DNA of 64,000 nt, taken from assembly GCA_022821145.1 (NCBI GenBank), contig JAJEEE010000070.1, positions 1-64,000 on the forward strand, read 5' to 3'. The DNA is from Acidobacteriota bacterium. Its GTDB lineage: Bacteria > Acidobacteriota > Terriglobia > 20CM-2-55-15. The notes beneath the pieces are model-generated. The model made no database searches. It was not told the origin of the DNA and saw only the letters and a list, made by a program, of their open reading frames with translations. Below, in pieces: positions 1 to 64,000 of this stretch; within the stretch, counting starts at the first letter, position 1, and each line of letters starts with the position of its first letter. The translations under genes and the position numbers were made by a program.

Positions 1-626
1 ACGATCAGGACCAGCGCCGTCGCCATGCTCTGCCACAACCCGATCGTGTCGCGGAGCGGGATGACGCCGCTGATGGCCAGGCTCGAGTCGGGCAGCGACG
101 CCGGCGTCGCCATGATCAGCGCGGCCGATGAGGACAGGCCCAGCGCCCAGACGCTGCCCACGCCCAGGTAGGCGGCGGCCGCGACGGCGCGGCAGTCCGC
201 CCCGCGGACGTGGTGGGCCACCTCGCGGGCCAGCAGGCCGCTGAAGATCAGGCTGAAGCTCCACGACAGCAGCGACGTCAGCATCGAGAACAGCCCGACG
301 TACGCGGCGGCGGCGGGTCCGTTCTTCGGCACGAGCGCCATCCGGCGAATGACGCGGAACACCGGCGGCGAGGTGGCCACGGAGTAGCCGGTGATGATGA
401 TCAGCGTCATCTGCATCGTGAAGGCGACCAGGTCCCAGAAACCGGCGCCGAACCACTGGGCTGTCTCCGTCACCGAGCTGCCGATGGACAGGCTGGCCAG
501 GAACACGATGCCGACGGCCACGATGGCCAGGACGAAGGGATCGGGGAACCAGCGTTCGAACCAGTCCGACAGGCGAAGGCCCATGCGGGCCAGCCGGGAC
601 TCGGCGGCGTTTTCCGGACGGCTCAT
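1..626 (-). CDS. Short-chain fatty acid transporter, AtoE family (3' end outside window)
   Basis: Inner-membrane permease of the AtoE/TIGR00366 type, which in other bacteria takes up short-chain fatty acids. The 208 visible residues are the N-terminal part. A cytoplasmic head contains the motif LSDWFERWFPDPFVLAI, which is typical of the family, and is followed by hydrophobic segments at about residues 32-50, 64-82, 104-125 and 145-165. The gene runs off the left edge, so its C-terminal half is not seen. ATG at 626-624. It is divergent from the LigM-like gene, with about 100 bases between the two starts, so the two may share a regulatory region. The transported substrate is inferred from family only; in this context a carboxylate product of aromatic breakdown is possible. 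Confidence 0.8.
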   Translation of the reverse strand, partial: MSRPENAAESRLARMGLRLSDWFERWFPDPFVLAIVAVGIVFLASLSIGSSVTETAQWFGAGFWDLVAFTMQMTLIIITGYSVATSPPVFRVIRRMALVPKNGPAAAAYVGLFSMLTSLLSWSFSLIFSGLLAREVAHHVRGADCRAVAAAAYLGVGSVWALGLSSSAALIMATPASLPDSSLAISGVIPLRDTIGLWQSMATALVLI

Positions 627-727
627 GGGCGCGAGATGTTATCAGATGGCCGGCGGGGCGCACGGTGTCCCGTCGCCGCGCGGAGTTCTGGTAGGATGAT
701 GCGCGCCGCGACGAAAGGATTGGGTGG

Positions 728-2098
728 ATGAGCTACAGGAACCTCGAGGAGAAGTTGCAGGCCGCCGGGAGCGCGGCCCGTATGCTGCGTCATTCGCAGA
801 TCGGCCCCTATGCCTTCCCGTCCGTGCCCCCGGAGTATACGAACTGGCGGGACGAGCAGCGCGCCTGGCGCGAGACCTGCGCGCTGTTCGACCAGTCGCA
901 CCACATGACCGACCTCTACGTGGAGGGCCCCGATGCCACGCGTCTGTTGTCGGACCTCGGCGTCAACAGTTTCCGGAACTTCACCGTGGACAAGGCCAAG
1001 CAGTTCGTCGCGTGCAACGCGGACGGCTACGTGATCGGCGACGCGATCCTGTTCTACCTGGACGAGAGCAGGCTCAGCCTCGTGGGACGTCCCTCGGCCC
1101 TGAACTGGGTGCAGTACCACGCCGAGATCGGCGGTTACGACGTGACCGTGGAACGGGACGAGCGAACGGCCGTCAACAAGGGCTTCCGGAAGATGTTCCG
1201 GTTCCAGGTGCAGGGCCCGCACGCCGTGTCCCTGATGGAGAAGGTCACGGGTGAGACGGCGCCGCCGATCAAGTTCTTCAACATGGGGCGGTTCCGGATC
1301 GACGGGTGCGACGTGCGCGCCCTCCGGCACGGCATGGTCGGCCAACCGGGCTGGGAGCTGTTCGGTCCGTGGGACGACGTCGAGCGCGTGCGGGACGCTA
1401 TCGTCGAGGCCGGACGCGAGTTCGGGCTCCGGCAGGTGGGCTCCAAGGCCTACCCGACCAGTTGCCTCGAGTCCGGATGGATCCCCTCGCCGCTCCCGGC
1501 CGTCTACTCCGGCGACGCCATGAAGCCGTACCGGGAATGGCTCGGCGCGGACAGCTACGAGGCCATGGCCTCGCTGGGCGGCAGCTTCGAATCCGACGAC
1601 ATCGCCGACTATTACCTGACGCCGTACGACCTGGGTTACGGGCCTTTCGTCCGGTTCGACCACGAGTTCGTGGGGCGCGCCGCGCTGGAGGCGATCGCTC
1701 CGAGTCCCCCTCGGGCCAAGGTGACGCTGGTCTGGAACGGCGACGACGTCGGCCGGGCCCTCGGCTCGATCTTCGGGAGCGGCGAGACGGCCAAGTACAT
1801 CGACCTGCCCCTGACCAACTACGCGACGCTGCCGTTCGACGCGGTCCTCCGGGACGGCCGGACGGTCGGCGTGTCGACCTACAGCGGGTACCTGTGGAAC
1901 GAGCGCGCCCTCGTGTCGCTGGCTTCCGTCGACGTCGAGTCCAGCGAGCCGGCCACGGAGGTCCGGGTGGTGTGGGGCGAATCGGGCGGCGGCTCGTCCA
2001 AGCCGACCGTCGAACCGCACGTGCAGACCGAGATCCGCGCCCGGGTGGCGCCGGCCCCCCTGGCCGAGCCGGCGCGGGTGGCCTACCGGCCGCGTTGA
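728..2098 (+). CDS. LigM/DesA-type tetrahydrofolate-dependent aryl O-demethylase
   Basis: GcvT-fold (aminomethyltransferase superfamily) protein of 456 residues. Length and sequence resemble, from memory, LigM (vanillate/3-O-methylgallate O-demethylase) along the whole chain. Shared blocks include NLEEKLQAAG near the start, RHSQIGPYAFP (residues 21-31), FDQSHHMTDLY (54-63), CLESGWIPSPLPAVYSGD in the middle, and VTLVWNGDD and VEPH near the end. Enzymes of this family transfer a methyl group from a methoxyaromatic compound to tetrahydrofolate in the cytoplasm. LigM work implicates active-site tyrosines; F30 lies where I recall a LigM tyrosine, which I cannot verify. The true substrate is unknown. 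Start ATG follows GGTGG. DmdA-type DMSP demethylase is the main alternative but is shorter and lacks these blocks. Confidence 0.85.
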   Translation: MSYRNLEEKLQAAGSAARMLRHSQIGPYAFPSVPPEYTNWRDEQRAWRETCALFDQSHHMTDLYVEGPDATRLLSDLGVNSFRNFTVDKAKQFVACNADGYVIGDAILFYLDESRLSLVGRPSALNWVQYHAEIGGYDVTVERDERTAVNKGFRKMFRFQVQGPHAVSLMEKVTGETAPPIKFFNMGRFRIDGCDVRALRHGMVGQPGWELFGPWDDVERVRDAIVEAGREFGLRQVGSKAYPTSCLESGWIPSPLPAVYSGDAMKPYREWLGADSYEAMASLGGSFESDDIADYYLTPYDLGYGPFVRFDHEFVGRAALEAIAPSPPRAKVTLVWNGDDVGRALGSIFGSGETAKYIDLPLTNYATLPFDAVLRDGRTVGVSTYSGYLWNERALVSLASVDVESSEPATEVRVVWGESGGGSSKPTVEPHVQTEIRARVAPAPLAEPARVAYRPR

Positions 2099-2126
2099 CC
2101 GAGGTTGGCCCCGGAGATTCCGTGGA

Positions 2127-2372
2127 TCAATCGTCTGCGGATGGGGAGCCTTCGAGCCGTTCGATGCGTCCGGTCAACTCGATGATGGTGTCGTTGATGT
2201 CCTGGTGCTGGGCGTCCAGTCGATCCTCGAGCCGGTCGATCCGGGCGGTCAATCGCGCCTCCGTTCGACCGTTCATCGTGAGCATCAAACCGCCGAACGC
2301 GGCGAACATCGTGGCCATCGACGCGATGACCGTCACCGTCTGCAGGAACTCGTTCACGGTCTCGGACCTCAT
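2127..2372 (-). CDS. Small membrane-anchored coiled-coil protein
   Basis: Unrecognised protein of 81 residues from ATG 2372; an ATG at 2423 would add 17 residues. After MRSETVNEFLQ comes one hydrophobic segment (about residues 10-32, VTVIASMATMFAAFGGLML). The C-terminal half is charged and heptad-like (RIDRLEDRLDAQHQDIND), ending IERLEGSPSADD. This is the layout of a single-pass membrane protein with a short coiled coil. It is convergent with the LigM-like gene and lies alone between it and the exported DUF6152 fusion. The coding call rests on a plausible topology and the absence of any competing gene on the other strand. Confidence 0.55.
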   Translation of the reverse strand: MRSETVNEFLQTVTVIASMATMFAAFGGLMLTMNGRTEARLTARIDRLEDRLDAQHQDINDTIIELTGRIERLEGSPSADD

Positions 2373-2526
2373 GCGCCATCCCCGAGGGCCGGAAACGTCG
2401 TCGGATCGGAGTCCGAATGGCATCTTCCCCCGGCTCAGGCGTCAACGGAACGGGCACTTCGTTAGTAGGACACCGGCGCCGGAACCTCAAGGATCGACAT
2501 GTGCGGAAGCTCGTCGCGTCGGGCCG

Positions 2527-3666
2527 TCAGAATTCCACCTGCGAATAGTCGATGAACGCCTGCTCGTTGCATTGATCCTCGGCGTAGGGCGCGTCGGCCG
2601 GCTGGACGACGTCCGAGCCGGTGAGCGGGCGGGCCAGGTAGACCGGGTCCTCGGCCGTCCACGCGCGCGTCAGCTCCATGGTCTCCGGATCGAGCGTGAA
2701 CCGCTCGGTGACCCGCAGCCGGTCGCTGTTGCGGATGGGCGCCCTGAGAACGCCGGGCAGGAACATGGCCGTGTCGACGACGAGCACGTCGTCCTCCCAG
2801 CGTCCGATGGAGTGGCCCGCGCGGCTGGGAAACGCGTCCGGGGGGTGGCGGTCCCGGTCCATGTGGATCGTCCGCTCGAGGTTGTGCTGGCCGTAGAGGA
2901 TCACGATCGCGTCGCCGGTCTGCGTGATCCGGTTGACGGGTCCGTCGAACGTCCAGTCGAAGACGATGCTGGTGGTTTCGCACCGGAACCGCGGGTTGTC
3001 CTCGCGCGCGAACCTCCCGGCGCGGGCTTCCCCCAGCGGCGTGAGGGCCGGGCCGGCGCCGGGGCCGCCGCCGCGTCCGCGGCCGGTTGCGGCCTGCCCG
3101 GCGTCGATCGCCTCGAGCGTGTCCAGCGGCACCAGGCCGCCGCCCGTGCCGCGCGGGTCGGCCATCACGCGTTGCACCGGCGCCCAGTCGCCCGTGATGT
3201 TCGGCTCGCCGCCGGGGAGCCGCGCGTCCCGGTCGCGGTCCGGCGCCGCCAGCGGCCCCCGGACCTCGCGGAGTCCGCCTTCGGGCAGGCGGACGTACTG
3301 GCCGTACCGGTCCATGCGCACGCCGTCGGCGAAGACGAGCGTCTGGAGGTAGCACGAGTTGGGGTCGAAGCGGTCGGGGGAGGCATGGATCGTGACGCGT
3401 GCGCCGGCGGGCAGCAGGTCCGCCGTCCAGCCCGAGCGCCTGAGGACGTGGGCCGACCGCATCTCGCAGCGGTGGCGCTCCACGTTGCCCGCCGCATCGG
3501 TGACTTCGAAGTACAGCCAGGCGTGGGGGTTGACCAGGTCGACGCCCGTCAGCGTGGCGTCGGTGAAGGTGACGTTCGATCGAAGGTCGAACGTGCCCGC
3601 GCCGTGATGGGCCCAGGCGGGCGGAGACACGGCCAGGGCCAGCATGAGCACCGCGGATCGATTCAT
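2527..3666 (-). CDS. Exported protein: DUF6152 domain fused to a 'GHS.GRWE..LVV' module
   Basis: 379 residues with a signal peptide (MNRSAVLMLALAVSPPAWA). The mature N-terminus starts AHHG and continues to VNPHAWLYFEV and a conserved basic/hydrophobic stretch, matching the standalone DUF6152 proteins at 28327 and 60155. After a Gly/Arg-rich linker (about residues 180-215) the C-terminal part carries ILYGQHNLERTIHMD, GHSIGRWEDDVLVVDT and RLRVTERFTL. This is the same module as in the genes at 26492, 28903 and 58274. The protein is predicted periplasmic; function unknown. It joins two domains encoded separately elsewhere in the window. Start ATG has GAGG nine bases upstream. Confidence 0.75.
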   Translation of the reverse strand: MNRSAVLMLALAVSPPAWAHHGAGTFDLRSNVTFTDATLTGVDLVNPHAWLYFEVTDAAGNVERHRCEMRSAHVLRRSGWTADLLPAGARVTIHASPDRFDPNSCYLQTLVFADGVRMDRYGQYVRLPEGGLREVRGPLAAPDRDRDARLPGGEPNITGDWAPVQRVMADPRGTGGGLVPLDTLEAIDAGQAATGRGRGGGPGAGPALTPLGEARAGRFAREDNPRFRCETTSIVFDWTFDGPVNRITQTGDAIVILYGQHNLERTIHMDRDRHPPDAFPSRAGHSIGRWEDDVLVVDTAMFLPGVLRAPIRNSDRLRVTERFTLDPETMELTRAWTAEDPVYLARPLTGSDVVQPADAPYAEDQCNEQAFIDYSQVEF

Positions 3667-3746
3667 GAAGTCCTCGGGTGGGCGGCTTCCGTCGGGCAGG
3701 CCGCCGAGCCCGCGTCCATGAAACTACACACCGGTGGGCGGGTCAA

Positions 3747-4043
3747 TCAGATCGGGACCTTGCGGTCCTCGAACGCTTTCTTCCAGAAGTAGACTTCGAC
3801 CTTCTCGCGCAGGCCGTTCGTCCAGAACGGATCGGTCGCGTAGATGGCCTCGACGGCGGCCCGGCTGTCGGCCTCGACGATCCAGAGGCCGCCCAGGGAT
3901 TCCCCGTCGACGTCCGGCCGGAGGGAGCCGGGCACGAGCACCGTGTCCTTGTTCGCCTCGAGCCACTCCAGGTGGGCGGGGAACAGTTGCTGGCGCAGCT
4001 CGCCCACGCCGGGCTTGTCGGTGAAGCGGGCGATGAAGAGCAT
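3747..4043 (-). CDS. YciI-like protein
   Basis: 98-residue protein of the YciI/dimeric alpha-beta barrel type. It starts MLFIARFTDKPG and has the family-type PAHLEWLEAN helix (His 24), the GGLWIVEADS strand and the ATDPF segment before the C-terminal strand. YciI-like proteins are small cytoplasmic proteins, some with dehydrochlorinase- or muconolactone-isomerase-like folds. It is the last gene of the minus-strand operon, five bases after the cupin gene, which suggests a role in the same, probably catabolic, pathway. Substrate unknown. ATG 4043 was chosen because the longer frame upstream overlaps the cupin gene in a different frame. Confidence 0.75.
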   Translation of the reverse strand: MLFIARFTDKPGVGELRQQLFPAHLEWLEANKDTVLVPGSLRPDVDGESLGGLWIVEADSRAAVEAIYATDPFWTNGLREKVEVYFWKKAFEDRKVPI

Positions 4044-4048
4044 GCCGG

Positions 4049-4393
4049 CTACTTCGGAATCTGACGGACCACGAGTTGGAACAGCTTGAGCGATTGGCCG
4101 TCCGCGGCGCGGATCGAGGCGCCCTCGCCGGGGCCGAGGTAGACGCCCATGCCCCGGGACGCGTCGTGGCTTCGGCCGGCGAGCGTGATGCTCCCGGCCC
4201 CGTCCATCAGGTAGATCAGTTGGTGATCGTCCGACGCCCGGGCCTCGAACTCCTGGCCGGAGCTCAGCCAGCGAAGCGTGCCGACGACGTTCTGCGCGCC
4301 GGCCAGCTCGTTGTTGAGGATCTCGGTGAAGTCGCCGTTCGGCGTCGCGTGCCGGTCCAGCGCGTTCGTGTCGATGAAGAGCGTCTTGGGCAT
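4049..4393 (-). CDS. Cupin-fold protein with incomplete metal motif
   Basis: 114 residues, MPKTLFIDTNALDRH, with a single cupin-like beta barrel around residues 30-105 (LRWLSSGQEFEA, LIYLMDGAGSITLAG, GVYLGPGEGASI). The usual first cupin motif with two histidines is not present; only one His (DDHQ) lies in that region, and the late His is also absent. It may therefore bind a ligand without a metal, or be a degenerate partner of the adjacent complete cupin. It is 12 bases downstream of that cupin and five bases before the YciI gene, in one operon. Function not assigned. Confidence 0.65.
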   Translation of the reverse strand: MPKTLFIDTNALDRHATPNGDFTEILNNELAGAQNVVGTLRWLSSGQEFEARASDDHQLIYLMDGAGSITLAGRSHDASRGMGVYLGPGEGASIRAADGQSLKLFQLVVRQIPK

Positions 4394-4405
4394 GTCGGTT
4401 CCCGC

Positions 4406-4822
4406 CTACGTTTGAACCCACACGCTCCCGTCGACGCGGTTCCACCGCAGGTCGTCGGGCGTGCCGTCCAGGATCGTCGTCTTGAAACGGTTCGGGGCCT
4501 GGAACTCGAAGTAGAACAGCGGCTCGTCGGTCGAACGGAGGCGGTGCTTGGCCTCGGCCGGGATGAACACCATCGTGCCGGGGCCGACGTCCCGGACGCC
4601 GTCGGGCGTTTCGACCGTGCCTTTGCCTTCCATGATGAAGTAGAAGTGCTCGCAGTTCTCGTGAAGGTGGAACGGCGAGGAGGCCCCCTTCTCGTAGTTC
4701 ATGATCCCGGCCAGCATGTTGTCGGTGTCGGCCAGCTCCTTGTTCACGAAGAACGTCCGCTTGCGGCCCGGCACCGCCGACACGAGGTGCGGCAGCTCGT
4801 CCTGGTGAAATATGTAGGCCAT
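4406..4822 (-). CDS. Cupin-2 domain protein with complete metal site
   Basis: 138 residues with a full single-domain cupin. The first motif is FHLHENCEHFYFIMEGKG (His, His, His, with Glu between), then GPGTMVFIPAEAKHRL supplies the last His. Such proteins bind Fe, Ni, Zn or Mn and act as small dioxygenases, isomerases or decarboxylases. The N-terminus (YIFHQDELPHLVSAVPGRKR) is hydrophilic with no signal peptide, so it is cytoplasmic. It lies 20 bases after the E2 gene in the dehydrogenase operon, so it may process the same substrate. The reaction cannot be read from sequence. Confidence 0.75.
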   Translation of the reverse strand: MAYIFHQDELPHLVSAVPGRKRTFFVNKELADTDNMLAGIMNYEKGASSPFHLHENCEHFYFIMEGKGTVETPDGVRDVGPGTMVFIPAEAKHRLRSTDEPLFYFEFQAPNRFKTTILDGTPDDLRWNRVDGSVWVQT

Positions 4823-4842
4823 GGTCGATCTCCTCCGGTCGA

Positions 4843-6039
4843 TCAGTCGTTCGTTGCGAGGCCGAAGGCGCCCGGATCTCCGATCGCCTCGGCCAGGTCG
4901 TTGAGGAACGCGGCGGCCTGCGCGCCGTCCACGACGCGATGATCGCTCGACAGCGTGATGGTCATCATCGGGCGGACGCCGGGCCGCCCGTCCACGGGAA
5001 CGACGCGGTCCGCGATCTTGCCGACCGCCAGTATGCCGGCCTGCGGCGGCACGATGATCGCCGTGAACGCGTCGATCCCGTACATCCCCAGGTTGCTGAT
5101 CGTGAACGTGCCGCCCGCGACGTCGGAGGGGAGCAGGCGTCCGGCCCGCGCGCGCTCGGCCATGTCCCGCCGCCGGACGGCGACATCGCCCAGCCCGGCC
5201 GTGTCCGCGTCGGGAACGACGGCCGCGACCACGCCGTCCTCCACCGCCATCGCGACGCCGACGTTGATACGTTCGTTGGCGCGGATTCCCTGACCCTCCC
5301 AGCTCGCGTTCATCTTGGGGTGCCGCGCCAGCACGCGCGCGGCGAGCGCGACCAGCAGATCGGTGTGCGTGAGCTTCACGCCGTGTCGGTTCTGTATGGC
5401 CGGCTTCAGCGCCTCGCGGTGCGCGTCGAGCGCGCCGGCGTCCACCTCGCGAACCAGGAAGAAGTGCGGTGCGCGGGTCCAGCTCTCGGTCGTGCGCTCG
5501 GCCATCAACCGGGCCACCGCGCTCGGCGGGGGCGCGCTTGCGGTCGCCTCGCCGGCGGATTGCGCCGCGGCGAGAACGTCGTCGCCCGTGATCGCCCCGT
5601 CCGGACCGGTTCCCTGGACATCGTCCAGGTCGACGCCGTGCTCGGCGGCCAGCCGGCGCGCCTTGGGCGAGATCTTCCCCCGGCGGGACGCGGAGGCGGG
5701 TCGGGGCGCGGCCGGTTCCGGACTGGACGCCGCCTCGACGGGCGCGGTGGACATGGCGCGGCCGGTGGCCATGGCGGCCTCTTCCGCCGGCGGCTCTTCG
5801 CCCGGCGCGACGATCCAGGCGATGGTCTGTCCGACGGGGACTTCGGCTCCCGCCTCGGCCTTGACGCCGGCCAGGACGCCGTCGGCGTTGGCCTCGACCT
5901 CGACCGTGGCCTTGTCGGTCTCGACCTCGAGAAGCGGCTCGCCCTTCGCGACCGGGTCGCCTTCCTGCTTGAGCCAGGAGACGACCGTGCCGGTTTCCTG
6001 CGCCATCTCCAGCGCGGGCATCACGACGCTTTTCGCCAT
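4843..6039 (-). CDS. 2-oxoacid dehydrogenase complex, dihydrolipoamide acyltransferase (E2)
   Basis: 398 residues with the classical E2 order. A lipoyl domain spans residues 2-77 with the lipoylated lysine in VETDKATVEV (K43). An Ala/Pro/Glu-rich linker follows, then a peripheral subunit-binding domain at about 120-157 (ISPKARRLAAEHGVDLDD). The catalytic acyltransferase domain ends in SSDHRVVDGAQAAAFL, holding the HRxxDG catalytic motif. It passes an acyl group from lipoate to CoA in a cytoplasmic complex with E1 alpha/E1 beta encoded upstream. Only one lipoyl domain is present, as in acetoin or branched-chain type complexes. It is ten bases after the M24 gene. No E3 gene is visible in the window. 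Confidence 0.9.
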   Translation of the reverse strand: MAKSVVMPALEMAQETGTVVSWLKQEGDPVAKGEPLLEVETDKATVEVEANADGVLAGVKAEAGAEVPVGQTIAWIVAPGEEPPAEEAAMATGRAMSTAPVEAASSPEPAAPRPASASRRGKISPKARRLAAEHGVDLDDVQGTGPDGAITGDDVLAAAQSAGEATASAPPPSAVARLMAERTTESWTRAPHFFLVREVDAGALDAHREALKPAIQNRHGVKLTHTDLLVALAARVLARHPKMNASWEGQGIRANERINVGVAMAVEDGVVAAVVPDADTAGLGDVAVRRRDMAERARAGRLLPSDVAGGTFTISNLGMYGIDAFTAIIVPPQAGILAVGKIADRVVPVDGRPGVRPMMTITLSSDHRVVDGAQAAAFLNDLAEAIGDPGAFGLATND

Positions 6040-6049
6040 CGAGCGCCCG

Positions 6050-7414
6050 CTACTCCGTCACGGGGACCCGCTCGGTCCGCGCGCTGGCCTCGATCATCTC
6101 CAGCACGCGCGTGCTGGGCGCCGGCTCGTGCTCGCGCGTCTTCGGCAGGGGCCCCTTGACCGTGTGGTAGCTCGGACCGGCCACCATCAGCTCCTCGGCC
6201 GGGAACCGGGTGATCACCTCGTGGCCGGTTTCGGTCACGACGATCTCCTCCTCGATGCGCGCGGCGCTCCAACCGTCGGACGACGGCCAGAACGTTTCCA
6301 GGGCGAACACCATGCCCGGCTTGATCTCCTGCGGGTGGTCCAGCGAGACCAGGCGGCTGATCACAGGTTTCTCCCAGATCGCCAGCCCGATGCCGTGTCC
6401 GTACTGGAGTCCGAAGCACGACTCCTCGTTCGGGAACCCGAACTCCTGGGCCCGCGGCCAGACGGCCGCGATCTCGCCCGTCGTCCGGCCCGGCCGGACC
6501 AGCTCGATCGCCGCGTCCAGGTACTCCCGGCAACGCTTGTAGGCGTCGACCATGGCGTGCGAGCCGTAGTTGATCATGAAGCACCGGTAGTAGCAGGTCC
6601 GGTAGCCCATGTAGGAGTGGAGGATGTCGTAGTAGACCGGATCGCCGGGCCGCAGGACGCGGTCCGAAAAGATGTGCGGGTGCGGGTTGCAGCGTTCGCC
6701 CGAGATCGCGTTGACGGCCTCCACGTACTCGGAACCGAGGTCGTAGAGCGTCTTGCTCGCCAGCGCGACCGCCTGGCTCTCCATCATGCCGGGCTTCATC
6801 GCCTCGTAGATCTCGTGGTAGGCCGCGTCGACCATCATCGCGGCGTGGTTGAGCAGCGAGATCTCGTCCTCGGTCTTGATGACGCGGGCGTCGGAGAGGA
6901 TCTGCTGGCCGTCGACCAGCTTCAGGCCCTCCCGCTCCAGGGCGAACCAGACCGGGGGCTCGACGATGTCGATGCCGACCGGCTCGTTGTGAAGCCCGCG
7001 CTTCTCGAGCTGTTCCTTGATCTTTCTGGCGACGTCCTCGGCGATGCCCATCTCGGGAGAGATGGCGCCCCGAAGCAGCGAGATCCCGGCGCGCGAACGG
7101 GGTTCCCCGAACTCGTCGTCGCCCAGCCACGGGCAGTTCAGCTCGTGATGCTTGGCCGCCGACCCGAAGTCCCACAGGATCGGCTCGCCGCCCTGCGGCA
7201 GCAGGGAGAAGCGGCTGACCTTGTCCTGCGCCCAGGCGCCGATGTTGGTCGACGTCAGGTAGCGCACGTTGTTCATGTCGAAGCAGAGCAGCGAGCCCAT
7301 CCCGGACTTCGCCAGCTCCGCTTTCGCCTTCTCCAGGCGCTCGCGGCGCAGCCGGTCGAAGTCGATGCGCTGTTCCCAGTCGACCTGCGTGGATCCATGA
7401 GTCTTCAAAGCCAC
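6050..7414 (-). CDS. M24 (pita-bread fold) aminopeptidase-like protein lacking one metal ligand
   Basis: 454 residues, cytoplasmic. The N-terminal domain (to about 170) is the creatinase/prolidase type (FDMNNVRYLTSTNIGAW) and the C-terminal domain is M24. The first metal Asp is present in GDPVYYDILHSYMGYRTCYY, but the second, eleven residues later, is Cys. The metal His (QYGHGIGLAIWEKP), Glu (VFALETFW) and Glu (RIEEEIVVT) are retained; the second His usually found four to six residues after HGIG is Trp. It may be a non-peptidase such as the creatinase- or DddP-like M24 members; I cannot choose. GTG start at 7414 with GGGGG six bases upstream. It sits between the E1 and E2 genes. Confidence 0.8.
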   Translation of the reverse strand: MALKTHGSTQVDWEQRIDFDRLRRERLEKAKAELAKSGMGSLLCFDMNNVRYLTSTNIGAWAQDKVSRFSLLPQGGEPILWDFGSAAKHHELNCPWLGDDEFGEPRSRAGISLLRGAISPEMGIAEDVARKIKEQLEKRGLHNEPVGIDIVEPPVWFALEREGLKLVDGQQILSDARVIKTEDEISLLNHAAMMVDAAYHEIYEAMKPGMMESQAVALASKTLYDLGSEYVEAVNAISGERCNPHPHIFSDRVLRPGDPVYYDILHSYMGYRTCYYRCFMINYGSHAMVDAYKRCREYLDAAIELVRPGRTTGEIAAVWPRAQEFGFPNEESCFGLQYGHGIGLAIWEKPVISRLVSLDHPQEIKPGMVFALETFWPSSDGWSAARIEEEIVVTETGHEVITRFPAEELMVAGPSYHTVKGPLPKTREHEPAPSTRVLEMIEASARTERVPVTE

Positions 7415-7483
7415 TCGACACCCCCAGGGGTCGGAATCGAACCCATTCCCAGTTGTCTGTGCATCGAATCCGCGACCCTAATT

Positions 7484-7560
7484 CGGCATTCCCAATCGTA
7501 CCCGCGGCGTTCCTCGCCGCGGGTGGACAACGAGCGCAGCGAGGCGTCAGTCCAAGAAAA
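7484..7560 (-). repeat. Dispersed hairpin repeat, copy A (short form)
   Basis: Intergenic element between the E1 beta and M24 genes. Read on the minus strand it begins TTTTCTTGGACTGACGCCTC and contains a perfect 10-bp stem (7500-7509 with 7515-7524, arm ACCCGCGGCG) around the loop AGGAA. The same sequence block occurs at 22779, 28761 and 63371, where an extra 21-25 bases sit between CTCGC and GTCCAC. It has no transposase and no obvious target duplication. It is inside an operon, so it would be transcribed and could act as a processing or attenuation structure. Confidence 0.75.
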
Positions 7561-7589
7561 CAGTCTCTTCCGATTCACGCGACACCCCA

Positions 7590-8591
7590 CTACCCGCACA
7601 TCGCCTCGGCCGCCTCGCACACGGTTTCCTCGGTGGGCACCGTGGCGTCCTCCAGCGGCGGCGAGAAGGGAATCGGCACGTGCATGGCGCCGATCCGCTT
7701 CACGGGCGCCTCGAGATCGAAGAACGCCTGCTCGGCGATCACCGACGCGATCTCGGCCATCACGCCGTATCGCCCGTACCCCTCGTCCATGACGATCGCG
7801 CGCGACGTCTTGCGGACCGATTCCAGGATCGTGGTCTCGTCCAGCGGCCACAGCGTGCGCGGGTCCACGACTTCGGCGCCGATGCCGCGCTCGGCCAACC
7901 GCCCCGCGGCGCCGAGCGCCACCTGGACCATGCTGCTTGTGGCGACGATCGTGATGTCGTCGCCCTCGCGCTTGACGTCGGCCGCGCCGAGCGGGATGGT
8001 GTAGTCCTCCTCCGGGACCGGCCCCTTCAGCTTGTACATCATCTTGTCTTCGAAGAAAGCCACGGGGTTCTCGTCCCGGATCGCCGACTTCATCAGACCC
8101 TTGGCGTCATACGGCGTCGAGGGCAGGACGACCTTCAGGCCCGGTACGTGGCAGAACCATGCGTGCAGCGATTGCGAGTGCTGCGCCGCCGACCGCCGCG
8201 TGGCCCCCATCGTCGTGCGCATCACCATCGGGACCTTCCACTTGCCCCCGGACATGTAGTGGATCTTCGCCGCCTGGTTGACCATCTGGTCCATCGTCAG
8301 GCCGATGAAGTCGCCGAACATGATGTCGACGACCGGGCGCAGGCCGGTCATCGCCGCGCCGACGGCGATTCCCGTGAAGCCGGGCTCGGAGATCGGCGTG
8401 TCCAGGACGCGGTCCGGCCCGAACTCCTCCACCAGGCCGGTCAGGACCTTGAAGACCGTGCCCGCCTCGGCGATGTCCTCGCCGAGGATCAGCACGCGGG
8501 AGTCGCGCCGCATCTCCTCGGCCAGCGCCTCGCGGATGGCGTCTCCCAGCGTCAACTGCCGGACGACGGTTTCGGTTTCAGGCATAGACAT
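7590..8591 (-). CDS. 2-oxoacid dehydrogenase E1 beta subunit (transketolase-like)
   Basis: 333 residues. It has the Pyr domain of thiamine-diphosphate enzymes (LILGEDIAEAGTVFKV, TPISEPGFTGIAVGAA) and the C-terminal transketolase domain (ITIVATSSMVQVAL, EVVDPRTLWPLD). With E1 alpha it forms the heterotetramer that decarboxylates a 2-oxoacid or cleaves acetoin and loads the acyl group onto lipoyl-E2. Glu in SEPGF is the conserved ThDP-activating residue. ATG 8591 was chosen because GAGG lies nine bases upstream; ATG 8585 is an alternative. The start overlaps the end of the E1 alpha gene, so the two are probably translationally coupled. Pyruvate, acetoin or branched-chain acids are all possible substrates. 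Confidence 0.9.
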   Translation of the reverse strand: MSMPETETVVRQLTLGDAIREALAEEMRRDSRVLILGEDIAEAGTVFKVLTGLVEEFGPDRVLDTPISEPGFTGIAVGAAMTGLRPVVDIMFGDFIGLTMDQMVNQAAKIHYMSGGKWKVPMVMRTTMGATRRSAAQHSQSLHAWFCHVPGLKVVLPSTPYDAKGLMKSAIRDENPVAFFEDKMMYKLKGPVPEEDYTIPLGAADVKREGDDITIVATSSMVQVALGAAGRLAERGIGAEVVDPRTLWPLDETTILESVRKTSRAIVMDEGYGRYGVMAEIASVIAEQAFFDLEAPVKRIGAMHVPIPFSPPLEDATVPTEETVCEAAEAMCG

Positions 8592-9567
8592 CGTCGTCCA
8601 CCTCGTCAACCGACGGATACGGCGCGTTCTTGGCGAACTCGACGGCCCGCGCGACGTCCGCGCTCACCTCGGCGTCGATCGCGTCCAGACCGGCCGGATC
8701 CGCCGCCTGCTCGGCGATCAGGGCCTCGCCCAGGAGCCGGATCGGGTCGCGGTGCGTCTTCCATTCGCTTTCCTCGTCCTTGGACCGGTAGTACTCGCGG
8801 CTGACGTCGCCGACGTGGTGTCCCATGAACCGGTACGTGTCGCACAGGAGGAACGACGGCCCCTCGCCGGCCCTCGCGCGCGCGACCTGCCCGCGGGCGG
8901 CGGAATGGACGGCGCGCGCGTCCTGGCCGTCGACGCGTTCTCCGGGCACGCCGAAGGCGGGGCCGCGGGTCATGATGTCGCCGGCCAGGGTCTCCGAGTT
9001 GTGCGTGTACTCATTGTAGAGGTTGTTCTCGCACACGTAGACGACGGGCAGCTTCCACAGGGCGGCCATGTTCATCACCTCGTAGACCAGCCCCTGTCCC
9101 AGCGCGCCGTCCCCGAAGAAGCAGACCGCGACCTGACCCGTGCCGAGCCGCAGGGCCGAGAAGGCCGCCCCCGTGGCGATGCCGGCGCTGCCGCCGACGA
9201 TCGCGTTGGCGCCCAGGTTGCCGGTGTCCGGATCCGCGATGTGCATCGAGCCGCCCTTGCCCTTGCAGTAGCCGGCGCGCTTGCCGAGCAGCTCGGCGAA
9301 CATGCGATCCAGCTCGGCGCCCTTGGCCAGGCAATGACCGTGGCCGCGATGGGTGCTGGTGATGTAGTCGTCCGGGGCGAGAGCCTCGCACACGCCCACG
9401 GCCACGGCTTCCTCGCCGATGTAGAGGTGGGCGAGGCCGGGCATCAGCGCCCGCGTATACAGGTCGTTGGCCTCTTCCTCGAACCGCCGGATCATCAGCA
9501 TCCGCCGGTACATGCGAAGCCACCGGTCGAGTGCGGCGTCGGTGCGGGTGGGGGCGGCCTGTGTCAT
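8578..9567 (-). CDS. 2-oxoacid dehydrogenase E1 alpha subunit
   Basis: 329 residues with the E1 alpha fold. The chain starts with the RMLMIRRFEEEANDLY helix, then THRGHGHCLAKG and KGKGGSMHIAD. The thiamine-diphosphate/Mg motif runs GDGALGQGLVYEVMNMA to CENN. The sequence is closest in style to acetoin dehydrogenase (AcoA) or pyruvate dehydrogenase alpha, and the length fits. First gene of the minus-strand operon; its ATG is preceded by GGGAGTG. It diverges from the MetE-like gene at 9846 with 278 bases between them, so regulation of this catabolic operon should act there. The exact substrate is not determinable. Confidence 0.9.
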   Translation of the reverse strand: MTQAAPTRTDAALDRWLRMYRRMLMIRRFEEEANDLYTRALMPGLAHLYIGEEAVAVGVCEALAPDDYITSTHRGHGHCLAKGAELDRMFAELLGKRAGYCKGKGGSMHIADPDTGNLGANAIVGGSAGIATGAAFSALRLGTGQVAVCFFGDGALGQGLVYEVMNMAALWKLPVVYVCENNLYNEYTHNSETLAGDIMTRGPAFGVPGERVDGQDARAVHSAARGQVARARAGEGPSFLLCDTYRFMGHHVGDVSREYYRSKDEESEWKTHRDPIRLLGEALIAEQAADPAGLDAIDAEVSADVARAVEFAKNAPYPSVDEVDDDVYA

Positions 9568-9785
9568 GCGATCACTCCCAAAACCTGTTGCAATACTTCA
9601 ATTACGGTGGCGAAGTCGCTCTATCGCAAAGCGCAGGGCCCTCCGCGCCCCGTGACGGCAACCGTCGCGCCGGTGACGGCGCCGACGTGATTCGCCGCGG
9701 GGCTACTACATAAACAGAAGTCGTTCGGGCCTGTCAAGGCCGCGCGGGGGGAGGGGCAGGGTACCCATTGCCGGCCCTGTTGACG

Positions 9786-9791
9786 TATACT
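9786..9791 (+). promoter_or_regulatory. Possible -10 element (TATACT) of the MetE-like A gene
   Basis: TATACT lies 55 bases before the ATG at 9846 in a 278-base divergent gap that otherwise shows no gene. No convincing -35 hexamer is found at 16-18 bases, so this is weak. I looked for a cobalamin, SAM or other riboswitch in the gap and saw none. Confidence 0.25.
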
Positions 9792-9845
9792 CCGTGGCTT
9801 CGGGAGCAACCGAGACCGCGGAGACAGACCAGGAGAAGACAGACA

Positions 9846-10952
9846 ATGGCGAAGAAGATCGTAGACACCATCCTTCCGACGACGATGGTCGGCTCGTATC
9901 CCCGGCCCCACTGGTTCAAGCACCAGTTGCTCGGCCGGGACGTCCGGGTGGCCTTCAAGGAGGTCGAGCACGAGGAAGCCTACGAGGACGCCGTGGCCAC
10001 GGTGATCCGGGACCAGGAGGAAGCCGGCCTGGACATCACCACCGACGGCAACATGTGCTACGACGACTACATCGGCGCGATCGGCGCGTTCTGCTGGTAC
10101 ATGTACGAGCGGATCCCGGGATTCGAGCCCGCCCGCGAGCCGCACCCGATGGCCGTCGGCGCCGAGACGCAGGACAAGGGCACCGTGCTGCTCGACGACT
10201 GGGGCGGCGTGATCAACAGCGGGCCGGTCAGCCGCGGGACGATGCGCCTGACCGACCTGTTCAAGATCGCCAACCGGCACGCCCGGACGCCGATGAAGGT
10301 GTCGGTCGGCGCCGGACCGGGCAACCTGGCCTGGCACGTCTACTTCCAGCACTACAAGGACCCCCGGGAGTTGAGCCTGGCCCTGGCCCCGATCTTCAAC
10401 CAGGAGATGAAGGAGCTGGCCGCGGCGGGCGCCGAGTACATCCAGATCGAGGACCTGGGTGCGTGGTTTCCCCTGTTCACCAGCAACGACGGCGACTACG
10501 AGTGGATGAAGGAAACCATCGCGATCTGCTGCGACGGGGTCGATGCGAAGATCGGATGGCACTTCTGCTTCGGCAACGCCTGGGGGAACGACATCATCAG
10601 CGAGAACTTCCCCCAGGGCTACCAGACCGTGCTGCCGCACTATTGGGACACGCCGGGCATCGACCAGTTCGTCCTGGACTACGCCAACCGCGAGATGAAC
10701 GGCATCGAGTTCCTCGAGAACCTGCCCGCGGACAAGGACGTGCAGGTCGGCGTCGTCGACATCCGGACCAGCATGGTCGAATCGCCCGCCAAGATCGCGG
10801 GTCGGATCCGCCAGGTGCTGAAGCACGTGTCGCCGGAGCAGGTGACGTTGAGCACCGACTGCGGCATGAAGCCGCTGTCGCGGATGGTCGCCAAGATGAA
10901 GCTGAAGGCCCTGGCCGAAGGCGCCGCCATCGTTCGCGACGAGATCAGCTAG
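9846..10952 (+). CDS. MetE C-terminal-type methyltransferase-like protein A
   Basis: 368 residues covering only the C-terminal (zinc, homocysteine) half of cobalamin-independent methionine synthase. The N-terminal GSYPRPHWF motif is typical of this half. Candidate zinc ligands are H239 and C241 (GWHFCFGN), D278 in FVLDYANRE where paralogues have Glu, and C339 (STDCGMKPLS). The usual IQIDEP motif is replaced by IQIEDLGAW. These proteins use a zinc-bound thiolate to accept or donate methyl groups. Start ATG follows AGGAG. First of a plus-strand trio with the NmrA and MetE-like B genes. Whether it makes methionine or moves methyl groups in catabolism is unknown. Confidence 0.75.
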   Translation: MAKKIVDTILPTTMVGSYPRPHWFKHQLLGRDVRVAFKEVEHEEAYEDAVATVIRDQEEAGLDITTDGNMCYDDYIGAIGAFCWYMYERIPGFEPAREPHPMAVGAETQDKGTVLLDDWGGVINSGPVSRGTMRLTDLFKIANRHARTPMKVSVGAGPGNLAWHVYFQHYKDPRELSLALAPIFNQEMKELAAAGAEYIQIEDLGAWFPLFTSNDGDYEWMKETIAICCDGVDAKIGWHFCFGNAWGNDIISENFPQGYQTVLPHYWDTPGIDQFVLDYANREMNGIEFLENLPADKDVQVGVVDIRTSMVESPAKIAGRIRQVLKHVSPEQVTLSTDCGMKPLSRMVAKMKLKALAEGAAIVRDEIS

Positions 10953-11038
10953 ACATCGGAACGTTCTGAATATTTCCGGGTTCGCGGATCGCATGACCGC
11001 GAGCCCCGGCGCATCGAAGATCGGAGGAGAGTACAGGT

Positions 11039-11986
11039 ATGGCCGACAAGAAAGTCATCGCCGTGGTCGGGGCCACGGGCTCGCAAGGCAGCGGACTCGT
11101 CCGCGCGATCCTGAACGACGGCGAGTTCGCGGCGCGGGCGATCACGCGGGACGTCAACAGCGAAAAGGCGCGGGCGCTCGCGGCGGCCGGCGCGGAAGTC
11201 GTCGCCGCCGACCTCGACGACGCCGGGAGCGTCGAACGGGCGTTCGCGGGCGCCCACGGCGCGTATTGCGTCACGTTCTTCTGGGCGCATTTCTCCACGG
11301 CGAAGGAGAACGAGCACGCGCGGAACATGGCGAACGCGGCCCGGGCCGCCGGCGTCGAACACGTCGTCTGGTCCACGTTGGAAGATACGCGGCAGTGGCT
11401 GCCCGTCAGCGACCCGCGGATGCCGGCGCTCCAGGAGAAGTACAACGTTCCCCACTTCGACGCGAAGGGGGAGATGGACCACGTGTTCACCGACATGGGG
11501 TTGCCGGTCACCCTGTTCCGGACGTGCTTCTACTGGGACAACATGTACATGTTCGGGATGGGGCCGCAGAAGGGCGAGGACGGTTCATACGCCATCACGT
11601 TCCCGTTGGGCGACCATTCCTTTCCCAGCATCGCGGCCGAAGACATCGGCCCCTGCGCGCTGGGCGTCTTCAAGGGCGGCCAGGCTCATGTGGGTCAGAC
11701 GGTCGGGATCGCCGGCGAGATCTTCAACTGCCACACGATGGCGGCCACGCTGTCGAAGGTCCTGGGCGTCGACGTCGGTTACAACGCCGTGCCCCCGGAC
11801 GTCTACCGCGGGTTCGGTTTCCCGGGCGCCGACGACATCGGCAACATGTTCCAGACGTGGGCCGATTTCGAGAGCGCCTACGTCGGAGCCCGCAGCCTGG
11901 AGTTGACGCGCGCGCTGCACCCCGGGGTCCAGTCCTTCGAGCAGTGGCTCGTCAAGTACAAGGACAAGGTCCTGCCGGCCACCTAG
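11039..11986 (+). CDS. NmrA-family NAD(P)-binding protein
   Basis: 315 residues with an atypical short-chain dehydrogenase Rossmann fold. The nucleotide-binding loop is GATGSQGSGLVRAIL near the N-terminus. It continues with a dinucleotide-dependent region (VVWSTLED) and an NmrA-like C-terminal part rich in Trp/Phe. The catalytic Tyr-x3-Lys of classical SDRs is not obvious, which is normal in NmrA proteins; many are redox sensors rather than enzymes, and some reduce quinones. ATG 11039 is preceded by GGAGGAGAG. It lies 86 bases after MetE-like A and 76 before MetE-like B, all on one strand. Confidence 0.8.
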   Translation: MADKKVIAVVGATGSQGSGLVRAILNDGEFAARAITRDVNSEKARALAAAGAEVVAADLDDAGSVERAFAGAHGAYCVTFFWAHFSTAKENEHARNMANAARAAGVEHVVWSTLEDTRQWLPVSDPRMPALQEKYNVPHFDAKGEMDHVFTDMGLPVTLFRTCFYWDNMYMFGMGPQKGEDGSYAITFPLGDHSFPSIAAEDIGPCALGVFKGGQAHVGQTVGIAGEIFNCHTMAATLSKVLGVDVGYNAVPPDVYRGFGFPGADDIGNMFQTWADFESAYVGARSLELTRALHPGVQSFEQWLVKYKDKVLPAT

Positions 11987-12062
11987 ACCGCGGCGACCCG
12001 CGGACCGCGTCCGTCGATCCGGAAGCGCGCCTTCGATCCGAGGGCGCGCCGTCGAGGCGGGG

Positions 12063-13208
12063 ATGCAGACCAGCACCGACCGGATTCTGACCACGCACGT
12101 GGGAAGCCTGCCGCGCCCGCAGGAGGTCGTCGACCTGCTGTTCGCCCAGGAACGGGGGGACGAATACGACGCGCGGTCGTTCGACGAGACGATGCAGGCG
12201 TCCGTCTCCGACGTGGTGCGGCGGCAGGTGGACGCCGGCATCGACATCGTCAGCGACGGCGAGACCAGCAAAATCAGCTACGCCACGTACGTGCGCCACC
12301 GGTTGGGCGGCTTCGAGCCGGGCAACGTGCCGCGGGCGACGCCCCAGGACCTGGACGACTTTCCGGAATACCGCGACCGGATCGCGGCCGCGGGGATCAC
12401 GCCCAAGTACCTGCGCCCCATCTGCAAGGGGCCGGTCACGGTCAAGGACCGGAAGCCGCTCGAGGACGACATCCGGAGGATGCGCACCGCCCTGTCCGGG
12501 GTGGACTGCGTGGAAGCCTTCGCGCCGTCGGTTTCGCCCGGGACCGTCGCGGTGTTCCAGCCGGACGAGTACTACGATTCCTACGAGGCCTACCTGATGG
12601 GCATCGCCGACGCGATGCGCGACGAATACGAGGCGATCGTCGATGCGGGTTTTGTGCTCCAGCTCGACTGTCCCGACCTGGGCATGGGGCGGCACATCCG
12701 TTTCCGCGACGCCGACGAGGATACGTTCGTCCGGAACGCGCACGTTCAGGTCGAGGCATTGAACCACGCCCTCGAGAACGTACCGCCGGAGCGCTCGAGG
12801 TTGCACGTGTGCTGGGGTAACTACGAGGGGCCCCACACGCGCGACGTCCCGCTGGTGAAGGTCCTGCCGGCGTTGCTGGAGTCCAGGGTCGGAGCGTTGA
12901 TGATCGAGGCCGCGAACCCCCGCCACGAGCACGAATGGGAGCTGTGGAAAACGACGCCGCTGCCGGAGGACATGATCCTGATCCCGGGCGTGCTGGACTC
13001 GACGTGCAACTTCGTCGAGCACCCCGAGCTGGTGGCCCAACGCCTGGTCCGCTTCGCGGACATGGTCGGCCGGGAACGCGTGATCGCGGGTACGGATTGC
13101 GGCTTCGGCACGTTCGCCGGGTTCGGCGCCATCCATCCGTTGATCTGTTGGGAGAAGCTCCGCTCGCTCGCCGAGGGCGCGCGGATCGCGACCCGCCGGC
13201 TCTGGTAA
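12063..13208 (+). CDS. MetE C-terminal-type methyltransferase-like protein B
   Basis: 381 residues, COG0620/YxjG-like. The N-terminal motif HVGSLPRPQEV is present. All four zinc ligands are present: H248 and C250 (HVCWGN), E282 (MIEAANP) and C346 (GTDCGFGTF). Instead of IDEP it has LQLDCPDLGMG, the pattern of the YxjG branch. Family members use methyl donors for thiol acceptors; the natural methyl donor of short forms without the N-terminal folate half varies. It is cytoplasmic and third in the plus-strand trio. Function in methionine or in C1 catabolism is not settled by sequence. Confidence 0.8.
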   Translation: MQTSTDRILTTHVGSLPRPQEVVDLLFAQERGDEYDARSFDETMQASVSDVVRRQVDAGIDIVSDGETSKISYATYVRHRLGGFEPGNVPRATPQDLDDFPEYRDRIAAAGITPKYLRPICKGPVTVKDRKPLEDDIRRMRTALSGVDCVEAFAPSVSPGTVAVFQPDEYYDSYEAYLMGIADAMRDEYEAIVDAGFVLQLDCPDLGMGRHIRFRDADEDTFVRNAHVQVEALNHALENVPPERSRLHVCWGNYEGPHTRDVPLVKVLPALLESRVGALMIEAANPRHEHEWELWKTTPLPEDMILIPGVLDSTCNFVEHPELVAQRLVRFADMVGRERVIAGTDCGFGTFAGFGAIHPLICWEKLRSLAEGARIATRRLW

Positions 13209-13236
13209 CGGTCCGCGTGTCGTTTCCCGGCGGCGG

Positions 13237-14085
13237 CTACGGAACGATGGTTCCGGGGGCCTGGTCGACCTGGACGCTGAACCGCTTGAATTCGGAATAG
13301 TCGGCCCGGGCCTCGACGGTGTGGAATTCGCTGTCGTAGCGCTCCTCCATCGAAGCGGGGACGAGGATCCCTAGCACCGAGTTTTCCTCGTACTGGACGC
13401 GCTGCGTGGCGCGATACGGTTCGCGACCGGTCCGGACATCGATGACGATCTCGGTTCTCAGGATCCTTCCCGTGCCGGGAGCGATCCAGATGCGTCCGGT
13501 GGCGAAACGGGCGCCGCCGTCGGCGCCGCGAACCAGGGTCGGCGCGACGACCTCCGTGAATCGGATTTCCCACGTGTCGTGGCCTTCGATCCGATCCCGT
13601 CCCCGCCTTTCGAACGAGAATCGATCGACGTTCTCGGGTCGAAGCACCGTCAGCGCGAACGTCGGAACGTTGAACGTCCGGGTGAAGTCGCCGATGTTGT
13701 ACGCGGTGTCGGTGCGGTCTTCGACGATTTCTCGTGGCGATTCCGGAAACGTTTCCGGTTCCTCGACGGGATTGCCGTCGACCCGCAGGACGCTGCGCAC
13801 GCCGTACCACCGGTCCCGGACCGGGAGCAGCAGGAAGTCCGAACTCATGCGGCGCCGCTCCCTGTCGACGACAACGGGCGGCCGCGCGGCGCGGCTCATC
13901 CACGTTGCGTTCTGGACGTATTCCTCCTCGCCGACAATCATGCCGAGCTCGTCCTCGTAAGCGTCGACGTAGGCGGCGGCGCGATCGAGGACGGTTTCGA
14001 GGTCCCGGTCGTCCTGGCCGCGCGCCGCGCCGGCGGCGACCGCCGCGGCAACGAGGACGACGAGTGTTCCGGCGATCGTCTTCAT
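13237..14085 (-). CDS. Exported protein of unknown function
   Basis: 282 residues with a signal peptide (MKTIAGTLVVLVAAAVAAGAARG, cleavage near AARGQ). The mature protein starts with acidic helix-forming sequence (VLDRAAAYVDAYEDELG). It then alternates strand-like segments such as IWIAPGTGRILRTEIVID and TQRVQYEENSVLGILVPAS, suggesting an outer-membrane-lipoprotein-carrier-like beta fold, without a lipobox. It is last in the minus-strand set after the Abhydrolase_10 gene, 30 bases away. I do not recognise the family. It is convergent with the MetE-like B gene, the two stops 28 bases apart. Confidence 0.65.
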   Translation of the reverse strand: MKTIAGTLVVLVAAAVAAGAARGQDDRDLETVLDRAAAYVDAYEDELGMIVGEEEYVQNATWMSRAARPPVVVDRERRRMSSDFLLLPVRDRWYGVRSVLRVDGNPVEEPETFPESPREIVEDRTDTAYNIGDFTRTFNVPTFALTVLRPENVDRFSFERRGRDRIEGHDTWEIRFTEVVAPTLVRGADGGARFATGRIWIAPGTGRILRTEIVIDVRTGREPYRATQRVQYEENSVLGILVPASMEERYDSEFHTVEARADYSEFKRFSVQVDQAPGTIVP

Positions 14086-14115
14086 GAGACTCGTTCCATC
14101 GCCCCGCGGGGCCGA

Positions 14116-15804
14116 TCAGTCGCCGCCTTCCATACGCAGGTTCCAGTGCCGCCGGGCGCGCTCGACGACGGCTTCGACGTCGGCAGAGAGCAGGTATCGT
14201 TCCGAGGCCTGCCGGAGGGCGGCGTCCCGCACGCCTTCGAGATAGGCCTGCCGCGACGGATACCGTTCCTCGATCGAGGGGCGGGGGTCGCCCGTCGATT
14301 CGCGTTCGGCGCGTGTGGCCGGAAACGGGATATAGGCCCCGACCAGCGGCCAGAGGTCGTCAGGGTCCCCGCGCTCCGGGCGCGTGAAGTTCCACCCCGT
14401 ATACGTGGCCAGCGGCACCGCCACCTCCGGATGCAGGACACCCGCGGTCTCGTTGCCGTCCGCGTCGACGCGCGGGACCAGCAGCGGCAACAGCGCGCCG
14501 GCGCCGCCCTGCGCTTCCGCGAGCGGGTTGGCCGCCCGCGTCCCGGCCGTCCGGTCCTCGGGCGAGCGGACGCCCGGGACAGGCGGGAAGTCCAGCGTGC
14601 GCGGCATGACGAGGCTGCCGTCGGCGAAGCGGGGATGGCGGCTGGGCGGAGGTTGCTCGCCGTCGACGATCCACGCCTCCATGGCCGCCAGCAACGCCCG
14701 CATGTGCCACCAGTAGTCGACCGGGTTCTGCGCCTCGAGCGTGTTCGCGGCCGGTCCCGGCGGGAAGGTCCCGGGGCCGTGCTGCGTGCCCGCCAGCAGG
14801 TAGAAACGGACGTTCGCGGGCAGCATGACGTCCTCGGCGCCGTCCGGCGTGGTGTGGACCAGGGCGGCGACGCGGCCGCCGCCCCAGTACTCGACGCTCG
14901 TGTTGGTGTAGAAGATGTGCGGAAGGTTGTTGCGGGCCCTGGGATTGTCCAGGGCGCCTTCCGCGGCGCCGGTGACCGGATCCCGGTACGCGGCGTCGGC
15001 GAACGGGAACGATGTCGCGTCGAACTGTCCCAGCGAGATCGGCTCGGCGCCGGGCTCGTTCAGGTTGATCCGCGAAGCGCCGGCGATGTGTGCGATCACG
15101 CCGTCGAAGACCGGTTGTCCGTCCTCGCCGGTGTTGAAACCCAGGTAGAGGAAGCTGCGGAGGAAACGGCCGCTCTGGGAAGACCCGAAGGCGAGGGCCC
15201 GGTCCGAGGATACGACGGCCCCGGGGTCGCGCCGGATCCATGCGGCGGTGTCGCGCACGGCGGCGAAGCCGAGGCCTCCGATCGGATACGCGGGCGCCCC
15301 GTCGGACAGCGGCACGTCGATGCGGATGGCCGCCGGGGTCTCGGGGACGTCGAACTCCCAACCGATCCAGACGATCGTGTACCCCCGGTTCATCAGGAAA
15401 CCGTCGCCGTAACGGTCCTCGCCCCCGGCCTGGTTGAAACGCATGACGGTTTTGCGACCGCGGTTGACGATGTCGACGAGCGCGATTCCGTTGCCGTTGC
15501 CCGCCTCGGCGGGCGCCAGGATCGACAGATCGGCCGACATCTCGACCTGGCCGTTCCGGTTCCGGGGCGCCCGGTCCAGGTTGGCGATGACCCGGTTCCG
15601 GGGATGCGCGGGGTCGATGAGGAAGTGGATCCGGCCCGTGATCTCCTCGTAGGGGCCGACCTCGCCGAACGTCCGGCCGCCGTCGAGGGGTGCCCGGGAC
15701 GTGACCTCCACACGGGAAACCTCGGCGTGAAGGGCCGGGGCCGCCAGCGCGAGCGACAGGGCCCAGCCCAGCAGCGTGCGCGCCGGAACCGGTCCGCCGG
15801 TCAT
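14116..15804 (-). CDS. Exported alpha/beta hydrolase (Abhydrolase_10-like)
   Basis: 562 residues with a signal peptide (ALSLALAAPALHA). The large hydrolase domain contains the nucleophile elbow AFGSSQSGRFLRSF, an Asp-rich region, and AGTQHGPGTFP as a possible catalytic-His segment. The typical early motif is EVTSRAPLDGGRTFGEVGPYEEITG. Members of this family are periplasmic esterase-like enzymes found often in Acidobacteriota and sphingomonads, with few characterised. ATG 15804 overlaps the stop of the upstream MBL gene (TAATG), so the two are coupled and probably act on the same substrate. Confidence 0.8.
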   Translation of the reverse strand: MTGGPVPARTLLGWALSLALAAPALHAEVSRVEVTSRAPLDGGRTFGEVGPYEEITGRIHFLIDPAHPRNRVIANLDRAPRNRNGQVEMSADLSILAPAEAGNGNGIALVDIVNRGRKTVMRFNQAGGEDRYGDGFLMNRGYTIVWIGWEFDVPETPAAIRIDVPLSDGAPAYPIGGLGFAAVRDTAAWIRRDPGAVVSSDRALAFGSSQSGRFLRSFLYLGFNTGEDGQPVFDGVIAHIAGASRINLNEPGAEPISLGQFDATSFPFADAAYRDPVTGAAEGALDNPRARNNLPHIFYTNTSVEYWGGGRVAALVHTTPDGAEDVMLPANVRFYLLAGTQHGPGTFPPGPAANTLEAQNPVDYWWHMRALLAAMEAWIVDGEQPPPSRHPRFADGSLVMPRTLDFPPVPGVRSPEDRTAGTRAANPLAEAQGGAGALLPLLVPRVDADGNETAGVLHPEVAVPLATYTGWNFTRPERGDPDDLWPLVGAYIPFPATRAERESTGDPRPSIEERYPSRQAYLEGVRDAALRQASERYLLSADVEAVVERARRHWNLRMEGGD

Positions 15805-16892
15805 TACCGGTATTCCTTGCTGAAGCCGTTGCGGCTGTTGGTCACGGTGAAGGAGCCGTCGTTCGCGGCCGACACCTTGATCCAGTCGGCCGGGCCGTTG
15901 TGCGCCGGCGGCGGCGGAACGCCCGCGCCGCGCCCGGGGTTGGGGATGGGCGCGACCGGCATCGCCTCGATCGGTTCGTCGATGAGGTTGGCGATGAAGA
16001 TGCCGGGCACGGTGTATTCCTGCCCGCTCAACTGCGAGAAGTGCAGTTGCCACAGGTCCTCCAGGCCGGGCGCGGAATGCAGTATCCGCATGGCTTCGGG
16101 CTGCCCGCCCTTGCGCGTGCCGTTGTTCATGACGGCCACGCGGGGCTCGATGGCGTGGACCACGACCTGGGCGTTGGAGCTGGGTTGGCCGTGATGCGTG
16201 ACGACATAGAGATCGACGGTTCCGATCGGGTTGTTCGGGCACATCAGGTCGAACTCGGTGTTGACGGTCAGGTCGCCCAGATGCAGGACCCGAAAGTCGC
16301 CGTATTCGACGATGACGCCCACCGACTGGGCGTTCTCGCCGTTGTCCTCGGGTCCTGGCGTGAAGTCGGCGCAGTAGGGGTTGGGCGCGCCCTGGCCCGG
16401 CAGCGGTTCGGACAGGACCCGCTTGGCCGACGCCAGGACGGTCACGTCGACGCCCGCGGCGTCGATCGCGTCGCCGGGCGCCACGATCGTGCGTTCCGCC
16501 GCCTCGTAGAGGTCGCGATACGTCGTGGCGATGAACGCGTCGGTCGCGGGGTTGGGCTGGATGCTGGGACCGTGGTCGACATAGTGGCGGATGGGTACGC
16601 GCGCCGCCAGCGCGGCCAATGACCCGAAATGGTCACCGTGCCAGTGCGTGGTGATCAGGTGGTCGATGGCGTCGACGCCCGCGTCGGTCATGGCGTCGAC
16701 GATGCGGCCGGAATCACGCTCGGCGGCCGCGCCTCCGTTGCCGGTGTCGATCAGGATCGATTCGCCCCCGGGCGTTACGAACAACGTGGCGCCGCCGCCT
16801 TCGACGTCGATCAGGTAGATGTCCAGCGTGTCCTGTGCGCGGGCCGCCCCGCCGGCGGCCAGGACGATTGCCAGTGCAAGCGCTCGCGGCAT
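15804..16892 (-). CDS. Exported MBL-fold hydrolase (ComEC/Rec2-like domain)
   Basis: 362 residues with signal peptide MPRALALAIVLAAGGAARA. The metallo-beta-lactamase fold has the metal motif TTHWHGDHFGS, and later HLGDLTVN and a late VVTHHGQPSSN. The latter pattern (D-x-x-VVTHHG) is typical of ComEC/Rec2-type hydrolases rather than beta-lactamases. The protein is predicted periplasmic. ATG 16892 was chosen because AGGAG precedes it and the signal peptide begins there; a longer frame starts at 16934. It is coupled with Abhydrolase_10 downstream. Substrate (phosphodiester, ester or lactone) unknown. Confidence 0.8.
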   Translation of the reverse strand: MPRALALAIVLAAGGAARAQDTLDIYLIDVEGGGATLFVTPGGESILIDTGNGGAAAERDSGRIVDAMTDAGVDAIDHLITTHWHGDHFGSLAALAARVPIRHYVDHGPSIQPNPATDAFIATTYRDLYEAAERTIVAPGDAIDAAGVDVTVLASAKRVLSEPLPGQGAPNPYCADFTPGPEDNGENAQSVGVIVEYGDFRVLHLGDLTVNTEFDLMCPNNPIGTVDLYVVTHHGQPSSNAQVVVHAIEPRVAVMNNGTRKGGQPEAMRILHSAPGLEDLWQLHFSQLSGQEYTVPGIFIANLIDEPIEAMPVAPIPNPGRGAGVPPPPAHNGPADWIKVSAANDGSFTVTNSRNGFSKEYR

Positions 16893-16945
16893 CGGATATC
16901 TCCTCGGGGTGTCGTTCCGAGCGGGCGCGACCATTCCCGCGGCCT

Positions 16946-17983
16946 TCAGGCCGAAGCCTGCTCGGTCCGAACTATCTTAGCCCCTTCGACCATGGCTTGC
17001 ATCTTCCGGAACGCCGCGTCCCGGGGCAGGTACTTCAGACCGCAGTCCGGAGCCACGACGATCCGCCCGACGTCGGCGTGCGGCAAGGCGCGGCGGATGC
17101 GGGCGGCGACCTGCCCGGGCGACTCCACGTCGGGGCGCGACAGGTCGAGGACGCCCAGGATGACGGTCTTGCCGGGCAGCGTCTCGAGGACGGAGCAGTC
17201 CAGGGCGGACTGCGCCGTCTCGATCGAGATCTGGTCGACGGCGGTTTCGGCGAGCTCGGCCAGGAAGTCGTATCCGGCCGGCCGGTCGTGAATGATGGCC
17301 GCGTAGCCGAAGCACAGGTGGACGGCCGTCGTTCCCGCCGCGCCGTCCAGCGCCCGGTCGAGGGCGGCCAGGCCGTACGCGCGGGCGTTGTCGGGACGCG
17401 CCTGCATGTAGGGTTCGTCGATCTGAACGATGTCGGCGCCGGCGGCGAACAGGTCCCGGACCTCCGCGTTCACCGCCGCCGCGTAGTCCATCGCCATGGC
17501 CTCCGGGCTCGGGTAGTAGTCGTTCTGGGCCTGCTGGGACATCGTGTAGGGGCCGGGGACGGTCGCCTTGACGACCCGGTCGGTATGCGCGCGCAGGAAC
17601 CGGACGTCCGCGTCGCCGACGGGGCGCCTCCGGCGGATCGGTCCGACGACGCGCGGCACCGGGTTGGGGTGGCCGCTGCGGTCCAGCGCCGTGCCCGGGT
17701 TGTCGATGTCGACGCCGTCCAGCGCCGTCGCGAAACGGTTCGAGTAGCTTTCCCGCCGGATTTCGCCGTCGGTGATGATATCCAGACCTGCTCGCTCCTG
17801 GTCGCGGATGGCGAGGATCGTCGCGTCGTCCTGGGCCTCGTCGAGCCATTCCGCCGCGACGCGCCAAAGCTCCTTGGCCCGCGTCCGCGGCGGAAACCGG
17901 GCGGCCAGCTTCCTCCGGTCGATCAGCCAGTCGGGCTGGGCGTAGGAGCCGACCAGCGAGGTCGGTAGCAACGGAAGGCTCAT
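16946..17983 (-). CDS. MetE C-terminal-type methyltransferase-like protein C
   Basis: 345 residues, the shortest but most canonical of the three. It keeps TSLVGSYAQPDWL, the substrate motif VQIDEPYM (IDEP), and all four zinc ligands: H222 and C224 (VHLCFGY), E255 (ISIETAQ) and C314 (PDCGLKYLP). It is expected to be a cytoplasmic zinc-dependent methyltransferase acting on homocysteine or a related thiol. It sits four bases inside the MFS permease gene end (ATGA overlap), so uptake and methyl chemistry appear coupled here. It is on the opposite strand from paralogues A and B, so it is a separate transcription unit. Confidence 0.85.
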   Translation of the reverse strand: MSLPLLPTSLVGSYAQPDWLIDRRKLAARFPPRTRAKELWRVAAEWLDEAQDDATILAIRDQERAGLDIITDGEIRRESYSNRFATALDGVDIDNPGTALDRSGHPNPVPRVVGPIRRRRPVGDADVRFLRAHTDRVVKATVPGPYTMSQQAQNDYYPSPEAMAMDYAAAVNAEVRDLFAAGADIVQIDEPYMQARPDNARAYGLAALDRALDGAAGTTAVHLCFGYAAIIHDRPAGYDFLAELAETAVDQISIETAQSALDCSVLETLPGKTVILGVLDLSRPDVESPGQVAARIRRALPHADVGRIVVAPDCGLKYLPRDAAFRKMQAMVEGAKIVRTEQASA

Positions 17984-19332
17984 GGGGTCGTCTTCCGCGC
18001 GCGGGAACGCGTCATGAAATGGATGGCGGCCATGATCAGCATCGTCGCCGCCGCGGGGGCGGCGAACGCCGCGAACATCGGTTGCGGGTCCCAGTCCATG
18101 GCCAGCAACTGGCCCCCGATCCAGGGTCCCACGATGGCGCCGGCGCGTCCGATTCCCAGTCCCCAACCGATGCCGGTGGAGCGCATGGCGGTGGGGTAGA
18201 ACGTGGCGGCGAACGCGTTCAGGCCGGGTTGGCCGCCGATGACGCACCAACCCGCGATGAACACGGTCGCCGTCAACCACAGCGTCGCCGCCAGGACGGA
18301 CGGACTGCCGATGAACGCGATGGCCAGCGCGGCGATTCCGAACGTCAACGTCAGCATGGGCGTCAGGCCTTTCCTGGAAATCATCCACGCCAGGCCGAAC
18401 GTGCCGATCGTTCCGCCGAGCTGCATGGCGCCGGCCACCTGCGCGGCCGAGGACGCGTCCATGTCGATGGTCTGGTTCAGGATCGTCGGGAGCAGACCCG
18501 CCAGGAAATACAGGTTGAGCAGGTTCGTGAAGTTCGCCGCCCAGTACAGGACGGTCACGCCCGCGCGGCGCTCTTCCAGGAGTTGAACCACGGGAACGCC
18601 CCGCGCGCCTTCTTCCGGGACCCGGTACTCGGCGTCCGGGTCGATCCTCCGGTTCGCGTCCAGCCGCGCCAGCCATTGGCCGACCTCCCGGAACCGTCCG
18701 CGAACGGTCAGGAAACGCAGCGACTCCGGCAGCCACTTCACCATCAGCACGGCGATCACGAGCGGCACGGCGCCGCCGAGATAGAGGACCGAGCGCCATC
18801 CGAAGCGGGGCATCATCTCGGCGGCGACGAACGCCGCCAGCGCGGCGCCGGCCGTAAATGCCACCGTGATGGTCATCATCAACGTGACGCGCTTCCGCGA
18901 CGGGCTGTATTCGCCGATCAACGCCGTGGCGTTCGGTATGATCGATCCCATTCCGAGGCCGCCGATGAACCGCAGCAGCATCAGTTGCTCGGCGGTCTGG
19001 GCCAGGAGTCCCGTCAGGACGGTGAGGGTCGCGAACCAGAACGTTCCGATGATCAGGACGGGACGTCGACCGATCGCATCCGCGAGCACCGTGAAGAACA
19101 GCGACCCGATCAGGAGCCCCACGTTGGTGGCCGCGACGATGTTGCCGACGGGCCCGCCGTCGGGCAGGCCGAACTCCACGATGATCTCCGGACCGACGTA
19201 CGCGATCAACTGCACGACGAATCCCGCCATCAACAGCGAGAAACCCGACACCCAGAACAGGCGGAGCTGGAGACCGCCGATCGGGGCGGCGTCGATGACG
19301 TCGGCGATGTTCAGCCGTTCAGCCGGGCTCAT
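17980..19332 (-). CDS. MFS permease, aromatic acid:H+ symporter (AAHS)-like
   Basis: 450 residues with about 12 hydrophobic segments. The MFS signature after helix 2 is LADAIGRRPVLIIG, helix 4 has LRFIGGLGMGSIIPNATALIG, typical of AAHS-type transporters, and SPSRKRVTLMM follows. The inner-membrane protein would import an aromatic or other carboxylate with protons. Three 19-bp tandem repeats lie just upstream of its start (19334-19386), each carrying AGGACGC, and the start ATG has GAGG nine bases upstream. It overlaps MetE-like C by four bases. Substrate inferred only from family and context. Confidence 0.8.
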   Translation of the reverse strand: MSPAERLNIADVIDAAPIGGLQLRLFWVSGFSLLMAGFVVQLIAYVGPEIIVEFGLPDGGPVGNIVAATNVGLLIGSLFFTVLADAIGRRPVLIIGTFWFATLTVLTGLLAQTAEQLMLLRFIGGLGMGSIIPNATALIGEYSPSRKRVTLMMTITVAFTAGAALAAFVAAEMMPRFGWRSVLYLGGAVPLVIAVLMVKWLPESLRFLTVRGRFREVGQWLARLDANRRIDPDAEYRVPEEGARGVPVVQLLEERRAGVTVLYWAANFTNLLNLYFLAGLLPTILNQTIDMDASSAAQVAGAMQLGGTIGTFGLAWMISRKGLTPMLTLTFGIAALAIAFIGSPSVLAATLWLTATVFIAGWCVIGGQPGLNAFAATFYPTAMRSTGIGWGLGIGRAGAIVGPWIGGQLLAMDWDPQPMFAAFAAPAAATMLIMAAIHFMTRSRARKTTP

Positions 19333-19333
19333 G

Positions 19334-19386
19334 GAGTGCGTCCTCGCTCATCGAGCGCGTCCTCGCTCACCGAGCGCGTCCTCGCC
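19334..19386. repeat. Three 19-bp tandem repeats at the MFS gene start
   Basis: Direct repeats at 19334-19352, 19353-19371 and 19372-19386 (last one partial), unit GAGCGCGTCCTCGCTCACC with one or two changes per copy. They abut the start codon of the MFS gene and reproduce the Shine-Dalgarno-like AGGACGC three times on the minus strand. This may change translation if the copy number slips. Confidence 0.85.
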
Positions 19387-19552
19387 GGAGACGGCGATGG
19401 TACCAGGAAAGCCGGTCACGGCGGTGCGCGGAATCCGGGCTTTCGTCCCGTCTCGCGGCGCGGCGCCGGCAGCACTGTATCCCGAAGCCGTTGGAACGGG
19501 GCGCGCGAATGGATTGCAGCGTGTATTATTGTTGAATATCATACCCCAGACG

Positions 19553-20728
19553 ATGGATATACAACTTAATATCGATCGGTCCGAGTTGCTTCGAGCCACG
19601 ACGCGCGCGCTGTCCGAGGCGCCGGTCGCAGCGTTGCTCGGCGCCCGGCAGGTGGGCAAGACCACCCTGGCGCGGCGGATCGCATCCGTTTGGCCGGGCC
19701 CGTCTACGGTCTTCGATCTGGAGGTGGCTCGAACGCGGGAAGCGCTGTCCGCCACGCCGGAAAGGTTGTTGCGCGGCTGCGAAGGTTTGGTGGTTCTGGA
19801 CGAAGTCCAGCGGATGCCGGAGTTGTTCGAGGTGCTCCGCCCCATTTGTGACGACCGTCGCCGGAACTCGGTGTTCCTCGTGTTGGGGAGTGCGTCCCTG
19901 GGCTTGGTGAAAGGCGTTTCCGAGACGCTGGCGGGAAGGATCCTGTTCGTCGACGTGGGCGGCTTCGGACTGGACGAGGTGGGGCCCCGCCATCAGGACC
20001 GGCTTTGGCAGCGGGGCGGTTTTCCTCGGGCATATCTGGCGCCCTCGGACGCGGCGTGGGCGCGTTGGATGGACTCGTTCGCGCGGACCTTTCTGGAACG
20101 GGACGTTCCGGGATTGGGCTCCCGCGTGCCGGCCGAGGCGCTCGGCCGATTCTGGCGGATGATGGCGCACTTCCATGGGCAGACCTGGAACGCAACGGAA
20201 CTGGGGCGCGCGATGGACGCCAGCGTCACCTCCATCCAACGCTATCGCGACCTCCTGGCGGGAGCCTTCATGATCCGCGTGCTGCCGCCCTGGTTCGAGA
20301 ATCTGGGCTAGCGGCTCGTCAAGGCGCCCAAGGTCTATTTGCGAGACAGCGGCATTCTGCATTCTCTGTTGGGCGTGGGCAACATGAGGGAACTCGCGCT
20401 CCACCCGCGCTATGGGGCAAGCTGGGAGGGATTCGCGCTGGAACAGACGCTGCTCGCCCACGGGTCGCGAGACGCGTATTTCTTCCGGACCCAGCGCGGC
20501 GCGGAGTTGGACCTGATGCTGGTGCGGCACGGGCGGCGATGGGGCTTCGAGTTCAAGTGCACCGACGCGCCGCGCACGACTCGATCCATGCACATCGTTG
20601 TCGAGGACTTGCGGCTGGAACACATGTGGATCGTCTATCCCGGCGACGATGCCTACCCGCTCACGGACGCCATCACCGCGCTGCCGTTGAAGGAGATTGG
20701 GGACATTCGGCTCCGGCCGTCCGCCTGA
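19553..20728 (+). pseudogene. DUF4143 AAA-type ATPase split by an in-frame amber codon
   Basis: The frame encodes a DUF4143-type ATPase of 391 residues, full family length. It has the Walker A GARQVGKTTLARRIA (about residues 30-44), Walker B LVVLDEVQRMPELF, and the C-terminal DUF4143 half. At 20309-20311 the codon in ENLG-K-RLVKAPKVYLRDSG is TAG where family members usually have Lys (AAG); a single base change explains it. The frame is open again from 20312 to the stop at 20728 with the expected sequence (GFEFKCTDAPRTTRS, a restriction-like nuclease core). Unless read through, it makes a 252-residue fragment with only the ATPase half. Such genes are often orphan or linked to mobile DNA. Confidence 0.8.
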
Positions 20729-20754
20729 CGCGGTCGGGCCGCAGGCCGCGCTTG

Positions 20755-22125
20755 TCATGGCCGCCGTTTGCCGGGCCGCTCGGTGAACTCGAGAACGACC
20801 ATGGCGGCCAGATTGACGGCGAGCGCCGGCAGGACGGGGTCCCACCCGCCCCATGCTCCGGACAGCACGCCGGTGTCGAGGAGGACCTTCCAGACGATGG
20901 CCGTTCCGAGACCGCCGACCATTCCTCCGACGACCGCCCTGGGGGACGTGGCCGGGCGCAGCAGCGCCGCCAGCAGCGCCGGCGCGAGGCTGGCCCCGTA
21001 GAGCGTGTAGGCGTACAGCGCGACGCTGAGGAATTCCTCCCACAGGAACGCCGGCATCAGGGCGAACAGTCCGAACAGGACGACCAGGACCCGTTGCCGC
21101 GCCGGCGTGGTCGTTCCCCGTCCCAGGTCCATCGACGCCGTCGTCGCGCAGACCAGCAGGTAGGAGTCGGCCGTGGACACGACGACGGCCACCGTCGTCG
21201 CGACGAGCAGCAGCCCGACGACGGGCGGAAACACCGCGAACGCCATTTCGACGATGGCGTGCCCCGCGTTGGCCGGGGCCTCGGGCAACATCACGCGGCT
21301 GAAGAACGCGATGCCGATGATCGCGCTCTCCAGGACGAGCAACCCGACGAAGGCGCCCATGGCGGCGCGCCGCGCCGTTCGGGGCGAGCCGGCCGCCATG
21401 AACCGCTGATACAAGTTGGCGTCTCCCAGCATCAGCAGGAACGGCGGGAGCATGACGTTGATCCACCCGACGGGACCGAGGCCGCCCGACGGCTGCAGCA
21501 ACCCGGGCGCGAACGGTTGAAGCTCCGGGTCCCACCCGTTCCAGGCCAGCGCCAGCCCGACGAGGAGGCCCGTGGCGAGGACAATGCCGTTGACCACGTC
21601 GGTCCATGCGACGCTGATCAGGCCGGCGAGCGCGGTGTACAGGATCACGAACACCGCGAACCCGATCCGGAGTTCGGCCGGCTCGATCCCCGGGAATATG
21701 CGCTCGGCGACGGCCGCGCCGGCCCGGTACTGGTAGGACACGATCACGAGGTACGCCACGAGGATCGCCAGCGCGCCCAGAACGCGCGCCGGCGGGCCGA
21801 ACCGCCGGTCCAGGATCTGGGGGACGCTGGAGGCGGGCAGCTCCCGCACGCGCGGGGCGAGGCGCGCGAGCACCAGCATGCCCGCGATGCCCGACAGCGG
21901 CAGCAGGAAACCGGCGACCCCGTTCAGGTACGTGAACTCCGCGTTCCCGAACAGCGAGCCGGTGCCGATCCACGTCGCGACGAGCGTTCCCGTGAGGACG
22001 GGGGCGGCGAAGCGGCGGCCGGCCAGAGCGAAGTCCTCCGTCGACCGGACACGGCGCGCGTGCCAAAGACCGACCCCGGCCATGGCCAGGAGAAAGAAGA
22101 CGACGACCGGCAGCGCGTACGCCAT
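20755..22125 (-). CDS. Sodium:solute symporter family protein
   Basis: 456 residues with 12-13 hydrophobic segments, of the SSS family. An early segment is VATWIGTGSLFGNAEF and a central motif is YTALAGLISVAWTDVVNG, which is characteristic of SSS symporters (helix 5-6). A late TVAVVVSTADSYLLV segment carries the conserved Ser-Thr-Ala-Asp of the sodium site. It imports an organic solute with Na+. The gene follows on the minus strand after a small membrane gene, 22 bases apart, and is convergent with the split ATPase. Substrate not assigned. Confidence 0.8.
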   Translation of the reverse strand: MAYALPVVVFFLLAMAGVGLWHARRVRSTEDFALAGRRFAAPVLTGTLVATWIGTGSLFGNAEFTYLNGVAGFLLPLSGIAGMLVLARLAPRVRELPASSVPQILDRRFGPPARVLGALAILVAYLVIVSYQYRAGAAVAERIFPGIEPAELRIGFAVFVILYTALAGLISVAWTDVVNGIVLATGLLVGLALAWNGWDPELQPFAPGLLQPSGGLGPVGWINVMLPPFLLMLGDANLYQRFMAAGSPRTARRAAMGAFVGLLVLESAIIGIAFFSRVMLPEAPANAGHAIVEMAFAVFPPVVGLLLVATTVAVVVSTADSYLLVCATTASMDLGRGTTTPARQRVLVVLFGLFALMPAFLWEEFLSVALYAYTLYGASLAPALLAALLRPATSPRAVVGGMVGGLGTAIVWKVLLDTGVLSGAWGGWDPVLPALAVNLAAMVVLEFTERPGKRRP

Positions 22126-22147
22126 GGGCGGCGACCCGGAAAACCGG

Positions 22148-22663
22148 CTAGAAGAAGAGACCGCTGACCGGACCCACGTAGGCCATCAGGCGTCCGAAAG
22201 TCGTCGCCGCGATCCAGAAAACGAGCGAAGCCGCGGCTACCGCCTTCACGTCCCTCGGGATGGCGGCGCCGTCAAAGGCCGCGTTCAGAAAGACCGTGCG
22301 CCGGATCCGCCAGAGGCAGGCCATGGCCAGCGCGATGAACAGGAGCTTGATGTAGAAGACCGGGTTGATGAGCTTGGTCGAGGCGTCCGCGATCAGGAGC
22401 AGAACGCCGGACAAGGCGTTGATCCCGAAGCCGATCCACATCACGCCGAAGAACCCGCCCAGCGGCGTCACCGGAATACTCCGGGCGATTCCGAGAAGCC
22501 GCAGGTCGACGACAGCGCTGGCGCCCACGAGCAGCCCGAGGCCGATCGTGTGCAGGAAAAGGACGGTCGGGTAGGCCAGAATCGACGGCGACTCGCGTAC
22601 GAAAGTCCCGATCCGGGTCGCTTCGACCCAGAACAGGATGTTCAGGATTGCGGATTCTTCCAT
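22148..22663 (-). CDS. Four-helix membrane protein of unknown function
   Basis: 171 residues with four hydrophobic segments (about 28-50, 67-93, 104-121 and 143-168). Notable motifs are LHTIGLGLLVGASAVVDLR, with a membrane His, and GFGINALSGVLLL. The pattern resembles DUF6644-like or DUF2214-like small membrane proteins, some thought to bind haem or interact with cytochromes; I cannot confirm which. It is 22 bases upstream of the Na+/solute symporter gene, likely in one transcript. Start ATG 22663 has a weak ribosome site. Confidence 0.6.
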   Translation of the reverse strand: MEESAILNILFWVEATRIGTFVRESPSILAYPTVLFLHTIGLGLLVGASAVVDLRLLGIARSIPVTPLGGFFGVMWIGFGINALSGVLLLIADASTKLINPVFYIKLLFIALAMACLWRIRRTVFLNAAFDGAAIPRDVKAVAAASLVFWIAATTFGRLMAYVGPVSGLFF

Positions 22664-22778
22664 CCGGCTCGCACCCGTCTGCGGAACGCAGTGCGAATGC
22701 TAGCACGGAATCGTGGGTGGGCGGGGGGCGCGCCGTCGAGGGGGGAGGGTCCTACGCTGACAGGGCATTGAGGAGATA

Positions 22779-22885
22779 TTTTCTTGGACCGACGGCTCGC
22801 TCCGCCTCGGCGATTGCGGAGGCCATTGCCGCAGTGTCCACCCGCGGCGAGGAACCCCGTGGGCGGGTCCAACTGGGCTTACGGC
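22779..22885 (+). repeat. Dispersed hairpin repeat, copy B (long form)
   Basis: Matches copy A over TTTTCTTGGACCGAC, CTCGCTCCGCC and GTCCACCCGCGGCGAGGAA. It has an extra insert (about 25 bases, GGCGATTGCGGAGGCCATTG) and an imperfect stem. It lies 120 bases before the sdhC start. The insert shifts the reading frame by one relative to the other copies. Confidence 0.75.
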
Positions 22886-22932
22886 AACGTTTTGCGTGTC
22901 CTCCGCGTCGTGGAATTGCCGCGGCGCCTCCG

Positions 22933-22961
22933 TGCACAATCCCTTCGCGGGCTGCTATAGT
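22933..22961 (+). promoter_or_regulatory. Sigma-70-like promoter of sdhCAB
   Basis: TGCACA (22933-22938), a 17-base spacer and TATAGT (22956-22961). Four of six -35 bases and five of six -10 bases match the consensus. Transcription would start near 22968, giving a leader of about 35 bases before the GTG of sdhC with its AGGGGAG ribosome site. Confidence 0.45.
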
Positions 22962-23003
22962 AGGCGTTCTTTTTTCGGATCGGACCTTCAGGGGAGCGGA
23001 ATC

Positions 23004-23804
23004 GTGGCTCAGGCAGCCTCTTCGTTGACAACACAAGGATTCGGCCGCACGCGCCGCCGGGATCGCTGGTGGGTGACGCCGCTGGCGATCTTTCTCGGCC
23101 TGTCCGGCTTCGTCGTCTACTCGACGTGGGCCGCGTTCCAGGGCGAGCATTACCACTTCGGATCGTACCTGTCGCCCTTCTATTCGCCGGAGATCTTCGG
23201 TTCCTCGCCGCACAGCCTTTTCGGGGCCGTCCCGGCGGCGTGGCCCGTGTGGCTGCCGTTCTCGCCGGCGCTGCTCATCCTGTGGGCGCCCGCCGGGTTC
23301 CGTTTCACCTGCTACTACTACCGCGGCAGCTACTACAAGGCGTTCTGGGCCGATCCGCCGGCGTGCGCCGTGGGCGAGCCCCGGAAGGGCTATCGCGGCG
23401 AGAACTCGTTTCCGCTCGTCATCCAGAACGTGCATCGCTATTTCCTCTACCTGGCGCTGATCTTCCTGGTCTTCCTCAGCCTGGACGTCTGGAACGCCTT
23501 GTGGTTCACCGGGGCGGACGGTCAGGTTGCGTTCGGGATCGGAGTCGGCACCCTCGTCCTGGCGATCAACGTCGTCCTGCTCGGGGGCTACGCCCTCGGG
23601 TGTCATTCCATGCGGCACCTGATGGGCGGCGGGAAGGACCACGTCGGCGACGCCGTCTTCGGTCGCGCCGGGTACCGGTGCGTCAGCTGCCTCAACCGGG
23701 GGCACATGCGCTGGGCGTGGGCGAGCCTGTTCTGGGTGGCGTTCTCCGACTTCTACGTGCGCATGTGCTCGATGGGCGTCATCGCGGACTGGAGAATCCT
23801 CTGA
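23004..23804 (+). CDS. Succinate dehydrogenase membrane subunit (Sdh1-type SdhC)
   Basis: 266 residues, with about five hydrophobic segments: 25-45, 72-95, 128-148, 160-185 and 225-245. Conserved histidines include QNVHRYFLYLALIF and CHSMRHLMGG, which could ligate haem or quinone. Large single membrane subunits of this size are typical of the Sdh1 type known from mycobacteria, rather than the 120-residue SdhC/SdhD pairs. It anchors SdhA/SdhB and passes electrons to quinone. GTG start 23004 with AGGGGAG upstream. Its stop overlaps the sdhA start (TGATG). Confidence 0.75.
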   Translation: MAQAASSLTTQGFGRTRRRDRWWVTPLAIFLGLSGFVVYSTWAAFQGEHYHFGSYLSPFYSPEIFGSSPHSLFGAVPAAWPVWLPFSPALLILWAPAGFRFTCYYYRGSYYKAFWADPPACAVGEPRKGYRGENSFPLVIQNVHRYFLYLALIFLVFLSLDVWNALWFTGADGQVAFGIGVGTLVLAINVVLLGGYALGCHSMRHLMGGGKDHVGDAVFGRAGYRCVSCLNRGHMRWAWASLFWVAFSDFYVRMCSMGVIADWRIL

Positions 23805-25678
23805 TGCCCGAGTACCGGACCTACCCGTACGACGTGCTGGTCGTGGGCGCGGGCGGCGCGGGCCTGCGCGCGGCGATCGAGGCTTCCTCTTCCGGCGCGC
23901 GGGTCGGACTGGTCTGCAAGTCGCTTCTCGGCAAGGCTCATACCGTCATGGCCGAAGGCGGCGTGGCCGCGTCGCTGGGCACCGTGAACGCCGACGACAA
24001 CTGGGAGGTGCACTTCGCCGACACGATGCGGGGCGGACAGTACCTGAGCAGTTGGCGCATGGCCGAGCTTCACGCCCGGGAGGCGCCCGACCGCGTCCGG
24101 GAGCTCGAGGCCTGGGGCGCGGTGTTCGACAGGACCGGGGACGGCCGCATTCTCCAGCGCAACTTCGGCGGGCACCGGTACCCGCGCTTGGCCCACGTGG
24201 GGGACCGCACCGGTCTGGAGATGATCCGTACGCTCCAGGATCACGGCGTCCACCAGGGCATCGACGTGCACATGGAGTGCACGGTCGTCTCGATTCTGAA
24301 GGACGACGGCCGCGTCGCCGGCGCTTTCGGCTTCGACCGGCAGCGGGGACGCTTCATGCTGTTCGAGGCGCGCGCGATCGTCCTGGCGACCGGCGGCATC
24401 GGGCGCGCCTACCGGGTGACGAGCAACAGTTGGGAGTACACCGGAGACGGCCACGCGCTGGCCTACGAGGCCGGGGCCGACCTGATGGACATGGAGTTCG
24501 TCCAGTTCCATCCGACGGGCATGGTGTGGCCGCCGAGCGTGGCCGGCATCCTGGTCACCGAGGGCGTCCGCGGCGAAGGCGGCGTGCTCCGCAATAGCGA
24601 GGGGCGCCGCTTCATGTTCGACGACATCCCCGAGGCCTACCGGAACCAGACGGCCGACAACGAGCCGGAGGGGTGGGAGTACACGCAGGGGAGCCGGACG
24701 GCGCGCCGCCCCCCGGAGCTGCTGACCCGGGACCACGTGGCGCGGTGCATCGTCCGGGAGATCAAGGAGGGGCGCGGCAGCCCGCACGGGGGCGTGTTCC
24801 TGGACATCGCCTGGATCAAGGAGAAACTGCCGAACGCGGCCGAGCACATCCGGCGGAAGCTCCCGAGCATGTACCACCAGTTCAAGGAGCTGGCCGGGAT
24901 CGACATCACGACGACGCCGATGGAAGTCGGCCCGACGACGCACTACGTGATGGGCGGCGTCTGGGTCGATCCCGAATCGCAGATGACGACCGTGCCGGGG
25001 CTGTTCGCGGCCGGCGAGTGCGCGACCGGGCTGCATGGGGCCAACCGGCTGGGAGGGAACTCGCTGTCCGACCTGCTGGTCTTCGGCAAGCGCGCGGGCG
25101 AGTTCGCGGTGCGGTTCGCCGGCGAAAACGGGTCCGCGAGCATCGATCCGGGGGACGTGGAGGCGGTCGCGGCCCATTCGCTGGCGCCGTTCGACGCCCG
25201 GGACGGGGACGACGCCCATGGCGCCGGCGACGCCGAGAACGCCGGCGACGCCGAGAACGCCGGCGATGCCGAAAACCCGTACCGGATCCAGTCCGACCTT
25301 CAGAGCACCATGCAGGAACGAGTCGGCATCGTCCGGACGGAAACCGACATGCTGCAGGCGCTGGACGATATCGAAGCGCTGAAGCGGCGCGCCCACCGCG
25401 TGCGGGTCGACGGCAACCGCGAATACAACAGCGGTTGGCACACGGCGCTCGATCTGGACAACCTCCTCGTCGTCTCCGAGGCGGTCGCGCGGGCGGCCGT
25501 GGCGCGGAAGGAGAGCCGCGGCGGACACTTCCGCGAGGACTACCCGGACAAGGACGCCGCGCTCGGGCAGCTCAACATCGTCGTGCGCAAGGGTCCGGAC
25601 GGCGCGATGCAGGTCGAGCGGCGCCCGATTGCGGAAATGCCGGACCGACTGAAGCAGGTGATCGAGGAGCAGCGATGA
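23804..25678 (+). CDS. sdhA: Succinate dehydrogenase/fumarate reductase flavoprotein subunit
   Basis: 624 residues. FAD-binding Rossmann motif DVLVVGAGGAGLRAA at residues 9-23, covalent-FAD His in KAHTVMAEGGVAAS, active-site FHPTGM, and the late HGANRLGGNSLSDLLVFGK. The cytoplasmic subunit oxidises succinate to fumarate, passing electrons to SdhB. About residue 470 is unusual: HGAGDAENAGDAENAGDAEN comes from an 18-bp tandem repeat. Length fits Sdh1-type flavoproteins. It overlaps sdhC by one base (TGATG) and sdhB by four (ATGA), so the three are translated together. Confidence 0.92.
   Translation: MPEYRTYPYDVLVVGAGGAGLRAAIEASSSGARVGLVCKSLLGKAHTVMAEGGVAASLGTVNADDNWEVHFADTMRGGQYLSSWRMAELHAREAPDRVRELEAWGAVFDRTGDGRILQRNFGGHRYPRLAHVGDRTGLEMIRTLQDHGVHQGIDVHMECTVVSILKDDGRVAGAFGFDRQRGRFMLFEARAIVLATGGIGRAYRVTSNSWEYTGDGHALAYEAGADLMDMEFVQFHPTGMVWPPSVAGILVTEGVRGEGGVLRNSEGRRFMFDDIPEAYRNQTADNEPEGWEYTQGSRTARRPPELLTRDHVARCIVREIKEGRGSPHGGVFLDIAWIKEKLPNAAEHIRRKLPSMYHQFKELAGIDITTTPMEVGPTTHYVMGGVWVDPESQMTTVPGLFAAGECATGLHGANRLGGNSLSDLLVFGKRAGEFAVRFAGENGSASIDPGDVEAVAAHSLAPFDARDGDDAHGAGDAENAGDAENAGDAENPYRIQSDLQSTMQERVGIVRTETDMLQALDDIEALKRRAHRVRVDGNREYNSGWHTALDLDNLLVVSEAVARAAVARKESRGGHFREDYPDKDAALGQLNIVVRKGPDGAMQVERRPIAEMPDRLKQVIEEQR
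25223..25276 (+). repeat. Three 18-bp tandem repeats inside sdhA
   Basis: Units 25223-25240, 25241-25258 and 25259-25276, GCCGGCGACGCCGAGAAC, the last with two changes. They encode AGDAEN three times in a surface-like acidic linker of SdhA, and keep the frame because 18 is a multiple of three. Confidence 0.95.
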
Positions 25679-26424
25679 AGCCGGTAACGTTCAACGTGTG
25701 GCGCGGCGACGCCGACGGCGGGGCCTTCGCGACGTACGAGACGGAAATTTCCGAAGGCATGGTCGTCCTGGACGCCGTGCACCGGATCCAGGCCGAGAGC
25801 GCTCCGGACCTCGCCGTCCGGTGGAACTGCAAGGCCGGAAAGTGCGGGTCCTGCTCGGCCGAGGTCAACGGCGCGCCCCGGTTGATGTGCATGACGCGCA
25901 TGGACGACATGCCGGACGGCGAGCCCGTGCGGGTCGAGCCGATGAAGAGCTTCCCACTGATCCGGGACCTGGTGACCGACGTGTCGTGGAACTTCGAGGT
26001 CAAGAAGAAGATCCGGCCGTTCAAGCCGCGCCCACCGGACGCGGACGACGGGACCTGGCGCATGTCCCAGGACGACGTCGACCGGGTCCAGGAGTTCCGC
26101 AAGTGCATCGAGTGTTACCTGTGTCAGGACGTGTGTCACGTGCTGCGCGAGCACCAGCTCCACGACGGGTTCATCGGACCCCGTTTCTTCGTGCACGCGG
26201 CGGCCCTGGAGATGCATCCGCTGGATACCGAGGACCGCGTGGAGGAACTGGCCGCGACGCAGGGAATCGGGTACTGCAACATCACCAAGTGCTGCACGGC
26301 CGTGTGTCCGGAGCACATCACGATCACCGACAACGCGATCATTCCGTTGAAGGAACGCGTGGTCGACGATCTGTACGACCCGATCCGGAGGTTGTTCCGC
26401 GTCTTCCGGAGGAAGCGGACGTAG
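25675..26424 (+). CDS. sdhB: Succinate dehydrogenase iron-sulfur subunit
   Basis: 249 residues with the three SdhB clusters: [2Fe-2S] CKAGKCGSCSAEVNG with a later Cys; [4Fe-4S] KCIECYLCQDVC; and [3Fe-4S] region NITKCCTAVCPEHI. It moves electrons from SdhA's FAD to the membrane quinone. The ATG overlaps the sdhA stop. The gene order sdhC-A-B and the lengths (266, 624, 249) fit the Sdh1-type operon. Downstream there is no further sdh gene, so one membrane protein serves the complex. Confidence 0.93.
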   Translation: MKPVTFNVWRGDADGGAFATYETEISEGMVVLDAVHRIQAESAPDLAVRWNCKAGKCGSCSAEVNGAPRLMCMTRMDDMPDGEPVRVEPMKSFPLIRDLVTDVSWNFEVKKKIRPFKPRPPDADDGTWRMSQDDVDRVQEFRKCIECYLCQDVCHVLREHQLHDGFIGPRFFVHAAALEMHPLDTEDRVEELAATQGIGYCNITKCCTAVCPEHITITDNAIIPLKERVVDDLYDPIRRLFRVFRRKRT

Positions 26425-26491
26425 CCGGCCGCGCGGCGCGGCTCGAATCGGCCGTTCGCGCAGGCGTGCGGCGCTGCTAATATTGGAGGCC

Positions 26492-27352
26492 ATGACCGAC
26501 CGAGGCAAGAGACGGGCATGGGGCGCGCCCCTGCTTCTGCTGGCGTGGGCGGCGCCCGCCGCGGCCCAGAGCGACCTGACCGGCGTGTACGGGGCGCGGT
26601 ATTCCGAGGACTTCGCCGAGCGCATTCCGGGTCCCGCCCTGGCGGATTTCCTGGGCCTGCCGATGAACGACGCGGCCCGCCAATGGGCGCTCGGCTGGGA
26701 TCCGGCCCGGTACACGCTGCCGGAGCACCAGTGCCAGGTGCACACCGTGGCGTACATCTACCGGGGGCCCCTGCAGTTGCGGATCTGGGAAGAGCGCGAC
26801 CCGGCGAGCCAGGAGCTGATCGCGATCAAGCAGTACATCAGCACGTACGAGCAGGAGCGGACGATCTGGATGGACGGGCGGGAACACCCGTCGCCGAACG
26901 CGCCGCACACGTGGATGGGTTTCTCGACCGGTGAATGGAACGGTCCGACTCTGACCGTGACGACCACCCACATCAAGCAGGGCTGGCACCGGCGCAACGG
27001 TTTTCCGTCCGGCGACCGCGTGACGCTGCGCGAGCACTTCTTCCGTCACGGGGACTACCTGACCCACGTCGGCATCGTCGACGATCCGGACTACTTGAGC
27101 GAGCCGTTGATCAAGACCAACAACTTCGTGTTGACGACGAACGCGTCGGGCAACTGGTTGTGGCCGTGCGAGTACGTGGTGGAAGTCGACGGGTGGGCCC
27201 AGGGGGACGTTCCTCACTATCTTCCCGGCGAGAACCCGTTCGTGGAGGAGTTCGCCCGCCGTCACGGGCTTCCGCTGGAGGCGACGATGGGAGGACCGGA
27301 CACGATGTACCCCGAGTTCATGGAGACCGTGCGCGATGCTCGCGAAGACTAG
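26492..27352 (+). CDS. Exported protein with the 'WMGFSTGEW' module
   Basis: 286 residues with a signal peptide (APLLLLAWAAPAAAQ). The mature protein begins SDLTGVYGARYSEDFAERI. It carries the module seen in the genes at 2527, 28903 and 58274: HTWMGFSTGEWNGPTLTVTT, a basic HIKQGWHRRNG segment, then LREHFFRHGDYLTHVGIVDD and LSEPLIKTNN. Predicted periplasmic; function unknown. A TTG at 26483 is an alternative start. The stop overlaps the start of the MBL hydrolase by 17 bases, so the two are co-translated. It may handle a ligand that the MBL enzyme then cleaves. Confidence 0.7.
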   Translation: MTDRGKRRAWGAPLLLLAWAAPAAAQSDLTGVYGARYSEDFAERIPGPALADFLGLPMNDAARQWALGWDPARYTLPEHQCQVHTVAYIYRGPLQLRIWEERDPASQELIAIKQYISTYEQERTIWMDGREHPSPNAPHTWMGFSTGEWNGPTLTVTTTHIKQGWHRRNGFPSGDRVTLREHFFRHGDYLTHVGIVDDPDYLSEPLIKTNNFVLTTNASGNWLWPCEYVVEVDGWAQGDVPHYLPGENPFVEEFARRHGLPLEATMGGPDTMYPEFMETVRDARED

Positions 27353-28274
27353 TCTCGCCGCGGTTTTGCTGATCGGCCTGTGCGTCGCCGGGGCCCCCGC
27401 GCAGGACCTGGAGATCCTGCACGTGCAGAACAACGTCTACGCGATCTTCGGCGCGGGCGGGAACGTGACGGTGCAGGTCGGGCCCGAGGGGCCCGTTATC
27501 GTGGACAGCGGCTCGGCGGGCCGCAGCCAGGACATCATGGATGCGGTCGCGACTCTTTCGGACCGCCCGATTCGGGGCATCGTCAACACCCATGTCCATG
27601 CGGACCATGTGGACGGCAACGAGATCATCTCGACGGCGGCCGGGTTCGCCAGCGGCGGGACGACGGGCGCGGGACGGCGCGACGCGACGATCTACGCTCA
27701 CGAGAACCTGCTGCTGCGGATGAGCGGCGCCGTCGGCGACGACGAGCCGGCGCCCGTGGGTATGTGGCCCGGGAACACGTACTTCAACGACGTCAAGGAA
27801 CTGTTCGTCAACGGGGAAGCGATCCAGATTCTCCACACCCCGCGCGCGCACACCGACGGCGACTCGATCGTGTTCTTTCGGCGTTCGGACGTGATCGCCG
27901 CCGGCGGTGTCTACTCCAACACCGGCTTCCCGGTCATCGACGTGCCGCGGGGCGGCACCGTCGACGGGCTGATCGCCGCGCTGAACACGATCCTGGACAT
28001 CGTCATCCCCGCTCCGACGCAGGAGCGCGGGACGATGGTCGTGCCCGGGCACGGCCGGATCGCCGACGAGCACGACGTGCTGGAATACCGGGACATGCTG
28101 GTCATCGTCCGGGACCGGGTTCAGGCGATGATCGATCGGGGCATGACGTTGGCCGAGATCCGGGACGCGAACCCGACCTTCGAGTACGATTCCCGGTACG
28201 GGTCGGATACGGGTTTCTGGACGACGGCGGATTTCGTCGAGGCCGTCCATGCGAGTCTGGTTCAGGACCCGTAA
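27336..28274 (+). CDS. Exported MBL-fold hydrolase
   Basis: 312 residues with a signal peptide (LAAVLLIGLCVAGAPA). The MBL metal motif is VNTHVHADHVDGN and a later HTPRAHTDGDSIVFF provides the next His and Asp. The pattern fits SoxH or quinoprotein-relay-type MBL proteins. GGTTGAGRRDATIYAHENLL and the VVPGHGRIADE end are typical. It is probably periplasmic. The start overlaps the end of the exported module gene by 17 bases. DUF6152 and a second module gene follow, on the same strand, so the four genes probably form one operon. Confidence 0.85.
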   Translation: MLAKTSLAAVLLIGLCVAGAPAQDLEILHVQNNVYAIFGAGGNVTVQVGPEGPVIVDSGSAGRSQDIMDAVATLSDRPIRGIVNTHVHADHVDGNEIISTAAGFASGGTTGAGRRDATIYAHENLLLRMSGAVGDDEPAPVGMWPGNTYFNDVKELFVNGEAIQILHTPRAHTDGDSIVFFRRSDVIAAGGVYSNTGFPVIDVPRGGTVDGLIAALNTILDIVIPAPTQERGTMVVPGHGRIADEHDVLEYRDMLVIVRDRVQAMIDRGMTLAEIRDANPTFEYDSRYGSDTGFWTTADFVEAVHASLVQDP

Positions 28275-28326
28275 GGGTACGGACGGGGTCGCGGGAAAGG
28301 ATTCGCATGCAAGGGAGGAAGGTTCC

Positions 28327-28716
28327 ATGAGATCAGGCGGAATGCTTCTGCTGACCGCCGCGCTCCTCGCTGGGACGGGCGCGGCTTACGCCCACCATTC
28401 CTTCGCGAGCACCTATCACGAGGAAGACGCGATGACGATCGAGGGCCAGCTGGTTCAGTTTCACTACCGGAACCCGCACTCGTTCGTTCACGTGCTCGTC
28501 CCCGGCGACGACGGCGAAACCGAGCGTTGGGCGATCGAGTGGGGCGGAGTCGCCCAGCTCAACCGGGAGGGCGTCGACCGGTTCACGCTGAAGCCGGGCG
28601 AAACCGTGCGCATCACCGGGGCGCCGTCGCGCAGCGTCGAGACGGATCGGCGCCTGCTGATGCGGGGTATCGAGCGGCTGGCGGACGGTTGGAGCTGGGG
28701 CGGCGAGGTGGATTAG
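28327..28716 (+). CDS. Exported DUF6152 protein
   Basis: 129 residues with a signal peptide (GMLLLTAALLAGTGAAYA). The mature protein begins AHHSFASTYHEED, then GQLVQFHYRNPHSFVHV with the NPH motif, and a second half with LKPGETVRITGAPSR. The same order (AHH, NPH, pG-V-I) is in the gene at 60155 and in the N-terminus of the gene at 2527. Members are small exported proteins of unknown role. ATG is preceded by GGGAGGAAGG. It lies 52 bases after the MBL hydrolase and before the module gene at 28903. Confidence 0.8.
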   Translation: MRSGGMLLLTAALLAGTGAAYAHHSFASTYHEEDAMTIEGQLVQFHYRNPHSFVHVLVPGDDGETERWAIEWGGVAQLNREGVDRFTLKPGETVRITGAPSRSVETDRRLLMRGIERLADGWSWGGEVD

Positions 28717-28760
28717 GGGTTCCGGAACTCGGTTCAAACGTTTGGGACCTGGAAGAGATC

Positions 28761-28860
28761 ATTTGATTCGGCTGACGCCTCGCTCCGCCACCTCCATGGC
28801 TGCGTCATGGAGGCGTCCACCCGCGGCGAGGAACGCCGCCGGTCCAATGGGGACTTACGA
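28761..28860 (+). repeat. Dispersed hairpin repeat, copy C (long form)
   Basis: Intergenic, between the DUF6152 and module genes. It shares GACGCCTCGCTCCGCC and GTCCACCCGCGGCGAGGAACG with the other copies. Its insert contains a 7-bp inverted repeat, CTCCATG/CATGGAG. The main stem has one mismatch. Confidence 0.75.
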
Positions 28861-28902
28861 CAAATGAATCCAATGCCGTCGGATGTTTCCACAGGGAGAT
28901 CC

Positions 28903-29718
28903 GTGACACGCATGCATCGTCGATGGGCCATTGCGGCGGCCTGCATCGCGCTGGTTGCGTCGACCGCATCGGTCGAGGCCGGCCTTCAGCGCGGCCGCGG
29001 CGGCGGGCCGCCTCCCTCCGGGCAGGCGGGGGCGACGACGGATCTGACGGGCACATGGGTCTCGGTGGTGACCGAGGACTGGTTGTGGCGCATGGTGACG
29101 CCGCCTGTCGGCGATTACGCCAGCCTGCCCATCAACGCCGCGGGACGCGCCGCGGCCGACGCGTGGGACAGGGAAGGGGACATCGCGAACGGCGACGAGT
29201 GCAAGGCGTGGGGCGCGGCCGGGCTCATGCGGATGCCGATGCGCGTGCGGATCGGCTGGGAGGACGAGAACACGCTGCGGTTGGACACGGATTCGGGCGC
29301 CCAGACGCGCCGGTTCCGTTTCAACGGGACGGGCGAGCCCGCGGCGAGCTCGCTGCAGGGGTTCTCCGAGGCGCAGTGGGAAGGCGGCAACGCGGGCGGC
29401 GGTGGAGGCGGCTTCGGGTCCTTCGGCCGCGGCGCCGCCGGGGGTCTCAGCGTCGTGACGACGAACCTCGCTCCCGGGTATCTCCGGAAGAACGGCGTGC
29501 CCTACAGCGGGAACGCGGTGTTGCGGGAGTTCTACGACCGTCACTCCGACTTCGGGGACGAGTGGTTCACGGTGACGACGATCGTGGAGGATCCGGCGTA
29601 CCTGACCCAGCCCTTCATTACGAGCACGCATTTCAAGCGGGAACCCGACGATTCCGCCTTCGATCCGGCGCCGTGCTTCACCGATCCCCCGTTGATCGAC
29701 GCGCCGGTCGAGAACTGA
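28903..29718 (+). CDS. Exported protein of the shared module family
   Basis: 271 residues from the GTG at 28903, which has GGGAG five bases upstream. The signal peptide is MHRRWAIAAACIALVASTASVEAG. The mature part starts with a Gly/Pro-rich segment (GRGGGPPPSGQAG) and DLTGTWVSVV. Its C-terminal half matches the module: GFSEAQWEGG, a Gly-rich insert, GLSVVTTNLAPGYLRKNG, LREFYDRHSDFGDEWFTV and LTQPFITSTHFK. An alternative start is ATG 28912. It follows DUF6152 by 186 bases holding repeat copy C and is closed by a strong terminator at 29743. Function unknown. Confidence 0.65.
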   Translation: MTRMHRRWAIAAACIALVASTASVEAGLQRGRGGGPPPSGQAGATTDLTGTWVSVVTEDWLWRMVTPPVGDYASLPINAAGRAAADAWDREGDIANGDECKAWGAAGLMRMPMRVRIGWEDENTLRLDTDSGAQTRRFRFNGTGEPAASSLQGFSEAQWEGGNAGGGGGGFGSFGRGAAGGLSVVTTNLAPGYLRKNGVPYSGNAVLREFYDRHSDFGDEWFTVTTIVEDPAYLTQPFITSTHFKREPDDSAFDPAPCFTDPPLIDAPVEN

Positions 29719-29742
29719 CGCGGAACCGTCGGCAATGTCACC

Positions 29743-29773
29743 GGGCCGGGGCGTGGCGCCTTGGCCCTTTTTT
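29743..29773 (+). terminator. Rho-independent terminator
   Basis: An 11-bp stem (29743-29753 with 29757-29767, arm GGGCCGGGGCG, two G-U pairs), loop TGG, then six T at 29768-29773. It follows the module gene by 25 bases and ends the 26.5-29.7 kb operon before the amidohydrolase. Confidence 0.85.
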
Positions 29774-29785
29774 GTGGGACGCGAA

Positions 29786-30823
29786 ATGGCGGAAGAGCGA
29801 GGTTACCTTCGAATCGCGACCGAGGAGGCCTGGGCGACCCGGGAGCTGCTCGACGGGTACGCGAAGATACTGGCGGACGGGAGTTACGACGATCCGGGCT
29901 TCGTCAGCCTCTGGGGCCACTACTCCGGGAATCCGACCGACCGGCCCCTGTTCATCCGCAACCGGCTTCCGGACATGGGAGAGTTGCGGATCCGGGACAT
30001 GGACGACACGGGAATCGACCGGCAGATCCTGCTGCTGACCTCGCCGGGCGTCCAGGTCTTCGACCGCGACACGGCCGTCGGGCTGGCGCGCGACAGCAAC
30101 GACCAGCTTGCGGAGGCCGTCGGCCGGCGTCCGGACCGGTACACGGGATTGGCGGCGTTCGCGCCCCAGGATCCGGACGAGGCGGCGCGGGAGATCGAAC
30201 GCGCCGTCGGGACGCTCGGAATGAAAGGCGCGATCGTCAACTCGCACACGCACGGCGAATACCTGGACGATCCGAAGTTCTACCCGATCTTCGAGGCTTG
30301 CGAGCACCTGGACGTTCCGCTCTACCTGCATCCCCAGACGCCGCCGCGGGCGATGATCGGGCCGTTCCTGGATCGCGGCCTGGACGGCGCCATCTTCGGG
30401 TTCGCCGTGGAGACGGGCCTCCACCTGCTGCGGATCATCGTCTCCGGCGTGTTCGATCGATTCCCCGGGCTCCGCATCGTCGTGGGCCACCTGGGCGAGG
30501 GCTTGCCGTTCTGGTTGTACCGCCTGGACTACATGCACGCGGCCGGTATGCGGGCCAACCGATACCGCTCGATCGAGCCGCTGCGGGCGAAGGTCAGCGA
30601 GTACATGCGCCGGAACGTCTACGTCACGTCCAGCGGCGTGCCGTGGGCGCCGTCGATCATGCTCTGCCAGCAGGTGCTCGGCGTGGACCGCGTTCTCTAC
30701 GCGATGGACTATCCGTACGAGTTCGTTCCCGAGGAGGTCGCGATGTCGGACGCGTTGCCGATCAGCGACGCCGACAAGCGGAAGTTCTTCCAGACCAACG
30801 CCGAGTCCGTATTCAAGTTATAG
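29786..30823 (+). CDS. Amidohydrolase-type decarboxylase (ACMSD/LigW-like)
   Basis: 345 residues of the amidohydrolase-2 superfamily. Candidate metal ligands: Glu in the N-terminal ATEEAW motif, His in LYLHPQTP, His in IVVGHLGEGLPFW and Asp in YAMDYPYE. This is the layout of 2,6-dihydroxybenzoate or 5-carboxyvanillate decarboxylases (non-oxidative). The DNITHTHGEYL-like segment is NSHTHGEYLDD. It would be cytoplasmic and could act on a hydroxybenzoate. Start ATG 29786 is chosen because a terminator hairpin lies just before it. The next gene, an oxidoreductase, starts 27 bases after the stop. Confidence 0.75.
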   Translation: MAEERGYLRIATEEAWATRELLDGYAKILADGSYDDPGFVSLWGHYSGNPTDRPLFIRNRLPDMGELRIRDMDDTGIDRQILLLTSPGVQVFDRDTAVGLARDSNDQLAEAVGRRPDRYTGLAAFAPQDPDEAAREIERAVGTLGMKGAIVNSHTHGEYLDDPKFYPIFEACEHLDVPLYLHPQTPPRAMIGPFLDRGLDGAIFGFAVETGLHLLRIIVSGVFDRFPGLRIVVGHLGEGLPFWLYRLDYMHAAGMRANRYRSIEPLRAKVSEYMRRNVYVTSSGVPWAPSIMLCQQVLGVDRVLYAMDYPYEFVPEEVAMSDALPISDADKRKFFQTNAESVFKL

Positions 30824-30849
30824 GCGCGTCCGAACGCCTGGAGCGGGCC

Positions 30850-31857
30850 ATGAAGTACTACGAGATCAACGAACCGAAGGGAATCGCATCGATCCGGCCG
30901 GCCGAGGGGCCGATTCCCAGGCCCGGGCCCGGCCAGGTCCTGGTCCGTGTCCATGCCGTCTCGCTGAACTACAGGGACCTGGCGATCGCCACCGGGCATT
31001 ACGGGCGCGAGGCCAAGAAGCCGTTGATTCCGCTCTCGGACGGGGCCGGGGAGATCGTCGAGATCGGGTCCGGCGTGAAGAGGGTCCGCACCGGGGACCG
31101 CGTGGCCGGGTGTTTCATGCAGGGCTGGATCGCGGGGCCGATGGCGCCCGAGCACGCCGCCACGGCCCTGGGGGGCGCGCGCGACGGCATGCTGGCCGAA
31201 TACGTCGTGCTGGACGCCGCCGGCGTGGTTCCGGTCCCGGCGCACCTGTCCTGGGAGGAGGCGGCGACGCTGCCGTGCGCGGCCGTCACGGCGTGGCACG
31301 CATTGACCGGCTTCGCCCTCCGGCCGGGGTCCAGCGTGTTGGTGCTCGGCACCGGGGGCGTGTCGGTCTTCGCGCTGCAGTTCGCCAAGCTCGCCGGGGC
31401 GCGGGTGATCGTCACGTCGAAGAGCGACGCCAAGATCGAGCGGGCCAAGCGGATGGGCGCATCGGCCGGCGTCAACTACACCACGTATGGGAGCTGGGGC
31501 GACAAGGTCGTCGAGATCAGCGGCGGGGGCGTGGACCACGTGATCGAGGTCGGCGGCACGGGGACGCTGGCCCGCAGCATGAACGCCGTGCGCGTGGGCG
31601 GACGCGTCAGCCTGATCGGCGTCCTGTCGGGCGTCGGCGCCGAGATCGACCCGATGCCGATCCTCGCGAAGCAGATCCAGGTGCAGGGCGTGTTCGTGGG
31701 GTCCCGCGAGATGTTCGAGGACATGAACCGGGCCATCGCGATGCATCGACTGAAGCCGGTGATCGAGCGGACGTTCGCGTTCGATGAGGTGCGCGACGCC
31801 ATGGAGTTGATGGCGTCGGGGGCGCACTTCGGGAAGATCGTCGTCAGGGTGGCTTGA
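30850..31857 (+). CDS. NAD(P)H quinone oxidoreductase-like (MDR family)
   Basis: 335 residues of the medium-chain dehydrogenase/reductase superfamily. The N-terminal GroES-like part (PRPGPGQVLVRVHAVSLNYRDL) is followed by a Rossmann motif LVLGTGGVSVFALQFAKLAG with the nucleotide-binding Gly residues. The structural four-Cys zinc site is absent. Family members reduce quinones or enoyl substrates with NAD(P)H, or act as alcohol dehydrogenases. It lies 26 bases after the decarboxylase-like gene and is expected to act in the same pathway. Three 12-bp tandem repeats follow its stop. Substrate unknown. Confidence 0.8.
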   Translation: MKYYEINEPKGIASIRPAEGPIPRPGPGQVLVRVHAVSLNYRDLAIATGHYGREAKKPLIPLSDGAGEIVEIGSGVKRVRTGDRVAGCFMQGWIAGPMAPEHAATALGGARDGMLAEYVVLDAAGVVPVPAHLSWEEAATLPCAAVTAWHALTGFALRPGSSVLVLGTGGVSVFALQFAKLAGARVIVTSKSDAKIERAKRMGASAGVNYTTYGSWGDKVVEISGGGVDHVIEVGGTGTLARSMNAVRVGGRVSLIGVLSGVGAEIDPMPILAKQIQVQGVFVGSREMFEDMNRAIAMHRLKPVIERTFAFDEVRDAMELMASGAHFGKIVVRVA

Positions 31858-31860
31858 CGC

Positions 31861-31896
31861 GGCGCACGGAGCGGCGCACGGAACGGCGCACGGGAC
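31861..31896. repeat. Three 12-bp tandem repeats
   Basis: Units GGCGCACGGAGC, GGCGCACGGAAC and GGCGCACGGGAC, one after the other, in the 69-base gap between two convergent genes. A fourth partial copy (GGAGGGTCGCGCAC) trails. No gene is in the gap. Confidence 0.9.
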
Positions 31897-31926
31897 GGAG
31901 GGTCGCGCACGCGACCGACGCGCGTA

Positions 31927-32514
31927 TCAGTTGGACGGATTGGTGCCGCGCGTTCGGGCCAGCCACTCCACCAGGGGTTCGACGTCGCTGATCGCCAGCC
32001 GCGCGCCGCGGCCCATCATGTCGAGCAGGATGGCGCGCCACTCCTCCTCGTTGGCGCGCATGTCATCCACGCGATCCAGGCCGTGGCAGGCCTCGCATGT
32101 TCCCGCCAGCCTGGACTCGGCCTGCTCGTCGTTCAGAAAATCGGCTTCGGACAGCTCCCGAGGCATGTATTCGCGCGGGAACGGGGTCGTGTCCGGACCG
32201 AACTGCTCGACCAGCCAGTCCAGGAGGATCTCCTTGTCGGGATCGGAGATCGCGGCGCCCGTGACCACGCCGCTCGGCGTCGTCTTCATGCGCTCGATCA
32301 CGTCGCTCCAGCCGGCCCGGTCCAAGGCGTGGTAGCCCAGGTCGTCGATGCCGTGACACGACGTGCAACTCTTGAGAATGACGCTGCGAACCGGACCCAG
32401 CGGCAGCGTCACGTCGGGCCGGGCCGGGCGGCCGTTTCTGAACTGCGCGGCCGCGGGAAGCGCGGCCGCGCAGAACAGGATCACGACGGCGAGGGACGCT
32501 CCTGGAGCCCTCAT
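31927..32514 (-). CDS. Exported dihaem cytochrome c
   Basis: 195 residues with a signal peptide (LAVVILFCAAALPAAAQ). There are two CxxCH haem-c sites, SCTSCHGID and TCEACHGLD, each followed by a Trp/Met-containing helix (WSDVIERMKTT, WRAILLDMMGRG) that could supply axial Met. Predicted periplasmic electron carrier. It is the last of three minus-strand genes with DUF1552 and DUF1592 upstream; the DUF1592 protein is itself a cytochrome, and this pairing is common in such clusters. It is seven bases after DUF1552. Confidence 0.88.
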   Translation of the reverse strand: MRAPGASLAVVILFCAAALPAAAQFRNGRPARPDVTLPLGPVRSVILKSCTSCHGIDDLGYHALDRAGWSDVIERMKTTPSGVVTGAAISDPDKEILLDWLVEQFGPDTTPFPREYMPRELSEADFLNDEQAESRLAGTCEACHGLDRVDDMRANEEEWRAILLDMMGRGARLAISDVEPLVEWLARTRGTNPSN

Positions 32515-32521
32515 CCCCGTC

Positions 32522-33862
32522 TCACGCGAACGACGGCAGCGGCCCCTGGCTCTCGCCGATGCGGTCCCGCTCGATCCCGTACAGGTGAAGGATGCTCACG
32601 AGCAGGTCGGCGCAGCGTTGCGTGTTGTCCGGATAGACGATGTGCCGGTTCCCCTTGAACGTGCCGTCGACGCCGCCGACCAGGATCGTCGGCACCTTCT
32701 CGTGGGCGTGCCGATGGGAATTGCCCATGTTGCTGCTCTTGTAGATCAGCACGTGATCCAGCAGCGTGCCGTCGCCGTCCGGCGTGTTCCGCAGCTTGTC
32801 GCAGAAGTACGCCAGGTTCTCGACGTGATAGCGGTTGATCAGGGCGTAGTTGGCCTTGTTGGACGGGATGTCGCCGTGGTGCGAGATGCCGTGCCAGCCG
32901 GCGATGAAGCCGGATTCCGGGAACGTGGTTCCCGACAGGTCGCGGCCCAGCATGAGCGTGGCCGAGCGGGTGATGTCGGCCTGGAACGCCAGGTGCATCA
33001 GGTCGTACATGATCTTGAAGTGGACGTCCTTGCTCTCGGGAACCCCGAAGGGCACCTCGGCCGTGACCTCGGCGGCCGGGTTGCTCGTGGCGTTGCGGAT
33101 GCGCCGCTCGATCTCTCGGACGTTGTCCAGGTAGTTGTCCAGCACGGCCTGGTCGCCGGGGCCGAGATCCTGCTTGAAGATCGGGATCTCGCGCGTCACC
33201 GAGTCCAGGATCGAGGCCGACTGCAGCCGGCCGGCGCGCCGGGCCTCGGGGCTCGAGCCATCGCCGAACATGCGTTCGAAGGCCATGCGCGGGTTGACCT
33301 CGGTCGGCAGCGGCGTGGTGGCGTCGGGCCAGGAGATCGAGTTGGTGTAGGCGCAACTGTAACCCCAGTTGCAGTTGCCGCTGTTGTGGCTGGCGTCCTC
33401 GATGCCCAACTGCACGGAGGACAGGAGCGTGTCGCGGCCGTACTTCTCGGCGATCAACTGGTCGATCGTGACGCCCAGGTGCGGGCTGACCGCGTCCCGG
33501 CGGGGTCGCACGCCCGACAGCAGGACGGCGCCGCGCGCGTGGTTGCCGCCCGGCTCCTCGGGCGTCGAGTACGCCGCGGTGGAATCCAGTCCGCTGATCA
33601 GCACCGTCCGATCGCGGAACGGCTCGAGCGGCTTGGTGATGAAGGAGAACTCGAAGTCGCGCCCCTCGGTGGTGGGACTCCAGTATCCCGGGGACGCGCC
33701 GTGGGGATGCCAAATGCCGACGAAACGCCGGACCGGAGCCGCCGCCGTCTGGGCGTGGGCCGTACCCGCCGGCAGCATCGCCTCGAGAAACGGCAGGGCC
33801 ACGGTCACGCCCGCGCCGCGCAGGAAGGTCCGGCGCGGGATATGTTTCTTGGTCAGGAACAT
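32522..33862 (-). CDS. DUF1552 protein with Tat signal
   Basis: 446 residues. The N-terminus is KKHIPRRTFLRGAGVTVALP, a twin-arginine signal, so it is exported folded. The body matches DUF1552, a large family of Planctomycetes and Acidobacteriota that often follows a DUF1592 cytochrome: FVGIWHPHGASPGYWSPTTEG and ISHHGDIPSN. The family resembles alkaline-phosphatase-superfamily hydrolases, but its activity has not been demonstrated as far as I know. ATG 33862 follows GGAGGAG. It is 87 bases after DUF1592 and seven before the dihaem cytochrome, so the three form an operon. Confidence 0.88.
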   Translation of the reverse strand: MFLTKKHIPRRTFLRGAGVTVALPFLEAMLPAGTAHAQTAAAPVRRFVGIWHPHGASPGYWSPTTEGRDFEFSFITKPLEPFRDRTVLISGLDSTAAYSTPEEPGGNHARGAVLLSGVRPRRDAVSPHLGVTIDQLIAEKYGRDTLLSSVQLGIEDASHNSGNCNWGYSCAYTNSISWPDATTPLPTEVNPRMAFERMFGDGSSPEARRAGRLQSASILDSVTREIPIFKQDLGPGDQAVLDNYLDNVREIERRIRNATSNPAAEVTAEVPFGVPESKDVHFKIMYDLMHLAFQADITRSATLMLGRDLSGTTFPESGFIAGWHGISHHGDIPSNKANYALINRYHVENLAYFCDKLRNTPDGDGTLLDHVLIYKSSNMGNSHRHAHEKVPTILVGGVDGTFKGNRHIVYPDNTQRCADLLVSILHLYGIERDRIGESQGPLPSFA

Positions 33863-33949
33863 GGTCGTTCTCCTCCCGAGTGGGGGTCCGGATGTTGGGT
33901 CATTCTAGCGTCAAGTATTCCGTTGGCTCCAGAGAATTCGTCCCGTCGT

Positions 33950-36337
33950 TCACTCCGCCGGCGCCGCCCCGGATTTCGTTCGCATCTGGAACGGGGCGCT
34001 GCGGACGATGCCCATCACGACCGAGGAGAACCGGTTCCCGTTCCCCTCGGCCTCCCGCGCGATCGAACGCACGACGGGCATGTCGAAGTACTCGACGCCG
34101 CGGCCCAGGGCGTAGGTCATCAGCTTCTCGGTGAACATCCGGACGAACTGCGGCGAGTACTTCATCAACGCCTCGCGCAACTCGACGGGGCCCTCGATCG
34201 GCGTGCCGTCCCACAACTCCACGGCCGGATCGATGGCGTTGCCCTCGTCGCCGCTCTCGTGCGTCCGGTACTGCGCGTCCGCGGTGAAGTTCTCCAACGC
34301 GAAACCGATCGGGTCCATGATCCGGTGGCACCCCGCGCACGGCGGGCTCGTCCGATGCAGCGTCATCTGTTCCCGGAGCGACAGCACCCGTCCGTCGCTC
34401 TCCGCGTCCGTGTCCTCCAGCGCCGGCACGTTGGGCGGCGGCTCGGGCGGCGGCGTGCCGAGTATGTTCTCCAGGACCCAGACGCCCCGCTTCACCGGCG
34501 ACGTCCGGTAGTTCTGGACCCAGGTCGTCGACAGGAAGCTGCCGTGGCCCAGGATGCCCCGGCGGTAGTCCATGTCGTCGCCCAGGGGCACGCGGCGAAA
34601 CTGCGATCCGTAGATGTTCGGGATCCCGTAGTGTCGGGCGAGCCGTTCGTTGAGGTGCGTGTAATCCGCCGTCAGCATGTCCACGATGCTGCGGTCCTCT
34701 CGCATGATGCTTTCGAAGAGCATCTCCGTTTCGCGCGCGAAGCTCTCGCGCAACTCGTCGTCCCAGTCGGGGAACACGGTCTGCGCCGGCGCCGTCGTCG
34801 CCAGGTTCCGGAGGTACAGCCACTGCTGGGCGAAGTTGTCGATCAGGCTGCGGGATTTCGGATCGTCGAGCATGCGCCGGACCTGTTGCTCCAGCACGCC
34901 GGGGTCGCTCAGACGTCCCTCGCTGGCCAAATCGACCAGCTCGTCGTCGGGAATCGTGCTCCACAGGAAGAACGACAGCCGAGACGCCAACTCCAGGTCC
35001 GTGATGCGGTAGGAATCGCCCGGCGCCACGTCGTCCGGCTCCACTTCGGCGCGCACCAGGAACTGCGGGCTCGCCAGCAGCCGCCTCAGCGCGAACTCGA
35101 CGCCGTCATCGAACGTGCCGTTGTTCCGGCCCTCGTTGTAGAACAGCATGAAGGCTTCCAGGTCGTCGGCCGTCGTGGGGCGCCGGAAAGCCTGCCGCGT
35201 CAACGTCGAGAGGATCTCCCGGGCGCAGGGTTCCTCCTCCGCGGCCGTGGACGGACGGCACGTGAATATCTTTCGCCGGCTCGCCGAGTCCTCCGGACGC
35301 GCGGCGTTGAAGGGACCCTCGATGCGGATGGCGCCGATCACCGGGTAGTTGCTCAGCTCGCGGACACGGCCGTTCTCCAGGGACTTGCGGTCGAAGTGCT
35401 GCGCCACGTCCAGGCTGGGACGGTAGTTGGTGGCGATGAACGTCCCGCCCACGAAGCGCGAACCGGCCCGGACCGGCAGCGTGACCTCGAGCTGGCCGTC
35501 CCCGGCCGAGTTCATGCCTCCGGCCGTTCCCATGCCCGTGTAGGTCCACGTATGGAGTCTCTCGCCGTCGATGCTGAGCTCGAAGGTCTCGTTCGGGATG
35601 TAGGTGCCGACGCCGAGGTTCCGGATCGTGAACCTGTATTCGCCGTCGGCGGGAAAGACGTGCTGGACGGCCATGCCGCCGCGCGTGCCGAAGGGCAGGC
35701 CGTCCAACTGTTGGTTCTGGGAGCTGTCGGTCCGCTTGATGTAGAGCGCGTCGGTGGGCGTCTCCCAGAAACCGACCGCCATGCGGGCGATCTTCGTGGC
35801 CGCGGTCACGTAGGTTTCCAGCAACGTGGGCGAGATCGTCAACGAGCCGGCGATGTTGTCGAAACCCCGGCTGGAGTCGTCCGGCGGCAGGAACTGCGCG
35901 GCGTCGATCTCCATGTCCAGCAGGTCGCGGACCGCGTTGGCGTACTCGGTCCGATTGAGGCGGTGGAGCACCTTGGTTCCGGGGTCCATGGGCGCGCCGC
36001 GATCGATCTCGGCTTCCAGCCAGTCCCGAAGCGCGTTGTACTGGGTTTCAGGCGGACGCCGGGAGCCGGGCGGGGGCATCATCCCGGCGCGCATCTTGCG
36101 GACGACCTTTTCCCACAACTCGGCGTCGCGGCCGACGGCCATCATGTCGAGGTTCTCCAACGACAGGTTCGCCGTTCGAATCTGGTCGCTGTGGCACCCG
36201 ACGCAGTATTGATCGACGACGGCGCCGTGCCCGTCCGCGACCGCCGCCGGGTCCGGCGCGTCTTGAGCATGGGCGCCGGAGGCGATGGTCAGCGCAACGG
36301 TCCCCACCAGAAGCACGGCGCATGAATGTCTTCTCAT
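33950..36337 (-). CDS. DUF1592-family exported cytochrome (PSD1/DUF1587/1595/1592/1588/1585)
   Basis: 795 residues from ATG 36337, which has GGAGAG upstream; an in-frame upstream start would add six residues. The signal peptide is followed by a haem-c site YCVGCHSDQ (PSD1 domain), the DUF1587-type RLNRTEYANAVRDLLDM, a carbohydrate-binding-like central domain (DUF1595), a DUF1592 region, and DUF1588 with a second haem-c site PPCAGCHRIMDPIGFALE. DUF1585 is at the end. This is the typical multi-domain partner of DUF1552. It probably oxidises or binds an unknown polymer in the periplasm. It diverges from the ankyrin gene across a 225-base gap. Confidence 0.9.
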   Translation of the reverse strand: MRRHSCAVLLVGTVALTIASGAHAQDAPDPAAVADGHGAVVDQYCVGCHSDQIRTANLSLENLDMMAVGRDAELWEKVVRKMRAGMMPPPGSRRPPETQYNALRDWLEAEIDRGAPMDPGTKVLHRLNRTEYANAVRDLLDMEIDAAQFLPPDDSSRGFDNIAGSLTISPTLLETYVTAATKIARMAVGFWETPTDALYIKRTDSSQNQQLDGLPFGTRGGMAVQHVFPADGEYRFTIRNLGVGTYIPNETFELSIDGERLHTWTYTGMGTAGGMNSAGDGQLEVTLPVRAGSRFVGGTFIATNYRPSLDVAQHFDRKSLENGRVRELSNYPVIGAIRIEGPFNAARPEDSASRRKIFTCRPSTAAEEEPCAREILSTLTRQAFRRPTTADDLEAFMLFYNEGRNNGTFDDGVEFALRRLLASPQFLVRAEVEPDDVAPGDSYRITDLELASRLSFFLWSTIPDDELVDLASEGRLSDPGVLEQQVRRMLDDPKSRSLIDNFAQQWLYLRNLATTAPAQTVFPDWDDELRESFARETEMLFESIMREDRSIVDMLTADYTHLNERLARHYGIPNIYGSQFRRVPLGDDMDYRRGILGHGSFLSTTWVQNYRTSPVKRGVWVLENILGTPPPEPPPNVPALEDTDAESDGRVLSLREQMTLHRTSPPCAGCHRIMDPIGFALENFTADAQYRTHESGDEGNAIDPAVELWDGTPIEGPVELREALMKYSPQFVRMFTEKLMTYALGRGVEYFDMPVVRSIAREAEGNGNRFSSVVMGIVRSAPFQMRTKSGAAPAE

Positions 36338-36562
36338 CGATGCTCTCCGTATCACCGCTGCAGGTGCAAAAGAATTTCCAGTTAGTATGTTGGGCTCGCA
36401 AGGGGCATTGCAAGCGCATTATTACAAGGAGTTTACTTCCGGCCGGCCGCTGCCGTTGCGTGTGGAATGGGTTGTCAGTCCGGCGCCCTGATGATACAAA
36501 AGGCGGATCGGATAGCAGTGCCGGGCGTGCGCGCCTGACGCGTCGACCCTCAGGAGGCAAGT

Positions 36563-38272
36563 ATGTCCGTCCGAGGCCTTTCGGCTTTCTGCCTGACCGT
36601 GGCGCTTTCGACCCATGGTTTCGGCTTTCAGGCCGCCGATGTCGCCAACGCCGCGATGAGCGCGGATTGGGAGGCGGTGCGCGCCCTGATCGAGGGGAAC
36701 GCGGACGTCGACACGCCCCAGATCGACGGCTCCACGGCGCTTCACTGGGCGGTTCAGTGGGATGACGTCGACACCGTGGAGTTGCTCATCGGCGCCGGCG
36801 CCGACGTGGCGGCCGCGAACCGGACGGGCACGACGCCGATGCGCCTGGCCGCGATCAACGGGAACGCGACGATCGTCGAACGGCTGCTCACGGCCGGCGT
36901 CGACGCCGACGCGCCGTTGACCGAGTACGGCGATTCGGCGCTGATGATGGCGGCTCGCACCGGTGACCCGGCCGCTGTGCGCGTCCTGCTCGCCAACGGC
37001 GCCGACGTCAACCTGCGCGAGACCTGGGGCGGGACCACGGCCCTCACGTGGGCGATTACCGAGCAACACCCTGCGATCGTCGACATGCTGGTCGACGCCG
37101 GCGCCGACGTCGACGTCCGTTCCAAGGTGGTCGACGTCGCCAACAGCCGCGGCGTGGAAGGCACGGTCCCCGAGGACGCCGAACCGGACGCCGAACCGGT
37201 TGGTTACGCCAATGGCGGGTTCACCCCGTTGGCGTTCGCGGCGCGCGAGGGTCAGTTGGACGCGGCCCGCCGGCTGCTGGAGGCCGGCGCCGACCTCGAA
37301 GCGTGGGCGGCGGACGGGAAGACTCCGTTGTCGCTGGCCATCTACAACGGCCACTTCGAGTTGGCGTCGTTCCTGCTCGCCGGCGGCGCCGAGGTCAACA
37401 CGGCCGACGCCGAGGGTTTCACGCCGCTCTTCTGGGCCGTGGACCGGCGCAACATGGAGTGGAGTCCCGGTTTTCCGTGGGTGGAGACCACCGATCCGTT
37501 CCCGCTGATCCGGGAGATGCTCGAGGCCGGCGCGGACCCCAACGCCTTCATCGACAACACGCCGCGGTCGCGGCGCAACTTCGGCGGCTCGCCGCGGACG
37601 CGGTTCGCGACCGCGTTGATGCGGGCCGCGTACTCGGGCGACCCGGAGCTGGTCCAGTTGCTGCTGGACTATGGCGCGGACCCGTTCACGCGCAACACCG
37701 ACAACGAGGATGCGCTGCTGGCCGCCTCCGGATACGCGTGGATCGACGGGTACAGCACGGGCCGGACCACCGAGGAGCGGCTCGCGACGATCCGGCTGCT
37801 GGTCGAGCTGGGCATGGACGTGAACTGGGCCTGCGACCACGGGATCACGCCGTTGATGATGGCGGCCAACTTCGGCGAGGTGACGCTGATCCAGTACCTG
37901 GTGGACCAGGGCGCCGACCTGTCGGCGCACGACCTGGGCAAGAAGAACGACGGGGCGTTCGGCGGGAGCATCGAGCCGCTGATGCCCATCGACTACGCCA
38001 TCGGCGTCGGCAGCTTCCGGCCGAACAACGCGGTCCTGCACATGGAAGAGGCCACGGCGCTGATGACCCGGATGATGCAGGAGCGGGGCATCGTCCACAC
38101 CACCTCGGAATGCACGCTGCGCGCGTTCTCCTGCGGCAGCGTGGACCCGCAGGGCTCGACGCCCGCCGAGATCGCCATCACGCGATCGATCCAGGTGGGC
38201 AACCAGGTCGATGGCATCACCGGAGGGCTCGAGGTGGTCCCCGGGGAGGACGCGGCGCCGGAGCCCGAGTAA
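36563..38272 (+). CDS. Exported ankyrin-repeat protein
   Basis: 569 residues with a signal peptide (GLSAFCLTVALSTHGFGF). About nine ankyrin repeats fill most of the chain, for example GSTALHWAVQWDDVDTVELL, GTTPMRLAAINGNATIVERL and GFTPLAFAAREGQLDAARRL. The C-terminal part with Cys residues (TTSECTLRAFSCGSVDPQG) is not a repeat. Ankyrin proteins of this sort are regularly found next to DUF1592/DUF1552 sets and may bind partners in the periplasm. ATG has AGGAGGC nearby. It diverges from DUF1592 and lies 18 bases before DUF5916. Confidence 0.85.
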   Translation: MSVRGLSAFCLTVALSTHGFGFQAADVANAAMSADWEAVRALIEGNADVDTPQIDGSTALHWAVQWDDVDTVELLIGAGADVAAANRTGTTPMRLAAINGNATIVERLLTAGVDADAPLTEYGDSALMMAARTGDPAAVRVLLANGADVNLRETWGGTTALTWAITEQHPAIVDMLVDAGADVDVRSKVVDVANSRGVEGTVPEDAEPDAEPVGYANGGFTPLAFAAREGQLDAARRLLEAGADLEAWAADGKTPLSLAIYNGHFELASFLLAGGAEVNTADAEGFTPLFWAVDRRNMEWSPGFPWVETTDPFPLIREMLEAGADPNAFIDNTPRSRRNFGGSPRTRFATALMRAAYSGDPELVQLLLDYGADPFTRNTDNEDALLAASGYAWIDGYSTGRTTEERLATIRLLVELGMDVNWACDHGITPLMMAANFGEVTLIQYLVDQGADLSAHDLGKKNDGAFGGSIEPLMPIDYAIGVGSFRPNNAVLHMEEATALMTRMMQERGIVHTTSECTLRAFSCGSVDPQGSTPAEIAITRSIQVGNQVDGITGGLEVVPGEDAAPEPE

Positions 38273-38290
38273 CGCGCCGCGCCGGCGCCC

Positions 38291-40516
38291 ATGACGCAGA
38301 GGTTGACCGCGCGGGGGCGGTCCCTGCCCGCCGCCTTGCTCCTGGCCGCCGCCCCGCTCGCGGCGGCCGTTCCCGCTCCCCAGGGCGCCCGAACCGCGCC
38401 GGTCACTGTCATCACCACGCCCATTCAGGTCGACGGCCGGCTCGACGAGGAAGCATGGCGCCGGGCGCCGACCATCGGCGAGCTCGTCCAGAGAGAACCC
38501 GCCACCGGGGAACGGCCGACCGAGAGGACGGACGTTCGGCTGCTCCGGGACTCCGAGTACCTGTACATCGGAGTCTTGTGCCACGACCGGGAGCCGGACG
38601 GCATCGTCGCGAACCAGATGGCCCGCGACGCCGGCCTGGGCTCGGAGGACCGCATCGAGATCGTTCTCGACACGTACCGGGATCAACAGAACGCCTTCTA
38701 CTTCGCGACGAACCCGTCGGGCGCGCTGGTGGACGGCCTGTTGTTCGCCAACGGCCAATCCAACATGAACTGGGACACGATCTGGGAGGTCCGGACGCAG
38801 CGGACCGACCAGGGCTGGTCCGCCGAGTTCGCGATCCCGTTCAAGAGTCTCAGCTTTCCCGCGGCCCGGTCCGCCTGGGGATTCAACATCGCCCGCGTGA
38901 TCCAGCGCAAGGTGGAGGAGGCCCGCTGGTCGGGCGCGCGCCTGGAAACGCGGTTCGCCCAGGTGTCGGAGGCGGGCGAGATCACCAATCTCGGCGGCAT
39001 CACCCAGGGCGTCGGCGTCGACGTCCGGCCGTTCCTCGCCGGCCGGTGGCTCCATGTGCGCGAACGTTCCGACGGGACCGTGACGGGCCGGCCGGGCCTG
39101 GACCTGTTCTACAACCCGACGCCCAACCTGAAGATCTCGGCCACGGCCAACACCGACTTCGGCGAGACCGAGGTCGACGCGCGCCAGATCAACCTGTCGC
39201 GGTTCTCCCTGTTCTTTCCCGAGAAGCGCGCGTTCTTCCTCGAAGACGCCGGCGTGTTCGCGTTCTCCAATACGGCCGTCAGCGCCCCCGCGTTCCTGGC
39301 GCCGACGCGCTTCGAGGTCATCCCGTTCTTCAGCCGCAGGATCGGTCTGCTCGAAGGCCGGGAAGTGCCCGTCGACGTCGGCTTGAAGCTGACGGGGAAG
39401 ATCGGCGGCACGGATTTCGGTTTTCTGAACGTACGCACGGGGGCCGCCCCGCGGGTCGACGAGAAGGATCTCCTGGTCGCGCGCGTCAAGCACAACCTGT
39501 TCGAGCAGTCCTACGTCGGCGCCATCGTCACGAGCGGCAATCCGGCCGAGCCCGGGTCGAGCCGGACCGTCGGCGGGGACCTGCGTCTGGCGACCTCGCG
39601 GTTCCTGGACGGCGCGAAGAACCTGGTGTTCAACGCCTACGCGCTCAAGAGCCGGAACGCGGGCGTTTCCGGCAAGGATGCGTCCTACGGCGTTTCGGTC
39701 GAATACCCGAACGACCTCGTCGAACTGGAGTTCGTCTGGCGCGAGGTGCAGGAAGACTTCCGCCCGGCGCTGGGATTCGTGGGCCGCCGGAACCTGCGCC
39801 TGCTGCGGGTCGGCGGCCGGTACAACCCGCGTCCCGAGCGCTTTCTCGACCTCCAGCAGATGTTCATGGGCGTGTTCTACAACCGGTTCACGCGTCTGGA
39901 CACCGGAGAGGTCGAGAGCTGGAACCTGCACATCCCTGCGCCCATAGACTGGCACTTCCGGTCTGGCGACGCGATTCACGCCGTCATGTGGCCGACGATC
40001 CACTACGAGCGCCTCGTCCAGCCCTTCCGGATCGCTCCCGGCGTCACGCTGCCCCCCGGGGAATACCGGTTCACGCGCTGGCGCAACCGGGTGGCGACGG
40101 CCGCGCGACGCCGGCTCCAGGTGTCGTTGGGGTGGACGCTGGGCGCGTACTGGTCCGGCCGCGCCGACGAGGTCGGCGCCAACGTCACCTACCGGGTTCC
40201 GCCGTGGTTCTCCGTCAGCTTCGACGCCAACCAGACGTTCGCCAGGCTGACGGAAGGGAACTTCGTCGCGCGAATCCTGACCTGGCGGGTGAACTACACG
40301 GCCTCGCCGTTCCTGTCGTTCTCCAACCTGGTCCAGTACGACAACCGTTCGCGAAACCTGGGGTGGCAGAGCCGCGTGCGTTGGATCGTTCGGCCGGGAG
40401 ACGACTTCTTCTTCGTTTTCAGCCAGGGGTGGATTCAGGATCCCGAGGCCGGGCGCCGGTTCGTCGCCGAAGAGCGGAAGTTGTCGGCCAAGCTGCAGTA
40501 CACGCTGCGATTCTGA
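38291..40516 (+). CDS. DUF5916 protein with DOMON/CBM9-like domain and C-terminal barrel
   Basis: 741 residues with a signal peptide. The N-terminal domain (residues about 40-210) is a carbohydrate-binding/DOMON-type fold (IQVDGRLDEEAWRRAP, DSEYLYIGVLC). The DUF5916 region (about 210-741) has alternating amphipathic strands and ends in LQYTLRF, the Phe-ending signal of outer-membrane beta barrels. It is predicted to be an outer-membrane barrel protein. It is 18 bases after the ankyrin gene and convergent with a TonB receptor, with both stops in one inverted repeat. Function unknown; members are common in Acidobacteriota and Bacteroidota. Confidence 0.85.
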   Translation: MTQRLTARGRSLPAALLLAAAPLAAAVPAPQGARTAPVTVITTPIQVDGRLDEEAWRRAPTIGELVQREPATGERPTERTDVRLLRDSEYLYIGVLCHDREPDGIVANQMARDAGLGSEDRIEIVLDTYRDQQNAFYFATNPSGALVDGLLFANGQSNMNWDTIWEVRTQRTDQGWSAEFAIPFKSLSFPAARSAWGFNIARVIQRKVEEARWSGARLETRFAQVSEAGEITNLGGITQGVGVDVRPFLAGRWLHVRERSDGTVTGRPGLDLFYNPTPNLKISATANTDFGETEVDARQINLSRFSLFFPEKRAFFLEDAGVFAFSNTAVSAPAFLAPTRFEVIPFFSRRIGLLEGREVPVDVGLKLTGKIGGTDFGFLNVRTGAAPRVDEKDLLVARVKHNLFEQSYVGAIVTSGNPAEPGSSRTVGGDLRLATSRFLDGAKNLVFNAYALKSRNAGVSGKDASYGVSVEYPNDLVELEFVWREVQEDFRPALGFVGRRNLRLLRVGGRYNPRPERFLDLQQMFMGVFYNRFTRLDTGEVESWNLHIPAPIDWHFRSGDAIHAVMWPTIHYERLVQPFRIAPGVTLPPGEYRFTRWRNRVATAARRRLQVSLGWTLGAYWSGRADEVGANVTYRVPPWFSVSFDANQTFARLTEGNFVARILTWRVNYTASPFLSFSNLVQYDNRSRNLGWQSRVRWIVRPGDDFFFVFSQGWIQDPEAGRRFVAEERKLSAKLQYTLRF

Positions 40517-40552
40517 ACTCCGGGACCTGGCGCACGAAGTCCCCGTTCAGAA
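40511..40552. terminator. Inverted repeat at the convergent gene ends
   Basis: Outer arms TTCTGAAC (40511-40518) and GTTCAGAA (40545-40552), inner arms GGGAC (40522-40526) and GTCCC (40539-40543). Both stop codons lie in the outer arms. It could act as a bidirectional terminator, though without a T-run, or reflect that both proteins end in Phe-stop. Confidence 0.4.
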
Positions 40553-43111
40553 CTGGAACCGGAGGCCCGCCTCGATTTCCCTGGGCGCATTCGCGCTGGT
40601 GATCTTTCCGAAGTTGGGCGACGTCATGACACCGGACGGTGCGTTGTAGTTGGGCCGGTTGAAGGCGTTGGTCATGTTGGCGAACAGGTTCACGTTGGGT
40701 TGCGCGCCGCCCGGCGACGCATCGCCCAAGAAGAAGGCCTTGGAGATGTTGAAGTCGAACCGCAGCATCCCCGGGCCGAACTCGCTGTTCCGCTCCACGC
40801 CCGGAGGCCGGTCGTTCGCCTCGCCATCCATGTTGTCGTCCATGCCGGTCGTGATCCCGTAGCGCCGCTTGCCGTTCGCCGCCATGACGCCCGTGAAGAA
40901 GACCCCCAGCGGGAGCTGCGCGTTCAGCGTCATCCCGTACTGGTGCGTGGGGAACGTCAGGTGCGCCCAGTCCACGCGGAGGTTGTAGTTGTCGGTCGGC
41001 AGCACCCGGGGTCCGTAACCGAAGTTCTCGCCGCCGCCCCCGCCGCCCGCGGCCCCGGCGAAACCCGTGCCGTCCCCGCTCTCGACGGCGCGGGCCCGGA
41101 GCAGGATGTTGGTCGGGACCGCGTCGGCCTGGACGTACGTCCAGGCGTAGTCGGCGGTCACGTTGAAGATGCTGAACCGCTGGCGGAAGTTGAGCTGGAA
41201 CGTGTGCCGGGTCTCCAGGCCCGTCGACTCCAGGTTGATGATGTTGCCCTGGTCGGGAATCGGGCGCACGCAGGTCGCCGCGCTCTGCCCCGGGCGGCAC
41301 GACGCGGGGACGGGCAAGGTGATGTCGAGCGGGGCGTTGAGGTTTCGGAAGCGCAATCGGTGGATCACGCGGTTGCGGTCGTATTGCGCCCGCACGAAGA
41401 CGTTGTTGCTGAACGACCGCTCGATGGACGCCATGACGATGAAGCTGTAGGGCGCGGCCAAATCCGGGTCCAGGAGCCGTCGCGACGGGCGGAGCTCGGT
41501 CACCGCGCCGCCCGTTGCGAACGGGTCGGGATAGGACGGTTCCCGGATGAATATCTCGTGCTGGCGGCGTCCGTCCAGCCGCTCCTGCGCCTCGACGAGC
41601 GCCAACGGTATCCGTTCGTGAAAGATCCCGGCGCCGGCGCGAACCACGCTGGACTGGTCGACGGCCCAGGCGACGCCGAGCCGCGGCGCCAGGTTGTTCC
41701 GGTCGTCGATATTGGTCTGGAACTCGTAGCGCGCGCCCGCCAGCAGCGTCAGTTGCGGCGTGAGCCGCCAGTCGTTCTGGAAGAACCCGGCGACTTCCCA
41801 CTGGTCGGTCTGGATCAGCGGATCCCCGCGGGTGACCCGGTAGGTCAGCGGCAGCCCGGCCTGGAACGCCTCCAGGCTCGAGAACTGGAACGTGCCCAGG
41901 TAGTTGTCCTCGAAGAACGATCGCCGCGTCCGGTAGGCGCCCTCGACGCCGGTCCGGATGGTCACCCGGGAGCCCAACCGCGTGTACAGGTTGCTGAAGC
42001 CGTAGTCCCTGCTCGTGCTGTCGGCCCGGTTCTGCGCGCCGCCGCCCGAGAACGCGTCGATCACGTTGATCCGCACCGACTCGGTCGACGGCTCGGTCTC
42101 GTCGCGGTTGCCGACGAAATCGAACCGGGTCTCGTAGATGCTCTGCGGCGACAGGGTGGAGAACTGCGTCACCGAGAGCTCCCGCATCCGTCCGGTGGAG
42201 TTCGACGCGCGTTCCGGCAGGCGGAACCCGCCGATGCCCTGGTTCTCGCGCCTCTGGGTCGTGTAGCCCAGGTCCACCGACAACGCGTGCCGGTCCGACG
42301 CCTGGAAGGTGTTGCCGACCCGCACCCAGTGGTCGATGGTGGGGCGCGTCACGCCGAGCGCGAACTCGCCGTCGGGGAGCGTCGCGCGGACCGCGTCCAC
42401 GTTCTCGGCGCGGATGTGCCCGTACTCGAAGTCCGTCGTCAACCGCCCCGGTATCACGGGTCCGCTCAGGTTGAATGTCCCGCGGCGCTCCTGGTAGGGC
42501 GGCTTGTTGCGCGCGAATCGCCGGCCGGCGTTCAGCGACTCGTCCTTCATCAGGAACTCGGCCCGGCCGTGAAACTCCCCGGCGCCGCCGCGCTGGATGA
42601 CCTCGGCCGTCTGGCGGTCGCTGCCCCTTCGCCCGCGGTAGGAGTCGTCCTCGGCCGTGAACACGTTGTTGTTGATCCGCACGTACTGCGTCTGGCTCGG
42701 CGCCGACGCCGCCCCGGATCCGGCCTCGCCCAGCACGGTGGAGGCCCCGCTTGCCCGGTAGGCGTTCCACGCCTCGGATTGCTCCGGCGTCAGGAAGTCC
42801 TCGATGCGGAGCAGGAACTCGCCCTGCATCCACTCGATGGCGGAGCGCAACCGGTCGGCCTGCTGGCCCTCGGTCGGCCCCGCCGTGAAATCCAGCAGGC
42901 CCCCGAACAACTCCTCCGAGGCCAGGCGGCGATCCTCCATCATCAGGACGATCCCGTCGTCCTGCTCGCCGGAGAACGGCAGCCCGGCCTCGGCCAGGAC
43001 GCCGGCGACTTCGTCCCGGAGCCGTTCCATCGGGTTCTCGGTGGTCAGGGAATCCTGCGCCCGTGCGGCGGGGACCGCCAGGAGCAGAACGAGCGCCAGG
43101 GTTTTCAACAC
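40547..43111 (-). CDS. TonB-dependent receptor with unusual N-terminus
   Basis: 854 residues with signal peptide LKTLALVLLLAVPAARA. The barrel part (from about 150) is a standard TonB-dependent receptor: RINNNVFTAEDDSYRGRRG, then GGAGEFHGRAEFLMKDESLN from the end of the plug, and it ends IEAGLRFQF. The first half of the plug, a TonB box and a carboxypeptidase-regulatory domain are not seen. Instead residues about 25-130 are helical and charged (LRDEVAGVLAEAGLPFSG, FLTPEQSEAWNAYRASG), more like a CpxP/Spy-type periplasmic segment. It may be an adapted receptor or a fusion. Ligand unknown. Confidence 0.8.
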   Translation of the reverse strand: MLKTLALVLLLAVPAARAQDSLTTENPMERLRDEVAGVLAEAGLPFSGEQDDGIVLMMEDRRLASEELFGGLLDFTAGPTEGQQADRLRSAIEWMQGEFLLRIEDFLTPEQSEAWNAYRASGASTVLGEAGSGAASAPSQTQYVRINNNVFTAEDDSYRGRRGSDRQTAEVIQRGGAGEFHGRAEFLMKDESLNAGRRFARNKPPYQERRGTFNLSGPVIPGRLTTDFEYGHIRAENVDAVRATLPDGEFALGVTRPTIDHWVRVGNTFQASDRHALSVDLGYTTQRRENQGIGGFRLPERASNSTGRMRELSVTQFSTLSPQSIYETRFDFVGNRDETEPSTESVRINVIDAFSGGGAQNRADSTSRDYGFSNLYTRLGSRVTIRTGVEGAYRTRRSFFEDNYLGTFQFSSLEAFQAGLPLTYRVTRGDPLIQTDQWEVAGFFQNDWRLTPQLTLLAGARYEFQTNIDDRNNLAPRLGVAWAVDQSSVVRAGAGIFHERIPLALVEAQERLDGRRQHEIFIREPSYPDPFATGGAVTELRPSRRLLDPDLAAPYSFIVMASIERSFSNNVFVRAQYDRNRVIHRLRFRNLNAPLDITLPVPASCRPGQSAATCVRPIPDQGNIINLESTGLETRHTFQLNFRQRFSIFNVTADYAWTYVQADAVPTNILLRARAVESGDGTGFAGAAGGGGGGENFGYGPRVLPTDNYNLRVDWAHLTFPTHQYGMTLNAQLPLGVFFTGVMAANGKRRYGITTGMDDNMDGEANDRPPGVERNSEFGPGMLRFDFNISKAFFLGDASPGGAQPNVNLFANMTNAFNRPNYNAPSGVMTSPNFGKITSANAPREIEAGLRFQF

Positions 43112-43133
43112 GTTGTCCTCGATGCGCGCGCGG

Positions 43134-43253
43134 CTAGTTGCTTGGCGGCGCCGTGCCGAAGAACGGCTGGCCGAAGTCGTCGGTCAGATCCAGTAGGTAC
43201 TTGTTGTTCTCCTGGCGGATGTATTCCTGCAACTCGCCGCCCGGACGACTCGA
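43134..43253 (-). pseudogene. Possible gene remnant (C-terminal fragment)
   Basis: On the minus strand an open frame of 39 codons, between in-frame stops at 43254-43256 and 43134-43136, reads SSRPGGELQEYIRQENNKY followed by LLDLTDDFGQPFFGTAPPSN. Its amino-acid use is protein-like, but no start codon with a ribosome site is present. It lies upstream of the atypical TonB receptor and may be the end of a lost or frameshifted gene. I do not recognise the source. Confidence 0.35.
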
Positions 43254-43302
43254 CTACGTTACCACCGATCGCGGCCGTACGCGTTTCTTCCGATGGCGGC
43301 GT

Positions 43303-45234
43303 TCAGCGCACGCCGATCTGCTCCAGCCGCTCCAGCGCCTCGCGCGCGGGTTGGAAACCGGGCTCCAGCTCGAGCGCCCGCCGAAAGTGAACGGCGGCGT
43401 CGGCGAACCGGTCACCGACGGCCAGCGCGTTGCCGAGATTGAAGTGGAATCGCGCGGAGTCCGGTTGGAGCTCCACGGCGCGTTCGAAGTGCGGGATCGC
43501 TTCGTCGATGCGCCCTCGCGAGTATAGCGAGATCCCGAGGTTGGCGTGCGCCGGGGCGAAATCCGGGTTGAGCGTCAACGCGTGCTCGTAGGCGGCGTCG
43601 GCCGCCGCGAACCGCGCCAGGGCGTCGAGCGCATTGGCCTGATTGTAGTGGATGACCTCGTTGAGCGGATCCAGTTCGGCGGCGCGCGCGAACCGCGCGA
43701 CCGCTTCGTCCGGACGGCCCTGGGCCGCGAGCGCGAAACCCAGCGCGCTGAATGTACTGGCGGCCTCGTTTCCGAGACGAATCGCCGCCTCGAGGTGCGG
43801 GATCGCGTCTTCGAACCGGCCGGCCTCCCCGTAGCTGCGTCCCAGTAGCGCCCGGTTCACGGCGGACTGGCCGTCATCGGCGACGCGCGCCTCGGCCATC
43901 GCGATGCTTCCCCGGAGTTCGCGTTCTCGGAAGAGCGCGACGAGGCGTGCGCCGTCCTCGGGCGATGCGGGCAACACCTGCATCATCAATGTCGCCATCT
44001 CGTCCGACGAGTCCGTTCCCCAACGGACGCGGAGCGGTGGGCGTCGTGGGTTCGCCGCGTTTTCGGCCGAGTTGTCGTAGGTGTACCGCATCGTCAACCG
44101 TGTGCCGCGAGGCAACGGGATCGGGCTGGCGTAGCGGTAGTCCTGCTGCCAGCGGAAGTCCCATCGCGGTATGTGGAGCAGCGAACGGACCGCTCCGTCG
44201 GGCAGCGTGGCCGTGACGCGCATTTCCTTGCCCAGATGATGCGCGTGAGGAAACACGCTCAGCAGGTCCACCGCGACCGGGAGCTCGAAGGTCTCGACGA
44301 CGACGTAGTCGCGCTCGCCGGGCGGGATGTCGATCGCCTTGGACTCCATCGTCAACCGGAGCGGCGTTTCCGCCGCCGGCGTCTCGCTGAGGAACAGGCC
44401 GATCCTCGGATGGATCGAATACGGCCGGTCCGACGGCGGGACGTGCACCTCGACGACGAGGTCGGCGCCGCGTGCCAGGCGCCACGGCATGCCCTGGGGC
44501 GAGACGATCGGTCCGCGTCCCGGAGCCCATCCCAGGAACTGGCCGTCGGGGTCCTGGATGTCCCCGTCCCACGACATGGCGTCGAAGCCCGCCCGCCCGT
44601 CCCGGCCATCGCGTCGGCGCGAACCCGACGTGCGGTCCAACCGGATGACGGAATGGTGGATGGGCGCGCCCTCGGTCCGGAACTCGACGGCCCGGACGAA
44701 GACGTCGGACTCCAAACCGGTGGACAGGACCAGGTGGCGGAACGTGTCCTCGGTTCCGGGCTCGAGCGCGAAGGGCGGGTCCACGGACAGCACCCGGTCG
44801 GGTTCGCCGAGCTCCCACCCGTCGGGGAACGACGGCGGATCGGGCCGATCGTCGTCGCCCTCCGGCATCCCGTTCCGGACCCAACGATCGATCGCATCGA
44901 TCTCCGCATCCGTCAGGCGCCGCTCGCCCAGTATCGCGAAATCCCCGGGTTCGGCCAGCCAGCGCGGCATGTAGCGGCTGCGGGTGGCCTCGGCGATGGC
45001 CCGGCCGCGATCGGCGGCGTCCGCGTAGGTCAGCAGCGGGAACGGCGCGGCCTGTCCCGGCCGGTGGCACGACGCGCAGTGGTCGAACAGTATGGGCGCG
45101 ATATCCCGGTTGAACGTCACAGCCGGCGCTTCGACCGGCGATTGCGCGGGCGGAGCGGATGAGCCGTACGCACCGGGGGCGGCCGCGATCAGGAGCGGCA
45201 GCCATGGCAGGGCTCGGATGATTGCAGGTCTCAC
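43303..45234 (-). CDS. Cytochrome c - copper monooxygenase-like - TPR fusion
   Basis: 643 residues with a signal peptide. Residues about 40-130: one haem-c site, HCASCHRPGQAAPFPLLTYA. About 150-400: a PHM/DBH-like copper type II, ascorbate-dependent monooxygenase fold, with IHHSVIRLD, VVEVHVPPSD and FPHAHHLGKEMRV, which supply the paired and single His of the two copper sites; a later Met lies in LTMRYTYDNS. About 470-640: four or five TPR units (EAGRFEDAIPHLEAAIRL, GRIDEAIPHFERAVEL). Predicted periplasmic. GTG start with GAGG at -12. Divergent from the TPR gene at 45331. Activity not shown for this fusion. Confidence 0.8.
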   Translation of the reverse strand: MRPAIIRALPWLPLLIAAAPGAYGSSAPPAQSPVEAPAVTFNRDIAPILFDHCASCHRPGQAAPFPLLTYADAADRGRAIAEATRSRYMPRWLAEPGDFAILGERRLTDAEIDAIDRWVRNGMPEGDDDRPDPPSFPDGWELGEPDRVLSVDPPFALEPGTEDTFRHLVLSTGLESDVFVRAVEFRTEGAPIHHSVIRLDRTSGSRRRDGRDGRAGFDAMSWDGDIQDPDGQFLGWAPGRGPIVSPQGMPWRLARGADLVVEVHVPPSDRPYSIHPRIGLFLSETPAAETPLRLTMESKAIDIPPGERDYVVVETFELPVAVDLLSVFPHAHHLGKEMRVTATLPDGAVRSLLHIPRWDFRWQQDYRYASPIPLPRGTRLTMRYTYDNSAENAANPRRPPLRVRWGTDSSDEMATLMMQVLPASPEDGARLVALFRERELRGSIAMAEARVADDGQSAVNRALLGRSYGEAGRFEDAIPHLEAAIRLGNEAASTFSALGFALAAQGRPDEAVARFARAAELDPLNEVIHYNQANALDALARFAAADAAYEHALTLNPDFAPAHANLGISLYSRGRIDEAIPHFERAVELQPDSARFHFNLGNALAVGDRFADAAVHFRRALELEPGFQPAREALERLEQIGVR

Positions 45235-45330
45235 GGCGTGGCCCTCGCGCCGAGTCTAGTTTCGCACGGAACGGCGTGCCGTTCGGGTGTATCGTACCGG
45301 CAATCGGGTGTGATTGTCGGAGGTGGAGCC

Positions 45331-46350
45331 ATGCGTTGGACACGGGCGGCCGGAATGGCCGTGCTTGCGTTCCTCGTTTCGGGCGCGCCGCGGGGTTGGA
45401 GCCAGCAGGGCGAAGTGGTCGGACGCGTCAACCTGGTTACGGGCGGGGACCCGGGCGTCGTCGTGGTGCAGATCGAGGATCTCCGGGGCAGCCCCCTGGC
45501 GTCGGTCTTCACCGACGAGAAGGGACTCTTCCGTATCACGGGACTGGGCCGTTTGAGCGACAACCTGTTTCTGGTCATCGAGCATGAGGGTTTCGTGCCG
45601 GTCCGGGAGGAGATCGATCTGGGCTTGCGGCAGAGCGCCAACATGATGATCTTCCTCCAGCCGGACACAGGTCCCGCCGCCGGGGAGCGTGCCGGCGTGG
45701 TCGACATACGGGAACTCGCGGCCGACATCCCGGACGAAGCGGTGGAGGCATACGAACGCGCGCTCGAGGCCTCCGGCGACGGAAGGCCCGAGGACGCGAT
45801 CGAGCATCTGAACGCGGCCCTGGAGCGGGCGCCGGACTACTACGACGCCCGGATCAAGCTGGGCGCCGAGCAACTGGCGCTCGACCGGTTTCGCGAGGCG
45901 GAGGCCGCGTTCGCGCGGGCTTACGATCTTCGTCCCGACGGAGAGCTTGCGCCGCTGAACCTGGGCGTGGTGCACTACAGGGAAGGGGACCTGTCGGCCG
46001 CGGGAGGCCGCTTGGAAGACGCCGCCGCGTCGTTCCAGCGCGCGATCGATTTCCTGCAGGAAGCGATCCGGTTGAACCCGCTTTCCGGCGATGCGCACTT
46101 CTATCTCGGCGCCACGCTCTACAAGGCGGGAATCTACGACGCGGCGGAAGAGCTGCTGCACCGTGCCCTGAATCTGGCCGAAGGTCACGCCCAGGCGCGG
46201 CTGACACTCGTGAACCTGTACGCTCGGCAGTCGCGTTTCGACGACGCGCTGGAACAGGCCGAGGCGTTTCTCGAGGAAAACCCCGATTCACCGCAACGCG
46301 CGGCGATCGAGAGAGCGCGCTCGCAGATCGAAGCCGCGTCGGGGCGTTAG
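45331..46350 (+). CDS. Exported TPR protein with N-terminal carboxypeptidase-regulatory-like domain
   Basis: 339 residues. A signal peptide (AAGMAVLAFLVSGAPRGWS) is followed by a beta-sandwich domain (residues 28-110, GRVNLVTGGDPGVVVVQIED, ending MMIFLQPD) like carboxypeptidase regulatory domains. TPR units follow from about residue 150 (PEDAIEHLNAALERAPDYY, FREAEAAFARAYDLRPDGE). Such proteins scaffold complexes in the periplasm or outer membrane. GGAGG lies nine bases before the ATG. It diverges from the cytochrome/copper/TPR fusion and may share its promoter region and partners. It is convergent with the large TonB receptor. Confidence 0.8.
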   Translation: MRWTRAAGMAVLAFLVSGAPRGWSQQGEVVGRVNLVTGGDPGVVVVQIEDLRGSPLASVFTDEKGLFRITGLGRLSDNLFLVIEHEGFVPVREEIDLGLRQSANMMIFLQPDTGPAAGERAGVVDIRELAADIPDEAVEAYERALEASGDGRPEDAIEHLNAALERAPDYYDARIKLGAEQLALDRFREAEAAFARAYDLRPDGELAPLNLGVVHYREGDLSAAGGRLEDAAASFQRAIDFLQEAIRLNPLSGDAHFYLGATLYKAGIYDAAEELLHRALNLAEGHAQARLTLVNLYARQSRFDDALEQAEAFLEENPDSPQRAAIERARSQIEAASGR

Positions 46351-46409
46351 GCGGACCCCCTCGCCGAGGGAGTCCGCCGCCGCCAACCGCCGCCGGGCGG
46401 CGGGAGAGA

Positions 46410-49400
46410 TCAGAAGTCGATCCGGGCGTTGATGGTGAACGTCCGGTTGCCGCTTGCCGACGTGATGGCCCCGAAACCCGACGACCCCATGTTGAGGTTC
46501 GGGTTGCCCCACTGCGGGCTGTTCAGGATGTTGATCGCGTCCGCGCGGATCGTGAAGCTGGTCAACTCGGTCAACTGGATGCGTTTCTGCAACGCCACGT
46601 CCAGCCCGAGAGTTCCCGGACCGCTGAGATAGCGGATGCCGAGCGTCCCGGCCCGGCCCGGCTCGGCGTGCCTCAGGATCACGTTCCCCGAGCTGTCCAC
46701 GATGTCGCGCAGCGAGTAGTGCGCCCCCAGGTTGTCCGGATCCGAGCCGAAATTGACCGGCGCCGGAGCCCGGCTGAGGCCCGTGAAGTACCGGACCCCC
46801 GTGGCCGTGACGTTGACCTCGCCGAAGTCTTTCGGAAGGTTGCCCACCAGGTCGGGCGTCGCCTGCCCGCTGTTGGCCGTCATCGTCCGCGAATCCGCCG
46901 CGATGGACAACGGCGCTCCGGACTGGTAGGTCATGATCGTCGACAACTGCCAACCTTCGACGAAGCGCGCCAGCACGCCGGACGTGTCGCCCAGAACGGC
47001 CCGTCCCGGCCCGAAGGGCAGCTCCCAGGTGCCGTGGGCGTTCCAGGCGTGTGCGCGGTCGAAACCGACGCGGGCCTTGTTGAGGCTCCGGTCGCGTGGA
47101 TTCAGCGTGGCCCGGTTCTCGTTGTCGCTGCCGCCGGTCGATGTGACCGTGCCGGCCGCGTTGCCCAGGGCCTTGGACCAGGTATAGGAGATCTGGCCGG
47201 AGATGCCCTGCGACAGCCGCTTCCGCACCTGGATCTGCAGCGAGTTGTACGTGGAGTTGTCGCCCGTGCCCCAGACCTGGGCGTCGTCGAACTGCGGGCT
47301 GACCATGATGAAGTTCTCGGGAAACCCGTTCCGCCGCAGCAGCCCGCCGGGCGAGCCCGTCCCGGAGCGGGTGCTGTTCATCCACTCGGCCATCTCGGCG
47401 ACTTCGCCGTCGGCGACGAGGTTGTCCGTCGACCCGAAGTCGCGGAGGGCCGAGGATCCGGTGCAGGTCGTGCCGTTGACCACGCCGCAGGTCCCCCGGC
47501 CGAGGTTGATCCCCATCAGCATGGCGTCGAACATGGGCGAGTCGCCGCCCGCGCGCGTCGTGTTGAACGCCTGGAGGAAGGTTTCGCCGCCCCACGAGGC
47601 GAAGATGTCCGGCTCGTTCAGCTCGATCACGTTGAACAGTTGCGTGGCCTTGTTGCCGATGTAGGTCACCTCGAGCGTCAGGTTGCGGGCCAGCTCCCGC
47701 TGGATCGACAGGTTCCAGTTGTACGTGTAAGGCGTCTTGCGGGTGTCCGAGTTGACGTCGAAGTCCTGGACCCGCGTCGTCAGCCGCGCGGGTTCGAACG
47801 GCTGGATCGTCGGCGAGAGCGGGAAGATGTCGCCGACGTTGTCGAAGTCCACGTACATGCCCGGGCTGAACCGCCGGATTTCGACGGATCCGGGGACGTT
47901 GCCGAAGGCCAGTTCGTAATCGAGCACCTCGATGGCTCCCGCGTAGTTCACGGCCGCGCCGCCGCGAACCACGGTCCGGCCGCCATGGAGGGAGTAGCTG
48001 AAGCCGATCGAGGGCGCGAAGTTGTTGCGGTCCTGCGGCCAGAACGTGTCGTCCGGGTTCGGCGAGTTCTTTCCCACCAGCTTGAGCACGGTCACGTTGG
48101 CGAGGTTGTTCTCGCGGTCCCACCAGTCGTCGAAGCCCGATCCGGAGATCGAGAAGATCCCGGCCTCGCCGCGCGTGGTGGAGGTGGCCAGGCCGTTCTG
48201 CTCGAACATGGTCCCGTAGACGTCGTACCGCAGGCCCAGGTTCAGCGTCAGGTTGCTGGTGACGTTCCAGGTGTCCTTGAAATAGAACGCGTAGTCGTTC
48301 TTGTGAAATTCCCGGAATCGCCTGAAATCGCCCCGACCGTAACTGGTCCAGTCCGTCTGCGTGGACGAGCTCAGGACGAATCCCTGCTCGAGCCTCGTGA
48401 TCGAGCCGGCCAGGTCGTTCAGGATGGCCTCGGCATGGTCGGCGTCGCTGGCCTGAAGACCGGGGAAGTTGGCGCTGTTGATGCCGATCACGGGGGCGCC
48501 GCCGCTGCCGAGAATCGCCTCGGGGAACTGCTCCGAGGTCGTGTTCCAGCCGTCGGACCAGTTCCAGAAGTACTCGAAGCCGGCCTTGAAGGAATGGGCC
48601 CCGGTGGTCCAGCTCACGTTCTCGGAGAGCTGATAGCTCGGGCTGTCCTGGCCCCGGGTCGAACCGAAGCCGTGGCCGGCGATGCCGTCGCCCCAGATCG
48701 CGGCTTCCGGTTGAAGCTGCAACCCGTTGTACATCGGCAGGGACTGGAACAATTCGTCGGCCTCGGGGTCGCGGTCGTCGAGCGCGTCGCCGAAACAGCA
48801 TCCCACCTCGAACGGCGACCGGTTGTGCGACGACGTCTTCTTCCAACCCAGGCGAAAGTCGTTGAGCACGGTCGGCGTGATCGTCGAGGTCCACGACGCG
48901 GTCCATATTCCCGGTTCGTTGACGGTCTTTCCGCCGAACCCCGTGGGCCATTGAGGGTTGTCGCTGTTGACTTCGTTCGTCTCGCGGCTGTTGATGAACG
49001 AAGCCCGGTTCGAGTCGTTGATCTGCAGGTCGATGCGGTAGTTGAACTGGTTGCGGTGCGTGTTGTTGCCGACCCGCAGTCCCGCGCCCTGGCCGGTGAT
49101 CCGGCGGGTCCAGGCGTGGCCGGCCGTGTTCAGGCCGTCGCCGACCGTGTAGTCGTTCGGCATCGGCATTTCCTGGAGCGTCCGCTGCATGTAGGCGTTC
49201 GTGCTCGGGCCGGTCCGGTTCGTCTCGCCCGGTACGTCGAAGATGTTGAAGGACCGCAGCCCCGCCGGGTTCAGAACGCTCCCGTTCAGGTCGACCGACG
49301 GGTTCCGGTCCAGGGCGTTGCCGTTCTCGACGCCGTCCATGTACCGGAAGATCCCCTGACGCGCCTGTTCGGTCAGCACGGTGGCGACCACGTCCTCCTT

Positions 49401-50291
49401 CCTGACGTAGCGCTGGTTGTCGACGAGGACGAAGAAGAACAGCCGGTTCCGGAGGATCGGCCCTCCGACGCGGCCTCCGTACTGCGTCCGGTTCAGGTAG
49501 TCCTTGGGCCGGCCGCGCAGGTTGTTGAACCAGTTGTTCGCGTTCATCGCGGCGTTGTTGTTGCTGTAGAACAGGGCCCCGTGGAACTCGTTCGTGCCCG
49601 ACCGCGTCTGGAACGAGACCTGTCCGGAGCCGCGTCCGGCCTCGGCGTCGACCGCGCCCACCACGAGCTGCACCTCTTCGACGAGGTCGGGGCTCGAATA
49701 CGTGGCCGTCAGCGCCCCGGCGCTGGTCAGGTACCGGGTGTCGTTGACGATCATGCCGTCGCGCTCCACGTTCACCGAGCTGGAACGCTGCCCGCCGAAG
49801 CTGTAGCCGACGGCGCCGGCTGTCGTCTGCAACAGGTCGAACACGTCCCGTTCGGCCAGCGGAAGGCTCGTCACCTCGATTTCGGGAAGCACGTCGCCCA
49901 CCGAGGCCGTCGTCGTCGCCAGCAGGACGTCCGCGTCGGCGATGACTTCGACCTCCTGGCCGACCGCGCCCACCGCCAACTCGAAGTTGAGCCGGATCTG
50001 TTGGCTCTGGCTCAGCGTGACGTTCTCGAAGGTCTGCGTCTGGAATCCGGGCAGCGACGCGCTGACGTTGTAGGTCCCCGCCTGCAGGCTCGCGAAGGTG
50101 TAGCTTCCGGTTTCGTTCGAGACGTTGAGCGTCATGATCCCGGTGTTGACGTTGGTCGCGGTGACCTCCACGCCCGGGATCAACGCGCCGGTCTGGTCAC
50201 TGACGGTGCCGATGACGGACGCGCTGAGCTGTGCGAACACCGTCGCCGGGATGATCAAGAGCAGCGAGAACACAAGGAACAAGCGTTTCAT
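46410..50291 (-). CDS. TonB-dependent receptor, carboxypeptidase-regulatory (Oar-like) type
   Basis: 1293 residues. Signal peptide MKRLFLVFSLLLIIPATVFA, then a carboxypeptidase-regulatory domain (residues about 22-110, IGTVSDQTGALIPGVEVTAT), a plug (about 110-250), and a very large 22-strand-type barrel ending TINARIDF, a barrel C-terminus. This is the Oar-like class frequent in Acidobacteriota, importing large or TonB-dependent ligands. GGAGG lies eight bases upstream of the ATG. A 12-bp perfect palindrome is 74 bases upstream of the start. It is convergent with the TPR gene. Ligand unknown. Confidence 0.9.
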   Translation of the reverse strand: MKRLFLVFSLLLIIPATVFAQLSASVIGTVSDQTGALIPGVEVTATNVNTGIMTLNVSNETGSYTFASLQAGTYNVSASLPGFQTQTFENVTLSQSQQIRLNFELAVGAVGQEVEVIADADVLLATTTASVGDVLPEIEVTSLPLAERDVFDLLQTTAGAVGYSFGGQRSSSVNVERDGMIVNDTRYLTSAGALTATYSSPDLVEEVQLVVGAVDAEAGRGSGQVSFQTRSGTNEFHGALFYSNNNAAMNANNWFNNLRGRPKDYLNRTQYGGRVGGPILRNRLFFFVLVDNQRYVRKEDVVATVLTEQARQGIFRYMDGVENGNALDRNPSVDLNGSVLNPAGLRSFNIFDVPGETNRTGPSTNAYMQRTLQEMPMPNDYTVGDGLNTAGHAWTRRITGQGAGLRVGNNTHRNQFNYRIDLQINDSNRASFINSRETNEVNSDNPQWPTGFGGKTVNEPGIWTASWTSTITPTVLNDFRLGWKKTSSHNRSPFEVGCCFGDALDDRDPEADELFQSLPMYNGLQLQPEAAIWGDGIAGHGFGSTRGQDSPSYQLSENVSWTTGAHSFKAGFEYFWNWSDGWNTTSEQFPEAILGSGGAPVIGINSANFPGLQASDADHAEAILNDLAGSITRLEQGFVLSSSTQTDWTSYGRGDFRRFREFHKNDYAFYFKDTWNVTSNLTLNLGLRYDVYGTMFEQNGLATSTTRGEAGIFSISGSGFDDWWDRENNLANVTVLKLVGKNSPNPDDTFWPQDRNNFAPSIGFSYSLHGGRTVVRGGAAVNYAGAIEVLDYELAFGNVPGSVEIRRFSPGMYVDFDNVGDIFPLSPTIQPFEPARLTTRVQDFDVNSDTRKTPYTYNWNLSIQRELARNLTLEVTYIGNKATQLFNVIELNEPDIFASWGGETFLQAFNTTRAGGDSPMFDAMLMGINLGRGTCGVVNGTTCTGSSALRDFGSTDNLVADGEVAEMAEWMNSTRSGTGSPGGLLRRNGFPENFIMVSPQFDDAQVWGTGDNSTYNSLQIQVRKRLSQGISGQISYTWSKALGNAAGTVTSTGGSDNENRATLNPRDRSLNKARVGFDRAHAWNAHGTWELPFGPGRAVLGDTSGVLARFVEGWQLSTIMTYQSGAPLSIAADSRTMTANSGQATPDLVGNLPKDFGEVNVTATGVRYFTGLSRAPAPVNFGSDPDNLGAHYSLRDIVDSSGNVILRHAEPGRAGTLGIRYLSGPGTLGLDVALQKRIQLTELTSFTIRADAINILNSPQWGNPNLNMGSSGFGAITSASGNRTFTINARIDF

Positions 50292-50364
50292 CTGGCGTTC
50301 CTCCATCGAGTGGGACGTTATGGAGCACTCCCGAAACCGCTCGCCGGATCCGGGCCAACCGAGC

Positions 50365-50376
50365 AACGCTAGCGTT
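50365..50376. promoter_or_regulatory. 12-bp palindrome upstream of the TonB receptor
   Basis: AACGCTAGCGTT, a perfect palindrome, 74 bases before the receptor's ATG, and followed on the minus strand by the AT-rich segment TGTAAC. The shape is that of a LacI- or similar family operator. No regulator gene is nearby. Confidence 0.35.
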
Positions 50377-50451
50377 TACAGTCTTGTTACATGGCGCGCG
50401 CCCCGCAGTCAAACAAAAACGGGGTCGCTTTCGGTGGGGGGGAGCGGACCG

Positions 50452-50979
50452 TTACAGGAGCGCCCGGATGGCCTCTTCGAACGTTGCTTTCGGAGCGAAC
50501 CCCGTGTGCGACATGCAGACGCGGCCCTCGCGGTCGATGATGAACGCGGTGGGCAGGCCGATGAGCGGCCCATAGGCGTCCTGGATGTCGTCGCGTCCAC
50601 GTCCCACCAGAACCGGGTAGTTCATCCCCAACTCTTCGGCGTAGGGCCGGAGCTCGTCGACGGAGTCATCGACCGAGATGCCCACGACCTGGAAACCCTG
50701 GGGACCGTACTCGTCGTAGAGCTCGACGAAGCCGGGAATCAGGAACCGGCAGGGCGCGCACCAAGTCGCCCAGAAATCGAGCAGGATCACGCGGCCGGCG
50801 TAGTCCCGGAGCGCGACCGCGTTCCCGTCGATGTCCTCCAACGTGAAGTCGAGGTTCGCGGTCCGTTCGTCGGCTGTGCAGCCGGTTTCGGCTTGCTGAC
50901 CGGCCACGGGGCCGGGACCGGCCGACAGGACGCCCGCGGCGGCCGCGACGGCCGCGACGCGAATCCAGCCCCGGTGCAT
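50452..50979 (-). CDS. TlpA-like thioredoxin/redoxin
   Basis: 175 residues with a signal peptide (AAVAAAAGVLSAGPGPVAG). The redox site is FWATWCAPCRFLIPGF, a WCxxC thioredoxin motif, in a TlpA/ResA fold (DFTLEDIDGNAVALRDYAGR and the ISVDDSVDELRPYAEELGM segment). It is expected to be periplasmic and to act in thiol-disulfide exchange, perhaps in cytochrome c maturation, which suits the many haem-c proteins in the window. It follows the esterase gene with a one-base overlap (TGATG), so it is probably co-translated. Confidence 0.88.
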   Translation of the reverse strand: MHRGWIRVAAVAAAAGVLSAGPGPVAGQQAETGCTADERTANLDFTLEDIDGNAVALRDYAGRVILLDFWATWCAPCRFLIPGFVELYDEYGPQGFQVVGISVDDSVDELRPYAEELGMNYPVLVGRGRDDIQDAYGPLIGLPTAFIIDREGRVCMSHTGFAPKATFEEAIRALL

Positions 50980-52136
50980 CACGGCTCCGCCGTCGGGTCG
51001 CCGCGGAACAATTCGGCGGCGAAAGTGTTCAGGTATCGGCGCCAGTTGATCCAGGTGTGGCCGCCGTCGGTTTCCCGGTACGTCACGTCGAAGCCGTGGC
51101 CGCGGAGCAATTCGACGCTGGCCTCCGTGGTGTCCAGGAGAAAGTCGTCGCGGCCGGTCGCGAACCAGATCCATTCCAGCCCTTCGCGCAGCGAGGCGTC
51201 GTCGAGCGTCGTCCGATGCCGCTCCCGCCATGAGTCGTCCTGGTCGACGGAGAAGATGCCGGAACTGAACACGCCGATGTAGGCGTACTCGTCGAGATCG
51301 GTCATGGACACGTCCAGGGCCTGGGCGCCGCCCATCGACAGCCCGGCGACGGCCGTGTCCGCGCGGTCCGTTCGGACGCGGTAGTTGGCCTCGACGTGGG
51401 GCTTGATGTCGGCGGCGAACTCCTCGACGAACGCGTTCGCCGGTCCATCGGCGCCGCCCCGTCCGCTCGGTCCGGTGTGACCGTGAGGCATGACGACCAC
51501 CATGGGCGTCGCGCCGCCGGACGCGATCAGGTTGTCGAGGATGAATCCCGCCCGTCCCACCGTCGACCAGGAGTCGTCGCTGTCGCCGGCGCCGTGCAGC
51601 AGGTACAAGACCGGATACGTGTCCTCGCCGCGGCCGTAACCGGGCGGCGTGTAGACGTGCATGCGCCGGTGGCGTCCGAGCGTTTCGGAGTAATAGGTCA
51701 CTTCCGACACGGCCCCGTGCGGCACCTCGGCCGTGTCCATGAACGCCGCGCCTTCGACGTGAAACAGGCTCCAGGGCTGATTGTTGGACTCGCTGACGGC
51801 GGGATTGCCCGGGTCCAGCGTCGACACGCCGTCCACGTCGTACCGGTAACGGTAGGCGCCTCCGTCCACCGCCGGCAGCGTCACTTCCCAGACGCCTTCC
51901 GCGTTCGGTTCCATCGCCAACCCGCCGCCGAAGGGCACCCCCGGGATGTCGCCGCCGCTGGTGACCGCCGCCGCCGCCGCGTTGGGGGCGCGCAGCCGGA
52001 ACGTGACGTCGCCGTTTGCCTGGATCTCGGGGGACACGATCCGCGCCGGCGCTTGCTGCGCCGGAACCGCACCCGCGGCCAGACATGCGGCCAGAGCGCA
52101 CACCCACCCGGACACCGACAATCGAACATACGTCAT
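50979..52136 (-). CDS. Exported esterase (Esterase-D/IroE-type)
   Basis: 385 residues with a signal peptide. An N-terminal E-set/CBM48-like domain (about 30-130: VTFRLRAPNAAAAAVTSGGD, RYRYDVDGVSTLDPGN) precedes an alpha/beta hydrolase. The hydrolase has YPVLYLLHGAGDSDDSW, the nucleophile GLSMGGAQAL and a late catalytic His in DGGHTWINWR. This is the layout of feruloyl- and enterobactin-esterase-like proteins. It probably cleaves an ester in the periplasm; in an aromatic-acid context feruloyl-type esters are plausible. ATG 52136 follows GGAGGG. It overlaps the redoxin gene downstream. Confidence 0.82.
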   Translation of the reverse strand: MTYVRLSVSGWVCALAACLAAGAVPAQQAPARIVSPEIQANGDVTFRLRAPNAAAAAVTSGGDIPGVPFGGGLAMEPNAEGVWEVTLPAVDGGAYRYRYDVDGVSTLDPGNPAVSESNNQPWSLFHVEGAAFMDTAEVPHGAVSEVTYYSETLGRHRRMHVYTPPGYGRGEDTYPVLYLLHGAGDSDDSWSTVGRAGFILDNLIASGGATPMVVVMPHGHTGPSGRGGADGPANAFVEEFAADIKPHVEANYRVRTDRADTAVAGLSMGGAQALDVSMTDLDEYAYIGVFSSGIFSVDQDDSWRERHRTTLDDASLREGLEWIWFATGRDDFLLDTTEASVELLRGHGFDVTYRETDGGHTWINWRRYLNTFAAELFRGDPTAEP

Positions 52137-52295
52137 GGCGCCCTCCACTCTCCGTACGCCGCAACCTTACTACGCCGGCGGCGTATCGCGGCGGAATTTG
52201 CGGACGTGCGCCGGCGGCGGCCGATGGTGTAGCATCGTGCGGCGCCATCGACGACAACACGGGTTCCACACGTGGAACCGACGAGGACCGACACC

Positions 52296-53864
52296 ATGGC
52301 CAAGTCTCCAGTGTCCGGCGAAACGACAGCGGCCCGCACGCGGCCATTCACTTCCGAGGAGTACGTCGAAAGTCTTCGGGACGACCGCGAGATCTGGATC
52401 TACGGCGAGCGCGTGAAGGACGTGACGACGCATCCGGCGTTCCGCAACACCGTGCGGATGTTGAGCCGCCTCTACGACGCGCTGCACGACGAGCGGAAGG
52501 GCGTGCTGTGCGACGCGACCGACACGGGCAGCGGCGGCTACACGCACCGGTTCTTCAAGGCGCCGACGAGCACGGAAGACATGGTGGGCGCGCGCGACGC
52601 GATCGCGGAGTGGGCGCGCGTGACCTACGGCTGGATGGGGCGCAGCCCGGACTACAAGGCGGCGTTCCTGGCCACGCTGGGCGCGAACCCGGACTACTAC
52701 GAGCCGTTCGCCGAGAACGCCCGCCGCTGGTACCGGAAGGTCCAGGAGGAAGTGACCTTCGTCAACCACGCCATCGTCAACCCGCCGGTCGACCGCAACA
52801 AGGAGCTGTCCGAGGTCCGCGACGTCTACATGCGGGTCGAGAAGGAAACCGACGGCGGCCTGATCGTCAACGGCGCGAAGGTCGTGGCCACGACGTCGAC
52901 GCTGACCCACTACAACTTCATCGCCAACAACGGGGCGCTGCCGATCAAGACGAAGGACTTCGCGTTCGTGTGCATCGTGCCGACCGACGCGCCCGGGGTG
53001 AAGCTGTTCTGCCGCCCGTCCTACGAGATGACCGCCGCGGCCATGGGCAGCCCGTTCGACTATCCGCTGTCGAGCCGGCTGGACGAGAACGACTCGATCC
53101 TGGTCTTCGACAAGGTCTTCGTTCCCTGGGAGGACGTCTTCGCGTACGGCGACATCGACAAGGTCAACAACTTCTTCCCGCGTTCGGGCTTCCTTCCGCG
53201 GTTCATGTTCCACGGCTGCGTCCGACTGGCGGTCAAGCTGGACTTCATCGCCGGGCTGATCCTGAAGGCGGTCGAGGCGACCGGAAGCAGCGAGTTCCGA
53301 GGCATACGGGCGCAAGTGGGCGAGATCCTGGCGTGGCGGAACCTCTTCTGGGGATTGACCGACGCCATGGCGCGCACGACGACGCCGTGGACGCCCGGCT
53401 ACGTGCTGCCCAACCTGGACTACGGTCTGGCGTATCGGGTCGCCGCGAGCGTGATCTACCCGAAGCTCAAGGAAATCGTGCAGAACGTCCTGGCCAGCGG
53501 CCTGATCTACCTTCCGTCCAACGCCGCCGACTTCAAGGTGCCGGAGATCCGCGACTACCTGGAACGGTATACGCGCGGGTCGAACGACTATTCCGCCCTC
53601 GAGCGGGTAAAGCTGATGAAGCTGATCTGGGACGCCACGGGCACGGAGTTCGGCGGACGGCACGAGCTTTACGAACGCAACTACTTCGGCAATCACGAGA
53701 GCATTCGCTTCGAAACGTTGATGGGCGCGGAAGCGATGGGCCAGACCGCCGAGTACAAGGGTTTCGCCGAGCAGTGCATGGCCGAGTACGACGTGGACGG
53801 CTGGACGGCGCCCGACCTGATCAACCCGGACGACATCAGTCTCGTCATGAAGAAGTCCGAGTGA
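52296..53864 (+). CDS. 4-hydroxyphenylacetate 3-monooxygenase-type oxygenase (HpaB family)
   Basis: 522 residues, usual HpaB length. The N-terminal [20 protein letters not shown], the central [20 protein letters not shown], and the C-terminal [20 protein letters not shown] are characteristic. The enzyme uses FADH2 delivered by a separate reductase to hydroxylate a phenol in the cytoplasm. The reductase-like gene overlaps or follows directly downstream. ATG 52296 is chosen because GAGG is 12 bases upstream; a GTG at 52272 is an alternative. It diverges from the esterase gene. Substrate could be a phenol made by the LigM- and decarboxylase-type steps. Confidence 0.88.
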
Positions 53865-53872
53865 AGCCGGAA

Positions 53873-54367
53873 ATGTCCGATTCAACACAGGGCTCCGTCA
53901 CTTTCGATACCCGGGCGTACCGCGACGCGCTGGGACTGTTCGCGACGGGCGTGACCATCATGACGGCCATGGATGGAGACAGCCCGCACGGCATGACCGC
54001 CAACGCGTTCGTGTCCGTCTCGCTGGCGCCGCCGCTCGTGCTGGTGTCGGTCGACCATCGGGCGAACATGCACCGCGTCCTTCAACGTGAGGACCGCTAC
54101 GGCGTCAGCATCCTGGACGAACGGCAGGAAGCGATCAGCAATCACTTCGCCGGCCGGCCGCAGGAGGGCTTGGTCGTGCCGTTTCTCGACCACGAAGGCG
54201 TGCCGCTCGTGGACGGGGCGCTCGCGCACTTCGTCGTGCGGACGAGTGACGCGCACGCCGCCGGCGACCATACGCTGTACATCGGGGAAGTCGAGTATTT
54301 TCGCGCCAACGGGGGCCGGCCCCTACTTTTCTTCGGCGGTCGTTACCGGCGCCTGCAGGGCGAGTGA
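53873..54367 (+). CDS. Flavin reductase (HpaC-like)
   Basis: 164 residues of the flavin reductase-like, FMN-binding split-barrel family. Motifs: FATGVTIMTAMDGDSPHGMTANAF near the start (read as two segments, FATGVTIMTAMDG and HGMTANAF), LAPPLVLVSVDH and SNHFAGRP. HpaC-type proteins reduce flavin with NAD(P)H and give it to HpaB. A GTG at 53861 overlapping the HpaB stop (GTGA) would add four residues and is a good alternative. The tight link to the HpaB gene supports a two-component monooxygenase. Confidence 0.88.
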   Translation: MSDSTQGSVTFDTRAYRDALGLFATGVTIMTAMDGDSPHGMTANAFVSVSLAPPLVLVSVDHRANMHRVLQREDRYGVSILDERQEAISNHFAGRPQEGLVVPFLDHEGVPLVDGALAHFVVRTSDAHAAGDHTLYIGEVEYFRANGGRPLLFFGGRYRRLQGE

Positions 54368-54488
54368 AGCGTCCGGGGCAAACTTCGGACACGATTCGCC
54401 GACGCAGGTTTTTCGAGCGTCCGGAGCGTGTCTTCGCTACAATCGCCGGCGTATCGCGTGCGGCGAGCAGTCGCGAAGGAGGCGGGAC

Positions 54489-55196
54489 ATGACGATTTCA
54501 CGACGGAAAGCGATCTATCTGTCCGGTTCGACGCTTGCGGGGTTGTCGATCGGGGCGCTGAAACCGGAGACCCTTCGGGCCGCCACGCCGCGGCAGGAGG
54601 ACTGGCCCGACCAGCTCGTGGAACGCCCGCGGCGCGAGGGTTTTCCCGTCGACCTGCCTTTGGAGCCCGACGGTTCCGCGCCGGAACACGACGCGAGCGC
54701 GGCCGGACCGATCACGCCGCCGTTGATGTGGCGAAGCGAAGGGCGGCAGACGCCGGACGTGGCGGGCCATGAGGACATGGCCATCCGCATCGACACGCGC
54801 GGACTGGGGCGGCTCGGCGGGACCCTGCGTTTCAGCGACCTGGAAGCCCTTCCCCAGGTGTCGCGCACGTTCCTGATGCAGTGCGGCGCGCCCAATCCCC
54901 GGGGCATCGTGACCTGGGGCGGCGTGCGGTTCTCCGATTTCGCCGAGATGCTCGGCCTGCACCCGGGTGTTCACTACTGCCGCTTCGACGCCGTCGACGG
55001 CCATTACGTGGACGAGGACATGACCACGTTGACCCACCCGCAGGTGATGTTGGCCTGGATGATGAACGGGGAGCCGATCACCCCCGACCACGGCGCGCCG
55101 CTGCGCTTGGTGATACCGTTCCGCTACGGTAACCGAAGCATCAAGGCGATCAGCGGGATGACCTTCAGCACGCCGGCCCTGCCGGCGCGGGGTTAG
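54489..55196 (+). CDS. Molybdopterin-dependent oxidoreductase (sulfite oxidase/MsrP-like)
   Basis: 235 residues with a twin-arginine-like signal (MTISRRKAIYLSGS). The oxidoreductase molybdopterin-binding domain has the probable Mo-binding Cys in FLMQCGAPNPRG, the WGGVRFSDFAEML block, and the late DHGAPLRLVIPFRYGNRSIK. It is exported folded and oxidises or reduces a small substrate such as sulfite or methionine sulfoxide. ATG follows AAGGAGG. No haem-membrane partner (MsrQ) is seen next to it. It lies 122 bases after HpaC on the same strand, but with a gap that could hold its own promoter. Confidence 0.8.
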   Translation: MTISRRKAIYLSGSTLAGLSIGALKPETLRAATPRQEDWPDQLVERPRREGFPVDLPLEPDGSAPEHDASAAGPITPPLMWRSEGRQTPDVAGHEDMAIRIDTRGLGRLGGTLRFSDLEALPQVSRTFLMQCGAPNPRGIVTWGGVRFSDFAEMLGLHPGVHYCRFDAVDGHYVDEDMTTLTHPQVMLAWMMNGEPITPDHGAPLRLVIPFRYGNRSIKAISGMTFSTPALPARG

Positions 55197-55361
55197 CCTG
55201 CTTCGGCGAACAGCCCTATTCCATTTTCGAACGATGGAGCGAAGCTTCGGCGTTGCATTCCCGTACTGTTGAATTATCCATCGCCGTCGTTGCCGAACGT
55301 ATCCGATATGTTATGGTGTAGCGGACCTGTGCATTGAATTGCCGGGAAGTGTCGGAACTGA

Positions 55362-55381
55362 AACTACAGTAGACTGTAGTT
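55362..55381. promoter_or_regulatory. 8-4-8 inverted repeat upstream of the small basic protein
   Basis: Arms AACTACAG (55362-55369) and CTGTAGTT (55374-55381) around TAGA, 40 bases before the ATG at 55421, in the least GC-rich part of the window. This is a plausible operator or attenuator for the downstream gene, which itself looks DNA-binding. Confidence 0.4.
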
Positions 55382-55420
55382 CGGTTACTAGAAAGAAGTC
55401 GTTCGCAAGGAGAGAAGCTG

Positions 55421-55696
55421 ATGAAGAGCCAAAAAGCTCTGGAGCGCGCGCTGAAGGCGCTGGAAGCCGAGCGGGACCGGATGGATTCCCAACGGCAGAA
55501 ACTCGACGGCCAGATCGCCGCGATCCGCGCGATGGTCCGGCGTCCCGGACGCCGCCCGGCAGCCGTGGTTGCAGCCGCTGCCGCCCCCGTGAAGAGGCGG
55601 CGGAAACGCAAACCGATGAGTCCCGCCCAGAAGAAGGCCCTCTCCGAGGCGATGAAGCGGCGGTGGGCCGAACGCAAGAAAAAGGCGGCCAAGTAG
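55421..55696 (+). CDS. Small basic coiled-coil protein, possibly DNA-binding
   Basis: 91 residues. The first half is a heptad-like coiled coil (ALERALKALEAERDRMD, SQRQKLDGQIAAIRAMV), followed by an Ala-rich linker and a strongly basic C-terminus (KRRRKRKPMSPAQKKAL, AMKRRWAERKKKAAK) with an AT-hook-like RKP. This resembles small nucleoid- or RNA-binding proteins seen in Acidobacteriota, but I know no proven function. AAGGAGA lies eight bases before the ATG. A palindrome lies upstream (55362), so it may regulate itself. The 224-base gap before it contains nothing else I recognise. Confidence 0.75.
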   Translation: MKSQKALERALKALEAERDRMDSQRQKLDGQIAAIRAMVRRPGRRPAAVVAAAAAPVKRRRKRKPMSPAQKKALSEAMKRRWAERKKKAAK

Positions 55697-55724
55697 TCCG
55701 ATCCCCACTGTCGACGAATCTCCC

Positions 55725-57170
55725 ATGCCGGTATTGACGGACGCGCGAAAAGGACGCGCGCCGCGCGGCGCGTTCCGAACGGCGGCGTCCGCCGCGGTCT
55801 GCTTGCTGACGGCGTCCCTGCTCCACGCCGCACCCCAGGGCCGGAACATGGAGCTCATCGGCCACAACGACCTGCAGGGCCGCGACGCCCTGCAGGTGAC
55901 GGCCATCTCCGACGCGGCCAACGGCGACTGGGTGTACGTGGGTCATCACGACGACACCTGGGAAGGCGCGCCGCGTCCGAACCCGATAACGAACGCGTCC
56001 GAATGGAACGGCACGTCGATCCTGGACGTCTCCGATCCGGCGAACCCCGAGCTGGTCTGGCACATTCCCAACGCGGTCAACGCGAATTCGCGTTCGACTT
56101 CGGTCGTCTACGACTACGGCTTCGCGTCGGACCCGCCCGGCCGCGACTACCTCGTCCGCAACTCGCAGAGCGCGGACTCGGCAGCGTTCCAGGTCTTCGA
56201 CATCACGGACCGGGATGCGGATCCGTCCCGCGTACGCATGGTCGCCGAGATCACCTCGACGCCGGAAGGCTCGTGCGGTCCGGGATGCGGCGGCGCGTTG
56301 ACCGGGGCGCACAAGGGTTGGTGGTCGCCGGAAACGGGCCTGTACTACACGGCGGCCAACGAGCCCGGCTTCCGCGGCGGCCATCACTTGGTGATCTTCG
56401 ATCTGCGGGATCCGGCGAACCCGGCGTTCGTCGGGCGCGGGTGGCTGCCCGGACAGATGACGAGCGAACCCGAAACGGAGTACGGGACCAACTGGCACCA
56501 CCCGGTCGTGGACGAGGCGAACGACCGGGTCTACGGGGCGTACCTCGGCGGCGGCGACGTCGTCGCGTTCGACATCGCGGACCCTTCCGAACCGCGCCTG
56601 GTTTGGCACATGGACACGGAGCCGCCCGGACGGGGGACGCACACGGTTGCGCCGATCGTCTACGACACCGTGCCCAACTTCGGGCCCGATGCGTTGCCCC
56701 GGGTCTACGCGTTGGTGGCGGACGAGGCCACCGGCCCGGACATCGGATGCGCGCACCCGGTGCGAACCAAGCTCTACATGCTGGACATCACCGACGCGGA
56801 CGCAACGGGCACGGCATACCCGGTCGACACGTGGCAGGTGCCGGACGGCGAGTTCTGCGATACGAGCGGACGGTTCGGGCCGCACCAGTTCGCCGAGAGG
56901 ATCGACCTCGCCCTGAACCGGTTCGAGGACGGCATCGCTTACGTGGCCTACTTCAACGCGGGTGTGCGCGCGCTCGACGTCTCGGATCCCTACGACATGC
57001 GGGAAGTCGGTTACTACGTCCCCGAACCCAACGACAACTCCCACCCGATCGCCGAGGGCGAGCCCACGGCGATCCAGATCAACGACGTCGCGCTCGACGG
57101 GCGCGGGTTCGTCTACGCCTCGGACCGCGTGGGCGGCGGCCTGTTCGTGCTCAGGTACGAGCCCGATTAG
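55725..57170 (+). CDS. Exported LVIVD-repeat beta-propeller protein
   Basis: 481 residues with a likely signal sequence (residues 20-40, AASAAVCLLTASLLHAA). The chain contains repeated LVIVD-type blades: ILDVSDPANPELVWH, VFDITDRDADPSRVRM, IFDLRDPANPAFVGR, AFDIADPSEPRLVW and ALDVSDPYDMREVG. Such propellers are exported proteins with unknown ligands, often next to TonB and DUF5916 proteins. The ribosome site before ATG 55725 is weak. It starts 28 bases after the small basic protein and may be co-transcribed with it. Confidence 0.8.
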   Translation: MPVLTDARKGRAPRGAFRTAASAAVCLLTASLLHAAPQGRNMELIGHNDLQGRDALQVTAISDAANGDWVYVGHHDDTWEGAPRPNPITNASEWNGTSILDVSDPANPELVWHIPNAVNANSRSTSVVYDYGFASDPPGRDYLVRNSQSADSAAFQVFDITDRDADPSRVRMVAEITSTPEGSCGPGCGGALTGAHKGWWSPETGLYYTAANEPGFRGGHHLVIFDLRDPANPAFVGRGWLPGQMTSEPETEYGTNWHHPVVDEANDRVYGAYLGGGDVVAFDIADPSEPRLVWHMDTEPPGRGTHTVAPIVYDTVPNFGPDALPRVYALVADEATGPDIGCAHPVRTKLYMLDITDADATGTAYPVDTWQVPDGEFCDTSGRFGPHQFAERIDLALNRFEDGIAYVAYFNAGVRALDVSDPYDMREVGYYVPEPNDNSHPIAEGEPTAIQINDVALDGRGFVYASDRVGGGLFVLRYEPD

Positions 57171-57221
57171 TGTGAGACGGGACCGCGGTCCGGGTATTCG
57201 CCGCGAATCGCTCGCTCGGAG

Positions 57222-58040
57222 TTACGGCAAGCGACCGGCGCCTCGATTTTCGGCTTGTCCGACCCGATGCTGCGCAGGCGCCGTGGCGAACGAGAGCCGA
57301 ACCGGGGAGTCCGCCCTAAGGAAGGCCACCAGCGCCTCGATTTCCCCCTCATCCAAGCCAAGGTCGGGCATACGCCATTGGGACCAACCGTATGCGGTTT
57401 CGTCGTATTCGAGAATCGAGTCCGGATCGCGCAGCACGGCGGCCAAGTAGTCCTCGGAGCGGGACAGCGAGGTGAGTTCTGGCCCTACCCGGGCCAGCAC
57501 ACGCTTGGCGATGTCGCCGTGAGCGTGGCAACTGACACAACCCGCTGCGACGAAAAGGTGTGCTCCGCGCTTCGTCAGGCTTTGGGCGGGCGGACGCGTC
57601 CCCGCATCAACGACCTTGAGTGGCAGCAAGCGGTGGCCCTGGAATGCCCAGATGGTTAGTGTCCAATCGCCGGGGCTGGGCAACGTCACCGTTGCGGAAT
57701 AGGAATCGGCTTCCGGTCCCGCGAACGTGGGAAACGAGATTCCATGCCCTCTTTCCGGTCCGGCCCGCGTCAAGAAGGAGATCTCCCGTCCTCGTTCCGG
57801 TACAGAGAGCGTTGGAGACGAGATCTCCTGCCCCGATCGAGCGGCCGTGACGCCCGTGCCGGGCATGGCGATCACATGCCGCCCGTGTCCACGGATCGCC
57901 CAGGTGAGTGTAAAGGGCTTGCCTGCTTCCACATACTCCGGCACGGAGTCGACGGTGACCACAGCCCAACCGCCCCGACTCCAGCCCGCGATGGCCGTGA
58001 CGGCCAGCAGCGCGATGACCCATGACGCGTTCCTGAGCAT
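57222..58040 (-). CDS. Exported cytochrome c protein with a repeat-rich linker
   Basis: 272 residues with a signal peptide (NASWVIALLAVTAIAGWSRG). A beta-sandwich-like N-terminal domain (VVTVDSVPEYVEAGKPFTLT) is followed by three 14-15 residue repeats (RGREISFLTRAGPE type), encoded by DNA repeats at 57712-57840. The C-terminal domain has one haem-c site, GCVSCHAHGD, and a candidate Met ligand in WRMPDLGLDEGE, as in monohaem cytochrome c. It is expected to be periplasmic. GGGGGACGAA precedes the ATG. It lies opposite the LVIVD protein, with convergent ends. Confidence 0.8.
   Translation of the reverse strand: MLRNASWVIALLAVTAIAGWSRGGWAVVTVDSVPEYVEAGKPFTLTWAIRGHGRHVIAMPGTGVTAARSGQEISSPTLSVPERGREISFLTRAGPERGHGISFPTFAGPEADSYSATVTLPSPGDWTLTIWAFQGHRLLPLKVVDAGTRPPAQSLTKRGAHLFVAAGCVSCHAHGDIAKRVLARVGPELTSLSRSEDYLAAVLRDPDSILEYDETAYGWSQWRMPDLGLDEGEIEALVAFLRADSPVRLSFATAPAQHRVGQAENRGAGRLP
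57712..57840. repeat. Three imperfect 42-45 bp tandem repeats in the cytochrome gene
   Basis: Units 57712-57753, 57754-57795 and 57796-57840, each beginning TTCCGGT on the plus strand. They code for variants of RGHGISFPTFAGPE. Divergence among copies is moderate, so this is an older duplication. Confidence 0.8.
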
Positions 58041-58212
58041 TTCGTCCCCCTTCTTGCGCGGCGTGGAAGTCTCCGTACTCGAGTGTATCGGGACGTCTAC
58101 CAGGGCACGAAAGAAAAAACAGCCCCGTGTGGATGCGCCACGCTTGCGGGCTGGATCGTCACGCGAACCCTCCGGACCCGTCGAACGATCCGATCGCCTG
58201 CGCGGACGGGGA

Positions 58213-58251
58213 CAAAAAGACAGCGGGGGGCGCCTCTCGGCGCACCCCCGC
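58213..58251 (-). terminator. Rho-independent terminator
   Basis: On the minus strand a stem of GCGGGGGTGCGCC (58251-58239) and GGCGCCCCCCGC (58234-58223) with one bulged T, loop GAGA, followed by five T (58218-58214) after a short spacer. It ends the gene at 58274. The remaining 58041-58212 shows no gene. Confidence 0.75.
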
Positions 58252-58273
58252 TCCGGATACGAATCGACCGCGG

Positions 58274-60043
58274 CTAGTGTCGATACTGCGTGGCGATGTC
58301 GTCGAGCTCGTACGCCTCGCAGGTGCCGCGCTCGACGCCGACCAGGGAGCCGCCCTGACCGCCGGTGGTCAGCAGCAGCGGATTCAGCGTCCAGGGATGG
58401 AGGAGCACTTCGGGATCCTCGACCGTCGCCTCGTAGAGCATCTGATCGCCCTGCCGCGTGAATCGTTCGGTGACTTTCATGTTCTCGGAGTGAAAGAAGC
58501 CGCCACGCGCCAGCCAGGTCGCCGGCGTGAAACCGATCGACTCGATCACGAGCGTGTCGCCTTCCCAGCGGCCGACGGAGTGGCCCGTGTACTTGGTCTG
58601 GATGACTTGCCTTTCGTCCACCTCGCGGCCGTCGGTCGCGATCACGCGGAAGTCCGAGTAACCGCCGCCGCCATCGCCGCCGCGGCCGTAGAGCAGGGTG
58701 ATGTCGTCCGTGGTGTGGTAGATGCGCCCGGGCGCTCCTTGCCGCGGAATCCCCATCGGCTGACAGGTCATGATCGGATCGTAGCGGTTCGTCCACATGT
58801 CGAGATAGATGACCTCGTCCCAGTGCTCGGGCCTGTACAGCGGGCGATTCGGCCCGAAGCGGGAAGCGGCTTCGAACGCGAAATCGATCGTCTGGTTCCA
58901 CTGCGTGCTGCAGCCTTCGAGCTGCGTCGGCGCGCAGCGGCGGCTGCCGTAGCGCCAGATGAAGAACTTGTTGTTGCCTCTCCAGTTGCCGGTCAGGTCC
59001 GGCCGGCCGTCGGCCAGGCGCGGCGTCGGCGCGGTGGAATCCAGCACCGGCGCTTCCTGGTCCGGCCCGTACATCTCCACCGCCGTGGTGGCGGGGCCGA
59101 CGCTCGCCGGCACGGGCACGACCACGTAGACACTGCCCGTTTCCGTCTGGATCGTGTTCAGGTCCCGCACGACTTCGCCGTTCCGGGTCTCCGTCATTCT
59201 GCCGGCCGAATAGACTTCGATCAGATGCAGTGGGTTGTTGTGATCGTCATAGTCGCTGTAGGTGAACTCATAGGTATCGGCGCCATGTGTGACGACAACG
59301 GATTCGGCCATGAAGCGATCGTCGAGCCGCGCCACGGCCGCGGCGCCGTCGACGCCCGGAATCGGGAAGCTGACGACCGGCGCGTCACCGTCCCACTCGA
59401 CGGACGTTTCGCCGAGCGTCGAGGCGCCTCCATCGAGCAGCCCGCCGGGGTTGCGCCACACTCTGCGCAACGGGATTCCGGCGCCGGCCAGCGCGGCCTT
59501 GGGCGCGCCGATCGGGCTGGCCCAGAAACGGATCAAGCGCTCGTCGAGCGTATCCGGCGCCGGGGTGGCCGTGCCTTCGCCTTCCACCAGACCGGCGCCC
59601 GGAATGTCTTCGTTCCAGGCGTACTCGCCGCTGACGACCTCGATGTTGGAATGCGTCTGACCGTTCGGCAGCGTGCATTCGATGTGGGTGCGGTAGCCGG
59701 GTTCCTGGTAACTGGCGCTGATGCGGTATCCCGACGCGCCCAACTCGCCCTCCCGGGGGGCGTTCTCGAACGGCGCGATCTCGCACGCCTGCCCGTCGAC
59801 CTGGATCGTGCCTTCCGCCCGATACTCGAGCGAAACCATCAGCTCGTGCTCCTCGATGCCGCGCAGCATGCCCATGTGCCACGTCCAGTTGACGAGAACG
59901 GACTTCAGGTCCCGGGCGTCGGGCTCGGGTGTGTAGAGCGGAGGGCCCCCGCCCCGTTGAGCGCCGGCGGCAAGCGGCGCGCCGATCGTGAGGGCGATCG
60001 CAAGCGCGACCGTTGTCCCAATCGTTCCTTGTCGAATGGCCAT
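58274..60043 (-). CDS. Large exported protein with the 'GHS.GRWEGDTLV' module
   Basis: 589 residues with a signal peptide (TVALAIALTIGAPLAAGA). The N-terminal half (about 30-310) is an unrecognised beta-rich domain, with LVNWTWHMGMLRGIEEH and GYRTHIECTLPNG. The C-terminal half carries the module shared with three other genes: LYGRGGDGGGGYSDFRVI, GHSVGRWEGDTLVIES and ENMKVTERFTRQGD. Predicted periplasmic. AGGGAGA lies ten bases before ATG 60043; a longer frame begins at 60067. The DUF6152 gene lies upstream on the same strand, and a strong terminator follows. It is the longest of the four module proteins. Confidence 0.75.
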   Translation of the reverse strand: MAIRQGTIGTTVALAIALTIGAPLAAGAQRGGGPPLYTPEPDARDLKSVLVNWTWHMGMLRGIEEHELMVSLEYRAEGTIQVDGQACEIAPFENAPREGELGASGYRISASYQEPGYRTHIECTLPNGQTHSNIEVVSGEYAWNEDIPGAGLVEGEGTATPAPDTLDERLIRFWASPIGAPKAALAGAGIPLRRVWRNPGGLLDGGASTLGETSVEWDGDAPVVSFPIPGVDGAAAVARLDDRFMAESVVVTHGADTYEFTYSDYDDHNNPLHLIEVYSAGRMTETRNGEVVRDLNTIQTETGSVYVVVPVPASVGPATTAVEMYGPDQEAPVLDSTAPTPRLADGRPDLTGNWRGNNKFFIWRYGSRRCAPTQLEGCSTQWNQTIDFAFEAASRFGPNRPLYRPEHWDEVIYLDMWTNRYDPIMTCQPMGIPRQGAPGRIYHTTDDITLLYGRGGDGGGGYSDFRVIATDGREVDERQVIQTKYTGHSVGRWEGDTLVIESIGFTPATWLARGGFFHSENMKVTERFTRQGDQMLYEATVEDPEVLLHPWTLNPLLLTTGGQGGSLVGVERGTCEAYELDDIATQYRH

Positions 60044-60154
60044 GGCAGTTAGTCTCCCTGATTCCATAGGTTGGGGCTCGGCCCCCGACGTGGCCGGCGG
60101 ACGGCGGCCCGGGAGCCGGTGTCCGGGCCGTTCGGGTTCAAGGCTGTCGTTCCG

Positions 60155-60550
60155 CTATTCGTCGGGTTCAAATTCGATCTCGGTCTCGTTCGGCAAGGTG
60201 ATCGACCTCATGAACCCCAACGGACTTCCGCTTCTCGAAGGAAAGTAGGTGATGGTGACCACGTCTCCGGCATAGACGACATTCGCGCCGCCGCGACCGA
60301 ACCCGAGACTCGACAGGACGTTGGCGGATCCGGTCGTCATGATCCACTCGGTCTTCGAGCCATCATCGTTCTCCACCTCGACGGTCATCGCCCCGTGGGG
60401 ATTCATGAACTCCACTTTCTGGATTACGCCGGTCAACTCCGCTGTTTGTCGTATGTCGTAAACGGCCGAGAGGGAATGATGGGCCGCCAATCCGCCACCG
60501 GCCATCAAACACCCGCAAACGACGACACATCCGAAAGTCCGCTTAATCAT
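60155..60550 (-). CDS. Exported DUF6152 protein
   Basis: 131 residues with a signal peptide (TFGCVVVCGCLMAGGGLA). The mature start AHHSLSAVYDIRQ is followed by KVEFMNPHGAMTVEVENDD, then LGFGRGGANVVYAGDVVTIT. It has the same order (AHH, NPH) as the gene at 28327 and the N-terminus of the gene at 2527. It lies 111 bases upstream of the large module protein, on the same strand, so they probably work together. Function unknown. Confidence 0.85.
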   Translation of the reverse strand: MIKRTFGCVVVCGCLMAGGGLAAHHSLSAVYDIRQTAELTGVIQKVEFMNPHGAMTVEVENDDGSKTEWIMTTGSANVLSSLGFGRGGANVVYAGDVVTITYFPSRSGSPLGFMRSITLPNETEIEFEPDE

Positions 60551-60734
60551 TCGTGCTTCTCCTCAAGTCTCGGTCGGCGCATGACGCGGTGACGCGGCCG
60601 CATCGGGAAAACGGGTCCTTCGTCCGGGAGCGTAGCATCGCGCGCGTCCGGTTTCCGAGACAATAATTCCACGCGTCCGATTGTTCAACGATTCTGTCAC
60701 CCTTCGACTGTTCCCGCATGAGATTTCCGTCGCT

Positions 60735-61283
60735 TCAATCCCTGTCCGTCCTTTCGAGGAACGCCTTGATGTGGGGTGTCTCGAGTTCCTGGTCGTAGGC
60801 GGTGATCAGGAAGACGGGCTCGAAACTCTCCGGATCGGCTCGAATGAAATCCTGAATGACGCGTTGAACGACACCCATCCGGGACCGGTGTTCCGGCAAC
60901 CGCCACCGGACGGCGTGTTCGAGCACGAGGCGGCACGAGGCCGACCGGCACTCCACTTCGACCGCCGAGAACTCCGGACCGATGCCGCTCAGGTGCGATT
61001 CGAGCCGGGTTCTCATCGATGCCGCCCACTCCGAATCGACGGGCTCGGAGTCGAATCTCAAGTCCGCCCTCAACCGGTCGTGGACCATCGTGGAAAACTC
61101 GGCGTTGACGATCTCGTCGAACTGGTCCGGATCCAGGCCGCCGGGTTCCGAACCGGCGAAGCGAAGCACCCGGTGGCCATCCTCGTCCGTGAATACGAAG
61201 TCGCGCTCGTCCTGTGCGGCCGCAAGCCCCGGCGCGGCGGCCAGACACATCCAAACGGCGATGGCGAACGCTGGAAACCGCAT
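60735..61283 (-). CDS. Exported protein with a CRSASC-type disulfide motif
   Basis: 182 residues from ATG 61283, which has GGAG eight bases upstream. The signal peptide is RFPAFAIAVWMCLAAAPGLAA. The mature protein has VEVECRSASCRLVLEHAV, a motif seen in several exported proteins of soil and marine bacteria, which probably forms a disulfide. There is no known enzyme motif. It is followed (on the minus strand) by a 184-base gap to the DUF6152 gene and preceded by tRNA-Lys about 100 bases upstream. Confidence 0.65.
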   Translation of the reverse strand: MRFPAFAIAVWMCLAAAPGLAAAQDERDFVFTDEDGHRVLRFAGSEPGGLDPDQFDEIVNAEFSTMVHDRLRADLRFDSEPVDSEWAASMRTRLESHLSGIGPEFSAVEVECRSASCRLVLEHAVRWRLPEHRSRMGVVQRVIQDFIRADPESFEPVFLITAYDQELETPHIKAFLERTDRD

Positions 61284-61379
61284 CGGCAATGCTCCATGGG
61301 CGCCGTCAAGATGCCACCGGGGGCATCGTCGATTCTACAAGATCGCGCTGCGCCGAAATCGCAAGCGGTTCGCTTTCAA

Positions 61380-61452
61380 TGAGCCGTGCTGGACTCGAAC
61401 CAGCGACCCTCTGATTAAAAGTCAGATGCTCTACCAACTGAGCTAACGGCCC
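61380..61452 (-). tRNA. tRNA-Lys (anticodon TTT)
   Basis: On the minus strand 73 bases fold as a cloverleaf: acceptor GGGCCGT/ACGGCTC with one G-U pair, D-arm GCTC...GAGC, anticodon arm TCTGA-CTTTTAA-TCAGA with anticodon TTT, T-arm GCTGG-TTCGAGT-CCAGC, and discriminator A. The 3' CCA is not encoded. Confidence 0.97.
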
Positions 61453-61548
61453 CGGAAAACCCAGGCTCCTATCGTAGCAGCCCGCGGCGGGAGAACGCAG
61501 AGCGGCGCCTCGGTCCCGTGCGGGGATTCGTCGAGCGGGACCGTCCGT

Positions 61549-62835
<1,287 letters not shown>

Positions 62836-62903
62836 ACGCGCGCGTCCGCACCTCCGGGGAGGTCCGAAAACCTCGTTCGGACCGCCTCGACGGCGAGGAT
62901 GCC

Positions 62904-63233
62904 TCAGGCGAGATGTTTGGAGATGGCCGTTTCGATGGTGGTCTTGGGAACGGCGCCGACGAGCTGTTCCTTGACCTGGCCGTCCTTGAACAGGAGCAGC
63001 GTCGGGATGCCGCGAATGCTGAAGCGCGCCGAAAGCGAGCCGTGGGCGTCCACGTCGAGCTTGCCGACTTTCAGCCGGCCGGTGTATTCATCGGCGATTT
63101 GATCCACCGTGGGCGCCAGCGCCCTGCACGGTCCGCACCACGCGGCCCAGAAATCGACGAGTACCGGTACGGTGGATTGTTCGACTTCCGACTCGAAGTT
63201 GCTGTCGGTGATCTCTACCGTGTTCGCTCCCAT
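62904..63233 (-). CDS. trxA: Thioredoxin
   Basis: 109 residues with the standard fold. The active site FWAAWCGPCRALAPT (WCGPC) is followed by the cis-Pro loop IRGIPTLLLFKDG. No signal peptide, so cytoplasmic; it reduces protein disulfides with thioredoxin reductase. GGGAGA lies seven bases before ATG 63233. Upstream of it is a gap of almost 400 bases with a dispersed repeat copy, in which no other gene is seen. Confidence 0.96.
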   Translation of the reverse strand: MGANTVEITDSNFESEVEQSTVPVLVDFWAAWCGPCRALAPTVDQIADEYTGRLKVGKLDVDAHGSLSARFSIRGIPTLLLFKDGQVKEQLVGAVPKTTIETAISKHLA

Positions 63234-63625
63234 CAACGCGTCTCCCGTTCAGCCGTGTGCCGACATTCGACGTTAGCGAACCGGTCCGGAAAAGTCAATC
63301 GGGCCGCCCGCGCAACCCTTGCGACCGACCCGTGGTCCCAAGGTACGTCGAAGGGCCGCATCGTGTCGGGTTCTTTATCCTGGGCCGACGCCTCGCCGCG
63401 CTCGGCCATGGCGGAGGCCATGACCGCGTTGTCCACTCACCGCGAGGAACGCCGCGAGTCCGATGGGGACGACCGCGACGCCCGGGCGTGACCCGATCCG
63501 TGGTTCATCCGCTGCGCCCGGAATCGACGGCGTTTCACCGCGGTTGCCGGACCCGAACGTCCGCATCCACCGAAACCACGCCATAATGAGGTGTCGCCGC
63601 GCCCGCGGTCGCATCGATCGACGCC
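63234..63625. other. 392-base gap with repeat copy D
   Basis: Divergent gap between trxA and the glycosyltransferase. It contains dispersed hairpin repeat copy D (63371-63480), and CATAAT at about 63580, a possible -10 for the glycosyltransferase, without a clear -35. I see no gene in it. Confidence 0.6.
63371..63480 (+). repeat. Dispersed hairpin repeat, copy D (long form)
   Basis: Shares GACGCCTCGCCGCGCTCGG and CGCGAGGAACGCCGCGAGT with the other copies. In the main stem the second arm position has changed in a matched way (ACTC with GAGT where copy A has ACCC with GGGT), keeping pairing at that end. Two inner positions do not pair. Confidence 0.75.
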
Positions 63626-64000
63626 ATGACGATCGTCCTTTACGTTCTGACGGGGATCGCTCTGATCCAGGGCGCTGTGGCGCTGCACAAGGGGATCCGC
63701 AACCGGAACTACGCGCGGGACTTCACGCCCCCGCCCGCCGGGCCCCCGGGACGCGTGATCGTGTTCTGCCCGGTGCGGGGGCGCGATCCCGGACTGGCGG
63801 AAAGCGCGGCCTCCGTCCTGAGGCAGGATTTCCCCGACGGGTATCGCGTGGTGTTCGTCGTGGATGCGCCCGGCGACCCCGCCGTCGAGACGCTGTCGCC
63901 GCTGACGGGCGGCGCCCCGTTCGAGATCTTCGTCGCGGGGCGCGCGTCGGGGCGGGGGCAGAAGGTGCACAACCTCCGCGAGGCGGTCCGGCGCTTTCAC
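63626..64000 (+). CDS. Glycosyltransferase family 2-like protein (3' end outside window)
   Basis: 125 residues are visible and the gene runs off the right edge. The N-terminal hydrophobic segment (IVLYVLTGIALIQGAVAL) is a membrane anchor. The chain then shows a GT-A start: RVIVFCPVRGRDPGLAESA, SVLRQDFPDGYRVVFVVDAP (aspartate after the strand) and SGRGQKVHNLREAV, the Lys/nucleotide region. This is the layout of a GT2 (ceramide-glucosyltransferase-like) enzyme, which adds sugar to a lipid or polysaccharide at the inner membrane. Substrate unknown. Confidence 0.7.
   Translation, partial: MTIVLYVLTGIALIQGAVALHKGIRNRNYARDFTPPPAGPPGRVIVFCPVRGRDPGLAESAASVLRQDFPDGYRVVFVVDAPGDPAVETLSPLTGGAPFEIFVAGRASGRGQKVHNLREAVRRFH

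Follow-up and report, generated by a model that had tools for sequence, protein, structure and literature searches.

A cysteine-substituted family of M24-fold proteins encoded beside a pyruvate dehydrogenase-like complex

Introduction

Enzymes of the M24 fold are textbook dinuclear metallohydrolases. The two metals of methionine aminopeptidase are bridged by the second Asp and the last Glu of the site, and the first Asp binds the second metal only. The fold also includes non-peptidases, among them creatinase, a C-N hydrolase that is metal-free, and the catabolic ectoine hydrolase DoeA; we know of no pyruvate dehydrogenase (PDH)-like complex in ectoine gene clusters. Another is the DMSP lyase DddP, whose metal ligands are given as Asp295, Asp297, Asp307, His371, Glu406 and Glu421 in PMC4108388.

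The window analysed here comprises 64,000 nucleotides of contig JAJEEE010000070.1 from an Acidobacteriota bacterium. A preliminary description based on the sequence pointed out an M24 protein with a Cys in place of a metal Asp, encoded within a 2-oxoacid dehydrogenase operon, and raised the question of whether the gene always accompanies such operons. Among the literature matches listed, in a search covering little of the subscription literature, neither a Cys-type M24 family nor an M24 gene beside a 2-oxoacid dehydrogenase is described. The data presented below support a functional tie between the M24 protein and the dehydrogenase.

Results

The M24 gene lies inside a PDH-like operon

The operon is on the minus strand and reads E1 alpha, E1 beta, M24, E2, two cupin-like genes and a YciI gene, which agrees with the earlier placement of the M24 gene between the E1 and E2 genes. 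E1 alpha (8578-9567; PF00676, 2.7e-74) is PDH-like, scoring 215 bits against human PDH E1 alpha vs. 114 bits against the branched-chain (2-oxoisovalerate) E1 alpha, and is below the PDH equivalog cut-off (345 vs. 394 bits). E1 beta (7590-8609) matches PF02779/PF02780 and scores 400.5 bits with the subfamily model NF006667 (cut-off 321). The E2 protein (4843-6039), assigned by its domains and motifs, has a lipoyl domain (ETDKA) and the catalytic motif DHRVVDG. With E1 alpha, E1 beta and an E2 that carries both the lipoyl Lys and His-x3-Asp, this is a 2-oxoacid dehydrogenase operon resembling those of the pyruvate and acetoin dehydrogenase complexes, from which it differs in having an M24 gene inside; no E3 was identified among the operon genes of the window. 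A branched-chain oxoacid complex was rejected because the E1 is nearer to PDH. The window genome contains a second E1 beta (48% identity), so the complex of the operon is probably not the housekeeping one.

The remaining operon genes encode a cupin (4406-4822), present in 6 of 80 genome-contig loci with M24, a small cupin-like protein (4049-4393) that accompanies the first cupin in its loci, and a YciI-like protein (3747-4043; the PF03795 match is to a longer ORF, 3747-4445). Around the operon, the plus strand has a gene for a LigM/DesA-type THF-dependent aromatic O-demethylase (728-2098; NF047885, 606.6 bits, cut-off 580; PDB 5tl4, 531 bits) and two MetE-C-like genes plus an NmrA-like gene (9768-10952, 11039-11986 and 12063-13208). 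Together, these plus-strand genes look like methoxy-aromatic catabolism with methyl transfer. The LigM gene is found in 5 of the 80 genome-contig loci, including the near-identical L008 (98% identical locus). The variant of the locus with LigM and cupin genes is represented by the window, L017, L020, L026 and L086, and genes for a 3-hydroxyisobutyrate dehydrogenase (HIBADH)-type enzyme and a semialdehyde dehydrogenase (ALDH) are retained in L017, L026 and L086. The window genome (4.18 Mb, 89 contigs) has no close HIBADH partner (best match 31%), and its best ALDH match (51%) is located elsewhere than the operon.

A Cys occupies the position of the second metal Asp

The M24 ORF (7414-6050, minus strand) has a GTG start and encodes a full-length protein of 454 residues that belongs to PF00557 (124.9 bits, cut-off 23; E=4.8e-36; model positions 3-208 of 208). 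HMM alignments place Cys274 (TGC, 6593-6595; motif GYRTCYYRCF) opposite Asp307 of DddP and a metal Asp of the proline dipeptidase 3q6d. The first metal Asp, Asp263 (6626-6628), is aligned to both DddP and 3q6d and forms a D-x10-C spacing with the Cys, and His340 (6395-6397), Glu373 (6296-6298) and the second metal Glu, Glu388 (6251-6253), aligned to 3q6d, are likewise in register with the remaining M24 metal ligands. The preliminary description, which had the first Asp kept, the second replaced by Cys and the later His-Glu-Glu ligands intact, was therefore correct on all of these points. We take the position of Cys274 to be that of the metal-bridging Asp in methionine aminopeptidase. Since DddP Asp307 is a monodentate ligand, with Asp295 and Glu421 bidentate, in PMC4108388, the bridging role is drawn from methionine aminopeptidase alone.

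Other parts of the active site are distinctive as well. His245 (6680-6682) and His247 are invariant in the core family defined below and lie roughly where M24 peptidases have their first catalytic His; the catalytic His of 3q6d aligns with Pro246, one position away from either. Trp347, seven residues past the metal His, occupies the position of the second catalytic His of prolidase, and several invariant Tyr and Arg residues (Y271, R272, Y275, Y276, R277) surround the site. A structure prediction from 29 related sequences gave a mean pLDDT of 61, with values below 50 for residues 227-285, which include Cys274.

In a scan of NCBIfam, 12 models were matched by the protein and none at its cut-off, the best being DddP (NF043017) with 115 of 600 bits. 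A PDB profile search gave nothing at 1e-40; matches come from a repeat at 1e-10 and include the known non-peptidase C-N hydrolases ectoine hydrolase and creatinase. The catalytic domain and the first Asp, His, Glu and Glu are shared, in register for 3q6d, with Xaa-Pro dipeptidase/aminopeptidase P (PDB 3q6d, 1pv9, 1a16), from which the protein differs by the Cys and, in most core members, by the Trp. Similarity to ectoine hydrolase (PDB 6twj), likewise a catabolic non-peptidase enzyme, amounts to 76.6 bits with TIGR02993 (cut-off 613), and creatinase (PDB 1chm, 7yto) has the same fold and a weak match to the family profile (58 bits for 7yto), with the ligand residues kept in the present protein. 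We are thus dealing with an M24-fold protein that lacks the complete Asp, Asp, His, Glu, Glu set of an active M24 metallopeptidase, its second Asp being Cys, and that also falls outside DddP and DoeA. It is probably not a peptidase. The preliminary description named creatinase-like and DddP-like proteins as known non-peptidases of the fold and proposed that this one may make or use the substrate of the dehydrogenase, which stands as a candidate role; identity with DddP is not supported, and creatinase is a distant relative only.

How far the resemblance to DddP extends to its chemistry is a separate matter. DddP (PDB 4b28, 4rzy, 4s00, 4s01) is the closest named family, aligning over nearly the whole length (131.7 bits for 4s01) with the first Asp, His, Glu and Glu at equivalent positions, and it provides a precedent for a metal-dependent M24 lyase (PMC4108388). 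The present gene differs in lying beside a PDH-like complex. A related lyase could employ one or two metals, with the Cys bridging or terminal, to polarise a carboxylate; Asp263 or a Tyr would take the proton, the leaving group would be eliminated, and the unsaturated product would pass to the dehydrogenases. The invariant Tyr and Arg residues near the site would suit such a reaction. However, of the DddP ligands listed in that source, Asp307 is replaced by Cys and Asp297 has no counterpart, since it lies within an insertion relative to the window protein; the score is far under the DddP cut-off as well. We consider a lyase of this type unlikely, but it is an alternative to be taken seriously.

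The Cys is conserved from Acidobacteria to haloarchaea

The Cys is present in 81 of 81 sequences, i.e. the window protein and 80 of 215 genome-contig relatives (74-98% identical), which were found with six search patterns, one of them containing the Cys motif, and whose records are mostly named Acidobacteria or acidobacterial groups, with a few Chloroflexi. The possibility that it is a sequencing error or a local mutation, which the preliminary description had allowed for, is ruled out by this retention. The complete set of Asp, Cys, His, Glu and Glu occurs in the window protein and in all 122 aligned relatives scoring at least 560 bits, from Acidobacteria, Chloroflexota, Actinomycetota and Rhodobacterales. 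These same 123 proteins are our core group; because they were picked by the Cys, its count is true by construction, which does not apply to the other positions, where the first Asp, His245, His340, Glu373 and Glu388 are each found in 123 of 123. Such a site is not decayed, and a pseudoenzyme was rejected because the other ligand residues are retained. The replacement of the nearby catalytic His by Trp, also noted earlier, is accurate for the window but not general: the position is Trp in 110 of the 123 core proteins and His in 13, which include Rhodobacterales.

Beyond the genome contigs, plasmid homologues in Rhodococcus, Streptomyces, Paenarthrobacter and Rhodobacterales are 54-60% identical to the window protein, and all eight haloarchaeal homologues examined have the motif GYRSCYYRTF and thus the Cys, with Tyr at the Trp347 position in four tabulated proteins. 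Matches at 1e-80 occur in at least 9 of 247 genomes from the window's phylum, its own genome counted, and matches at 1e-40 in at least 44 of 251 genomes drawn from the phylum to which the Chloroflexota locus L085 belongs, Asp types counted; these tallies are lower bounds, as few candidates per genome were scored. The search profile (A1) was built from Cys members only, yet it also returned Asp members. No relative was found in the viral contigs scanned with the family profile and two other M24 proteins. One M24 match on a Chloroflexi contig (L082, 4445-5761) has an in-frame stop codon and was excluded from alignment A2.

Variant metal sites and at least two origins

After removal of identical copies and of proteins aligned over less than 330 positions of the profile, 154 distinct proteins could be compared at the five ligand positions. 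Most read DCHEE (130), followed by DDHEE (13), DCHEG (4), SCHEE (3), ECGHE (2), NCHEE (1) and DEHVE (1). A 48-row tree, made with the Cys column removed, requires a minimum of two Asp/Cys changes; it contains long branches and lacks DddP itself and nine Chloroflexota core loci (identical sequences under other names). One change maps to the base of a 27-row clade of bacteria and haloarchaea (support 89/99, not starred), and the other falls within a group bearing a DddP-like DxD motif. In this second group, L191-L194, from genomes of the window's phylum, have the Cys motif GYFFCVSR, keep the first Asp and have Gly instead of the last metal Glu; their close relative L190 retains both Asp and Glu. 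The rows with the DxD motif (L108, L109 and L190-L194) are outside the large Cys clade, which, with DddP absent from the tree, also counts against a DddP-like lyase.

If the Cys produces a mononuclear site, the dispensable ligand is expected to be the first Asp. It is Ser in L172, L174 and L180 and Asn in L170, with Cys, His, Glu and Glu intact, and these four distant relatives would fit conversion of a dinuclear site into a mononuclear one. The rule is not clean. In L191-L194 it is the last Glu that is missing, with the first Asp in place, and in L175/L176 the changes extend beyond the first Asp: there, Asp is replaced by Glu, the motif is CYDRTF, and the His/Glu region is altered, with an ambiguous alignment in which the His position reads differently from the tree analysis. 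In the core family, where the first Asp is invariant, it probably has a catalytic task.

The same variants bear on whether a metal is needed at all. Cys274 might be a catalytic nucleophile or a structural thiol in an enzyme that, like creatinase, works without metal, and both the creatinase precedent and the retention of the Cys throughout the family are compatible with this. Metal-free members would be expected to lose their ligands, but His340, Glu373 and Glu388 are invariant in the core, and the other four residues stay in the four distant members that lack the first Asp. We therefore regard a metal-free enzyme as rather improbable.

Linkage to E1 genes is strong in the core family

Neighbours in unannotated loci were assigned by ORF scoring and by tblastn with reference proteins. 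E1 genes (tblastn, 1e-15) are near the M24 gene in 94 of 104 core loci: 75 of 80 in the genome-contig sample, 7 of 9 in the bacterial plasmid sample (9 of 26 bacterial rows listed at 54% identity or more) and 12 of 15 in the Chloroflexota sample (15 of 34 places at 594 bits or more). This count excludes L190-L194 as well as the acidobacterial L098-L102, all five of which have E1. Among more distant relatives, E1 is near M24 in 0 of 19 loci (0 of 9 extended Cys types and 0 of 10 Asp types), whose median lengths of 17.5 kb and 17.0 kb, respectively, compare with 13.3 kb for the core genome-contig loci; five of these distant loci (L172, L173, L178, L179 and L180) are short (5-11 kb). The ten core loci without a nearby E1 are L019, L036, L083, L084, L086, L088, L095, L153, L154 and L163, and six of them span at least 13 kb. 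To the question of whether the gene is always next to E1/E2 genes, the answer for E1 is that it usually is near them in the core, these ten loci excepted, but not in most haloarchaeal loci or in those of the more distant relatives.

This pattern makes it very improbable that the protein is an ordinary Xaa-Pro peptidase with a tolerated Cys and an accidental operon position. The plasmid records do name the bacterial homologues 'Xaa-Pro peptidase family protein', but the linkage separates the core from the more distant relatives, the Cys is retained from Acidobacteria to haloarchaea, and none of the matching NCBIfam peptidase models reaches its cut-off with this protein.

Gene order varies between groups. 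It is E1 alpha-E1 beta-M24-E2 in Acidobacteria and part of the Chloroflexota, M24-E1 alpha-E1 beta in other Chloroflexota, M24-E1 alpha-E1 beta-lipoyl-ALDH-E2 in Rhodobacterales, and HIBADH-M24-ALDH-VOC-fused E1-E2 in Streptomyces. With E1 separate in some loci and fused in others, the linkage is not solely due to the shared descent of one block. The M24 protein is among the best conserved operon products, its best segments being 74-82% identical compared to 73-87% for E1 beta and mostly 50-65% for E2 (L008 excluded). This similar conservation, together with the fact that E1 is the commonest partner gene, could mean that the M24 protein has the complex rather than a metabolite as its target, with an amidase or processing-peptidase action on, for instance, E2 or its lipoyl arm. 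We find this improbable, because no E1 is near M24 in the ten core loci listed above and in 6 of 8 haloarchaeal loci, the same M24 family accompanies separate and fused E1, and the linked transporters and dehydrogenases resemble a catabolic pathway.

Of the eight haloarchaeal loci, two have E1 nearby and six have a gene whose annotation reads TPP-binding protein. The one such protein scanned, from L105, is acetolactate-synthase-like (299 bits, cut-off 538). On the haloarchaeal plasmids L093, L105, L106, L107, L202 and L203, the M24 gene and the TPP-binding-protein gene are accompanied by varying EthD, HD, VOC, RidA, cupin and LLM genes. It is possible that these plasmid clusters constitute an archaeal version of the pathway.

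Partner genes suggest catabolism

After E1, a HIBADH/tartronate-semialdehyde-reductase-type gene is present in 63 of the 80 genome-contig loci, a GntR regulator in 52, ALDH in 39 and DctA in 22. Branched-chain-type ABC transporters adjoin M24 in the Chloroflexota loci L085, L087, L155 and L156 and in Paenarthrobacter L089. Of the genes that recur near M24, none was identified as an aminotransferase; L105 carries one.

Several neighbours belong to or resemble C-N hydrolase families, each kind seen in one locus only. L018 has genes for both nitrile hydratase subunits (alpha and beta; 4410-5686) between E1 beta and M24, with scores above the NCBIfam cut-offs, an amidohydrolase of the TRZ/ATZ kind is encoded in the E1-less L154, and an amidase is annotated near L089; near the non-core loci L174 and L170 are a caprolactamase-like gene (548 bits, below the cut-off of 1000) and an arylformamidase-like gene (84 bits, below the cut-off of 223), respectively. 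Ureide breakdown was considered as the pathway in view of a bicupin cluster near relatives in 4 of the 80 loci, and was rejected because the matches to ureidoglycine aminohydrolase are too weak, at 37 bits or less for the two bicupins scanned (cut-offs of at least 200); the L154 bicupin had no match at 1e-12.

Discussion

How might the M24 protein and the dehydrogenase work together? We tentatively favour, at somewhat less than even odds, a catabolic non-peptidase M24 enzyme with a mononuclear Cys/His/Glu/Glu site that carries out C-N cleavage and feeds a dedicated PDH-like complex. In such an enzyme, the Asp-to-Cys replacement would turn the dinuclear site into a mononuclear one holding Zn or Fe(II), and Asp263 would be freed to serve as a base or second-shell residue. 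The substrate would be a small non-peptide compound, with an amide, amidine or lactam-like C-N bond as the most likely point of cleavage. The product may then be processed by the neighbouring dehydrogenases, and the resulting 2-oxo acid or acyloin would be the substrate of the E1/E2 complex.

The neighbouring C-N hydrolase genes provide circumstantial support for C-N chemistry of the M24 protein. On the other hand, two observations are against the favoured C-N reading: the best-scoring named relative, DddP, is a lyase, and the LigM and cupin genes of the window suggest aromatic compounds. Pantothenate breakdown, for which the gene classes (amidase, dehydrogenases, ALDH and oxoacid dehydrogenase) would fit, was entertained as an idea only; the PDH-like E1 counts against a branched oxo acid and hence against this pathway, and no gene for pantothenate breakdown is named among the literature matches listed.

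Taking the family as a whole, it is conceivable, though we hold this more loosely, that one Asp-to-Cys change remodelled an entire M24 branch of bacteria and archaea to a mononuclear thiolate site, that the core members act early in a catabolic pathway not yet described, which has a PDH-like complex of its own, and that a second Asp-to-Cys change in the DddP-like group was accompanied by loss of the last Glu. Whatever the reaction, the family offers a natural Asp-to-Cys switch, spread from soil bacteria to haloarchaea and with at least two origins on the tree, and with it a ready experiment on metal number and reaction type within one fold. If the favoured reading is true, names such as 'Xaa-Pro peptidase' and 'M24 metallopeptidase' in plasmid records would conceal a route of catabolism that supplies a dedicated PDH-like complex.
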